Made by a program: the position numbers and the translations under genes | Source: Rhodocyclaceae bacterium | Lineage (GTDB): Bacteria > Pseudomonadota > Gammaproteobacteria > Burkholderiales > Rhodocyclaceae | DNA: 44,281 nucleotides | Assembly: GCA_020445745.1 (NCBI GenBank) | Contig: JAGRGB010000115.1 | Coordinates: forward strand, 1 to 44,281 | Reading direction: 5' to 3' | Part shown: one piece after another, positions 1-44,281 of the stretch | Numbering within the stretch: the first letter of the stretch is position 1 | Layout: each line of letters begins with the position of its first letter | Notes under the pieces: model-generated | Database searches by the model: none | Told to the model about the DNA's origin: nothing | Seen by the model: the letters and a program-made list of their open reading frames with translations, nothing else

Positions 1-117
1 CCAGCATGTTCATGGTGATCATCCTCGATATGCCCGCTCAAAAAATGAGCAGACGAGTGAATCACCCTGGTCAATTTTCAGCGCAAATCACCACCGAAAA
101 CTGGTCAATTTTCAGCG
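1..117 (-). mobile_element. Probable terminus of an IS21-family insertion sequence, with start of an istA-like gene running off the left edge
   Basis: Two copies of a 17-bp motif (CTGGTCAATTTTCAGCG) lie at 67-83 and 101-117, in direct orientation and 34 bp apart. Multiple terminal repeats of this 'GGTCAATTTT' type are typical of IS21-family ends. On the minus strand they are followed by a GAGG Shine-Dalgarno (around 23-26) and ATG codons at 22, 13 and 7 in one open frame (M-I-T-M-N-M-L), as expected for istA reading out of the window to the left. The rest of the element lies outside the window. The family assignment is from memory of IS21 ends. Confidence 0.42.
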
Positions 118-659
118 CCTAGCAACATGCAGTGAAACAGTGCGTGGTGGGGCATCCACCGCGCAAGTGACCCCGGCTGAAATCGCAGGCTGGGGACATT
201 CTCGAAAGTGCACTTGCGTGGGACCAGCCAGTAGCTCTGCTCGCCGATTGTGAACGGCACCCTGCAGAACCGCCGGGCCCGCCGTTCATCGACGAGCATC
301 ACATCCAGGGCGCGGATCAGCGCCAGTGGTGCAGCTTCGACCTCAGCCTCATCGAAGGTTGCCCCGCGGTCGAGTATTCGACGGAAGCGCTCAACCTGCG
401 CCTCGAACGCAGGGTCCCCCGCACGGTTGACGCGCCGATGACTTTCCCACTTGTTGAGATTCACGTGTCCGGCGAGGTGGCACAGACGTACGAGCGCCTC
501 ATCCCATCTCGAACCCGTCAGCAGTTCGGCAACTCCCCTCATAGCGACACTGTAGCAAGTGGCAATGACCTCGTCGTAGATCGGCAGCACATTTTCTCGC
601 GCGCGCCTCGGACTGATCGTGTCCCCGGGCGTGGTGTAAGAAGCGGTTCGGTAGGTCAT
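105..659 (-). CDS. Hypothetical protein of 184 aa, possibly a rearranged fragment
   Basis: This open frame starts at an ATG at 657-659 and stops inside the IS21-like repeat at 105-107, so its last codons are IS-derived. The body, from about residue 22 onward, has normal protein composition: alternating helices such as EVIATCYSVAMRGVAELL, and a basic Tyr/Trp-rich patch (EQSYWLVPRKCTFENVP). I recognise no domain. The first ~20 residues overlap the tail of the IS256 fragment in another frame, so the true N-terminus may have been lost when that element inserted. It could be the C-terminal part of a larger protein cut by IS256. The same frame stays open upstream to 1340, but that stretch runs antisense to or across IS256 and the next gene, and I do not treat it as coding. 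Confidence 0.4.
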   Translation of the reverse strand: MTYRTASYTTPGDTISPRRARENVLPIYDEVIATCYSVAMRGVAELLTGSRWDEALVRLCHLAGHVNLNKWESHRRVNRAGDPAFEAQVERFRRILDRGATFDEAEVEAAPLALIRALDVMLVDERRARRFCRVPFTIGEQSYWLVPRKCTFENVPSLRFQPGSLARWMPHHALFHCMLLGAEN

Positions 660-692
660 CGTCTCCGGTAAGTTTGGACGATTCGGTCTGCA

Positions 693-915
693 ACCGCTGG
701 GAGGGTGACAAGGGGTTGTCACCGAGCTCGGCGAGCGTTTCCAGCGACATGTACCTTCGACACAGAGCCCATTCGTCGTTCTGCTCGAGCAACGATGCCC
801 CGACCAGGCGATAGGTGGCCGCCTCGTTGGGGAAGATGCCGACCATGTCGGTGCGCCGTTTGACCTCGTCGTTGATGCGTTCGAGCGGGTTGGTGCTGTG
901 GATCTTGCTCCAGAA
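693..915 (-). pseudogene. C-terminal fragment of an IS256-family (Mutator-type) transposase
   Basis: The minus-strand frame reads WSKIHSTNPLERINDEVKRR, then TDMVGIFPNEAATYRLVGAS and LLEQNDEWALCRRYMSLETL. This is the highly conserved C-terminal signature of IS256-family transposases (IHSTNPLERxN, RRTDVVGIFPN, LLEQNDEW, RRYMxLE). Only about 75 residues remain of a protein that is normally near 400. The DDE catalytic core and N-terminus are absent, and upstream of about 915 the frame has no IS256 similarity I can see. The element is dead and marks a past insertion. The start of the similarity is placed by eye and may be off by several codons. Confidence 0.85.
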
Positions 916-1057
916 AGGCCGGGGCCGGGGGTTGTGAGGACCCACTTGCGGGTCATCGCGCCGCGACCGGACCAGCTTTTGCCGGGTAAAGGCGAGTCAG
1001 CTGACCAAGCCGCGGACGCTAGCGTTTGCGCGATCGCACCACCCATTGCGCTCACAA

Positions 1058-1423
1058 TCAGGCCGGCGTCTCGCTTAACTCGTGAACGACCTCGATGCTG
1101 GCCGCTTCCAGCGCCCGAAGTTCTACTTCGAGCAAGGCCAAGGCCGCGTGTTTCACCCGCGCTTCCGGTTCTTCTCCGGTGCTGCACCGGGAGCTTGCCA
1201 CGGCGCGTTCCTCGCGGAGATTGATGAGGGTGTGTCCCGATCTGAGGTGGATCTTGATTCGCACAAGCAGGCCAATCGCCCGATTCACAGCCGATCGCTC
1301 GCCTTCCGGCGCGCGGGCGATTTGCAATGCGCCGAGGCACTCGCGCAGTTGGTGGGCCTTGGCATTGATGAGTTCGATCAGGGCATCCAGAACCGACGCG
1401 TCGTTCTCGGTGTCGTTACGCAT
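1058..1423 (-). CDS. Small conserved protein of 121 aa, diverged copy of the gene upstream of trpG at 29.8 kb
   Basis: The protein starts MRNDTENDASVLDALIELIN and contains the block LRECLGALQIARAPEGERSA followed by VNRAIGLLVRIKIHLRS. It has exactly the same length as the protein at 29823-30188, and by hand alignment 84 of 121 residues are identical. It looks all-helical and soluble, with no membrane segment, signal peptide or cysteine motif. I do not recognise the family. As at the other locus, it lies divergently upstream of a trpG sequence at nearly the same distance (435 versus 439 bases), but here the trpG is broken. The preserved reading frame suggests the small gene is either still under selection or only recently orphaned. 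Confidence 0.65.
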   Translation of the reverse strand: MRNDTENDASVLDALIELINAKAHQLRECLGALQIARAPEGERSAVNRAIGLLVRIKIHLRSGHTLINLREERAVASSRCSTGEEPEARVKHAALALLEVELRALEAASIEVVHELSETPA

Positions 1424-1858
1424 GTTGCCCCCAGTATCCCCAGCATCGAATGAAGCACTTGAGCGGTAGGATGGTCATTTCGAAGTGAGGCATCGACGGT
1501 TGGACCTGTGAGCCGTCGGCTCTCGAGTCGGGCCGGCCACGCCCGTTGGAGACGGCGTGATCAAGCCTTGTGCCGCCGAGCAGTTGGCGCGATCGGGTCA
1601 ATCGAATTGAGGCCGCGAGCCGTGCACGTCTTCGATTCGCATAGTGACGTTGCGATAGGCTTGGGGGGATCCCCCTCTGCTGTCGGCCCGAGACCGGTGC
1701 GAGAGTCAGGATGTCTTGGGCATGCTCGGGCCGCGGTGGTAGGGCGAACCCCTCAGAGTTTAGCGGAATCTGAGCGGAAAAATTTGCGGGTACATTAGCC
1801 GGTATCAAATGCATTTTGTTCAGATAAAAATCATATACAACAATAGGATATTGCATAA

Positions 1859-2028
1859 ATTCTGCTGATGATCGACAACTACGATTCGTTCATCTACAGC
1901 CTAGTCCAGTACTTCGGCGAGCTGGGTGCGAAGGTAAAGGTGTTCCGCAACGACGAGCTCGGAATCGAGCAGATCGAATAGCTGAAGCCTGCCCAGCTGG
2001 TGGTTTTGCCGGGGCCCTGCTCCCACCG
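1859..2028 (+). pseudogene. trpG: Decayed 5' fragment of trpG (glutamine amidotransferase)
   Basis: The translation of 1868-2024 ([37 protein letters not shown], stop, LKPAQLVVLPGPC) matches the first ~55 residues of the intact TrpG at 30628. The codon at the true start position is ATT (1859-1861) instead of ATG, an in-frame TAG sits at 1979-1981, and similarity ends abruptly near 2025, just before the catalytic Cys region. The ACAATAGGAT leader is shared with the intact gene. The fragment cannot make an amidotransferase. Codon-level divergence from 30628 is substantial, so this is not a recent duplication. It may be an older one, or a copy brought in from a related genome. Confidence 0.85.
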
Positions 2029-2042
2029 ACGGCTTCCGTCGG
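2026..2042. repeat. Short perfect hairpin at the trpG fragment breakpoint
   Basis: CCGACGG (2026-2032), loop CTT, CCGTCGG (2036-2042) begins exactly where similarity to trpG ends. It may be the end of an inserted sequence or a terminator-like stem. No T-run follows it. Confidence 0.4.
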
Positions 2043-2479
2043 AGTTGCCGCCTGCGGCTCCGCGCACGCGCCCGCGGCTGGCCCGGTAAACAGGGGGCAG
2101 GGCTGGCCAGGCGGGCGTGGGACACGGCAGCGCGGGGAGGGAGCGCAGGCCAGGCGCTCCTCTGTCAAGCGACATCCAGATTTACGCATTAATGCGGCGT
2201 CCAGCGTCACCTGGCCTTGAACGCCGGTTAGTGGTTCCGGCGGGGCATGCTGGTCATGCCGCGGTCTCCTGGCTGACCGAATTATCGGGCCTTCTCACGA
2301 GAGCAGCATCCACCTGGCGCCGTGTTGAAATTTTCGGGGCCACCTCTCTCTGCCATGGCCTTGGGATCGCGTTCGGACATTGGTCGGGCGGCCGCGGGAA
2401 GCCGCCGCAACATTGCCACCGATCGGTTGTGCGACGCTAATCGGTGACCATTGCCGGGGCCTCGTGCTACCTATCGTTG
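2043..2479. other. Gene-poor stretch of rearranged DNA
   Basis: I see no convincing gene here. The open frames present have no recognisable motif. The one structured element is the 50-bp segment at 2351-2400, annotated separately, which repeats the start region of the DUF6398-like gene near 9.4 kb. Confidence 0.5.
2351..2400 (-). repeat. 50-bp copy of the 5' end of the DUF6398-like gene (second copy at 9408-9457)
   Basis: Bases 2351-2400 and 9408-9457 agree at 45 of 50 positions by hand alignment. On the minus strand the segment spans the upstream region, the ATG (2378-2380) and the first codons: MSERDPKAMAE here against MTERVPKAMAA there. After that the coding similarity stops. It is the remnant of a second gene of this family, or of a shared promoter/start cassette. 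Confidence 0.7.
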
Positions 2480-2800
2480 TCAGCCGCGTAGTCGGGAAAG
2501 GGCGGAGCGCTGAGCGGCCAGCCGCCGGCATCGAACGATCGGTGTACACACCCACACCTGCAGCACCGCCTGCCGGTTCGCCCGTTCGAACCCGCGCAGG
2601 ACCAGCTTGCCCTCGTGCACCGCGATCAGGTGCACACCGTACAGTTCGGCGATCGGCGCCATGGCGAGCGGCGGGACGATGCGGGCGCGCAACCCGGCGC
2701 CGGCCGAAGCTACGGTCAGGACTCCCTCGCAGACCGGGCCAGGGTCGCTATCCGGGGCGCGAATGCCGAGGTGGCGAGTTGATTGGACGCGGCAGTACAT
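2480..2800 (-). CDS. Small hypothetical protein (106 aa)
   Basis: The ATG at 2798-2800 opens MYCRVQSTRHLGI, and the C-terminal half contains MAPIAELYGVHLIAVHEGKL and a hydrophobic strand pattern (AVLQVWVC). Composition is protein-like and the frame runs unbroken to 2480, but I recognise no domain. It stands alone between rearranged segments. The C-terminal residues (a run of Arg, Ala and Leu) look like read-through into non-coding DNA, so the gene may have lost its natural end. It could be spurious in this GC-rich DNA. Confidence 0.4.
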   Translation of the reverse strand: MYCRVQSTRHLGIRAPDSDPGPVCEGVLTVASAGAGLRARIVPPLAMAPIAELYGVHLIAVHEGKLVLRGFERANRQAVLQVWVCTPIVRCRRLAAQRSALSRLRG

Positions 2801-3295
2801 GACCTGAGAACTATACATTTAAACAGTGCGTGGCGCTGCTCGGTCCGCGATCGCCGGCACGCTTGGCGCGTGCAGTTCAAAGGGATCCGAGCCGGAAACC
2901 GCATTGCAAGAGTGCTGCGGTGAGCGAGGTGCGCCCAATGATCGCTGTGGGTGCAGTTGTGTTTGGCAACTGAGTGCTCTATTTTCGGGGGTATCTGTGG
3001 GGAGATGGGACGGGCTGAGTTGGAGATGTCGCCTGTTGCAGGCTAGACAAGTGGAGTGGGGGTAACTTTGGGGGTAACTTGGACGTGTGGTTTGCAAGTT
3101 GTCCCGTAAATACTGATATTCTGGCCTGTATTGCAGTGTCCTTCGGCCACCACCAACACTTCCGGAGTGATCCGGGCAAGGCCGGGAAACCCAACAAATA
3201 TAACGGGTTCCCGACTTTTTGTTTCCGGTGTGTTCCGGAGAAGGCTGTTGCGTTCCGGGGGCAACAGGGGGCAAGATTTGGGGCAAGTCGTCCTC
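2801..3295. other. Non-coding stretch with integrase-arm-like direct repeats
   Basis: Two tandem pairs stand out: GGGGGTAACTTTGGGGGTAACTT at 3057-3079 (quoted as two copies of GGGGGTAACTT) and GGGGCAAGAT/TGGGGCAAGT near 3269-3288. An AT-rich island (CAACAAATATAACGGGTTCC) lies between them. Short G-rich direct repeats like these often flank attachment sites of integrative elements using DUF4102-type tyrosine integrases. No integrase gene remains. I read the segment as a remnant attachment region and do not claim a precise core site. Confidence 0.35.
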
Positions 3296-3607
3296 ATGTC
3301 TTTGGAGTTGCCGGTTCTCGAACTGGAGCATGGCGTTCTTCTGAAGGAACGCTCCGATCCGGCTCAGGGATTGGCGCTGCGCGCCTGGTTAAGCCATCAG
3401 GTGCTGCCTTCGTTCCACGGCCGCGTGCTGCCGATCGATACCTCCATCGCCCAGCGTTGTGCGCAACTGCACGTTCCAGACCCGCGTTCCGAACGGGACG
3501 CGCTTATCGCCGCAACTGCCTTGGTTCATGGCATGACGGTGGTCACGCGAAATGTTGCGGATTTCGAGCCGACTGGCGTCGCGCTGCACGATCCTTGGCC
3601 GAGGTAG
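3296..3607 (+). pseudogene. vapC: 5'-truncated VapC-type PIN-domain toxin
   Basis: From about 3296 the frame reads LPVLELEHGVLLKERSDPAQ and ends with ERDALIAATALVHGMTVVTR, NVADFEPTGVALHDPW. This is the C-terminal two thirds of a VapC ribonuclease. The second-shell acidic residues (E in LELEHG, D in ERDALIAAT, D in NVADF) are present. The N-terminal strand with the first catalytic Asp (the DTN motif) is gone, replaced by the repeat-rich segment ending near 3288. No VapB antitoxin gene is visible. It should be inactive. The apparent ATG at 3296 is a chance start inside the fragment. Confidence 0.8.
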
Positions 3608-3935
3608 GGGGTCGGCTCACGAAAGGGACAGAAACAGTACTTATGACAACGCACCGTTGACCGGCCACTTTTGCGCTGCTGCGCTGCAACTGGGCTCGTT
3701 CGGAAAATGCTTTTGGCATGAAAAGATGTCCGGCTGCTGCCGACCCATTCCAGCCGTCTAGATCCGCGATCAGCCAGTTACAAGTCTTTTGGCTTTCCTG
3801 CCGCTCAACTGCAACGGGAAGTCGATAGGTGGTCGGCCAAAATTGGCAGCAAATTCGGCCACACAAGCAGTGCGCCGCGATGCGAGACTTGCGAGCGCCG
3901 AACCGGACTTCCAAGCCTCATTCCGATAGCGGCGA
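3608..3935. other. Intergenic stretch between the vapC remnant and ietS
   Basis: No gene, strong hairpin or repeat is evident. GC content falls visibly here compared with the rest of the window, which fits acquired DNA. Confidence 0.4.
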
Positions 3936-6428
3936 TCAAGTTACGATGGCAATCTTCTGTGTGATCGCATTGTAAAGATCGACTTCAAGCTGGTCGGTAA
4001 TGAGAGATACCACCAAGCTGTACCGCACCGGCAGATCGTAGCGCTCTAGGGCTGGCCGTGTTCGCCACCAGCCAGTCGAAGGGTAGACTGCAATGAACCC
4101 TCGACTTGCGAGATCTGCCGCCGCTCCCTCCCATACGTCTTGATGGAGGGAGCCGCGATGCCGTTGGCGGTCGCCCAAGTACCAGTCGGGATCTTTCGGA
4201 TCCGCCGAGTCACCGTCATCCTCGCGTTTGGCCGCTGCATTAACGCGGGCAACGAAATCATCGGTTGATGCGTCCAGAGGGCGTTGCACGTCGAACCGAA
4301 GACGGTGCGAAGGGTAATGGAACTTCGAAGAAGTGCCACGAGCAGAGGGGTTGGGCTCGATAAAGTACGACAATGTGACTCGCATTTGCACGTTGGCGTC
4401 CTGCAGGGCTTCGAGTTCGTCTCGCGGCCACGGCAGGGCGTGCAGGTTCATGTGGCGAGTCACCACGCCGCGCCCCTTTTCCTTCACATAGGGGTGCACC
4501 AGGTCCTCCACTACGAGCGTGAGCGAATGGCCTGCGCTCCACAATGCTCGGTCCAAGTCCGGTACACCCCACCCGCAGTGCCGAATGAGATTCACGTAAT
4601 CCTGCTTGGCCGGCTTCTTGCCCACGGGCAAGAACATCTCGCGCATCACGGGAGTCCACTCGGCCGAATGGACGATCAGTGCCCGCACGGTCTCCGGGCG
4701 AAGCAATGGATAGGCCGCCATGAGCTGCGCAGCCATGCGGGCGCACATGGCCGATGCGGCGCTGGTTGCGTTAGTCGTGGTGAAGAGTCGGTCATGCGGG
4801 CGATGATGTGTGGTGAGGAGATTGAGGCTCGGCATTCCCGCCGCCCCAAAAGCGTCCTTGCCTACGTTGCCGCCCTCCAGGACCACGTCGGGCTTCAAGG
4901 GCCAAGCACTGTCCCACGTCCGTGAAGTCGTCGTGGATGGGCTCAGGCCGCCCCCCGCGGCGATCGCGCTGACGCCAACAATCTCGGTTTCAATCTTGTC
5001 CGTGTAGGCCCCGACGGTGATGGCGTTCCAGGACTGTCCGGGGTCGTGGATGAGATTGGTCGAAAGGCTTGCCGGATAGTCCATCCAGGCCGCATGTTCG
5101 CGCGTATTGCCAGCGGCGAGGACGACCAAACGAGGAAATGCCCCGGCGCCATCCGAATCGGCCGCCAATCGATCCACTGTCGCGGACCAGGATGATGGGC
5201 GACCGCGATCGCGGTAGTCCGAAGCGCTCACCGCCGACGTAAAGACCCGGCGCCGCTGCGGTGCGGCGACTTCGGGACGGCTGACGGCTTCCGCAAACAA
5301 ATAGGCGTGGTGCTTCGCATCCCCCTTGTTGGTCCCTTCGTCGGGCGTGAGCTTTACCGACTCCAGACGGTGTTCCGGTGCAACGGGGTGGGCAGAGGCG
5401 AGTACATCCGTCAAGTCCCCAAACGCCGCGAGACCGGCCAAGCCGGAGCCGTGATTGGCAACATCGTCTTTGCCCCAGGCCGGTTCCACCGTGTGCATGT
5501 CAGCGTCTGCGAGCAGAGGAGAAAGCAGCGGATGGCGGCGGTTAACGCCGGAGTCGAGGAGGCAGACGTGCGGTGTGTCGCTGTCCTCCACTGGGAATCG
5601 GGCATGCGCAAGAGTCGCATCCAGCCAATGCCGCTGTTCCTCCACCCCCATTCCGTCGAAGAACTCGGCCGTCTCCTTGGCAAACCGCAGTTCGGCCACA
5701 CAGTTCAGCATCATCACGGACTGTGCAAACTGCTTTTGGGACCCATGCATCAGCACGACTGTTCTCTCGGGGAAGTTTGCCTGCTGCTCACTGACGGTGC
5801 AGCCAGCCAAATTGGCGAGCCTATTGAAATCCTCCACGACGGCTTGCCGTTGTCCGCGCACGGGCAACCAGACTTCCCACCAGAAGGGCTGGTCCTTGTC
5901 GTCGGGCAACAGCTCGAGGTCATCGGTCCATAACGCTTGTAGCTCCGCCGAGCGGATCGAGGCGATGGTGTTGAGCAGTGCCTTGTGGTCACGGGGCTTG
6001 CCGTTCTTGTCCTTCTTCTCTTCTAGGTACTCGACGACGTACTTTTCGAAGCGCGACAACTCGCCATCGGGCACGAAAACGTTGGCGTAGGTGATCGGGC
6101 CTTCCGTGCAAACGCTGAGGAGCTCGATCTCCTTGCGCTCGTCAGCAAGGCTTTGGAACGCGAGTTCGACGTCGGGCTGACCTATGAATTGGATCTGCAG
6201 TCCAAGGCCGCTCTTGAGGTCGTAGTGCTGCTGAGCCTCTGCCGCAGCTTCAGCGATCGGCTTCAGTGCCTGGATTTGGGCTTGCAATGCCTGGCCGTGC
6301 TGCCGTCGTGGAAGGTCCGGGACGGCCTTCCCATCGCCGCGGCCAGGGCGATGTGCCGTGAAATCCTGTGGCTTGGATGTGTCGTGAAGAACGAGGTGCC
6401 GCCGCCGATCAGGTGCGTGATCCGCCAT
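3936..6428 (-). CDS. ietS: IetS-like subtilisin family (S8) serine protease of the IetAS pair
   Basis: This 830-residue protein has no signal peptide, so it probably acts in the cytoplasm. The S8 catalytic residues are visible: Asp292 in CLLDSGV, His326 in NHGSGLAG, Asn441 (oxyanion) in LAAGN, and Ser556 in NATSAASA, where the usual GTS is replaced by ATS. About 280 residues precede the protease domain and about 220 follow it, as in the IetS family. It lies directly downstream of the AAA+ gene, whose last 20 bases overlap its start. The ATG at 6426-6428 is preceded by only a weak Shine-Dalgarno, so translational coupling is likely. In known IetAS pairs the protease is thought to be the effector and the ATPase its controller; the role here is inferred by family and synteny. 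Confidence 0.88.
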   Translation of the reverse strand: MADHAPDRRRHLVLHDTSKPQDFTAHRPGRGDGKAVPDLPRRQHGQALQAQIQALKPIAEAAAEAQQHYDLKSGLGLQIQFIGQPDVELAFQSLADERKEIELLSVCTEGPITYANVFVPDGELSRFEKYVVEYLEEKKDKNGKPRDHKALLNTIASIRSAELQALWTDDLELLPDDKDQPFWWEVWLPVRGQRQAVVEDFNRLANLAGCTVSEQQANFPERTVVLMHGSQKQFAQSVMMLNCVAELRFAKETAEFFDGMGVEEQRHWLDATLAHARFPVEDSDTPHVCLLDSGVNRRHPLLSPLLADADMHTVEPAWGKDDVANHGSGLAGLAAFGDLTDVLASAHPVAPEHRLESVKLTPDEGTNKGDAKHHAYLFAEAVSRPEVAAPQRRRVFTSAVSASDYRDRGRPSSWSATVDRLAADSDGAGAFPRLVVLAAGNTREHAAWMDYPASLSTNLIHDPGQSWNAITVGAYTDKIETEIVGVSAIAAGGGLSPSTTTSRTWDSAWPLKPDVVLEGGNVGKDAFGAAGMPSLNLLTTHHRPHDRLFTTTNATSAASAMCARMAAQLMAAYPLLRPETVRALIVHSAEWTPVMREMFLPVGKKPAKQDYVNLIRHCGWGVPDLDRALWSAGHSLTLVVEDLVHPYVKEKGRGVVTRHMNLHALPWPRDELEALQDANVQMRVTLSYFIEPNPSARGTSSKFHYPSHRLRFDVQRPLDASTDDFVARVNAAAKREDDGDSADPKDPDWYLGDRQRHRGSLHQDVWEGAAADLASRGFIAVYPSTGWWRTRPALERYDLPVRYSLVVSLITDQLEVDLYNAITQKIAIVT

Positions 6429-7434
6429 CGCTGACTAGTTTGTTGTTCTGTTTATGTTTCTCGCTCAGCCGTCGCCGCTCCTCCAGCGCACGCCCGAGAG
6501 CATCTGAGCCAACCCCGGCTTCGTCGTGCATGACGGCTTCCTTGATGGCTTCATCGACGGCACGCCGAATCTCGGCGTAGCTCAGGCCATCTGCTCTGCT
6601 CGTGATCGCCTTTTTCGGGAACGGCCTAGGGGCGAAACTGCCCAGGCGCGCTCGGATCAACTCGAAGGCTTGTTCTGGCGTGGGCAGGTGATATTCGATG
6701 ACATCGTCGAAGCGGCGGAACAAGGCGTAGTCGAGGATCTCCGGGTGATTGGTGGCTGCAATGATCAGGCTGTTGGATTCATCATGCTCGATCATTTGGA
6801 GGAAGCTGTTTAGTACGCGGCGGATCTCGCCTACGTCGTTGGCCAGCCCGCGCTGGGAGCCAATCGCATCAAACTCGTCAAAGAAATACACACCGCGCAC
6901 TTCGGCGACGGCGTCGAATACCTGCCGCAGCTTGGCGGCCGTTTCGCCCATGAACTTCGTGATTAGCGCATCTAGGCGCACCAGAAAGAGCGGGATGCCG
7001 AGTTCTCCGGCGAGCACAGATGCAGTCATCGTTTTGCCCGTGCCCGGGGGCCCAACCAGCAGCAACTTACGCCGCGGAGACAGGCCGTGTTCGCGGATGC
7101 GAGCGAACATCCGCTGTTCCTTCATGATCCGCTGCAATTGCTTGTGAACCGACTCATCCAGCACCATGTCCGCGGTGCGGTTCTTCGGATAACTTACGAC
7201 GAGCAGATTGGCGAGTTCGCCCCGGGGGCGCGCCATCTGGACCAGCTTGCCCTTCTCTCCCTGCAAGGCGTGCGCCTTCGCTGCGTCGATCATGCCGCGC
7301 AGTTCTTGTGCTAGCTTGCCGTGCCCCGCCTTTGCCTCATGCGCTGCAACTTGCATGGCGACCGAGTAAAACTGCGTGTCGTCGCGGTTGATGTGGGACT
7401 TTACAAGCGCCTTAAGTTGATCTGCGCTGGCCAT
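6409..7434 (-). CDS. ietA: IetA-like AAA+ ATPase of the IetAS pair
   Basis: This is a single-domain AAA+ protein of 341 aa. Numbering from the ATG at 7432-7434: Walker A GPPGTGKT at about 128-135, Walker B FFDEFD with D186/E187, sensor-1 TN at 228-229, and an arginine finger in LFRRF near 240. I prefer this ATG because GGAAG lies 6 bp upstream and MASADQLKALVKSHI is the family's usual N-terminus. A TTG 39 bases upstream (7473) is in frame but has no spaced Shine-Dalgarno. The N-terminal ~90 residues form a helical domain also seen in IetA relatives. The gene is first in a two-gene operon with the S8 protease. The pair is known as a stability system on Agrobacterium Ti plasmids and as an anti-phage system; activity here is untested. 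Confidence 0.88.
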   Translation of the reverse strand: MASADQLKALVKSHINRDDTQFYSVAMQVAAHEAKAGHGKLAQELRGMIDAAKAHALQGEKGKLVQMARPRGELANLLVVSYPKNRTADMVLDESVHKQLQRIMKEQRMFARIREHGLSPRRKLLLVGPPGTGKTMTASVLAGELGIPLFLVRLDALITKFMGETAAKLRQVFDAVAEVRGVYFFDEFDAIGSQRGLANDVGEIRRVLNSFLQMIEHDESNSLIIAATNHPEILDYALFRRFDDVIEYHLPTPEQAFELIRARLGSFAPRPFPKKAITSRADGLSYAEIRRAVDEAIKEAVMHDEAGVGSDALGRALEERRRLSEKHKQNNKLVSDGGSRT

Positions 7435-7811
7435 CTCGTCTTCCGTGATTAGCTGTCTGCGGCTCTTTGCCAACTTCTAGACGCCATGACAGGAGATCTT
7501 AACAACAATGGTGGCATCTGGCTCGACGCCTCTCGTTAGACCGCTCAAGGAGCTTGCCCACTTGCCAACCTTCCTGAACGGCTGGCGCCGAAGTCGAGTC
7601 ACAGGCAGCTATCGGAGCACAGCGGACATGAGAATGGCTGGTCCGCAGGACCGTGCAACGGCAGCACATGGCCGTGGGGCGTCCCACGCCGTCGCTACGT
7701 GGCCGGCTGGTCTGATCTCAAACCTGTCGTCCGAGGGCGCCCACAAGGCCTTGCTACTACCGGCGGCAACTGTGGAGCCTCTCTCTTTCATGCTCGACGC
7801 GAACGCGAGCG
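7435..7811. other. Intergenic region upstream of ietA
   Basis: I find no convincing gene. This stretch must hold the ietAS promoter (reading left) and the end of the DUF7713-like transcript, but I cannot pick out a -35/-10 pair or a terminator hairpin with confidence. Confidence 0.4.
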
Positions 7812-8402
7812 TCATGGTTCGTCGGTCGGATCGAAGATCTGAAGCCTGAATTGCCAGCCCTCAAAGGTCATCAGCATGCGGCTGAACTGTTCCCATGAGA
7901 CCTCCCGGCCGTCAATCGTCAGCAGGGGGGTGTGTCCTGCAGCGGAATCGTCCCATTGGATTCGCCCCCGCACTGTCTGTTCGGCGATCTGCGGGTCGTG
8001 GTTTTCCCACGTAATGTGCTTGACGGAAAGCATTCGGCGAAGCTTATCGACCAGTCGCCCAAGGAGTCCAAGCAGGTCGTCCTCGGGATCGCCGGCGATC
8101 TCGCACTGGTAGCCGGACGGACTGCCATTAAGCAACTCGAACGCGTCGATCGTCACGATGTGGCCGAGAAGACGAGTCCGGAAGTGGAACTCGTGCGTCT
8201 CGCCGGCGCAGTCGACGAGCCTGACGGGTTCGATGCGGAAGTCCTCGAACGTGTCGTGCCCGGTCAGGCGGGCAACCTCGGCGTTGAAACATTGACCGCA
8301 AAGATCCCGGTAGCCTCCAACCGCGTCACCGCAGCTGATCACCTCGTGGCTAGGCACGCGCTCGCCACAGGCTTCGCAGCGAATCTTTCGGACTTTGCTC
8401 AT
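7812..8402 (-). CDS. DUF7713-like protein with N-terminal double-CxxC motif (196 aa)
   Basis: The likely start is the ATG at 8400-8402, which overlaps the stop of the preceding gene as ATGA and has AAGGCGG just upstream. The N-terminus has Cys9, Cys12, Cys35 and Cys38 (CEACGERV and LCGQCFN), a probable zinc knuckle. It is followed by a domain with HEFHFRTRLLGHIVTIDAFE and ends with DGREVSWEQFSRMLMTFEGW. I associate this arrangement with the uncharacterised family DUF7713, from memory. There is no signal peptide or membrane segment. It is the last gene of a three-gene coupled operon whose stoichiometric expression is implied by the overlaps. Its biochemical role is unknown; a metal-bound nucleic-acid or protein adaptor is only a guess. 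Confidence 0.75.
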   Translation of the reverse strand: MSKVRKIRCEACGERVPSHEVISCGDAVGGYRDLCGQCFNAEVARLTGHDTFEDFRIEPVRLVDCAGETHEFHFRTRLLGHIVTIDAFELLNGSPSGYQCEIAGDPEDDLLGLLGRLVDKLRRMLSVKHITWENHDPQIAEQTVRGRIQWDDSAAGHTPLLTIDGREVSWEQFSRMLMTFEGWQFRLQIFDPTDEP

Positions 8403-8926
8403 CGGGACCGCCTTCGCGGGGTCTTCGCTTTCGGCGCTGTGATCGAAATGAACCCAATGCAGTTCACCAAATTCCAGATGGCCAGCATCACGTGCTTGTC
8501 GGAGTCCTCGGGAGCGATCTGGCCCAGCCATTTCGACGTCTCCGCCATCACGTAGGCGGCCAGCTCCTGCTCGGGGTGGTCGGCGATGTATTGCTGCATC
8601 GAACGATGTCGAAGCCAGGCGCCAAGCACGTCTCCGAAGCGGGCGATGGCGACCGAGCGCTGCAGCTGGCGGTCTTGGTCGGCCTCGGTGATGAGCGGCC
8701 AGGTCGTCTTCGATGCCTTCATCGCCAGGAAGCAGACGAACAGCATGTCCAGTGCGAACTCGACTTTCGGCAGCGCCACGCCGAGGCGTGGCAGCACCAG
8801 CACGGAAGCGAGCAGGTTCGGCTGTGCATGGAACACCTCGTCGGCGAGTTGTTCCTTGCCCTTCATGTCCAGGGCCTGGGCGCTGCGGATGGCCGTGACC
8901 ATGGCGGCGCTCGAGATCCGGCTCAT
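8399..8926 (-). CDS. Uncharacterised protein (175 aa), middle gene of the DUF6398/DUF7713 operon
   Basis: The ATG at 8924-8926 overlaps the stop of the upstream gene (ATGA), and its own TGA overlaps the next start in the same way. The protein begins MSRISSAAMVTAIRSAQALD and is predominantly helical, with segments such as VEFALDMLFVCFLAMKASKT and LGAWLRHRSMQQYIADHPEQ. The first of these is hydrophobic, but I think it is a buried helix, not a confident membrane span. The basic C-terminus ends KAKTPRRRSR. I recognise no family. Its fixed position between two DUF genes suggests it works with them. Confidence 0.7.
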   Translation of the reverse strand: MSRISSAAMVTAIRSAQALDMKGKEQLADEVFHAQPNLLASVLVLPRLGVALPKVEFALDMLFVCFLAMKASKTTWPLITEADQDRQLQRSVAIARFGDVLGAWLRHRSMQQYIADHPEQELAAYVMAETSKWLGQIAPEDSDKHVMLAIWNLVNCIGFISITAPKAKTPRRRSR

Positions 8927-9437
8927 TCCGCGGGCTCCTGCGGCTCTGACGGAACGAAGGGGATCAGCCACTTTTCATAGGCCAGCCGCTGCAGTTCGGG
9001 CGGCGCGTCGCGAATGTCCATCATCAAGCCGTCGTCCTGCAGGATCCACACCGCCAGATTGTCTTCGAGCCGGCTGGGCAGCATCCATCGGTGGGAGAAC
9101 TGCCCCATCTCGAGCATGCCGCGGATCGCCTTCGACTTCTTCTGGCCGGTGCTCTCGGCGATCCCGAAGAACTCGTAGATGAGCTTCGGCTTGCAGCGGG
9201 GATCCGTCGAGGGGTCGTCGAGGAAGTTGACCCGGCCGACCGCATGTACCGCCGCGGCCGCCCAGACGTGCTCCCTGCCACTCGACAGCGGCGACGGGCG
9301 CTTGCGGGCGAGCGTGCCGACGACACGGTAATCAAGCGGCGATACTCTTCGTCGAGGTGCCGAGCGCAGAATGCGTCGGTGAGCGTCGTGACGGCAGCAA
9401 ACTTCGCTGCCATGGCCTTGGGAACACGTTCGGTCAT
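8923..9437 (-). pseudogene. DUF6398-like gene with an apparent 1-nt frameshift
   Basis: The start is the ATG at 9435-9437 (MTERVPKAMAAKFAAVTTLT, DAFCARHLDEEYRRL). Near 9325-9335 the family pattern jumps to another frame (VVGTLARKRPSPLSSGREHV and onward), which continues to the stop at 8923. The total of 515 bases is one short of 172 codons, consistent with a single-base deletion. The downstream part contains CKPKLIYEFFGIAESTGQKK, similar to a helix-turn-helix-like block I remember from DUF6398 proteins. The gene heads a three-gene operon with ATGA junctions. The shift may be a real inactivating mutation, a sequencing or assembly error, or less likely a programmed shift. I see no obvious slippery heptamer. 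Confidence 0.7.
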
Positions 9438-9661
9438 GGGTCGGGCGGCAGCGGGAAGGGGAATGCAGCATTGTCGTCTATCGCAAGCTCGACGAGCGCA
9501 TTTCGTGCCAGAGGCAGGCAACCGCCCGCCGCCAGTCATCGGGGACTCTGCCATGCCTTGGGGCGGCGCCACCCCCGATGCCGCTCAGTGATACCGGGAT
9601 CCGACGGCGACCGGTCTCCCGTGTCGCCGCCAGACATCGGTCGCGTCGTCGACGAAAGATC

Positions 9662-10876
9662 CTACAGGGCCCTGAATTCCCCGGTAACGACGACACGCAC
9701 CTTGACGCCGTCAAGCTGGTTCGGGATCGTGAATCCGGCCGGCCGTCGGGCGCCACGGACATAGACCTGGATCTCGGGATCTCCCTGATCGTCGAGGCTC
9801 AAGCCGGTGCCGACGACGTCGGGGTTCGCCAGCAGGGCATGCTCGTGCCTGCCGCGCACCTCTGCCGCCATGTCGAGGCCGGCCGCGACAGCCCCGCCCC
9901 TGGGTCCGTTACCCTTGCCGCCGCCACCTTTGCCGCCGCCACCACCACCTCCTCCTTTGCCGCCGCTCGTCGCGCCGCCATCGCCGCAGTCGGCGGTACA
10001 GCCGACCATGCCGACGTCGAAGGCCGCCAGCACCTTGTCGATCCGGTTCGCGATCGCGACGCCGCTGACCGATCCCGCGAACAGCAGGCCGACGGCCTGC
10101 GGAAGGGCGCCTGCGCCGGCGGGCTGGGTCGCCAGCAAGGATCCGGAATCGCCGGCCTTGATGAAGGCTCCCTTGTCGCCGCCGACCAGGATCTGATCTT
10201 CGAACGTCGCGCTCCCGAAGTCGTAGGTCACGGTGACGCTCACCCCGACGGCAGCGATCGACCCCGTCGTCAGACCCGTCGTGCGGCCGCTCTTCTGCAC
10301 CGCGAGGCCCACCAGATCCTGGAGATTCGTGAAGTCGACGGTGTCGTCCGACAGGCCGCCGATGTCGAGGATGCGGCCCTGGGGATCGATGCACCCGGCG
10401 CCATCGCAGGGGTCGATCCTGGCGATCGCGGCATCGACGGTGTTGATTCCACCGAAGGCGAGCGGAACGTAGTTGCTCAATTCGCCGACGACATAGGGGC
10501 TGTAGTCGGTACCTGCCGCGGAGCAGGAGTTTGCATCGCCGTTCTCGTCGAGCAGGCCCGGCTGGATGACCTTGTCGCCGATCGTCGCGGCATTCTCCAG
10601 CGCAAGGACGTGGTTGTTGCTCAGGACGAAGCTCTCCGCGCCGTCGGTGACCAGGGCACCCAGCGTTCCCGCATAGCAGTACGAACTTCCATTGACCACC
10701 TGGAACCGGATGTTGCTGCCGGAGACGCCCAGATAACTCGGCCGGATCTGTATCGACTGGTGTTCCGCCCCCTTGTCCGCGACGGCATGGCCTGACGTGC
10801 CGACCAGCGCCGCCGCCAAGACCGATACCGAAATGAAGGCACGGGTGCCACCCGGTGCACGATTACAGATTGCCAT
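9662..10876 (-). CDS. Secreted trypsin-fold serine protease-like protein
   Basis: This 404-residue protein starts at an ATG (10874-10876) with GAGGAG 9 bases upstream. A signal peptide (ISVSVLAAALVGTSGHAVA) ends near residue 33. A chymotrypsin-like triad can be placed at His89 (SNNHVLA), Asp148 (NTVDAAIA) and Ser244 (AGDSGSLL). Two pairs of cysteines (C157/C162 and C293/C297 approximately) may form disulfides. A Gly/Lys-rich linker at about 300-325 separates a short C-terminal domain (ALLANPDVVGTGLSLDDQGD, IQVYVRG) that recurs in this family. It resembles the bacterial Nal1-like serine peptidases. The substrate is unknown. The gene is monocistronic by its spacing. Confidence 0.78.
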   Translation of the reverse strand: MAICNRAPGGTRAFISVSVLAAALVGTSGHAVADKGAEHQSIQIRPSYLGVSGSNIRFQVVNGSSYCYAGTLGALVTDGAESFVLSNNHVLALENAATIGDKVIQPGLLDENGDANSCSAAGTDYSPYVVGELSNYVPLAFGGINTVDAAIARIDPCDGAGCIDPQGRILDIGGLSDDTVDFTNLQDLVGLAVQKSGRTTGLTTGSIAAVGVSVTVTYDFGSATFEDQILVGGDKGAFIKAGDSGSLLATQPAGAGALPQAVGLLFAGSVSGVAIANRIDKVLAAFDVGMVGCTADCGDGGATSGGKGGGGGGGGKGGGGKGNGPRGGAVAAGLDMAAEVRGRHEHALLANPDVVGTGLSLDDQGDPEIQVYVRGARRPAGFTIPNQLDGVKVRVVVTGEFRAL

Positions 10877-11335
10877 GTCGCGTCTCCTCGTAGCCGTGGG
10901 AAGGTGTCCGGACTTGCTTGCGTCCGCACGCCGCCATACGGCGAGAATCGTAAAATTGCATGGGTCGCGTCAAGCCGCGGCCAAAGCGCACCGTGACCGA
11001 TGCCCGGATTGCGTCGGGCCGCCCGCTCCCACGGCAAGCACACGTCTGCATGGCGCCCGTTGCCGGATGGATTTCGTTCGTTCCGGTGTCGGTTGATCAA
11101 GCACGACAACGCCGGGGCGGCCCCAGGCTCCAGGTGGCGACGGAGCAAAGGGGGGGGGGCGCCTCAGCGGAAGCTGCCGTCGCCGCCCGCCGCCCGGCAC
11201 GGGTGTTGCTCGCCGTGGCGGCGGCCGCCGTGGGTGGCACGCACGATGGCGTTCGGCAGCCGCGATCGGAACGTTGCGTGGTGGATGTCGCGCGATCGTT
11301 CGCCCACCTGCGCTGTCCGCGCGCACGGCCGCGCT
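10877..11335. other. Intergenic region between the deaminase and protease genes
   Basis: No gene is convincing. A homopolymeric run of ten G lies at 11150-11159. The AT-rich patch near 10945-10965 (CGAGAATCGTAAAATTGC) is a plausible site for the protease promoter on the minus strand. Confidence 0.4.
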
Positions 11336-11911
11336 TCAGTGCCTGTCGCATGGGCTGTAGATCACGCCTCCGGTGCGGGCATATTCCTCCAGTACCGATT
11401 TCGCGTCGGCGCGCATCACTTCGGTACGGACCTCGATCCCGCGCTCGGCCAGGGGGCGCGTCCAGTCTCTCGGTTTCGGACCTTCGTCGAATCCGATCGC
11501 GCGGGCATCGGCGTCGGTGGCACCGGAAACCACCCTTCTCAGGCCGGACCAGGGGATCGCGCCAAAGCACATCGCGCACGGCTCGACGCTGGTGACGATT
11601 TCGAGCCGTGGACAGTCGCTGCGACCCAGGTCGCGCCGCCCGAGCCTGCGCTGTGCGAAGGCGATCGCCACCATCTCGGCGTGCAGCATCGACAACTGCT
11701 CGCTGGTCACCAGATTGACACCGAGCGAGACTAGCGCTCCGGAATCGGACTCGAACACCGCCGCCGCAAACGGACCGCCGGTGCGTTCGTGCACGTTGCG
11801 GCGGGCCGCCTGTATGACGAAGGCCATGCGCGTCGCTTCGCCGCCTCCGCGCCAGGATTGCTCGAAGGGCGACATCCAGGATGGTAGCGAAAAGGTCAGT
11901 CGCTGATTCAT
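11336..11911 (-). CDS. Nucleoside/guanine deaminase family protein (cytidine deaminase-like fold)
   Basis: The likely start is the ATG at 11909-11911 (MNQRLTFSLPSWMSPFEQ), giving 191 aa. The zinc site is complete: His77 and catalytic Glu79 in LHAEM, then Cys112 and Cys115 in EPCAMC. The fold belongs to the CMP/dCMP deaminase superfamily. The C-terminal half (AIGFDEGPKPRDW) resembles guanine deaminase-like and other free nucleoside deaminases more than the tRNA adenosine deaminase TadA. It would hydrolyse an exocyclic amine of a purine or pyrimidine in the cytoplasm; the exact substrate is not readable. The gene stands alone and is divergent from the outer-membrane barrel gene. Confidence 0.82.
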   Translation of the reverse strand: MNQRLTFSLPSWMSPFEQSWRGGGEATRMAFVIQAARRNVHERTGGPFAAAVFESDSGALVSLGVNLVTSEQLSMLHAEMVAIAFAQRRLGRRDLGRSDCPRLEIVTSVEPCAMCFGAIPWSGLRRVVSGATDADARAIGFDEGPKPRDWTRPLAERGIEVRTEVMRADAKSVLEEYARTGGVIYSPCDRH

Positions 11912-12312
11912 GGGGATCACCCCGTCGAGGTGGTTCGCTTGTCCGGCCCTGTCGCCGGGGTCGTGCGTCCGGCGCTGCCGAGCCATTCCTCATTCCCGGA
12001 CCCGCCGTCCAGCGCGGCAATCGCACGATCACATGCGGTCGCGACCGGGCCTGCCCGCGCGGCAGTCTGCGGCAGTGTAGTGCGCCGCCGCCGCGGGATG
12101 CAAAGGCGCTCGCGAGCCACGGCAGCCGGCCGCGCCGATGTCTCCCGCTCGCGGGGATCCGCCGCCTGACGCATCGGCACGTCGCCGCCGGCTTGCCTTC
12201 CCCTGGATTAGTTGATAAATATCGTGACCGCGTCATGGCACCGAACGCGGTCGTGGCGCTGCGCATGTCGTCCGATCCGCCCCAGTTCAGCTCCCGACAG
12301 GAGGAAGCTCCC
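11912..12312. other. Divergent control region between the deaminase and outer-membrane barrel genes
   Basis: Mostly GC-rich with no gene. The AT-rich segment near 12205-12232 (TTAGTTGATAAATATCG) is the best place for a promoter of the rightward gene. A perfect AGGAGG lies at 12299-12304. Confidence 0.4.
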
Positions 12313-13542
12313 ATGCCTTTCGCGTCATCTGCGCCCACTTCCCGCCGCTGGCCAGTCGCCGTCGCGGTATCCCTCGCGGTCTTTGCCACCGGGGCCCACG
12401 CGGGAGACCTGCGGAATTTCATTTCCGACCTGTATGGGGGCGACGGCATCACGCTCGACCGTTTCGGGCCGTTCGCGCACGATGCCCACTTCACCGAGTC
12501 GTCGCTGGTGGCCCTGAACGGGCTGGGCGACGGCATCGCGTCGGGCCTGGGCTCGCTGGCCTTCAATTCCACGGTGTCGAGTTTCATCTACGACGTGCAG
12601 CAGGGCATCCCGGTGCGCAACACCGAGAGCCTCGGACCGCTGGTCGCCGAGCGCGCCAATACCATCGGCCAGGGCCGGTTCAACCTCGGCGTATCGTATA
12701 CCCGGGCCCGCTTCACCAAGTTCGAGGGCGACGATCTCGATTCGCTTTCCGTGCGGCTGCCGCACATCGACGTCAACAACGATGGCCACCTCGGGCCCCC
12801 GCCCGACCCCTTCGTGTTCGAGTTCGACGAGGTCCAGGTCGATATCGATGCCGAGGTGCGGCAGCAGATCCTGTCCTTCTACGCGAGCTACGGCATTCGC
12901 AGCAACTGGGACGTCGGGGTGATCGTGCCGATCGTCGAAACCAAGGTCGAGGCACGGGCGGTGGCCACCATCATCGACAACGGCGGTGGCGCGAATTTCC
13001 ATCGTTTCGGCGAAACGGGCGATGCCCCCACCGATTCGACCGGCGGTACCGCGACCGGTCTCGGTGACGCCGTCGTGCGCACCAAGTATGCCTTCGAAAA
13101 GGCCGGTGGCGGTGCGCCCGAGATGGCCGTGGTGGGCCAGATCACGATGCCGACGGGTGACGAGGACGACCTGCTCGGCACCGGCGACTGGGCAGGCATG
13201 GGAATGTTCGTGGCATCCCGCAAGTACGGATCGATCACGCCCCACGTCAATCTCGGCTACGAGCATTCCAGCGACTCGAAGCGCAGCAACCTGCGCTACC
13301 TGTTCGGATTCGATGCCCAGCCCGGTGGTTCGATGGACTTCACCGCGGCGGTCGATCTGCTCGGGCGCTACTATCCGGACGAGTCGGATGATCGCGACCA
13401 CCTCATCGACGTCGCGATCGGTGCCAAGTGGAACGCCTTCGGCACCGCGCCGCTCAGCGCCAACGTGATCCTGCCGCTCAATGACGACGAAGGTTTGCGC
13501 GCCAAGGTGATCTGGAGCGTCGGCATCGACTACACGTTCTGA
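12313..13542 (+). CDS. Outer-membrane beta-barrel protein, transporter-like (409 aa)
   Basis: The start at 12313 follows AGGAGG at 12299-12304. A signal peptide (WPVAVAVSLAVFATGAHAG) is cleaved near residue 30. The mature part alternates hydrophobic and polar residues in short strands (NLGVSYTRARF, WDVGVIVPIVETKVEARAV, GSITPHVNLGYEHSS) and ends in YTF. A terminal aromatic residue is the signal for BAM-dependent outer-membrane insertion. It resembles the MetA-pathway-of-phenol-degradation/transporter barrel group, but substrate is not evident. It is transcribed alone and faces the convergent kinase gene across a hairpin. Confidence 0.75.
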   Translation: MPFASSAPTSRRWPVAVAVSLAVFATGAHAGDLRNFISDLYGGDGITLDRFGPFAHDAHFTESSLVALNGLGDGIASGLGSLAFNSTVSSFIYDVQQGIPVRNTESLGPLVAERANTIGQGRFNLGVSYTRARFTKFEGDDLDSLSVRLPHIDVNNDGHLGPPPDPFVFEFDEVQVDIDAEVRQQILSFYASYGIRSNWDVGVIVPIVETKVEARAVATIIDNGGGANFHRFGETGDAPTDSTGGTATGLGDAVVRTKYAFEKAGGGAPEMAVVGQITMPTGDEDDLLGTGDWAGMGMFVASRKYGSITPHVNLGYEHSSDSKRSNLRYLFGFDAQPGGSMDFTAAVDLLGRYYPDESDDRDHLIDVAIGAKWNAFGTAPLSANVILPLNDDEGLRAKVIWSVGIDYTF

Positions 13543-13597
13543 GCGATCTACCAGCCCCGCGGCCTGCCCTGACGGGCGCGCCGCGACGGCTCCCCTC

Positions 13598-13622
13598 AGG
13601 CCCGCCCGACCACGGCGGGCCT
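13598..13622. terminator. Bidirectional terminator-like hairpin
   Basis: AGGCCCGCC (13598-13606), loop of 7, GGCGGGCCT (13614-13622) is a perfect 9-bp stem between two convergent genes. There is only a short GTTG after the stem, so Rho-independent strength is uncertain. Confidence 0.55.
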
Positions 13623-13676
13623 GTTGCGTCAGGGCCGGCGCCGGCGGCAGCTGCCCGGCGTGATCCGCCAGCGGCT

Positions 13677-16600
13677 TCAGCAGCGCGTGAAGCGGCGGTT
13701 GTATCGGTGCCAGCCCTCTTCGTCCTCGCGCTTGCCACGCAGCTGGATCATCGACTGACCGTCCTGTGAGAAGCGGCCGAATTCCGTCACCATGCGCTGC
13801 CTGCGTTCGTCGACCCAGCGGATCGTCAGGCCGTTGTCGCCGTTGCTGTAGCTGCTGATCCGGTAACTGGTGCGATGCCCGTCGGGCAGGCTGAAGATCC
13901 AGCGGTCGGCGGTGAATTCGATGCTGAGGTTGGTGCCGCACCACTTGCCCATGATGTCGGGGGAACGCTGCGCCGCCAGGCGCGGCTCCGGCGCGACTCT
14001 CGGCTCGGCCTTCGGTTCGGTCTGTGGCGCGGGTTGGGGTAGGGTGCGCGCCGCCAGCGCGCGTTCGGACCGGGCATTGGCTTCGACCAGTGCCATGCTG
14101 GTCTCTCCGATCGCGCGCAGCGCCGGGTCAGCTGCCGACGCCGATTGCAGATGGCGGCGGGCCGTGGACCATCGTTCGCTGGCGATCGCACGGCGTGCCA
14201 GCTCGACCAGGCGCTCGGCGACCGCGCTCAGGCCGCGGCGTGCGTCCGTGCTGTCCGGTGCCACCGCCAACGCCGCACGATAATGGTCGATGGCGCTGGC
14301 GCCGGCGGGCGAGTCGAGCCTGCCGGCGGCGAGCGCGGCGTCGGCGTCGGCGAGCAGTCGCTGGAGCTCTGCCCCTTTGCGGTCGTCGGCCTGGCGCGCC
14401 TGTTCGCGCGTACGGTATTGCACGATCATTTCCCGCATCGTGGCCAGCCGGGGAGAGCGCGAATCGACGTCGATCGCGCGCGCCAGGTACTCGTCGGCGA
14501 GGTCCGGGCGGTCGCGGGAAAGGGCGGCTTCGGCGAGGTCGCGGTAGCGTCCTATGATTTCTTCGATGCCGCGCCGGGCGTCGCCGTTGCCGGCGTCCAG
14601 TTCGAGCACGCCCCGGTAGGCTTCGAGGGCATTGTCGCCGGCCGGCGTGGTCAGGCGGGTCGCCGCCAGCGCCCGTGCGCCGGCGTCGAGGAGTTCGCGA
14701 ATGCGCGCCTGTCGCCGTGTCGCCTGGTCGCGCTGCTCCGCCAGGCGCCGCGCCTCCTCTTCCCGTCGCCGCTGCTCTGCCAGCCGCTGGGCTGCCTCCG
14801 CCTGTTGGCGTTCGGCTTCCGCCCGCTGGCGTTCAGCTTCCGCCCGCTGGCGTTCGGCTTCCACGCGCTGGCGTTCGGCTTCGCGCTGCGCCTTGTCGGC
14901 CTCGGCCTGGCGGCGCGCTTCCTCGTCCCGTTTGCGCTGGTCGGCGAGCCGCCGCGCTGCCTCCGCCTGCTGACGCTCGGCTTCAATCCGCTGGCGTTCC
15001 GCTTCTGCCCGCTGGCGCTCGGCCTCGCGCCGTGCCTTGTCGGCCTCGGCCTGGCGCCGCGCCGCTTCTTCCCGTTTCGCCTGCTGGCGCTGTCGCTCGG
15101 CTTCGACCCGCGCCTGTTCCTCGCGGATGCGCTGGCGCTCCGCCTCGGCCTGCTGGCGGGCAAGTTCCTGGCGTGCCTCGTCGAGCCGGCGCCGGGCGTC
15201 TGCCAGGCCGCCGGCATTGCGATCGATGCGCGCGACGGCATCGAAATCGGCCTCGGCGCCATCGAGATCGCCGGCCGAGACCGCCGCCCGCCCCCTGGCC
15301 AGGTGGCTCTCCAGGATTTCGACGATGCCCTTGCGAGCCGCGGCATTGGCCGGGTCGAGGCTCAGCACCTCGCGATAGCGGTCCGCCGCGTTGTCGTCGT
15401 CCGGCGCACTCAGGCGGCCAGCGGCGAGGGCCCGCGACGCGGCCTGCAGCAACTGCTCGACGTGCTTCGCCCGGGCCTGTTCGGCAGCCAGACGCTGTTC
15501 GACGGCCGTTTCGGCGGCAGCCAGCCGCGTGCGTGCGGCGGCCAGCCCCGAGGTGGCAGGGTCGATCGACGCCACCGCATCGAAATCCTCGCGCGCGCTG
15601 TCCAGTTGCTCGCTGCCCACCGCTTCGCGTCCGCGCGCGAGAAGGGCCTTGGCGAGGCGCCCGAGTCCGTCCCGGGCGGCGGCATTGCCGGCGTCGATCG
15701 CCTCCACCGCACGGTAGTGCCCGAGGGCATTGTCCGCAGCCGGGGCGGTGAGCCGGCCGTCAGCGAGGGCTGCCGCCGCGGCGGCCAGCAATTTTTCGAT
15801 GCGGACCAGACGCGCGCGTTCGGCGGCATCGCGCTCGTCCCGGGCGCGGGCGGCGTCGGCGATGCGCCGGCGCGCGACGGCCAGCGTCGCAGCACTGGCG
15901 TCGATCCGGGCGGCGGCATCGAGCTCGCTGCGGGCGCGCTCGAAATCTTCGCCGTCGCCGGCCTGCAGCGCGAGCCTCAGATGGGCCTGGACGACCTGAT
16001 CGACACCGTCCCGCGCCTTCTGATTGTCGCGGTCGAGCGCGAGTACCGCACGGAAGCGCTCGAGCGCGCTGTCCGCGGCGGGCGGGCTGAGCCTGCCGGC
16101 GTCGAGCGCGGCACCGGCCTGCGCCAGCAGCTGGTCGATGCGCTGCCGGCGAGCCTGCTCCGCCGCCGCCTGCTCGGCCGCGTTCAATTGTGCGAGCGCG
16201 GCGTCGAGCCCGGGCGCGTTGCCGTCGATTGCCCGCGCCGCCTCGATGCGCTCCCGCGCGGCGGCGAAATCCCCTGCCGCGACGGCCTTCGTCGCGGCCT
16301 GCAGGTAGCGGGCGACGACGGCGCCGATGCCTTCCCGGGCGGTCGCGTTGTCCGCGTCGAGCTCGAGCACCGCCCGGTATTTCTCGAGCGCGCTGTCCGA
16401 CGCCGGTGGGGCCAGGCGGCCGGCGCGCATTGCGGCCCCGGCCGAGGCCAGCAGGTCGTCGATGCGTGCCCGGCGCGCCCTTTCCTCTGCCTGGCGCCGC
16501 TGCTCTGCCTGTTCCGCTGCCGCCAGGGTCGCGCGCGCCGCATCGATCCCTGGCAGCGCCCGGTCGATCGCGGCCGCCGCCTGGAGTCGCTTGCGCGCCT

Positions 16601-18401
16601 GGTCGAACTGCCCGGCGCTCGTCGCCGCGCCCGCCTGCGCGAGCAACTCGCGGGCAATCTCCGCCAGGGCCCGGCGCGCGTCGACGTGCCCGGGATCGAG
16701 TTCGAGCACTGCGCCGAGGGCGTCGGCGGCGTTGTCTGCATCGGGCGGGGCGAGGCGTCCGGCACCCCGGGCGGTTTCCGCCTGCGACATCAACTCCGCG
16801 ACGCGCTTGGCGCGGGCGCGCTCGGCGGCCAGCCGCTGGTTGGCCACCAGCTCGGCGGTTTCCAGCTGCTTCTTCGCGCTGACCACTTCGCGCGCCCGGG
16901 CGTCGATCGACTCGGCGACCTGCAGGTGTCGCCGCGCCTCGGCGAAATCGTTCTGCTTGAGCGCGTGCAGCGCGAACGCCAGATGGCCCATCATGACCCG
17001 GCGGATGCCGGTGGTGGCCGGCTCGTTGTCGGGCTCGACGGCCAGCACCTCGCGGAAGTAGTCGAGCGCGTTGTGGCCTGTCGGCAGGCTCAGCCGGCCC
17101 GCCGTCAGGGCTTCATTGGCGCGTGCGAGCAGGGCCTCGATCCGTTGCCGGGGCGTCGCTTCCGGTGTCGTCGGTGGCGCCCGGTTCTTGCCCTCGTCGG
17201 CGGGCGGCGGAGGTGGCGGGGGTTCGGTCGGCGGTGCCTTTGCGGCCGGCGGCGTGTCGACCGGCGGCGCGTCGACGCGCTCGTGGTCGAGCCAGAAAAA
17301 TAGCCCGGCACCGACCAGTGCGGCGATCGCCAGTGACGAGACGATGGCCGCCGGCCCGAGACCGCGGGGGGGCGGCGCCGGCGGCAGCATCGCGGTGGGT
17401 TCCGGGTCCTCGGTCACCGGCCGCGGGCGGGTCGGCGGCGGCTGGGTCCAGATGCTGGTTGCGGCCGGCGCGCGGGTGGCGGTCGCCGTGGTCGCGGACG
17501 ATTCGCCCGCCGGGGGCGGCAGCCACCGCTTCCACTCCTCGATGCTCTGGGGTCTTTCGTGGGGCTGGACCGCCAGCGCCTTGTCGATGGCAACGAGAAA
17601 CTGTTCCGAGTAGCGCCCCTTGCCGACGTCGATCACCGGCAGCAGGGGATCCGCATGCTCGGCGATGGTGGCGGTCGCGCGGGCGATCGAATCGACCGGT
17701 CCGCGGCCGGAGACCGCCATGTAGAGGGTCGCGCCGAGCGAGTAGAGATCGGTCCACGGGCCCTGGCGGCCGCTGCCCGACTGGCTCGAGCTGTACTGCT
17801 CGAACGGCGCATAGCCGGGCGAGACGAGCATCGTCAGGGTCTGGGTCAGGCTGCCGATCGCCAGCCGCGCGGAGCCGAAATCGAGCAGCACCGGTGAACC
17901 ATCCTCGCGCAGGAAGATGTTGTCCGGCTTGATGTCGCGATGGATGAAACCGGCGTCGTGCATCAGTTGCAGGCCGTCGAGCAGCGGATACAGGATGCGC
18001 AGCAGCTCGGCCTCGCCGACCAGGGTCTTCGACTTCAGCCGGTCGCCCAGGCTCTCGCCGCGGACGAATTCCATCACCATGTAGGCGCTGCCGTTGGCCT
18101 CGAACACGCTGAACACCTGGACGATGCCCGAGTGCCGGAACTTGGCCAGGGTCTGCGCCTCGGTGAGGAATCGCGACAGTCCCCACGAATAGGTCTCGGC
18201 CTTTTTCGCCGAAGCGGGAGCGACCCGGTTGTCGTCGGTCCGGATCGCGATGTTGGACGGGAAGTACTCCTTGATCGCCACCTTCTGGTTGAGGTTGGTA
18301 TCGGTCGCCAGATAAGTAATGCCGAAACCGCCGTGGCCGAGCACGGAGTCGATTTCGTACCACATCAGGCGGTAACCGGAGGCGAGGGAGTTCAGATCCA
18401 A
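13677..18401 (-). CDS. Giant membrane Ser/Thr protein kinase with eight internal repeats and coiled coil
   Basis: This 1574-residue protein carries a Hanks-type kinase at about 10-295: Gly loop GHGGFG 22-27, Lys44 in VAIKEYFP, HRD 154-156, DFG 174-176, and YAPFEQY after the activation loop. A Pro-rich linker and one membrane helix (about 350-371) follow. The periplasmic part has eight ~90-130-residue repeats, each with an 'AGRLxxPxxxNALxxYRxVLxLDxxN' consensus. Between repeats 6 and 7 lies a long Glu/Arg/Gln coiled coil. A C-terminal ~95-residue domain (MGKWCGTNLSIEF...) ends RRFTRC. The best start is the TTG at 18399-18401, because MDLNSLASGYRL is typical for this kinase group; an ATG 12 codons in is the alternative. 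Targets are unknown. The repeats look TPR-like and may sense or scaffold. Confidence 0.88.
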   Translation of the reverse strand: MDLNSLASGYRLMWYEIDSVLGHGGFGITYLATDTNLNQKVAIKEYFPSNIAIRTDDNRVAPASAKKAETYSWGLSRFLTEAQTLAKFRHSGIVQVFSVFEANGSAYMVMEFVRGESLGDRLKSKTLVGEAELLRILYPLLDGLQLMHDAGFIHRDIKPDNIFLREDGSPVLLDFGSARLAIGSLTQTLTMLVSPGYAPFEQYSSSQSGSGRQGPWTDLYSLGATLYMAVSGRGPVDSIARATATIAEHADPLLPVIDVGKGRYSEQFLVAIDKALAVQPHERPQSIEEWKRWLPPPAGESSATTATATRAPAATSIWTQPPPTRPRPVTEDPEPTAMLPPAPPPRGLGPAAIVSSLAIAALVGAGLFFWLDHERVDAPPVDTPPAAKAPPTEPPPPPPPADEGKNRAPPTTPEATPRQRIEALLARANEALTAGRLSLPTGHNALDYFREVLAVEPDNEPATTGIRRVMMGHLAFALHALKQNDFAEARRHLQVAESIDARAREVVSAKKQLETAELVANQRLAAERARAKRVAELMSQAETARGAGRLAPPDADNAADALGAVLELDPGHVDARRALAEIARELLAQAGAATSAGQFDQARKRLQAAAAIDRALPGIDAARATLAAAEQAEQRRQAEERARRARIDDLLASAGAAMRAGRLAPPASDSALEKYRAVLELDADNATAREGIGAVVARYLQAATKAVAAGDFAAARERIEAARAIDGNAPGLDAALAQLNAAEQAAAEQARRQRIDQLLAQAGAALDAGRLSPPAADSALERFRAVLALDRDNQKARDGVDQVVQAHLRLALQAGDGEDFERARSELDAAARIDASAATLAVARRRIADAARARDERDAAERARLVRIEKLLAAAAAALADGRLTAPAADNALGHYRAVEAIDAGNAAARDGLGRLAKALLARGREAVGSEQLDSAREDFDAVASIDPATSGLAAARTRLAAAETAVEQRLAAEQARAKHVEQLLQAASRALAAGRLSAPDDDNAADRYREVLSLDPANAAARKGIVEILESHLARGRAAVSAGDLDGAEADFDAVARIDRNAGGLADARRRLDEARQELARQQAEAERQRIREEQARVEAERQRQQAKREEAARRQAEADKARREAERQRAEAERQRIEAERQQAEAARRLADQRKRDEEARRQAEADKAQREAERQRVEAERQRAEAERQRAEAERQQAEAAQRLAEQRRREEEARRLAEQRDQATRRQARIRELLDAGARALAATRLTTPAGDNALEAYRGVLELDAGNGDARRGIEEIIGRYRDLAEAALSRDRPDLADEYLARAIDVDSRSPRLATMREMIVQYRTREQARQADDRKGAELQRLLADADAALAAGRLDSPAGASAIDHYRAALAVAPDSTDARRGLSAVAERLVELARRAIASERWSTARRHLQSASAADPALRAIGETSMALVEANARSERALAARTLPQPAPQTEPKAEPRVAPEPRLAAQRSPDIMGKWCGTNLSIEFTADRWIFSLPDGHRTSYRISSYSNGDNGLTIRWVDERRQRMVTEFGRFSQDGQSMIQLRGKREDEEGWHRYNRRFTRC
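14804..14884 (-). repeat. 21-bp tandem repeat inside the kinase gene
   Basis: About four imperfect copies of CTGGCGTTCGGCTTCCGCCCG encode a repeated seven-residue coiled-coil unit (ERQRAEA) on the minus strand. Copy number could vary by slippage without changing the frame. Confidence 0.7.
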
Positions 18402-18833
18402 GGTAGCAAGGCCCGGCAGGCGCCGGGCTCCGTGACTTCGCGCTGGATTGTCGGGAATTCAGATCGGTCGTCGTGCATCTGGCGATGGGCGTGCCCGCCT
18501 CGAACGTGAACCCATTGTCGCGGCCGCCACCCCGGACTGCCCCATGGCACCCCGGGTTTCGGAGCATTTGATCAGCGTCATTGTATTGCCAGTGGATTTG
18601 CCTGTGGCAACGCAAACGACTTTCCGGGGCGCGGAATGTGGCCTGGATAACGGCGCGACGCGATTTGCGGGCGGTTTTCGGGGACGCAAGGCGCCATCAC
18701 GGGCCATCCGGTGGGGCGCCGGGGGACGACGCCGGCGACGTCCGGCGGGTCGTGGCCGCAAAGCGGTCGCGCAGGCTGACCACGCCCACGAGTCCGTGGC
18801 AACATAGCGATGTATTTAACTTTCGGAGTAGTC
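18402..18833. other. Divergent control region of the kinase and H-NS genes
   Basis: No gene is evident. GCCCGGC/GCCGGGC with a 4-base loop (18411-18428) forms a hairpin 10 bases upstream of the kinase TTG and could affect its translation. The AT-rich GATGTATTTAACTTT just before the H-NS Shine-Dalgarno (GGAG at about 18823) is a plausible promoter or leader for H-NS. Confidence 0.4.
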
Positions 18834-19214
18834 ATGCCCGACCTTTCGGAGCTGCCGGTCGACCAGCTCAGACAGCTCGCGCAACGCGTCTCGCACGAGA
18901 TCGACATCCGTCGCAAGCGGGAGCGCTTGCTGCGCTCCTTCGAGGAGATGGCGCGCGCGAGGGGACTCAGCCTGCACGAGGTGCTGGGCGCCGCCGATCC
19001 GGTGCTGCTGATGCGCCGCCCACGGCGCCGCGTCGCCGGCCAGACCCGCCAGGCGGCGCGCCGCCCGCCCAAGTACGTGCATCCGTCGAATCGCGATCTG
19101 TGCTGGAGCGGCCGTGGCCGAACGCCGGCATGGGTCAAGCTGTGGGCGTCCACCGGTGGCTCGATGAGCGCGCTCGCGAACGCCGCCGAGAAGCTCGCGG
19201 GAAGGCCGCGCTAG
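18834..19214 (+). CDS. H-NS family nucleoid-associated DNA-binding protein (126 aa)
   Basis: The ATG at 18834 (MPDLSELPVDQLRQLAQRV) has CGGAG about 8 bases upstream. The N-terminal half is a coiled-coil oligomerisation domain. The C-terminal half has the H-NS DNA-binding motif HPSNRDLCWSGRGRTPAWV, where the loop between W and GRG contacts the AT-rich minor groove. A basic Arg/Gln linker (RRPRRRVAGQTRQAARR) joins them. Length is typical for beta/gammaproteobacterial H-NS-like proteins. Such proteins silence AT-rich acquired DNA, which is notable because a lower-GC island occupies the left of the window. It is monocistronic. Confidence 0.9.
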   Translation: MPDLSELPVDQLRQLAQRVSHEIDIRRKRERLLRSFEEMARARGLSLHEVLGAADPVLLMRRPRRRVAGQTRQAARRPPKYVHPSNRDLCWSGRGRTPAWVKLWASTGGSMSALANAAEKLAGRPR

Positions 19215-19416
19215 CGCGGTAGTTTCGACGATCGCGGGACGCCCGCGGATGGCGTCGCGCACGGCGCGGCGCATCCCGTGTCGGGCCGCGGGCGAGGCCC
19301 GCTGCCTGGAAACAGCGGCGCAGGGCTGGCGCGAGCCGCGACCACCGCTACGACGTCGTCATCGAAATGCCGGCGCGGCGATCGCGCGCCGGTCCGTGCG
19401 ATCCGCCGACCTCTCT

Positions 19417-20289
19417 TCACTGCGGCATCTCGAAGCGCAGCACGCGGTCGTTGTGGGTGTCGATGATCCACAGCCGTTCGCCGTCCGCGGCCACCGCCTC
19501 GGGCTTGTGGAATGCGTGTTCGGCGCGTCCGCGGCGGCTGGCACCGATCACGCCCCGCAGCGCCAGCCGGCGGTCGAGCAACAGGATCCGATGGTTGTTT
19601 TCGTCCGCCAGCCACAGGCGATCGCCGTCGATGGCGAGGTACTTCGGCTCGTCGAGGCCGAGCCCGGGGTCGGAACTCTGCAGCAGCGCGTAGTCGGGCC
19701 CCAGCACCTGAACCCGATGGTTGCCGGAATCGACCACGTAGAGGCGGCCGTCGGCCGCGGCGTCGACGTCGTGCGGGCGCACGAACTGCAGTGGTGCGCT
19801 GCCGTAGGCGCCGATGGTGCGTTCGAGACGGCCGTCGCGGAAGACGCTGAGCCGGCCGCTGCCGGTGTTGGTGGCTACCACACGGCCGTCGGCGGTCACC
19901 GCGACGCCTTCGGGGGCCGCCAGGCCGCCGAGTTCGCCCACCAGCTCGCCGGCGGCACCGTCGATCCGGTAGATCGCGATGCGGCCGTTGCCGGTATCGG
20001 CCACCAGCAGCCGCCCATCGGCGTCGAATTCGGCGTCGTGCGGATACGACAGCTCCCCCTCGCCGATATGACCGAGGAGCGCCAGGCTCGTCGCGTCCAG
20101 GACAGCGATGCGGCTGTTGGCCATGTCGGTCAGGTACAGCCGCTGGCGGTCGGGTGACAGCGCGGCGTCGTGGGGACGCGACAATCCGTTCGCCTGCTCG
20201 GCGCGCAATGGGGGCTTCATCGGTGGCTCGGCCGAGGCGACGGTGCACGTGGCCAGCGCTGCGGCGATGGTGGTCAGGGTCAGGCGCAT
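19417..20289 (-). CDS. Secreted NHL-repeat six-bladed beta-propeller protein (290 aa)
   Basis: The ATG at 20287-20289 opens a signal peptide (LTLTTIAAALATCTVASA). The mature protein is built of about six repeats with the pattern 'PHDAxxxxDGRLxVADTGNxRI' (for example FDADGRLLVADTGNGRIAIY and ADGRLYVVDSGNHRVQVL), the hallmark of NHL/YncE-type propellers. It is periplasmic or extracellular, probably binding a protein or small ligand; no catalytic residues can be named. The longer open frame extending upstream to 22134 runs antisense through the radical SAM gene and is not coding. The neighbouring radical SAM gene is divergent, starting about 300 bases away. Confidence 0.82.
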   Translation of the reverse strand: MRLTLTTIAAALATCTVASAEPPMKPPLRAEQANGLSRPHDAALSPDRQRLYLTDMANSRIAVLDATSLALLGHIGEGELSYPHDAEFDADGRLLVADTGNGRIAIYRIDGAAGELVGELGGLAAPEGVAVTADGRVVATNTGSGRLSVFRDGRLERTIGAYGSAPLQFVRPHDVDAAADGRLYVVDSGNHRVQVLGPDYALLQSSDPGLGLDEPKYLAIDGDRLWLADENNHRILLLDRRLALRGVIGASRRGRAEHAFHKPEAVAADGERLWIIDTHNDRVLRFEMPQ

Positions 20290-20558
20290 GGCGGCGTGTC
20301 TCCCGGGGAATGGTCCATCGGCGGCGATACTGCCGGCCGGAACCCTCCTGGGGCGCCACCCCGGGCAAGGATGCCGCCGTCGGATGTCGCGCCGCGGCCA
20401 AGCCGTTCGCTGCGACGGCGGCGGCGCTGGCAGGACGAAATCGGTGCCGGCAGCGGCTCGGACGGCAACGCGGGCCCGCTTGTTCCCGGCAACGTCGTCG
20501 GCACGACGGATGGCAGCGCCCGGGCGGGCGGCGCTCCGTCGCTCCCGGTCGATGCCGT

Positions 20559-20564
20559 TACAAT
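20559..20564 (+). promoter_or_regulatory. Candidate -10 element of the radical SAM gene
   Basis: TACAAT within CCGTTACAATGAA lies 32 bases before the start codon. The same GTTACAAT context appears before the FKBP gene (37806-37811). I see no good -35 partner. Confidence 0.35.
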
Positions 20565-20595
20565 GAACCCCCTCCATGCGAGGCAGCGGAACGCG

Positions 20596-22173
20596 ATGCG
20601 AGTCACCCTGGTTCAGCCCGCGGGCTTCAATTTCGTGCCCGGACAGCCCGACTTCTCGGTGCTGGCCAATCGCCTCGCACCGATTGGCATCCTGTCGCTG
20701 GCCTCCTGGCTCGAGCACCATGGCCACGCGGTCACGGTGATCGACTGCCTCGGGCCCCATGCGCCGGTGGGCACCGCCGCCCACGCCGAGGCGGTCCTCG
20801 CCAGCCGGCCCGAACTGGTCGGCTTCTCGTCCACCACCTCCGGCTTCATGGACGCCCTCGACATCGCCGAGATCGTCAAGGCGCGGGCGCCCGCGGTGCG
20901 CACCATCTTCGGCAACGTCCATGCCTCGTCGATCGGCGCGCCGCTGCTGCGCCACTTTCCGGAGATCGACTACCTGTGCATCGGCGAAGGCGAGGGCACG
21001 CTGCTGGATCTGGCGGAGGGAAGGCCCGAGCCCGAGATCGACAACCTGGTCTATCGCGACGGCGAGGGCATCGTCGGCAATCCGCGCCGTGCCCGCATCC
21101 GACACCTCGACGAGCTGCCGTTCCCGGCCTTCGAAAAGCTCGCGGGCTTTCCCCGTGGCTATCACCTGCCGCTGTTCTCGTACGAGAAGCGCTGGGGGGC
21201 GACGATGGTGACATCGCGCGGCTGCCCCTACACCTGCTCGTTCTGCGACCGCACGGTGTTCGAGAGGCTGTACCGCTACAACTCCGCCGGCTACATGATC
21301 GAGCACATGCGCTATCTGCGCGATCGCTTCGGGGTGCACCACATTAACTTCTACGACGACCTGTTCACCGCCCATCGCGGGCGCGTGGGCGAGTTTTGCG
21401 CGGGTCTGATCGAGCGCCCGCTGGGCATCGACTTCAACTGTGCGATCCGCACCGGCCACACCTCGCTCGAGCAGTTGAAGGCGCTCAAGCAGGCCGGTGC
21501 GCTGATGGTGTCGATCGGCATCGAGTCGGCCGATCCCGGCATGATGGCGCGCCACAAGACCGGCGTGACGCTGGACGAGGTGCGCGAGACCGTCGATCTG
21601 ATCCATCGCGCCGGGCTGAGGGCGAAGGGACTGTTCATCTTCGGCCTGCCCGGCGAGACGCCCGAGACGCTGCGCGCCACCAGCGATTTCATCCTGTCGC
21701 TGGGGCTCGACGAGATGAACATGACCAAGTTCAGCCCGATGTACGGGGCGCCGATCTGGGACGAATGCGGTGCCGGCGAGAGCGGCGATTTCAACGAGGA
21801 CTGGCGCCTGATGAACTGCCTGAATTTCGTGTTCCGACCGTCCGGGTTCGAGTCGCGAGCGCAGATGGACGCCCTCTACAACTGGCACGTGCGGCGCTTC
21901 TACGACAGCCGCGGCTACCGGCGCCGCTTCATCGGCCGCCTCTGGCAGCACCGCTGGAGCCTGTGGCACCTGGCCAGGAATCTGCCGCAGGTGCTGCGTG
22001 CGGCGCGCTATTTTTCGGCATCGCAGAACGCGGCCGCGCCGGCGGCGCCTCACCCGCGCCAGCCCGCCGGCCTGCAGCCGACGCTCGGGCCGGAGCTGAC
22101 CGCACCGAGTGTCGTGCAGGTCTCGCCCGGCCATCGCGCGCGCGGTCGCCGACCGCTGTCGGCGGCGGCGTGA
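20596..22173 (+). CDS. B12-binding-domain radical SAM protein (525 aa)
   Basis: The ATG at 20596 has GAGGCAGCGGA upstream. Residues 1-145 form a cobalamin-binding-like Rossmann domain (MRVTLVQPAG..., APIGILSLASWLEHHGH, TIFGNVHAS, IGEGEGTLLDL), but the classical DxHxxG ligand motif is not visible. The radical SAM cluster motif is CPYTCSFC with Cys210, Cys214 and Cys217, followed by a TIM-barrel pattern (INFYDDLFT, MVSIGIESADPGMM, GLFIFGLPGETPETL). The C-terminal ~120 residues are a family-variable tail that ends in a Pro/Ala-rich stretch. It resembles the BchE/HpnP group of B12 radical SAM enzymes. The substrate is unknown, and I see no adjacent biosynthetic partner apart from the convergent glycosyltransferase. 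Confidence 0.88.
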   Translation: MRVTLVQPAGFNFVPGQPDFSVLANRLAPIGILSLASWLEHHGHAVTVIDCLGPHAPVGTAAHAEAVLASRPELVGFSSTTSGFMDALDIAEIVKARAPAVRTIFGNVHASSIGAPLLRHFPEIDYLCIGEGEGTLLDLAEGRPEPEIDNLVYRDGEGIVGNPRRARIRHLDELPFPAFEKLAGFPRGYHLPLFSYEKRWGATMVTSRGCPYTCSFCDRTVFERLYRYNSAGYMIEHMRYLRDRFGVHHINFYDDLFTAHRGRVGEFCAGLIERPLGIDFNCAIRTGHTSLEQLKALKQAGALMVSIGIESADPGMMARHKTGVTLDEVRETVDLIHRAGLRAKGLFIFGLPGETPETLRATSDFILSLGLDEMNMTKFSPMYGAPIWDECGAGESGDFNEDWRLMNCLNFVFRPSGFESRAQMDALYNWHVRRFYDSRGYRRRFIGRLWQHRWSLWHLARNLPQVLRAARYFSASQNAAAPAAPHPRQPAGLQPTLGPELTAPSVVQVSPGHRARGRRPLSAAA

Positions 22174-22201
22174 ACGCTTCGCGCGGCGGTTGGGCTGCGC
22201 G

Positions 22202-24178
22202 TCAGGGACTGCGCATGGCCTCGGCGCTCAAGTGGGCGAGGGCCTCGTTCCAGCGCTCGATCACGGCCTCGTCATCGAAGATCAGCTGCTTGCGCGCGGC
22301 GATCCGGCCGCGGACTTCACTGCGGAAGGGCTGGTCTTCGGCCAGTCGCAGCGCGATGTCCACGTAGTGGCCGGGGTCCCGGGCAATGCAGTCGTCGATC
22401 GCCATGCGCCGGTACAGGGCGTAGGTCTGGCGGCCGCGGAAGAAGCGGCCGGGCAGGGTGACCACCGGTGCGTCCATCGCGAACGCCTCGAAGCTGGTGA
22501 CGCCGCCGCTGAAGTGGGGCGGGTCGAGGATCGCGTCGCTCAGCCGGTAGAGGCTGAAGTAGCCGTCGCGGGTGCTCTGGTACGGCAGGTAGATGATGCG
22601 ATCGGCCAGCGCGCCGAGGCTCGATCGCTGGCGTGCCTCGAGGCGCGGCCGCCAGTCCTCCTTGTCGCAGACGAAGGCGACCAGGGCGTTGCGGTCGCGC
22701 TCCAGCAGCTCGCGCAGCATCGGGTCGAAATCCGGGTGGATCTTCAGCAGGTTCTGGGGGCACAGGAAGAGGTGGGCGTCGGTGGGCACGCCCAGCGCCT
22801 CGCGATCGAGTACCGTGTGCACCGGCGCCGGCTGCGGGAAGCAGCAGAACGTGCCGCCGGACGGCATCAGGTAGAGACGCTCGCTGTAGTGGGCCGCGGC
22901 ATCGTCGCCTTCCACGTCGGCGTGGGACAGGTACCAGTCGATCGTCGGCACGCCGCTGGTCACCGGGTGGCCGAAGGTGGTCGCCTGCACCGGCGCAAGC
23001 CTTGAAAAGGCCAGCAGGTAGGTCAGCGGCAGCATGCCGACGTCGACATGGATCAGCACGTCGAGGCGGGCCTCGGCGATCTCGCTGCGCATCGCCGACA
23101 GCGAAGGCTGCAGCTCGACGAAGCGCCCGGCGCGCTGGCGCAGCTCGGAGACCACGTCGCCCTGCAGCGACGGACGGGTGAACACCCATAGCTCGAAGCG
23201 TTCGGGATCCGTGCCGGCCAGCATCGCACCCAGGTAGCGGGTCACCGAGTGCTCGCCGAGAAACGGCGACACCACGCCGATGCGGGGTCTGTCGCGGCGC
23301 TCGCGCAGCGCCGACGGACGGCAATGCGGCGCGACGAAGTTCAGCGCCGGGAATGCCCCGGCCAGCGTGCGCCCGAGCCTCCCCAGGGTGTCGCGCTCGT
23401 TGTCGCCATGGTAGGCGGAGTAGAAGCAGGTGACGTCGACCTCGGCCTCGCCGTCGCCGGCCAGCGGCGATGCCGCCTCGACCTCGGCCATCGCCGCGTG
23501 CAGTTCCCCACGCACCGCCGCGATCTCGTCCGGCGAAGACTGGGTCGCACAGCTCATCATCGCCAGCCGCAGCCGCGCCATCGGCCCCGACGCGGCTTCG
23601 CGGTAGGTGTCGATCCCTTCCTTCAGGCGGCCGCCACGCCACAGCGCGGCACCGAGGGCGCGGCGTGCGCGCAGATTGTCGCGCTGCAGGCCGGCCACCG
23701 TGCGGAAGCATTCGGCGGCGTCGAGAAACCGGCTCTGGAACGCCAGCACGTTGCCGAGGTTCTCGAGCGACGGGACATGCTGCGGATCCACGCGCAATGC
23801 CCGGCGGTAGGCCTCGGTGGCGTCCGCCAGCCTCCCGGCGGCGCGGTACGCCTTGCCGTGGTTGAAATGATAGAGCGCGACCTCGGGCCGCTCTTCGATC
23901 GCGCGGCCGATCAGCTCGCAGGCTTCGCCGTGACGCTGGCGCTGCAAGGCGATGACGCCCAGCCCGTGCAACGCACTGGCGTGGGTCGCGCGGCCTTCGA
24001 GGGCGCCACGATAGCATTGCTCGGCCTCGGCCAGGCGCCCGGCCATGTGGTGCTCCGAGGCCATCCGGAGCAGTTCCGCCGGTGGCGCGCGCCGGCCGGC
24101 GGCCGCCTCGGCGCCGCAACATTTCTTGTATTTCCTGCCGCTGCCGCACGGGCAGGGGTCGTTACGCTTGACCGACAT
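22202..24178 (-). CDS. SEC-C / TPR / OGT-like (GT41) glycosyltransferase (658 aa)
   Basis: The N-terminus is a SEC-C zinc motif (NDPCPCGSGRKYKKCCG; Cys9, Cys11, Cys20, Cys21). Residues ~34-205 are TPR repeats (ALYHFNHGKAYRAAGRLADA, HVPSLENLGNVLAFQSRFLD). Residues ~290-650 match the catalytic region of O-GlcNAc-transferase/SPINDLY-type proteins: GVVSPFLGEHSVTRYLGAML, TTFGHPVTSGVPTIDWYLSH, CPQNLLKIHPDFD, and LDPPHFSGGVTSFEAFAMDA. It probably moves a sugar from a nucleotide-sugar to protein or peptidic acceptors in the cytoplasm. The ATG at 24176-24178 has only a weak Shine-Dalgarno. The SEC-C motif at the very start confirms this start. Combining SEC-C with GT41 is not common in my experience. 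Confidence 0.86.
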   Translation of the reverse strand: MSVKRNDPCPCGSGRKYKKCCGAEAAAGRRAPPAELLRMASEHHMAGRLAEAEQCYRGALEGRATHASALHGLGVIALQRQRHGEACELIGRAIEERPEVALYHFNHGKAYRAAGRLADATEAYRRALRVDPQHVPSLENLGNVLAFQSRFLDAAECFRTVAGLQRDNLRARRALGAALWRGGRLKEGIDTYREAASGPMARLRLAMMSCATQSSPDEIAAVRGELHAAMAEVEAASPLAGDGEAEVDVTCFYSAYHGDNERDTLGRLGRTLAGAFPALNFVAPHCRPSALRERRDRPRIGVVSPFLGEHSVTRYLGAMLAGTDPERFELWVFTRPSLQGDVVSELRQRAGRFVELQPSLSAMRSEIAEARLDVLIHVDVGMLPLTYLLAFSRLAPVQATTFGHPVTSGVPTIDWYLSHADVEGDDAAAHYSERLYLMPSGGTFCCFPQPAPVHTVLDREALGVPTDAHLFLCPQNLLKIHPDFDPMLRELLERDRNALVAFVCDKEDWRPRLEARQRSSLGALADRIIYLPYQSTRDGYFSLYRLSDAILDPPHFSGGVTSFEAFAMDAPVVTLPGRFFRGRQTYALYRRMAIDDCIARDPGHYVDIALRLAEDQPFRSEVRGRIAARKQLIFDDEAVIERWNEALAHLSAEAMRSP

Positions 24179-24382
24179 CGCTGGTCACTTGCAGTCGCAA
24201 ACAGCCAGGATTATCCCGGAATCCGCCGCCACGCGCGCGGCGCGCCGGCGGGACCGAGGTCTGCGTCCGTTGCCGGCCAGCGGGGCCCGGCGCGCACCGC
24301 CGCTGGCTTCCGATTGCACTCAAGTTCCACGGTCCACTTCCGAAAATCCATCTGACCCCCGGACAGCACGGGGAAATCCGAA

Positions 24383-25495
24383 ATGGCAGGAGTGCGGTCG
24401 ATGGGATTCTTTGGATCGGGTCGTGAAGTCGAGGACCTGCGCGCCCAGCTCAGAGGCCTGGAGCAATCTCTCGAGCAGGAGAGACGCGCGAACGGCGAGC
24501 TGCGGGCCGGCCTCGAAGCGCATCAGCGCGAGGCCGCGCAGATACGCGGGCGCGTCATGATGTTCGAATCACTGTTCAAGCAGCTCGACGTCTATAACGA
24601 GTCCCTGACCGATGTCCAGCATACCTTCGGAGCGCTCTCCGGGTACCTGGCGAAGGAACAGGCGGCGGCCGCCAAGTCCACCGATTCGGCCGACCAGAGC
24701 GCGGCCGCGATCGACAGCATCTCCGGCAGCCTCGACCGTCTCGCTGGCGAAACGCGCGAGACCGCCGGCTCGGTGCAGCAGCTCAACCAGCGTGCCGGCC
24801 AGATCGGTGGCATCGTCAAGTTGATCCACGAGATTGCCGACCAGACCAACCTGCTCGCCCTCAACGCGGCGATCGAGGCGGCACGGGCAGGAGAGCAGGG
24901 GCGCGGCTTCGCGGTGGTCGCCGACGAGGTGCGCAAGCTCGCCGAGCGCACGGCCACCGCGACCAACGAGATCTCGGACCTGGTCAACGCGATCCAGGGT
25001 GAGACCGGCAAGACCCAGGTGACCATCGAAGCGCTGTCCGACAAGGCATCGACCGCCGCCGAGGAAGGCCGCGGCGCCCGCGACAGCATGGGCGACCTGT
25101 GCGCCCTGGCGCGACAGCTGGCGTCGGTGATGCAAGGTGCCGCGATGCACAGCTTCGTCGAACTGGCAAAGTTCGACCACCTGATCTTCAAGATGGAAGT
25201 CTATCGCGCGGTCGCCGGCTACTCGGAAAAGTCCGTGTCGGAGTTCTCCAGCCATACCGCCTGCCGGCTCGGCAAGTGGTACTACGAGGGGCAGGGCAAG
25301 GACCTCGCCCATCTGCCGGCCTATCGGGCACTGGAGGCACCCCACGCCAAGGTGCATAACAGCGGCCGCGAGGCGGTGGAACTGGCCGGCAACGGCCACT
25401 TCGCCGACGCGGTCAAGGCCCTCGAGCAGATGGAATCCGGCAGCGTCGGCGTGATGCGCGCCCTGCAGGAGATCTCGGAGCGCTCAGCCGGCTAG
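24383..25495 (+). CDS. Soluble methyl-accepting chemoreceptor with C-terminal zinc-binding (CZB) domain (370 aa)
   Basis: There is no membrane segment, so this is a cytoplasmic chemoreceptor. Residues ~15-60 are coiled coil. The conserved signalling hairpin is at ~148-190 ([38 protein letters not shown]), which contacts CheA and CheW. The CZB domain at ~255-365 has its ligands: His266 (FDHLIFK), Cys294 ([10 protein letters not shown]), His321 and His325 (APHAKVH). CZB domains bind zinc and sense its availability or hypochlorous acid through the Cys. The ATG at 24383 follows GGGGAAA; ATG 24401 is an alternative. No che genes are in the window, so it must feed a system encoded elsewhere. Confidence 0.9.
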
Positions 25496-25855
25496 CGCGG
25501 ACCGTTCGCGGGTCGCTCGTCGCGCGGCCGAACCCGTGTGCACGGCCCCCTCCGCCCGCCGCGCGCCCACCATGGGTCCGCGCTGTCGTCGTCCGACGCG
25601 CAGCGGCATCGCAGCCGTTTTCCGATCGATTGACGAGCTGCGGGCCCGTCGCGACCCGGACCTGGCCTTCCCTCTTGGTTCCGGTTGACGCGTGGCCACC
25701 GTGCCGGCCGGCGGCGGCTCGGTGAAGCCGGCCCCTCGGCCTGCTTTCCCCGCCGCCGCCGACGGGTTCGCTATCATCGCCGCCATGAACCATTACGACC
25801 CGGCTCTTCAGCCACCCGTGCGGCCGTCGGCGCCTATGCGACGAGGCCGTCGATC
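25496..25855. other. Intergenic region upstream of the antiporter gene
   Basis: No gene is supported; open frames read through from both sides. The segment presumably carries the antiporter promoter. GCTATCAT near 25769-25776 is a weak -10 candidate. Confidence 0.35.
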
Positions 25856-27703
25856 ATGAGCGAGCATCTGATGCTGACGCTGGCGGTGCTGACGGTCGCC
25901 GGCGGCGCCTGCCAGTTCCTGGCGTGGAAGCTTCGCCTGCCGGCCATCCTGTTCCTGCTGCTGACCGGGATCGCCGCCGGGCCGGTTTTCGGATGGCTGG
26001 ACCCGGACGCGTTGCTCGGCCCGCTGCTGTTTCCGTTCGTCTCGCTGTCGGTGGCGGTGATCCTGTTCGAAGGCAGCCTGACGCTCGAATTCGCCGAGAT
26101 CCGCGGCATGGAACACGTCGTCCGCCGCTTCGTCACCAGCGGCGTGCTGGTGACCTGGAGCGTGACGACGCTGGCGACGCGCTGGCTGGCCGGATTCTCG
26201 TGGGAGATGGCGACCCTGTTCGGCGCGATCATGGTGGTGACCGGGCCCACCGTCATCGTGCCGATGCTGCGCAGCGTCCGGCCGACCGCCAAGGTGGCCA
26301 ACATCCTGCGCTGGGAAGGGATCATCATCGATCCGATCGGCGCGCTGCTGGCGGTGCTGGTGTTCGAGTTCATCGTCAGCCGCGAAGCCGGCGCCGCGTT
26401 CAGCCAGACCCTGTCCGCCTTCGTGTCGGTGATCGGCGTCGGCGCCCTGACCGGCATCGCCGTCGGCTACCTGCTCGGCGTGGCGCTGCGCCGGGACTGG
26501 CTGCCGGCCTACCTGTACAACCTCGCGACATTGGCCGCGGTGTTCGGCGCCTTCGTGATCTCGAACGAATTCGCCGACGAGTCCGGCCTGCTGGCGGTCA
26601 CCGTGATGGGCATCTATCTGGGCAACCGCAAGGGCGTTCCGATCGAGGAGATCCTGGCGTTCAAGGAAAGCCTGTCGCTGCTGCTGATCACGGTGCTGTT
26701 CATCCTGCTCGCGGCGCGCCTCGAGTTCGAACGGCTGGCGGAGCTCGGCTGGCTGGTGGTGGGGGTGTTCCTGGTGGTGCAGTTCGTCGAGCGGCCGCTG
26801 AAGGTCGCCTACTGCACCTGGGGTTCGAGCTTCAGCCTGCGCGAGCGCGGGCTGCTGGCGTGGATCGCACCGCGCGGCATCGTCGCGGCGGCGGTGAGCG
26901 CGCTGTTCGCGATCAAGCTCGAGCAGCTCGGCTTCGACGAAGCGGCGCTGCTGGTGCCGATGACCTTCGTCGTGATCATCGGCACCGTCGTCTTCCAGAG
27001 CCTGACCGCGAGCTCGATGGGGCAATGGCTCGAGGTGTCGGAGCCGGATCCGCACGGCTTCCTGATCATCGGCGCCAATCCGCTGGCCAGGACCATCGCC
27101 AAGGCCCTCGACCAGCAGAAGGTGCGGGTGATGCTGACCGACACGCTGTGGGACAACGTCAGCCGCGCGCGCATGGCCGGACTGCGCACCTACTACGGCA
27201 ATCCGCTGTCCGAGCATGCCGAGCTATACCTGGATACCTCCGGCATCGGCCACCTGCTGGCGCTGACCGCCGATGCCCACCTCAACGGCCTGGCGTGCAA
27301 CCGCTACCGCGACCAGTTCGGCGCCCGCCACGTGTTCGCGCTGCGGGTCGGCGGCAATCCCAGCGGGCGTGCCGACGTCGCCCGCCAGGGGCGGGGCGCG
27401 TTCGGCGAAGGGGTGAGCTACGTGGACCTGTCGCGCCGCATCTATCGCGGTGCCGAAATCCGCCGGACCAACCTGTCGGAGAGCTTCACGATGGGCAGTT
27501 TCGACGAGCTGTACGGCGAGCGCGCGACGCCGCTGTTCGCGGTGGATCCCAAGGGAAACCTCGAGGTGCTGGCGGCCGACAACCAGCGCGGACCGGGACC
27601 GGGCTGGTCGATCATCGCGCTGATCGACCAGGATCCGGCCGAGCCGACCAAATCCCGCGGCGACAAGAGCGAGGGCGGCAAGGCGCGCAACCGGGTGGGC
27701 TGA
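25856..27703 (+). CDS. CPA-type cation/proton antiporter with TrkA-N (RCK) domain (615 aa)
   Basis: The start is the ATG at 25856 (MSEHLMLTLAVLTVAGGACQ), with GAGG in range upstream. Residues 1-395 contain about 11-12 hydrophobic helices typical of Na+/H+ exchangers (PF00999-type), including GIIIDPIGALLAVLVFEF with the functionally expected Asp159 and PRGIVAAAVSALFAI. From about 400 a TrkA-N/RCK nucleotide-binding domain follows (DPHGFLIIGANPLARTIAKA) and can gate transport by ligand binding. The C-terminal ~60 residues are basic and disordered. It sits in the inner membrane and exchanges Na+ or K+ for H+. An NhaR-like regulator is encoded convergently just downstream, which supports a sodium or pH role. 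Confidence 0.88.
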   Translation: MSEHLMLTLAVLTVAGGACQFLAWKLRLPAILFLLLTGIAAGPVFGWLDPDALLGPLLFPFVSLSVAVILFEGSLTLEFAEIRGMEHVVRRFVTSGVLVTWSVTTLATRWLAGFSWEMATLFGAIMVVTGPTVIVPMLRSVRPTAKVANILRWEGIIIDPIGALLAVLVFEFIVSREAGAAFSQTLSAFVSVIGVGALTGIAVGYLLGVALRRDWLPAYLYNLATLAAVFGAFVISNEFADESGLLAVTVMGIYLGNRKGVPIEEILAFKESLSLLLITVLFILLAARLEFERLAELGWLVVGVFLVVQFVERPLKVAYCTWGSSFSLRERGLLAWIAPRGIVAAAVSALFAIKLEQLGFDEAALLVPMTFVVIIGTVVFQSLTASSMGQWLEVSEPDPHGFLIIGANPLARTIAKALDQQKVRVMLTDTLWDNVSRARMAGLRTYYGNPLSEHAELYLDTSGIGHLLALTADAHLNGLACNRYRDQFGARHVFALRVGGNPSGRADVARQGRGAFGEGVSYVDLSRRIYRGAEIRRTNLSESFTMGSFDELYGERATPLFAVDPKGNLEVLAADNQRGPGPGWSIIALIDQDPAEPTKSRGDKSEGGKARNRVG

Positions 27704-27720
27704 GACCGGGGAGAGTGCCG

Positions 27721-27741
27721 GATCGGCGGCACCGGCCGATC
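27721..27741 (+). terminator. Terminator-like hairpin after the antiporter gene
   Basis: GATCGGC (27721-27727), 7-base loop, GCCGATC (27735-27741), 17 bases past the stop codon. No T-run follows. Confidence 0.4.
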
Positions 27742-28314
27742 GCGTGAGGCCGCGATGGTGTGGGCTCCTGGCGCCGGCGGCGCCGAAACGCGGTCGCACG
27801 CACGCCCCGTGGCACTGCGCCATGCCGCGGATTGCCGAGGGCCGCGGTTGGCGACCGACTGCAAAGGCTGGAGCGCCCGAAGTTCGCCGTGGACTGGTGA
27901 CCGGCGTTGGCCATATCGGCGCCCGGCGGGTCGGCAAGAGCGCGGTTCGGTCAGTTGCGCGCCTCCCTGCGCCGGACCGTCCACGGAGCGTTTGGTGACG
28001 TGTTCCTCGAAGCGGTGGATGGTGTCGGCGCCAGGCGTTACCACAGGAGGCGCGTCCGCCATGCTGCCCCGGCCTGAACGATCGATCGCGTCAGGGGGCC
28101 GACAACCGGCCCCCGAAGCGAGGCAACCGCGCGGATGTCGGCTGCGGAGGGCGGGAGATCGGACGGATGTGGCCGAACCGACATGACCGGCGCTGCCAAG
28201 GCGCGGCGTCGAGCCGCACGTTTGGCGTTTGGCCACCCGTCACGCAACTTCGAGCTCGGTCCGACCCGGATAACGGGACTCGGCGTCAAGGCTGCGCATG
28301 CGCCCGGCGGCGTC
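27742..28314. other. Intergenic stretch between the convergent antiporter and LysR genes
   Basis: No convincing gene. A perfect hairpin GGGGGCCG / CGGCCCCC with a 5-base loop lies at 28094-28114 and could terminate the LysR transcript coming from the right. Small open frames here show no family pattern. Confidence 0.45.
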
Positions 28315-29229
28315 TCAATCGCCGACCGACACGTCGCCGGGACCGGTCGCCATGGCTTCGATGGCGAGGACCGCCGGATGGGGCAGGCGGCGGTGTGCGG
28401 TGATGGCATGCCAGGTCTCGCGCACGCCATCGAGTGTCCCCAGGGCGTCGGCTGCGTATTGCTCGGCGATCAGCCGGCGCAGCGCGGACGGGGCCGGAAA
28501 GATGCCGGCCCCGGCGCGGCCGAAGGTCTTCAACAGGGCGCTGTCGCTGAACTCGCCGACGACGCACGGGCGCAATTCACGCGCGTCGAGCCACGCGTCG
28601 ATGGCGCCGCGCAACGGTACGTCCCGTGTCGGGAGGAGCAGAGGTGCGCCGTCCAGACTGCCTGGAAAGCCGGGCGCGTAGTGTCGATGGAGCGCTTCGG
28701 CGGCGAACAGGTCGACCCCGCCGGCGAGCAGCAGATGGGAGTGCAGCTTGAGATTCGCCCGCTGTGGTGCGGGCCGGTCGGCGATGACGAGGTCGATGTG
28801 GTTCAGGGCGAGTTCGGCGAGCAGCTTGTCGAGGTCGCCCTCGATGCACTCCAGCCGCACCGACAGCGGCGGGGCGATGACACCCCTCAGGATCTCGAAG
28901 GCCACCAGCTTGGGCACCGCGTCGGTGATTCCGACCGCGAAGCGCGCGCGCGTGGCCTGCGGTTCGGACAACGCAGTCACGAGCTTGTCGCCGAGCAGGA
29001 AGATTTCCTCGGCGTAGGCCAGCGCCGTGCGCCCGCTGTCGGTCAGTTCGAGCGAGCGCCCCTGCGGCGCGAGCAGTACTTGGCCCAGTTGCCGCTCCAG
29101 CAGCCCGAGCTGCGTGCTGATGGTCTGCGACGACAGGCCGAGCCGCTGGGCGGCCCGGACGATGCTGCCATCCTTGGCGACGGCCCAGAAGTACAGCAGA
29201 TGGCGAAAGTTGAGCGCATGGGGGGTCAT
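28315..29229 (-). CDS. nhaR: LysR-family transcriptional regulator, NhaR-like (304 aa)
   Basis: The ATG at 29227-29229 has GGGAT upstream. The N-terminal winged helix-turn-helix is clear (NFRHLLYFWAVAKDGSIVRA, AAQRLGLSSQTISTQLGLLE). 'LNFRHLLYFW.VAKEGS' and 'RAAQRL..SQ..IS.QL..LE..LG..L' are the wording of the NhaR subfamily, which activates sodium-proton antiporter genes in response to Na+. Residues ~95-300 are the periplasmic-binding-protein-like effector domain. It lies next to and convergent with a cation/proton antiporter gene, and divergent from a small gene with which it shares a control region. The assignment as NhaR rather than another LysR is by motif and context. Confidence 0.8.
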   Translation of the reverse strand: MTPHALNFRHLLYFWAVAKDGSIVRAAQRLGLSSQTISTQLGLLERQLGQVLLAPQGRSLELTDSGRTALAYAEEIFLLGDKLVTALSEPQATRARFAVGITDAVPKLVAFEILRGVIAPPLSVRLECIEGDLDKLLAELALNHIDLVIADRPAPQRANLKLHSHLLLAGGVDLFAAEALHRHYAPGFPGSLDGAPLLLPTRDVPLRGAIDAWLDARELRPCVVGEFSDSALLKTFGRAGAGIFPAPSALRRLIAEQYAADALGTLDGVRETWHAITAHRRLPHPAVLAIEAMATGPGDVSVGD

Positions 29230-29264
29230 GAATTCATCCCATTTTTTGGTAGATACACATCGAT

Positions 29265-29285
29265 GAATCTCGCTTTTTCAGATTC
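29265..29285. promoter_or_regulatory. Candidate LysR-type operator between nhaR and the small downstream gene
   Basis: GAATCT (29265-29270), 9-base AT-rich spacer, AGATTC (29280-29285) forms a perfect interrupted palindrome. TATAGT at 29297-29302 is a good -10 for rightward transcription and sits 11 bases downstream. This is the layout expected for autoregulation plus activation of a divergent gene. Confidence 0.45.
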
Positions 29286-29354
29286 CTTGATCTGTCTATA
29301 GTTCGTCTCGCCAATTCGATTGCTTGGATGTCGAGACTACGAAAGGAGGCAGCA

Positions 29355-29582
<228 letters not shown>

Positions 29583-29822
29583 GCCGGCGAGCGAGGGCGT
29601 GTCGATCTGCCGCTTGCGCGCGATCATGCGCCGATGGCTGGCGACAGGGCCGCGATCAGACCGCAGCGATCGCCATTGAAACCCGGGTCGGCGATTGCGC
29701 TACGCCACACCACGGGTCGGCTTGCCGGCGCTGCGTGAAGCGCCCCGGTGGCGCCGGCACGACAATCGGCGGAATCACGGGGCCTCGCGTCGGTTCGAGT
29801 CACATCGTGCGTCGGACGCCGG

Positions 29823-30188
29823 TCACGCGGCGCTGGCGCTGAACTCGTGAACGACCACGAAGCCGGCGGCTTCCAGCGCCTGGAGTTCGCCTGCGAGCAA
29901 GGCGAGCGCCGCGTGCTTCACCCGCGCTTCCGGGTCGACCGCCGCGGCGCCCTGGGCGACGGCCAGGGCACGCTGTTCCGACAGGTTCATCAGGGTGCCT
30001 TTCGAGCGCAGGTGAATCTTGATGCGCGCCAGCAGGCCGATCGCCCGATTCACTGCCGATCGCTCGCCCTCCGGCGCGCGGGCGACCTGCAGCGCGCCGA
30101 GACACTCGCGCAATTCGTGGGCCTTGGCATCGACGAGCTCGACCAGGCCATCCAGTACGGACTCGCCGATCTCATTGTCGTCGCGCAT
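29823..30188 (-). CDS. Small conserved protein of 121 aa, divergent from trpG
   Basis: The ATG at 30186-30188 has GGGGGCGAG upstream. The protein starts MRDDNEIGESVLDGLVELVD and contains LRECLGALQVARAPEGERSA and VNRAIGLLARIKIHLRS. It is helical and soluble with one Cys and no recognisable domain. An equal-length paralogue lies at 1058-1423. The most conserved part is the central ~45 residues. It stands divergently upstream of trpG in both copies, which suggests a stable neighbourhood, but I can infer no role in tryptophan synthesis from sequence alone. Confidence 0.7.
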   Translation of the reverse strand: MRDDNEIGESVLDGLVELVDAKAHELRECLGALQVARAPEGERSAVNRAIGLLARIKIHLRSKGTLMNLSEQRALAVAQGAAAVDPEARVKHAALALLAGELQALEAAGFVVVHEFSASAA

Positions 30189-30627
30189 CTCGCCCCCGCT
30201 TGCGTCAGCTTTGAAGGACGCAGTGTAACGGGGATCGGCCGCTTTGGAGTCGCGCATCGGCGTGGGGGCCATCGATCCGCTGGCTCTGCAGTTCGGATCG
30301 CCCTCGATCCCGTTGGCAGCGGCTAGGAGGTGCCCGGGGAGTTCGGGCAGTCATCGCCGGGGGGGCAGCCGGATCTGGACTGCGAGCCACCCACATCTTG
30401 GTTGTGCGCTGTGTGCTTGCGATAAGCTTGGGCCATGCCCGTTCCGCCTCCCGCCCTGGATCGGTGCGAGAATCAGTGAACGAAGGGCTTGGTCAGGCCA
30501 AGGCGTGGAGGCCGTCGCCGCCGGGGCCCTGGCCAAAGTTCAGCAGGGAAAACGGCGGCTGCATTTGCGCGCGTCGAATGCGCGTTGTTTCGATTAAGTT
30601 GATATAGAACAATAGGATGTATCGGCA
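30189..30627. other. Control region between the small conserved gene and trpG
   Basis: No gene is supported. The final 50 bases are AT-rich (TTGTTTCGATTAAGTTGATA) and end with a leader ACAATAGGAT that serves as the trpG Shine-Dalgarno. The ACAATAGGAT is conserved at the decayed copy (about 1839-1850). I found no trp leader peptide with tandem Trp codons and no clear attenuator. Confidence 0.5.
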
Positions 30628-31203
30628 ATGCTGCTGATGATCGACAACTACGACTCCTTCACCTACAACCTGGTGCAATACTTCGGCGAACTGGGTGCCA
30701 CGGTCCGCGTCTACCGCAACGACGCGATCGGTGTCGACCAGATCGCGGCGCTGGCACCGTCCCAGCTGGTGATCTCGCCCGGCCCGTGCACGCCGGCCGA
30801 AGCGGGCGTCTCGGTCGAGGCGATCCGGCGCTTCGCCGGCCATATCCCGGTGCTCGGCGTGTGTCTCGGCCACCAGGCGATCGGCGCCGCCTTCGGCGGC
30901 CGGGTGGTGCACGCCAGGCAACTGATGCACGGCAAGGTGTCGCCGGTCCATCATCGCGGCGAGGGGGTGTTCCGTGGTCTGCCGGATCCGGTCACCTGCA
31001 CCCGCTATCATTCGCTGGCAGTGGACCGCGACAGCCTGCCGGACTGCCTCGAGGTCACGGCATGGACCGAGGATGGCGAGATCATGGGCCTGCGCCACCG
31101 GGAGCTGGCGGTCCAAGGGGTGCAGTTCCACCCGGAATCGATCCTCACCGAGCATGGCCACGAGTTGCTGAAGAACTTCCTCGAACAGCCGGTGACGGCC
31201 TGA
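30628..31203 (+). CDS. trpG: Anthranilate synthase component II (glutamine amidotransferase)
   Basis: This 191-aa class I glutamine amidotransferase releases ammonia from glutamine for anthranilate synthesis by TrpE, the first step of tryptophan synthesis. The triad is present: Cys79 in [10 protein letters not shown], and His168 and Glu170 in [30 protein letters not shown] is the classic N-terminus. In some bacteria the same subunit also serves PabB for folate. It heads a cluster with trpD (64 bases downstream) and trpC; trpE is not in the window. AGGAT lies 9 bases before the ATG. Confidence 0.96.
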
Positions 31204-31267
31204 GCCGGTTTCGCCGACCTTCGACCCGGCGACCGACAAGGCCGGGCGCGATCATGGAGACATCCTT

Positions 31268-32299
31268 ATGAGCATTACGCCCCAGGCGGCGCTGCAACGC
31301 GTCATCGAGCACCGCGAGATCTTCTACGACGAAATGCTGTCGCTGATGCGCCAGATCATGGCGGGCGAGATCTCGCCGCTGATGACCGCCGCGCTGCTCG
31401 CCGGCCTGCGCACCAAGAAGGAGACGATCGGCGAGATCGCCGCGGCGGCGACGGTGATGCGGGAACTGTCCAGCAAGGTCCGGGTGCCGGGCGAGCACGG
31501 CAGCTTCCTCGACGTCGTCGGCACCGGCGGCGACGGCGCGCAGACCTTCAACATCTCCACCGCGACGATCTTCGTCGCCGCCGCCGCGGGCGCCTGCGTC
31601 GCCAAGCACGGCGGACGCAGCGTGTCGAGCAAGTCGGGGGCCGCGGACGTGCTCGAGGCCCTCGGCGTGAACCTGGCGCTGACGCCCGAGCAGGTGGCCG
31701 AATGCATCCAGGCCACCGGCGTCGGCTTCATGTTCGCGCCCAACCATCACAGCGCGATGAAGAACGTCGCGCCGGTGCGGCGCGAGATGGGCGTGCGGAC
31801 TATCTTCAACATCCTCGGCCCGCTGACCAATCCTGCCGGGGCTCCCCACACGCTGATGGGGGTCTTCCATCCGGACCTGGTCGGCATCCAGGTGCGGGTG
31901 ATGCAGCGCCTCGGCGCCGACCACGTGCTGGTCGTCTATGGTCGCGACGGCATGGACGAGGTCACCCTCGGCGGCGCGACGATGGTCGGCGAACTCAAGG
32001 ACGGGCAGATCGTCGAATACGACATCCATCCCGAGGACTACGGACTGGCCATGCGATCGAGCCGCAATTTCCAGGTCGCCGACGCCGAGCAGTCGAAGAC
32101 GGTGCTGCTCGCGGCGCTCGACAACAGCGACGGCGCGGCACGGGAGATCGTCGTGTTCAATGCCGGCGTCGCGCTATATGCGGCCAATGTCGCCGACGAC
32201 ATCGGTGCCGGCATCGGGCTGGCGCGCGAGGCGATCGCGTCGGGCGCCGCCCGGGCCAAGCTCGACCAGTTCGCGGCCTATACGCGCCGCTTCCAGTGA
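31268..32299 (+). CDS. trpD: Anthranilate phosphoribosyltransferase
   Basis: This 343-aa enzyme transfers the phosphoribosyl group of PRPP to anthranilate, the second committed step of tryptophan synthesis. The family signature GTGGDG is at 85-90 ([19 protein letters not shown]), followed by [20 protein letters not shown], which binds PRPP and Mg2+. [20 protein letters not shown] lines the anthranilate channel. Length is normal. It lies between trpG and trpC in the same direction, with an 7-base gap to trpC. Confidence 0.97.
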
Positions 32300-32306
32300 G
32301 CCGCCG

Positions 32307-33095
32307 ATGAGCGACATCCTGAAGCGCATCCTGGGCGTCAAGGCCGACGAACTCGCCCGCGCCCGCAGCGCGCTGGGCGAGCCGGCGCTGCGCGAGCTGG
32401 CCGCCGCGGCGCCGCCGCCGCGGGACTTCGTCGGCGCCTTGCGGGCGCGCATCGATGCCGGCGAGGCGGCGGTGATCGCCGAGATCAAGAAGGCCAGCCC
32501 TTCGCGCGGCGTGCTGCGCGCCGACTTTCGTCCGGCCGAGATCGCGGCTTCGTACCAGCGCGGTGGCGCCGCCTGCCTGTCGGTGCTGACCGATCGCGAG
32601 TTCTTCCAGGGCGCGCCCGAATACCTGCAGGCGGCCCGGGGGGCGTGCGAACTGCCGGTACTGCGCAAGGACTTCCTGATCGACCCCTACCAGGTGATCG
32701 AGGCACGGGCGATGGGGGCCGACGCCATCCTGCTGATCGCCGCGGCGCTGTCCGTCGGGCAGATGCGCGAGATGGAAGCGCTCGCCGGCGAACTCGGCAT
32801 GGCGGTGCTGGTGGAGAGCCACGACGCCGGCGAGCTGGCCCGGGCGCTGCAACTGGCGACGCCGTTGATCGGCATCAACAACCGCAATCTGCGCAGTTTC
32901 GAGGTCTCCCTCGACACCACCCTCGATCAGCTCGAAGAGATTCCGGCCGGGCGCCTGGTGATCACCGAGTCGGGCATCCTCGCAAGGACCGACGTCGCGC
33001 GCATGCGCAGCCGCGGTGTCCATGCCTTCCTGGTCGGCGAAGCCTTCATGCGCGCCGACGATCCTGGCGGGGAGCTGCAGGCGTTGTTTGCCTGA
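32307..33095 (+). CDS. trpC: Indole-3-glycerol phosphate synthase
   Basis: This 262-aa TIM-barrel enzyme makes indole-3-glycerol phosphate from CdRP. The active-site segment [12 protein letters not shown] is at about 57-68. Further signatures are [30 protein letters not shown], and [18 protein letters not shown]. It is the monofunctional form, without a fused TrpF, as is usual in beta- and many gammaproteobacteria. Its stop is 7 bases before the tamB start, implying co-transcription. Confidence 0.97.
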
Positions 33096-33102
33096 GCCGC
33101 TG

Positions 33103-36100
33103 ATGCCGGAGCAGACGCCAAGCCGTCCGCCCGAGGCCGGGTCAGCGCGACGGCCGGTTGCGATCCGGGTGCTGCGCTGGACCCTGGGTCTGGCGGTGAC
33201 CGCCGTGGTGCTGCTGGTGGCGCTGGCGTTCTGGGTGTCCGGCACGACGTCCGGGCTGCGCGCAGTGGCCCGCGTGGCCCAGTCGGCGACTGCCGGCGCG
33301 GTGCGACTCGAGGGTGTGGACGGTCGCCTGATCGATCGCCTGACGATCGATCGGCTTGCCGTCGACCTGCCCGATTTTCGGCTGGCGGTCGAACGACTCG
33401 AATTCCACTGGGCGCCGCTGGCCTTGCTCGAAGAGCAACTCGAGCTGCGCACCGTGGCCGCGGAGTCGGTGCAGTTCGCGGCGCGGCCGGGGGAGCCGGC
33501 GCCGGCCGGGCCGCCGGCGCCGCCACAAGGCATTCCGGTACCGCTGCGGCTCGACCTCGGCCGGCTGGCGGTCGGCCGCCTGCTGGTGAGCCAGTGGGCC
33601 GAATCCGGATTCGGCGACACCACGCTGCGCATCGACGCCATCGAGGTCGGCGCCCAGGCCGACCGTGCCCGCATCGCCATCGCGCAGGCCGCTGCCCGGC
33701 TGCCGTGGGGCGAGGCCAACGCGCGCGGCACGGTGGCGACCGCGAGCCCGTTCGAGCTGGCGATCGATGCCAGCCTTGCCGGTGAATACCAGGACCGCCC
33801 CTATCGACTGGCGTTGTCGGCCCTGGGCACGCTGCTGGAGCCCCGGCTCACGCTGACCGGCAGCAGCGCGGGGGTCGATGCGCGGATCGAGGCCGTCGCA
33901 CGGCCGTTCGAGGCGGTGCCGCTGGCGCACGCCAGGCTGTCGGCCGGGCCGCTCGATCCGGCCGAGTTCGCCCCCGATGCGCCGCGCGCGGCGTTGTACC
34001 TCGACGCCGACCTGCGCCTGCCAGCCGCGCCTGCCGGCAGCACCCCCGATCCGCTCGACTGGGCGATCGCCGGTCCGGTCTCGATCGTCAATCGCGAGGC
34101 GGGTGCCTGGGATGGGCGACGCATTCCGTTGGAGCGGCTCGACGGCACCTTCCGTTGGCAAGGCCGCCGGCTGGTGACCGAAGACCTGCGGCTGGCGCTG
34201 ACCGGCGAAGGCCGGATCAGCGGCCGCGCCGCCTGGCAGCCGGCCGCGCAGGATCCCGTGGGCCGCTTCGATGTCGGCCTGCGGCTCGACGGCGTGCGAC
34301 CGCGCGCCCTCGATGCCCGCCTGCCGGAGACCGTGCTCGCCGGCACCGTCGACGGCAGCGGCGATGGCGAGGGCCAGCAGGCCAGGCTGGCGATCGCCGG
34401 CGAGGGCCTGTCGCTCGACGCACTGGCGAAGCATGGCGGGCGCCGGGTGACACTGTCCGAGTTGCGTCTGACCCGGGGCGAGGCGACGGTGTCCGGCGAG
34501 GCCAGCCTGGCGCTAGATGGCGAGCGCAGCTTCTCGGCCCGGCTGGGTGCGGTGGCGCTCGATCCGTCCGCACTCTTCGCCGAGGCGCCCCAGGCGCAAT
34601 TGAGCCTGGCCCTCGAAGCCGACGGCCGGCTCGAGCCGGAACCGGACGTGCAGCTCGTCTATCGCTTCGAGCCGTCGCAATTGACGGGCCACGCGCTGGC
34701 CGGCGAAGGGCGCGCGCGCCTGGGCCTTGCGCGCATCAGCGAGGCCGAGCTGTGGCTGTCGCTGGCCGGCAACCGGGTCGATGCCCGCGGTGCCTGGGGG
34801 CAGGAAGGCGACCTGCTGGCGATCAAGGCCGACGCCGGCGAACTGGACGTGATCGATCCGCAGCTGCAGGGTCGCGCGCTGCTCGATGCCGAACTGGGCG
34901 GCACCCCGGAGCAGCCGGCGGGCCGCGCACTGTTGACCGCCGACCGCCTGCGGCTGCCGGGGGGCTGGCGCCTGTCCGGGCTGAATCTCCAGGGCACGTT
35001 GGCCGGGGGTCTCGACGGCAACCTGGTGCTCGCGGCCGGTGTCGGCGAGGTGCGCGACGCCGACCGCAAGACCGTGCTCGAACACGCCGGCCTGTCGATC
35101 GAAGGTTCGCGGGCGGCCCATCGGGCGGAACTGAACGTCAGTGCGCCGGGCGAGGACGCGCTGAGCGCGACGCTGCAAGGCGGGCTGGACGAGGATGGCG
35201 GCTGGCGCGGCCGCCTGCTCGAACTGCAAAGCCGCGGTCGCCTCGCGATGCGGCTCGACCAGCCGGCCGAGCTGATCGTCGCCGGAGACGTCGTCAGTCT
35301 CGGTGCCGCGCGGCTGTCCACGGGCCATGGTGGCTACCTGTCGCTCGATCGCAGCGTCTGGCAGGGCGGCAATCTCGATCTCGCCGGCCGCATGGGCGGC
35401 TTCGGCATCGACCTGTCGGCCGGCCCGCAGGATTCCGATGCACCGCTGCGCGGGCGGCTGCAGTTCGGCGGCGAATGGGACGTGCGGATTGCCGAGACGG
35501 TGGACGGCAGCTTCAAGTTGCAGCGCGAGGCGGGTGACCTGGTGCTGGTCGGTGATGCGCCGGCGGAACTCGGCCTGTCGGACATCCAGCTCATCGCCAA
35601 TGCCAACGCCGGCGACCTGGCGATCGCCGCCCACGCCGAAGGCGTCCGCCTGGGCAAGCTGGCGGCGTCGCTCAACACCGCCGTCGAACGCGACGGGGCC
35701 GCTGTGCGGCTGGTGCCCGGCGCATCGCTGCTGGGATCGGCGCAGCTCGACATGCCGTCGGTGCGCTGGCTCGGCCCGGTGCTGAGCGCCCAGTTGCTCA
35801 CCGGCGGTCGACTCAAGGCCGGCCTGTCGATCGCCGGCACCGTGGACGCGCCCCTCGCGGTCGGCGAACTCGAGGGCGGCGAGCTCGAGCTGAACCTGCC
35901 GGAGGCGGGACTGCGCCTGGCCGGCGGCCGCCTCGAAGCGAGCTTCGACCAGGATTACCTGCGCATCATCCACCTCGAATTCGTCTCGCCGAACCTGGTG
36001 CGGCCGACCGAATCGCGCATCCCGGTGGACTCGCTGATGGCCAAGCCGGGCCGCTTCCTGGCCTCCGGCAGCATCGATCTCGCCGACGGCGCCGGCAGCT

Positions 36101-37086
36101 TCGGTTTTCGCGCCGACCGCCTGCCGCTGCTGCAGCGCAAGGACCGCTGGCTCGCAGTCAGTGGCGAGGGCAACATCGTCAGCGGCTGGGATTCCATCGA
36201 TATGAAGGCCGTGCTCGAAGCCGACGCCGGTGCGATCACGGTCGACGAGACGCCGCCGCCCAGCCTCTCCGATGACGTCGTGATCCTCGGCGACGAGCGC
36301 GAGCCCGGCAATTTCCGGATCTCGGCGGACATCGGAATTCGCCTCGGCAAGTCCTTCTTCCTGACCGCGATGGGCCTCGACACCCGGCTCGCCGGCGGCA
36401 TCGACATCTACGTACGGCCGGCGCGCCCGCCGGCGGCAAGCGGCGTGATCCTGCTCGAGGGGGGCGTGTTCGAGGGCTACGGGCAAAAGCTCGCGGTGGA
36501 AAACAGCAGTGTCAATTTCGCCGGGCCGGTGGGCAATCCGTCGCTCAACATCACCGCGTTGCGCAAGGGGCTGGAGGTCGAGGCCGGCGTCGCGATCACC
36601 GGTACCGCGCGGCGTCCCCGGGTGCAGCTGGTGTCCTCGCCCAACGTGCCCGATGCCGAGAAGCTCGCGTGGATCGTGCTCGGCCGACCGCCGGACACCA
36701 CCAGCGGGGCCGATCTCGGTCTGCTGATCCCGGCGGCCCAGGCGCTGCTCGGCGGGCCCGGCGGGGGCATCACCAGCCAGTTGTCGAACTCGCTCGGCCT
36801 CGACCAGATCAGCATCGGCCAGGGTGACCTCAACAGTGCCGGCCGCAGCGCCACCAGCTCGGTCGTGGACAGCGGCGTGCGCAGCAACGCCGCCGGGGTG
36901 TCGGGCCAGGTCGTGACCCTGGGCAAGCGGCTGTCGAGCGACACCTTCCTGGCGTTCGAGCAGAGCCTCGCCGGCGCCGAGAGTATCGTCAAGCTGACCC
37001 ATCAGCTCGGCGAGCGCCTGTCGGTGGTGGCCCGCGGCGGAACCAACAATGCGGTCGACCTGTTCTATACGTTCACATTCCGCTGA
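33103..37086 (+). CDS. tamB: TamB homologue (translocation and assembly module, DUF490)
   Basis: The protein has 1327 residues. A single N-terminal inner-membrane helix (about 22-45: LGLAVTAVVLLVALAFWVSG) is followed by a very long, low-complexity beta-rich periplasmic region and the conserved C-terminal TamB/DUF490 domain (DIYVRPARPPAASGVILLEG, SSPNVPDAEKLAWIVLGRPP, ending NNAVDLFYTFTFR). TamB spans the periplasm as a lipid-transfer-like groove and works with the outer-membrane BamA paralogue TamA. Here tamA is not adjacent; the gene follows trpC by 7 bases with no strong Shine-Dalgarno, so coupling to trpC translation is likely. Function is inferred from the family. Confidence 0.9.
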   Translation: MPEQTPSRPPEAGSARRPVAIRVLRWTLGLAVTAVVLLVALAFWVSGTTSGLRAVARVAQSATAGAVRLEGVDGRLIDRLTIDRLAVDLPDFRLAVERLEFHWAPLALLEEQLELRTVAAESVQFAARPGEPAPAGPPAPPQGIPVPLRLDLGRLAVGRLLVSQWAESGFGDTTLRIDAIEVGAQADRARIAIAQAAARLPWGEANARGTVATASPFELAIDASLAGEYQDRPYRLALSALGTLLEPRLTLTGSSAGVDARIEAVARPFEAVPLAHARLSAGPLDPAEFAPDAPRAALYLDADLRLPAAPAGSTPDPLDWAIAGPVSIVNREAGAWDGRRIPLERLDGTFRWQGRRLVTEDLRLALTGEGRISGRAAWQPAAQDPVGRFDVGLRLDGVRPRALDARLPETVLAGTVDGSGDGEGQQARLAIAGEGLSLDALAKHGGRRVTLSELRLTRGEATVSGEASLALDGERSFSARLGAVALDPSALFAEAPQAQLSLALEADGRLEPEPDVQLVYRFEPSQLTGHALAGEGRARLGLARISEAELWLSLAGNRVDARGAWGQEGDLLAIKADAGELDVIDPQLQGRALLDAELGGTPEQPAGRALLTADRLRLPGGWRLSGLNLQGTLAGGLDGNLVLAAGVGEVRDADRKTVLEHAGLSIEGSRAAHRAELNVSAPGEDALSATLQGGLDEDGGWRGRLLELQSRGRLAMRLDQPAELIVAGDVVSLGAARLSTGHGGYLSLDRSVWQGGNLDLAGRMGGFGIDLSAGPQDSDAPLRGRLQFGGEWDVRIAETVDGSFKLQREAGDLVLVGDAPAELGLSDIQLIANANAGDLAIAAHAEGVRLGKLAASLNTAVERDGAAVRLVPGASLLGSAQLDMPSVRWLGPVLSAQLLTGGRLKAGLSIAGTVDAPLAVGELEGGELELNLPEAGLRLAGGRLEASFDQDYLRIIHLEFVSPNLVRPTESRIPVDSLMAKPGRFLASGSIDLADGAGSFGFRADRLPLLQRKDRWLAVSGEGNIVSGWDSIDMKAVLEADAGAITVDETPPPSLSDDVVILGDEREPGNFRISADIGIRLGKSFFLTAMGLDTRLAGGIDIYVRPARPPAASGVILLEGGVFEGYGQKLAVENSSVNFAGPVGNPSLNITALRKGLEVEAGVAITGTARRPRVQLVSSPNVPDAEKLAWIVLGRPPDTTSGADLGLLIPAAQALLGGPGGGITSQLSNSLGLDQISIGQGDLNSAGRSATSSVVDSGVRSNAAGVSGQVVTLGKRLSSDTFLAFEQSLAGAESIVKLTHQLGERLSVVARGGTNNAVDLFYTFTFR

Positions 37087-37229
37087 CCCGTGTCCGCCGC
37101 ACCCGGCGATAAGGCTTGCCGGCAACGAACGCCCGTGCGAAATTGGGTGGACGGCGGCGAGGATCGCGGTCGAGGTGCCGGCTGCCGCCGCCGGCGCCCG
37201 GTCCGGAGTCGCGCGAGCAGGAGGGAACG

Positions 37230-37781
37230 ATGGCTGAAAAGACGATACAGATCGACAGTGCGATCTTCGGCGGTGGCTGCTTCTGGTGCCTGGAGGCGGT
37301 GTTCTGCCGGGTCAAGGGCGTGCAGGCCGTGACTTCGGGCTACGCCGGTGGCCAGATGCCGTCGCCCGATTACCGCGCGGTATGCACCGGTGGTACCGGT
37401 CATGCCGAGGTCGTGCGCGTCGATTTCGACCCGGCAGAGGTCAGCTACGGCGACCTGCTCGCGGTGTTCTTCGCGATTCACGACCCGACCACGCCGAACC
37501 GCCAGGGCAACGATGTCGGCACCCAGTACCGCTCGGTGATCTTCGCGGTGTCCGGCGACCAACAGCTGCTGGCCCAGCGCGCCATCGCCGATCTCGACGC
37601 GAGCGGCGAATACGCCGACCCGGTGGTCACCGAGGTATTGCCGGCGAGCCGCTTCTGGCCGGCCGAGGACTACCACCAGGACTACTTCGCGAACAACCCG
37701 AACCAGCCCTATTGCCGGCTGGTCGTGGCGCCCAAGGTCGACAAGTTCCGCCAGCGCTTCGCCGAGCTGCAGCATCGCTGA
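37230..37781 (+). CDS. msrA: Peptide-methionine (S)-S-oxide reductase MsrA
   Basis: This 183-aa enzyme reduces methionine-S-sulfoxide in proteins. The catalytic motif GGGCFWC (14-20) holds the sulfenic-acid-forming Cys17. The family blocks [20 protein letters not shown] and [11 protein letters not shown], and the conserved [12 protein letters not shown], are present. A perfect AGGAGG precedes the ATG at 37230. It is soluble with no signal peptide, so it acts on cytoplasmic proteins. It follows tamB by 143 bases, so separate transcription is possible. Confidence 0.97.
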
Positions 37782-37870
37782 CGCGCCGGTCCGCGGGGCC
37801 GCGGTTACAATCGGCGATCGTCTGCGCGATCGGCGCGCAGGTCGGCAACGCACAACAGGAGAGCAAGCCC

Positions 37871-38206
37871 GTGAGTGACCCCCAGGATCTGCAGATCGAG
37901 GATCTCGAAACCGGTGACGGTACCACCGCCGCCAAAGGCATGACCGCCACCGTCCATTACACCGGCTGGCTGACCGACGGCACCAAGTTCGATTCCAGCA
38001 AGGACCGCAACCAGCCGTTTTCGTTTCCGCTCGGTGCCGGCCATGTCATCCAGGGCTGGGACCAGGGCGTGCAGGGCATGAAGGTCGGCGGCCGGCGCAG
38101 GCTGACGATCCCGCCCGCCCTGGGCTACGGCGCTCGCGGCGCCGGTGGCGTGATCCCGCCGAACGCGACGCTGGTGTTCGAGGTCGACCTGCTGGACGTG
38201 AACTGA
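37871..38206 (+). CDS. FKBP-type peptidyl-prolyl cis-trans isomerase (111 aa)
   Basis: The start is a GTG at 37871 with AGGAGA 7 bases upstream. The single FKBP domain shows [38 protein letters not shown], and [20 protein letters not shown], with the usual Tyr, Asp, Trp and Phe pocket residues. There is no insert-in-flap domain, so it is an isomerase of the small FkpA-core type and probably not a strong chaperone. With no signal peptide it is cytoplasmic. GTTACAAT at 37804-37811 is a candidate -10 element. Confidence 0.94.
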
Positions 38207-38278
38207 CCGGTCGGCAGCAGCTGCTGCGGCGCCCCGGCGTGCGCGGCGACTGGCGGCGGACAGCCGAGGAGTGATTCG

Positions 38279-39154
38279 ATGGCGCGCATCAAGGTGTTGC
38301 ACCGAACCGTCTATCGTTATGCCGAAGCGGTGCATTTCAGCGAGCACCGCTTCATGTGCCGGCCGCGGGACAGCCACGACCTGCGCCTGATCGAAACCGG
38401 CATCCGCATCGACCCGCTGCCGGAGATGCGCTGGCTGCACGACGTGTTCGGCAACTCGGTGCTGATCGCCCGCTTCACGGAGCCGGCCCCGGAGCTCAGC
38501 TTCGAATCCACCTTCCTCGCCGAGCACTATCCCTCGGTTCCGGAGGTGGACCTGATCGAGCCCTATGCGATGCGCCTGCCGTTCAGCTACGACGCCGGCG
38601 AGATGCCGGACCTGGCACGCAGCGTCGAGCGCCAGTATCCGGATTCGCGCCACCGGGTCGACGCCTGGGTGCGGGAAATCTGCGCCCGCGCCGAGACCGA
38701 CGACACGCTGTCGCTGATCAAGGCCGTTACCCACGGCATCAAGGACGGCTTCGAGTATCGCGCCCGCGACGAGGAGGGCACCCAGTCACCGGTGCAGACG
38801 CTGGAGCTGGGCAGCGGCAGTTGCCGCGACTTCGCGCTGCTGATGATCGAGGCGGTGCGCAGCCTCGGCCTCGCCGCCCGCTTCGTCTCCGGCTACCTGT
38901 ACGATGAATCGCTGGTCGATGCCGAAAACGCGATGGTCGGCGGCGGCGCGACGCATGCCTGGGTGCACGTCTATCTGCCCGGCGCCGGCTGGCTGCCGTT
39001 CGATCCCACCAACGGCATCGTCGGCGGCCGCAACCTGATCCGGGTCGCGGTCGCTCGCGACCCGGCCCAGGCGGCGCCGCTGACCGGCAGCTATGTCGGG
39101 CCGCCGGACGCCTACCTGGGCATGGAAGTCGAGGTCAAGGTCAGCGTCGGGTGA
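38279..39154 (+). CDS. Transglutaminase-like cysteine protease family protein (291 aa)
   Basis: The ATG at 38279 follows GAGGAG. A beta-sandwich N-terminal domain (residues 1-85, KVLHRTVYRYAEAVHFSEHR) precedes the papain-like transglutaminase core with Cys182 (GSGSCRDFALLM), His226 (GATHAWVHVYLP) and Asp242 (PFDPTNGIVGG). These are the catalytic triad. The family is common in bacteria and some members are peptidases or amidases. The substrate is unknown. In many genomes it lies beside an alpha-E/ATP-grasp ligase pair, which is absent here. No signal peptide. Confidence 0.9.
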   Translation: MARIKVLHRTVYRYAEAVHFSEHRFMCRPRDSHDLRLIETGIRIDPLPEMRWLHDVFGNSVLIARFTEPAPELSFESTFLAEHYPSVPEVDLIEPYAMRLPFSYDAGEMPDLARSVERQYPDSRHRVDAWVREICARAETDDTLSLIKAVTHGIKDGFEYRARDEEGTQSPVQTLELGSGSCRDFALLMIEAVRSLGLAARFVSGYLYDESLVDAENAMVGGGATHAWVHVYLPGAGWLPFDPTNGIVGGRNLIRVAVARDPAQAAPLTGSYVGPPDAYLGMEVEVKVSVG

Positions 39155-39187
39155 GGCCGCCGCCAAGCCCCACAGGTACGTCGCGCA

Positions 39188-40834
39188 TCATGCCGGCGGC
39201 ATCGCCCGCGCGATAAGCGCCGTCATCGGCAGGTCGGCGGCCAGCGTGCCGAAGGCCAGTCCGTGGCGCCGCGCGATGCGCGAACGGCGGAACGCCTCGG
39301 CCACCTGCGCATCGCCGCCGTCGAGCAGGATTGCCGCCTGCAGCGCCAGAGCCAGGTCTTCGACGATGGCGCGGCTGCGCACCGCGAGCGTCACATCGTC
39401 GTCGAAGGCGCGCGCCAGCCGGGCGATCGCGTCGTCGAACGCGCGGTCGCGCCCGCGGGCTCGGCCGAGTTCGTCGAACAGCGCGTCGCGACAGGCCGGC
39501 TCGTGGCGAATCGCGCGCAGCACGTCGAGGCAGACGACGTTGCCGCTGCCCTCCCAGATCGAGTTCAGCGGCGCCTGGCGGTAGAGGCGCGGCATCACCG
39601 TGGTCTCGACGTAGCCGAGGCCGCCGAGGCACTCCTGGGCTTCATTCACCAGGGGCGGCGTGCGCTTGCACAGCCAGTACTTGCCGATCGCCGTCGCTAT
39701 CCTCGCGAAGGCGGCCTCGCGCGGCTCGCGGGGCGCTGCATCGACTGCGTGCGCGACCCGCATCGCCAGCGCCACCGCGGCCTCGCTCTCGATGATCAGG
39801 TCGGCCAGCACGTTCTGCATCAAGGGCTGTTCGACCAGCCGGCGGCCGAAGGCGCCGCGCTGGCAGGTGTGGTGCAGGGCCTGCACCACCGCCTGGCGCA
39901 TCAACCCGGCCGACGCGATCATGCAGTCGAGCCGCGTCAGCGCCACCATCTCGAGGATCCTCGCGATGCCGCGATCCGCCTCGCCGACCCGCTCGGCCAG
40001 CGCGCCGGCGAACTCGACCTCGGCGGAGGCATTGCTCCAGTCGCCGAGCTTGTCCTTCAGGGCCTGGACATGCACCGCGTTGCGGCTGCCATCCGCAAGC
40101 ACGCGCGGCACCAGGAAGCAGCCGAGGCCGACCTCGTCGCGGGCCAGCACCAGGTGGGCGTCGCTCATCGGCGCCGAGAAGAACCACTTGTGGCCGACCA
40201 GCCGGTAGCTGCCGTCGGCCAGTCGCTCGGCGCGGGTGCTGTTGCTGCGCACGTCCGAGCCGCCCTGCTTCTCGGTCATGCCCATGCCCATCGTGCAAGC
40301 CAGTTTGTCGCCGGCGGGCAATGGCCGCGGATCGTATTCGGTGGCGGTCAGCTTCGGCAGCCAGCGTGCCGCGAGCGACGGCGCGTGGCGCAGCGCGGCC
40401 ACCGCCGCGAAGCTCATCGTCAGCGGGCAGGCGGTGCCGGCGTCGGCCTGGGTGTGCAGGTACAGCAACGCGGCGCGGGCGACCTGGGCGCCGGCCCGTG
40501 CGGCATGGTTCCAGCCGAAGCTGTGCACGCCATGGCCGGTGGCCAGCGTCATCAGGCGGTGGTAGGCAGGATGGTAGTCCACCGTGTCGATGCGGCGGCC
40601 GTAGGGGTCGAAGGCGCGCAGCACCGGCCGCTGGAGGTTGGCGGCTTCGCCCAGCGCGCGCATCTCGCCACCGACCAGGGCACCGTAGGCCGCCAGCTCG
40701 CGATCCGCCCAGCCGCCGCCCTCGCGGGTGACGGCGTCGGAGAGCGCGCTGTCGCTGGACCAGGCATTGTGGTCGGCCAGCGGCTCGGGCTGGTTGCAGA
40801 CCTCGTGGGTACGGAATCGCTCGTCTTGTGTCAT
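39188..40834 (-). CDS. aidB: AidB-type acyl-CoA dehydrogenase family protein
   Basis: This 548-aa flavoprotein belongs to the AidB branch, which is induced by alkylation damage and binds DNA in E. coli. N-terminal HEVCNQPEPLADHNAWSSD is diagnostic for AidB. FAD contacts appear in CTMGMGMTEKQGGSDVRSNS. The C-terminal part (NEAQECLGGLGYVETTVMPR, YRQAPLNSIWEGSGNVVCLD) is also characteristic. It is known to be only weakly active on acyl-CoA. The ATG is at 40832-40834 and the gene is divergent from the oxidoreductase gene, sharing the AT-rich control region. An Ada box was not identified. Confidence 0.93.
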   Translation of the reverse strand: MTQDERFRTHEVCNQPEPLADHNAWSSDSALSDAVTREGGGWADRELAAYGALVGGEMRALGEAANLQRPVLRAFDPYGRRIDTVDYHPAYHRLMTLATGHGVHSFGWNHAARAGAQVARAALLYLHTQADAGTACPLTMSFAAVAALRHAPSLAARWLPKLTATEYDPRPLPAGDKLACTMGMGMTEKQGGSDVRSNSTRAERLADGSYRLVGHKWFFSAPMSDAHLVLARDEVGLGCFLVPRVLADGSRNAVHVQALKDKLGDWSNASAEVEFAGALAERVGEADRGIARILEMVALTRLDCMIASAGLMRQAVVQALHHTCQRGAFGRRLVEQPLMQNVLADLIIESEAAVALAMRVAHAVDAAPREPREAAFARIATAIGKYWLCKRTPPLVNEAQECLGGLGYVETTVMPRLYRQAPLNSIWEGSGNVVCLDVLRAIRHEPACRDALFDELGRARGRDRAFDDAIARLARAFDDDVTLAVRSRAIVEDLALALQAAILLDGGDAQVAEAFRRSRIARRHGLAFGTLAADLPMTALIARAMPPA

Positions 40835-40991
40835 CGGCGGCTGCTTGGCCCGCTTGGAAGCCTTCCTTCAACTTAGACGAGGACGACTGGTCGCGGTGCG
40901 CCCCATGCGCGATCGGTCACGGTGCCTTCCGGTGATCCGCAAGGCATTGGCTGTGGCGGGCAGCCGTGGCCGAGGCAGGACAGGGCAAGAA

Positions 40992-41038
40992 TTGCAATAA
41001 TCGGGACAATATTTCAATTGTTTTGATGTTTATTGCAA
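40992..41038. promoter_or_regulatory. AT-rich inverted repeat, candidate operator between aidB and the oxidoreductase gene
   Basis: TTGCAATAA (40992-41000) and TTATTGCAA (41030-41038) form a perfect 9-bp inverted repeat with a 29-bp AT-rich spacer, which contains a further CAATTG palindrome (41015-41020). It lies 66 bases before the start at 41104, in DNA otherwise very GC-rich. It is the best regulatory site in the window. Confidence 0.55.
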
Positions 41039-41103
41039 AAGTAGACGCTTATACAGTGACTCCACCGCAGCAGTTTCGCTGCCCGCAACACCAGGAGTCG
41101 ATC

Positions 41104-41736
41104 ATGAACGTTCTCGTCATCGGTGCCGGCCAGATGGGCTCGGCCTTCGTCAAGCAACTGGTCCGCAGCGGCCACCAGGTCAGCGTCACCGCCCGCGACC
41201 TCGCCAAGGCCGAGGTCCTCGCCGCCGCCCATCCCGGCGCCCGCGCGGTGCCGCCTGGCGGCGCTGCCGCAGCCGCCGAAGTCGTCGTCGTCGCCACCGG
41301 CTACGGCGACGCGCTCGCCGCGCTGCAATCGGTCGGCGGCCTCGACGGAAAGGTGGTGATCGACATCACCAACCCGCTGACCGCCGACTATATGGGCCTG
41401 ACGATCGGCCACGACACCTCGGCCGCCGAGGAGATCGCCCGCGCGCTGCCCGGCGCCGAACTGGTCAAGGCCTTCAACACAGTGTTCGCACCGGTGCTCG
41501 CCGACGGCGCCGACTTCGGCGACGGCCAGCGGGTCAGCGTCTTCGTCGCCAGCGACAGCGCGCGCGCCAAGCGCGTGGCCAGCGATATCGCCGAGGCGAT
41601 CGGCTTCGCGGTGATCGACGCCGGCGGCCTGGTCAACGCCCGCTATCTCGAGCCGCTGGCCGGACTCAACATCTACCTCGGCTACGGCGCGGGGCTGGGC
41701 ACCGGCATCGCCCCGACCTGGCTGCGCAAGGCCTGA
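41104..41736 (+). CDS. NAD(P)-dependent oxidoreductase, F420-dependent NADP reductase-like (210 aa)
   Basis: The ATG at 41104 follows AGGAG. GAGQMG (7-12) in VLVIGAGQMGSAFVKQL is the Rossmann glycine motif. The pattern VVIDITNPLTADYMG and ELVKAFNTVFAPVL is typical of the NADP-oxidoreductase/F420-dependent family. The C-terminal block IDAGGLVNARYLEPLAGLNI fits as well. The proteobacterial members do not use F420 as a rule. The substrate is unknown. It is in the same direction as the SnoaL-like gene 42 bases downstream, and both are probably governed by the inverted repeat upstream. Confidence 0.88.
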   Translation: MNVLVIGAGQMGSAFVKQLVRSGHQVSVTARDLAKAEVLAAAHPGARAVPPGGAAAAAEVVVVATGYGDALAALQSVGGLDGKVVIDITNPLTADYMGLTIGHDTSAAEEIARALPGAELVKAFNTVFAPVLADGADFGDGQRVSVFVASDSARAKRVASDIAEAIGFAVIDAGGLVNARYLEPLAGLNIYLGYGAGLGTGIAPTWLRKA

Positions 41737-41778
41737 ACACCTCGTTTTTCCCCCACCAGCTACAGAAGGAAAACCCCG

Positions 41779-42330
41779 ATGAAAGCCTCCAAGACCCTCC
41801 TCGCCATGGCCGTCAGCCTGCTGATTGCGTCCGCCGCCCAGGCCCAGTCGATGGCCGAGAACCCGCCGACCCCGGCGCCGCCCCACGAGCCCCAGGCCGC
41901 CGATGTCGAACAGCGCCTGCAGGTGTTCGATACGCTGGACTTCGACGTGTTCACCAACCAGAAGTGGGACCGCCTGCACGAGAGCCACGCCGAGGACATC
42001 GTCGTGACCTGGCCGGACGGCCACGAGACCCAGGGCATCGCGGCCCACATCGAGGACCTGAAGGCGATGTTCGTGTTCGCGCCGGACACCTCGATCCAGG
42101 TCCATCCGATCCGCTTCGGTTCGGGCTCATGGACGGCGGTGACCGGCGTCATGACCGGCACCTTCACGGAGCCGATGCCGATCGGCGACGGCAAGACGAT
42201 CCCGCCGACCGGCAAGCGCTTCGCGATCGGCATGGCGACGATCGGCCACTGGAAGGACGGCACGATGGACCACGAGTGGCTGTTCTGGGACAACCAGGAC
42301 TTCATGCGGCAGCTCGGGCTCGGCCAGTAG
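41779..42330 (+). CDS. Secreted SnoaL-like/ester cyclase family protein (183 aa)
   Basis: A signal peptide (TLLAMAVSLLIASAAQAQ) is removed near residue 23. The remainder is an NTF2/SnoaL cone fold: FDTLDFDVFTNQKWDRLHES, HAEDIVVTWPDGHETQGI, and AVTGVMTGTFTEPMPIGDGK. Its last block MATIGHWKDGTMDHEWLFWD is typical of SnoaL-type ester cyclases. GAAGG lies 8 bases before the ATG. It probably forms an operon with the oxidoreductase gene. Its activity cannot be determined; many such proteins are not polyketide cyclases. Confidence 0.85.
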   Translation: MKASKTLLAMAVSLLIASAAQAQSMAENPPTPAPPHEPQAADVEQRLQVFDTLDFDVFTNQKWDRLHESHAEDIVVTWPDGHETQGIAAHIEDLKAMFVFAPDTSIQVHPIRFGSGSWTAVTGVMTGTFTEPMPIGDGKTIPPTGKRFAIGMATIGHWKDGTMDHEWLFWDNQDFMRQLGLGQ

Positions 42331-42354
42331 TCGAATCTCGCCGGCGGCGGCTGG

Positions 42355-42395
42355 ATTGACGACGCCCCCGCGCAAATGAGCGGGGCGTCGTCAAT
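42355..42395 (+). terminator. Strong 14-bp hairpin, terminator of the 41.1-42.3 kb operon
   Basis: ATTGACGACGCCCC (42355-42368) pairs perfectly with GGGGCGTCGTCAAT (42382-42395), with a 13-base loop. It sits 24 bases past a stop codon. There is no long T-run, but it is the strongest stem in the window. Confidence 0.7.
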
Positions 42396-42546
42396 CGCCG
42401 GTCGGCACGGGCGTCGGCGCCCACCGTCGCGATGGCCTTCAAGTGCGCGAGGCCGCCTCGGCTCGATTCGCAGCATTGCGTCTCGGGCCGTGCTTGCTCA
42501 TCGCATACAATGAGATCGCGGAGAAGACAAGAAGAGGGGGACGCCG

Positions 42547-44145
42547 ATGGATCCGGCCACTGGCGCACAAGCCCGGCCACGCATTTTCGTCAGTTACCGA
42601 CGCCAGGACAGCGAGGCGGCGGTCGGCCGGCTGGTCGAAGACCTGCACCGCGCGTTCCCGGACAACCAGGTGTTCCAGGATTGGGCGAGCATCGCGCCGG
42701 GCGAGGATTTCGTCGTCGCACTGGAGCGTGAACTGTGCAACTGCGCCGCCGCGCTGGTGGTGATCGGCCCGCGCTGGTTGTCGGCCACCGACGCTGCAGG
42801 CAGGCGCCGCCTCGATGACCCCGACGACTGGGTGTGCCGCGAGATCGCCGAATGCCTTGCCCGTGACGGTGTGCCGGTGTTCCCGCTGCTGGTCGACGGC
42901 GCCCAGATGCCCGCCCCGGCCGACCTGCCGGAAACCATCCGAAGTCTGGCCCGGCGCCAAGCCTATCCGATCGTCACGCGCCACTGGGCGAAGGATCGCG
43001 GCGCACTGGTGGACATCCTGCGCCGGCTGCCCGCCCTGCATGGTCCTTCGGGGACGCCGGCCGGGGTGCCACCGACCGGCACCGGCGACGGACGTGTGTC
43101 GGTGTCGGCTTCACCGTCATCGACCGGCGACGGCGGTGTCAACAAGCCAAGGGTTGCGCCGTGGGCCCTGCTAGGCGGCGTCGCGACGGTGATCGCGATC
43201 GGCCTGGTGATCGTTAACATCAATAGCGATCGCGGGCAGCCGGGACCGTCCGGACCGGTGGCCAGTGAGCCTGCGAAACCGAACCAAGGACCGGTCGCGA
43301 CGCCCACGCCGCCGTCGGGCGTTGGCGAGACGTCTGGGACGGGCGAGCCGTCGCCGACCCCAAACGCGGTCGGCCCGGACCGATCCGCTCCGGTCGCGGC
43401 GAAGCCCTTCAGGGCCGGCGACAGCTTCCGCGACTGCAACGATTGCCCGGAGATGGTCGTCGTGCCGGCCGGCGAGTTCATGATGGGCTCACCCGAGGGC
43501 GAGCAGGGGCGGGCTGGCGATCAGGGGCCGCAGCACCGGGTGCGGATCAGCGAGCCGTTCGCGGTCGGCAAGGTCGAAGTCACGTTCGACCAGTGGGAGG
43601 TCTGTGTCGCTGGCGGCGGCTGCAGTCAGAAGCCGGACGATCGCGGCTGGGGTCGCGGATCGCGGCCGGCGATCAACGTCAGCTGGAACGACGTGCAGGC
43701 CTATCTGAAATGGCTGTCCAGGAAGAGCGGCCAGCGCTACCGCTTGCTTAGCGAGGCGGAGTGGGAATTCGCCACCCGCGCCGGTAGCACGACACGCTAC
43801 CCGTGGGGAGACGGTCCCGGCCGGGACAACGCGAATTTCTATCAGTCCGGCAGCCGCTGGAGCGGCAAGCAGACCGCGCCGGTGGGCCAGTTCGACGCCA
43901 ACCGCTTCGGCCTCCACGACGTGATCGGCAACGTCTGGGAATGGGTCGACGATTGCTGGCACGACAGCTACCAGGGTGCGCCCGCCGATGGCAGCGCCTG
44001 GACGAGTACTTCATGCGACGGGCGGGTTGTGCGCGGCGGCTCATGGGGCAGCATCCCGGACTATGCGCGTTCGGCCGGCCGCCTCGGCTACGGGCCCCGC
44101 AACCGTGGCGAAGATATCGGGTTTCGTCTTGCCAGGACGCTCTAG
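42547..44145 (+). CDS. TIR domain - membrane segment - formylglycine-generating-enzyme-like (SUMF1) fold protein (532 aa)
   Basis: The ATG at 42547 follows GAGGGGG. A TIR-type domain occupies residues ~11-150 (RIFVSYRRQDSEAAVGRLVE, ALVVIGPRWLSA, DDWVCREIAECL; Glu99 is the likely catalytic Glu). A Thr/Ser/Gly/Pro-rich linker contains one membrane helix at ~205-223. A SUMF1/FGE fold fills ~300-532 (MVVVPAGEFMMGSPEGEQGR, LLSEAEWEFATRAG, NVWEWVDD, RVVRGGSW, GFRLARTL). The catalytic Cys pair after RGGSW is missing (GSIPDYARSAGR), so it is not a working sulfatase-activating enzyme and more likely binds a ligand. The TIR half would lie in the cytoplasm and might hydrolyse NAD+. It stands alone. Confidence 0.85.
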   Translation: MDPATGAQARPRIFVSYRRQDSEAAVGRLVEDLHRAFPDNQVFQDWASIAPGEDFVVALERELCNCAAALVVIGPRWLSATDAAGRRRLDDPDDWVCREIAECLARDGVPVFPLLVDGAQMPAPADLPETIRSLARRQAYPIVTRHWAKDRGALVDILRRLPALHGPSGTPAGVPPTGTGDGRVSVSASPSSTGDGGVNKPRVAPWALLGGVATVIAIGLVIVNINSDRGQPGPSGPVASEPAKPNQGPVATPTPPSGVGETSGTGEPSPTPNAVGPDRSAPVAAKPFRAGDSFRDCNDCPEMVVVPAGEFMMGSPEGEQGRAGDQGPQHRVRISEPFAVGKVEVTFDQWEVCVAGGGCSQKPDDRGWGRGSRPAINVSWNDVQAYLKWLSRKSGQRYRLLSEAEWEFATRAGSTTRYPWGDGPGRDNANFYQSGSRWSGKQTAPVGQFDANRFGLHDVIGNVWEWVDDCWHDSYQGAPADGSAWTSTSCDGRVVRGGSWGSIPDYARSAGRLGYGPRNRGEDIGFRLARTL

Positions 44146-44150
44146 AAGCA

Positions 44151-44180
44151 GGTTTGGGGTCAGGTCTAGCTTAATAGCAT
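44151..44180. mobile_element. Possible remnant end of a REP-associated (Y1) transposon
   Basis: TTTGGGGTCAGGTCTAGCTT resembles the conserved GGGGTCAGGTCT leader that precedes REP-associated tyrosine transposase genes in many proteobacteria. No transposase is in the window. Recognition is by memory of the motif. Confidence 0.3.
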
Positions 44181-44281
44181 TCTCAGCACGCAATCCTGCG
44201 CATCCATCGCCAGCCGTTCGGAGCCCGAAGCCAGCGCTTCCGGTGGCCCGGGTCCACAATGAGATCGGATCGCACGGAGCG

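Follow-up and report, generated by a model that had tools for sequence, protein, structure and literature searches.

The window, a 44,281-nt stretch of Rhodocyclaceae DNA, carries three adjoining genes on its minus strand, in the order DUF6398, P175 and DUF7685-DUF7686-DUF7713 (9437-7812). The sequence-only reading had described a DUF6398-like gene, an unrecognised 175-aa gene and a DUF7713-like double-CxxC gene; the Pfam matches and the null searches agree with it, and the strand is the minus strand. It had also called the three genes ATGA-coupled. Both overlaps are present, at 8923-8926 (DUF6398/P175) and 8399-8402 (P175/DUF7713), but DUF6398 is not an intact ORF.

The DUF6398 gene (8923..9437, minus strand) is frameshifted ∼110 nt into the gene. 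Positions 2-23 of the Pfam profile (PF19935, curated cut-off 27.2 bits) were matched in one frame (17.5 bits, below the cut-off) and positions 24-106 in another (95.3 bits, above it), so that the cut-off is passed without one continuous reading frame. Since the match is split between two frames, the window copy is broken, and the first ATGA overlap therefore couples P175 to a frameshifted gene. The frame is open in relatives (L003, L005, L006, L007, L021 and others), and the intact relative L086 matches positions 2-106. The frameshift site shows no long homopolymer, but the break may be an assembly error rather than a real lesion.

The second gene (8399..8926, minus strand) is intact and encodes P175, a 175-aa orphan protein with known homologues and no family match. 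Searches with P175 returned nothing at E ≤ 1 in Pfam, NCBIfam, PADLOC or, by sequence, the PDB, and the best PHROGs match had an E of 0.28. Profile comparisons of P175 with UPF0149/SEC-C and with DUF6398 revealed no similarity. The third gene (7812..8402, minus strand), also intact, encodes a 196-aa protein in which DUF7685 (51.0 bits), DUF7686 (80.0 bits) and DUF7713 (92.1 bits) are matched above cut-off, in order and in one ORF. Alignments of 13 and 12 rows show its two CxxC pairs (C9, C12, C35 and C38) to be invariant. In PDB sequence searches the DUF6398 query gave nothing at E ≤ 1 and the DUF7713 protein four weak, unrelated matches (E 0.046-0.74). At E ≤ 1, neither P175 nor the DUF7713 protein nor the two pieces of DUF6398 matched a model of PADLOC-DB 2.0.0. 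The three Pfam families of the third protein and DUF6398 alike have no ascribed function; in the open literature searched, no paper named DUF6398, DUF7713, DUF7685 or DUF7686.

After a 338-nt gap, an IetA-type AAA ATPase gene (6409..7473; PADLOC IetA, 2e-77) and an IetS-type subtilase gene (3936..6428; PADLOC IetS, 4e-32; Pfam Peptidase_S8, 4e-49) follow on the minus strand, which bears out the IetAS pair announced downstream in the same orientation. We judged both genes to lie outside the module. The GC content was 0.57-0.66 in nine 1-kb bins of positions 1-9000 vs. 0.65-0.75 in 35 bins of 9001-44000. The lower GC of the proposed IS-rich island thus stands, but its IS-rich character comes down to one Mutator-family transposase fragment (502..945, minus strand; Pfam PF00872, 2.9e-15, profile positions 325-377 of 379). 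At E ≤ 0.001, Pfam matched none of three further ORFs at the left end of the window, neither a consensus sigma-70 promoter nor a terminator was found between 7300 and 9700, and an Rfam scan of positions 1-12000 gave no match. Directly 5′ of DUF6398, on the same strand, lies a 404-aa ORF with a Nal1_C match (9662-10876; 1.3e-9). Small, unnamed ORFs that resemble each other (MRND.../MRDD...) occur near two module copies, at ∼1061-1440 of the window (minus strand) and at 8549-8914 of L005; Pfam matched neither the L005 ORF nor the window ORF at 1061-1423.

Recurrence, Selection and Decay of the Gene Set

Fourteen P175 loci outside IS66 were examined after duplicates fetched under different ids had been merged. 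Partial or weak P175 matches (L010, L116, L023 of G100 and L041 of G719) were excluded, G719 also from the Fisher test, and stand-alone P175 genes (L013, L015 and L057) and IS66 copies (L012, L014/L115 and L033) were counted apart. The module recurs, with the same overlaps, in Rhodocyclaceae/Zoogloeaceae and in other Burkholderiales. DUF6398 lies directly 5′ of P175 in 11 of the 14 loci (the window and L051, both broken; L004, cut by a contig end; L003, L005, L006, L007, L048, L049, L050 and L052), and DUF7713 lies 3′ of P175 in nine (the window, L004, L005, L052, L008 and L011; L003 and L007, both interrupted; and L006, frameshifted). L048 showed no third gene before its contig end, and tblastn found none in L051 or L009. 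In L049 the third slot is taken by a UPF0149/SEC-C protein, of which L050 holds only the start before its contig end.

The DUF6398/P175 junction is a 4-nt ATGA overlap in nine of ten readable cases, the broken L051 being left out of the count; the exception, L050, has a 5-nt gap. The P175/DUF7713 junction is a 4-nt overlap in eight of nine cases, six with ATGA and two with GTGA (L006 and L007), and L052 has a gap. In L006 the DUF7713 frame breaks right after the GTGA, and in L007 a DUF7713 start is also possible one codon later. Over all genes, dN/dS against the window was 0.12-0.49 (13 of 14 window-relative pairs computable). P175 gave 0.22-0.49 (6/7 pairs computable), the C-part of DUF6398 0.12-0.26 (4/4 pairs) and DUF7713 0.15-0.23 (3/3 pairs), indicating purifying selection on the module genes. 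Because order and overlaps recur and dN/dS is low, the arrangement is above chance.

Among 199 family genomes, DUF6398 was found in 13 and DUF7713 in eight. Seven of the eight P175 genomes also have DUF6398 (Fisher p 6e-9), and five also have DUF7713 (p 1e-6), both values being uncorrected for relatedness. The HMM missed a broken DUF6398 gene next to P175 in G713, a genome whose DUF7713 gene is on another contig. P175 itself was found in nine of the 199 family genomes (one weak), in four of 300 order genomes (the window's own, G140, one distant and one weak) and in one of 321 class genomes, the window's own. The genome-contig scan gave eight P175 loci, and six plasmid records carried the gene. 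Viral contigs yielded a single P175 locus, an IS66 copy, and no DUF7713 or DUF6398; among 50,697 phage records, none matched P175, DUF6398 or the DUF7713 protein.

DUF6398-P175 is the usual core of the module. The conserved gene order and the overlaps support an operon. The co-translation in fixed proportion that had been proposed is weakened in the window, because DUF6398 is frameshifted there.

The third slot is variable. The UPF0149/SEC-C protein serves as an alternative third gene of the DUF6398-P175 operon and has a cysteine-rich tail, but its profile resembles neither P175 nor DUF7713. SEC-C is known as the metal-binding tail of SecA, and both third-slot proteins carry cysteine motifs of a metal-binding kind. 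The open literature searched held no paper combining UPF0149 with phage and defense, or UPF0149 with the SEC-C motif. Parts of the module also pair in the absence of P175: L084 has UPF0149/SEC-C after DUF6398, beside an ORF that matches DNA methylase and RhuM; L090 has UPF0149/SEC-C before DUF7713, adjoining AbiEi/AbiEii; and on a Nostoc plasmid DUF6398 is placed after an AIPR gene. From such pairings it follows that module parts shuffle.

Visible damage affects six of the 14 loci. DUF6398 is broken in the window and L051, DUF7713 is interrupted beside transposase genes in L003 and L007 and damaged at its N-terminus in L006, and P175 is affected in L009; L004, L048 and L050 could not be fully judged because contig ends cut them. 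This pattern fits an accessory module under intermittent selection.

A Promoter/Operator-Like Element 5′ of DUF6398

DUF6398 genes share an upstream element, TTGG-N10-CCRATC followed by GAMAATG. It was evaluated at 16 DUF6398 loci by leave-one-out with a model built from six hand-picked sites and 500 shuffles. The element outscored all 500 shuffles in ten of the 16 loci, where 24-31 nt separate the end of the site from the start. The window copy (9467..9498, minus strand) is weak, its score being reached by 8 of 500 shuffles, as compared with 4/500 in L052 and 58/500 in L051; three of the 16 loci (L084, L055 and L056) gave no signal. By eye, GATTGG and CCAATC/CCGATC are the arms of an inverted repeat in L086, L003 and L005. 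The element is also found 5′ of DUF6398 genes with no P175 nearby (L085, L086 and L087) and was not seen, by eye, at P175-first or DUF7713-first loci, and it therefore belongs with DUF6398. DUF6398 is predicted, from inspection of its sequence by eye, to bind DNA, and it may autoregulate via this candidate element.

A pattern search of six genomes gave six one-mismatch matches in the window's genome, where the reversed control pattern gave none. One of them (2411-2426) precedes a decayed DUF6398 start. This second copy of the promoter element and first codons (2298..2436, minus strand) was recognized by the pattern match, by alignment (local score of 106 against the intact 5′ end, maximum 57 in 300 shuffles) and as a 55-nt direct repeat of 89% identity, 7057 nt from the intact copy. 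The relic lies downstream of IetS on the same strand. IetAS is therefore flanked by the module on one side and by the relic of a second module (2436-2298) on the other. With DUF6398 frameshifted and the second copy reduced to its 5′ end, the window copy appears to be decaying.

Mobile Contexts and the IS66 Link

The sequence-only reading had suggested a mobile module, and plasmid locations, tRNA-Ser-bounded homology, conjugative-element markers and a passenger relative in IS66 all bear this out. P175 loci L011, L013 and L015 are on plasmids. Between L049 and L050, which belong to different genera, a 2021-nt stretch that starts with the first base of tRNA-Ser and extends to the contig end of L050 is 95.7% identical, and nothing matches before the tRNA. 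The module genes are the first after tRNA-Ser in both, and in L049 an integrase and a serine recombinase lie downstream; no att repeat of tRNA-Ser was demonstrated downstream in L049/L094, and G668, a draft, is 85% complete. AcaB-family and DUF3158 genes, which are markers of conjugative elements, are found 6-8 kb away from the copy in G647 (L007/L047), and a topoisomerase recognized by eye is near that copy. The set was thus found again elsewhere, plasmid and mobile contexts included, and is not scattered in housekeeping surroundings without a link to mobile DNA, though some copies adjoin ordinary genes, as the L005/L046 copy does (a trpG-like ORF, by eye, and three tRNA genes).

A P175 homologue is the fourth gene of a complete 3117-nt IS66 element with 26-nt identical terminal repeats (L014 5429-8545 and L115). 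The segment is identical on two Variovorax replicons, with an 8-nt flanking duplication in one copy (L014). The IS66-borne protein is 34.8% identical to the window P175, and its gene overlaps the transposase gene by 4 nt. Two further IS66 copies carry P175-related genes (L033, with a stop near the gene end, and L012). The three IS66 rows cluster in the P175 tree with 93/94 support, just under the star limit of the program, and the placement of the long rows is unsure. A gene behind the IS66 transposase in L019 was ruled out as a P175 homologue at 12% identity.

P175 with an IS66 transposase between terminal repeats was found in L014/L115. No IS66 transposase matched in operon loci L034-L058 (a run made without the window, L006, L008, L009 and L011), and the window ORFs scanned include no IS66 protein. 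In contrast to the IS66 copies, P175 is tied at the operon loci to DUF6398 and a third gene.

Defense Neighbors and Possible Functions

The neighbor set comprised 132 proteins within ∼8 kb at the 14 loci (176 kb), 30 module proteins having been removed, and the control set likewise 132 proteins, out of 209 called, which came from 11 of the 20 control loci fetched (139 kb); in both sets the genes were called by a simple hexamer script. At E ≤ 1e-8, 146 PADLOC model families matched among the neighbors vs. eight among the controls, where the matches were to PDC-S48 (best 2e-43), DEDDh, mad1, mad2, mad3, PDC-S33 and AriA. PADLOC models are redundant and matches within one system are not independent, so loci were counted. 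At E ≤ 1e-50 the count was 3 of 14 loci vs. 0 of 11 controls, which is not significant (one-sided Fisher ∼0.16, by hand). The strong systems that could be placed are IetAS in the window, a Pycsar-type cluster in L008 (PycC, E1-E2 and JAB by PADLOC, placed there by Pfam, with CapP also at L008) and DarTG with PDC-S18 in L051. A mad6 match among the neighbors (6.8e-52) is tied to no particular locus. When 20 neighbors were scanned singly, 13 had no match at E ≤ 1e-8. A DpdF match at L047 was discounted, the protein being a topoisomerase III by eye.

Pfam identified three further proteins at L004/L058 (EAD8-TIR-NACHT, EAD8-CHAT and a reverse transcriptase); the locus was left out of the defense count because the controls had no Pfam scan. 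The proposed defense link thus keeps its defense neighbors at three of 14 loci, plus TIR-NACHT/CHAT proteins at a fourth, but the enrichment by locus is not significant, and the link between module and defense genes is suggestive only. Within L008, the segment at 8569-13256, ∼4 kb from P175-DUF7713, contains a cyclase, ThiF/E1-E2, a JAB-like ORF (by eye) and a cNMP-binding and CAP12/Pycsar TIR effector. In L004 (1788-10786), EAD8-TIR-NACHT-FGE and EAD8-CHAT proteins surround the reverse transcriptase and adjoin the trio, possibly a diversity-generating arrangement.

IetAS is an anti-phage system. The window pair is an AAA ATPase and an S8 protease that score below the NCBIfam equivalog cut-offs; as IetA/IetS-type neighbors downstream of the module on the same strand they are genuine, but DUF6398, P175 and DUF7713 are not parts of IetAS. 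No IetA or IetS match was found at the other P175 loci searched. The IetA query otherwise matched only a Cdc48-type ATPase, at the DUF7713-only locus L018. The better matches of the IetS model in the module genomes G668 and G647 are on other contigs, and this model also matched in 5 of 14 control genomes. A specific IetAS link is therefore not supported, the adjacency being seen in this window only, and IetAS is most likely an independent neighbor in the same island.

We are dealing with a real mobile operon of which we found no description in the literature searched. Our tentative reading is that it is a mobile accessory operon, plausibly for defense or inter-element conflict, in which DUF6398-P175 forms the core and the cysteine-rich third protein is exchangeable; defense or such conflict is the likeliest single guess at the function of the module. 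In such an operon the three genes would be co-transcribed, DUF6398 would bind the element 5′ of its own gene and so regulate the operon, P175 might act as an adaptor or effector together with the presumed metal-binding third protein, and the product would serve defense or mobile-element conflict and not housekeeping. A stronger form, in which DUF6398-P175 and a swappable metal-binding partner constitute an undescribed autoregulated system of defense or inter-element conflict, and IS66 acquired its P175 subunit from that family or gave it to it, is doubtful.

Alternatively, P175 and its partners may serve the element that carries them, in transposition control or stability, and the proximity to defense genes would reflect shared islands. 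The P175 homologue inside a complete IS66, overlapping the transposase, is what such a passenger would look like, and so are the related genes of L033 and L012 and the place of the module genes directly after tRNA-Ser in L049/L050. A published account describes a multi-ORF structure as typical for IS21 and IS66 and regards it as highly probable that, in multi-ORF IS elements, the extra ORFs have a role in controlling transposition (PMC3281130). However, the operon loci L034-L058 lack an IS66 transposase match and the operon P175 is under purifying selection, and we consider this explanation unlikely. A horizontally spread stress or protein-quality operon that uses SEC-C/UPF0149-type metal-binding proteins would account for UPF0149/SEC-C in third place in L049 and L050, after DUF6398 in L084 and before DUF7713 in L090, but the patchy distribution of P175 (9/199 family genomes, one of them weak), the frequent damage and the mobile and defense neighbors make it improbable. 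Small overlapping genes, a mobile context and an operator-like element also recall a toxin-antitoxin (addiction) module, and such genes occur nearby (AbiE at L090, a DUF7713 locus without P175; DarTG at L051; HigA/RelE-type at L013). However, no toxin-antitoxin family matched the module proteins, DUF6398 is broken with P175 intact in the window and L051, and DUF7713 is broken with DUF6398 and P175 intact in L003, L006 and L007. These single-gene losses disfavor a simple pair in which the only antitoxin is DUF6398 or DUF7713; a variant with P175 as the antitoxin may be envisaged, and addiction in general strikes us as very unlikely.

Under the preferred reading of a mobile accessory operon, three families with no described function come together in one operon whose core is defined and whose third slot varies; it has a candidate operator, and natural copies with loss of function exist. 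If its role is in defense, the operon would add a system none of whose proteins is matched by a PADLOC 2.0.0 model. The IS66 link provides an example in which both a transposon and a mobile operon are served by one protein family.

Some minor observations concern DUF7713 genes elsewhere. In L090, a 114-aa ORF (8070-8414) follows DUF7713, behind AbiE and UPF0149/SEC-C, and is possibly an extra module part. DUF7713 lies directly behind a phage-type integrase on a Diaphorobacter plasmid (L019 6271-8588) and in a Rhodocyclaceae genome (L093 1480-3794), and the DNA 5′ of the DUF7713 gene is near-identical at these two loci.
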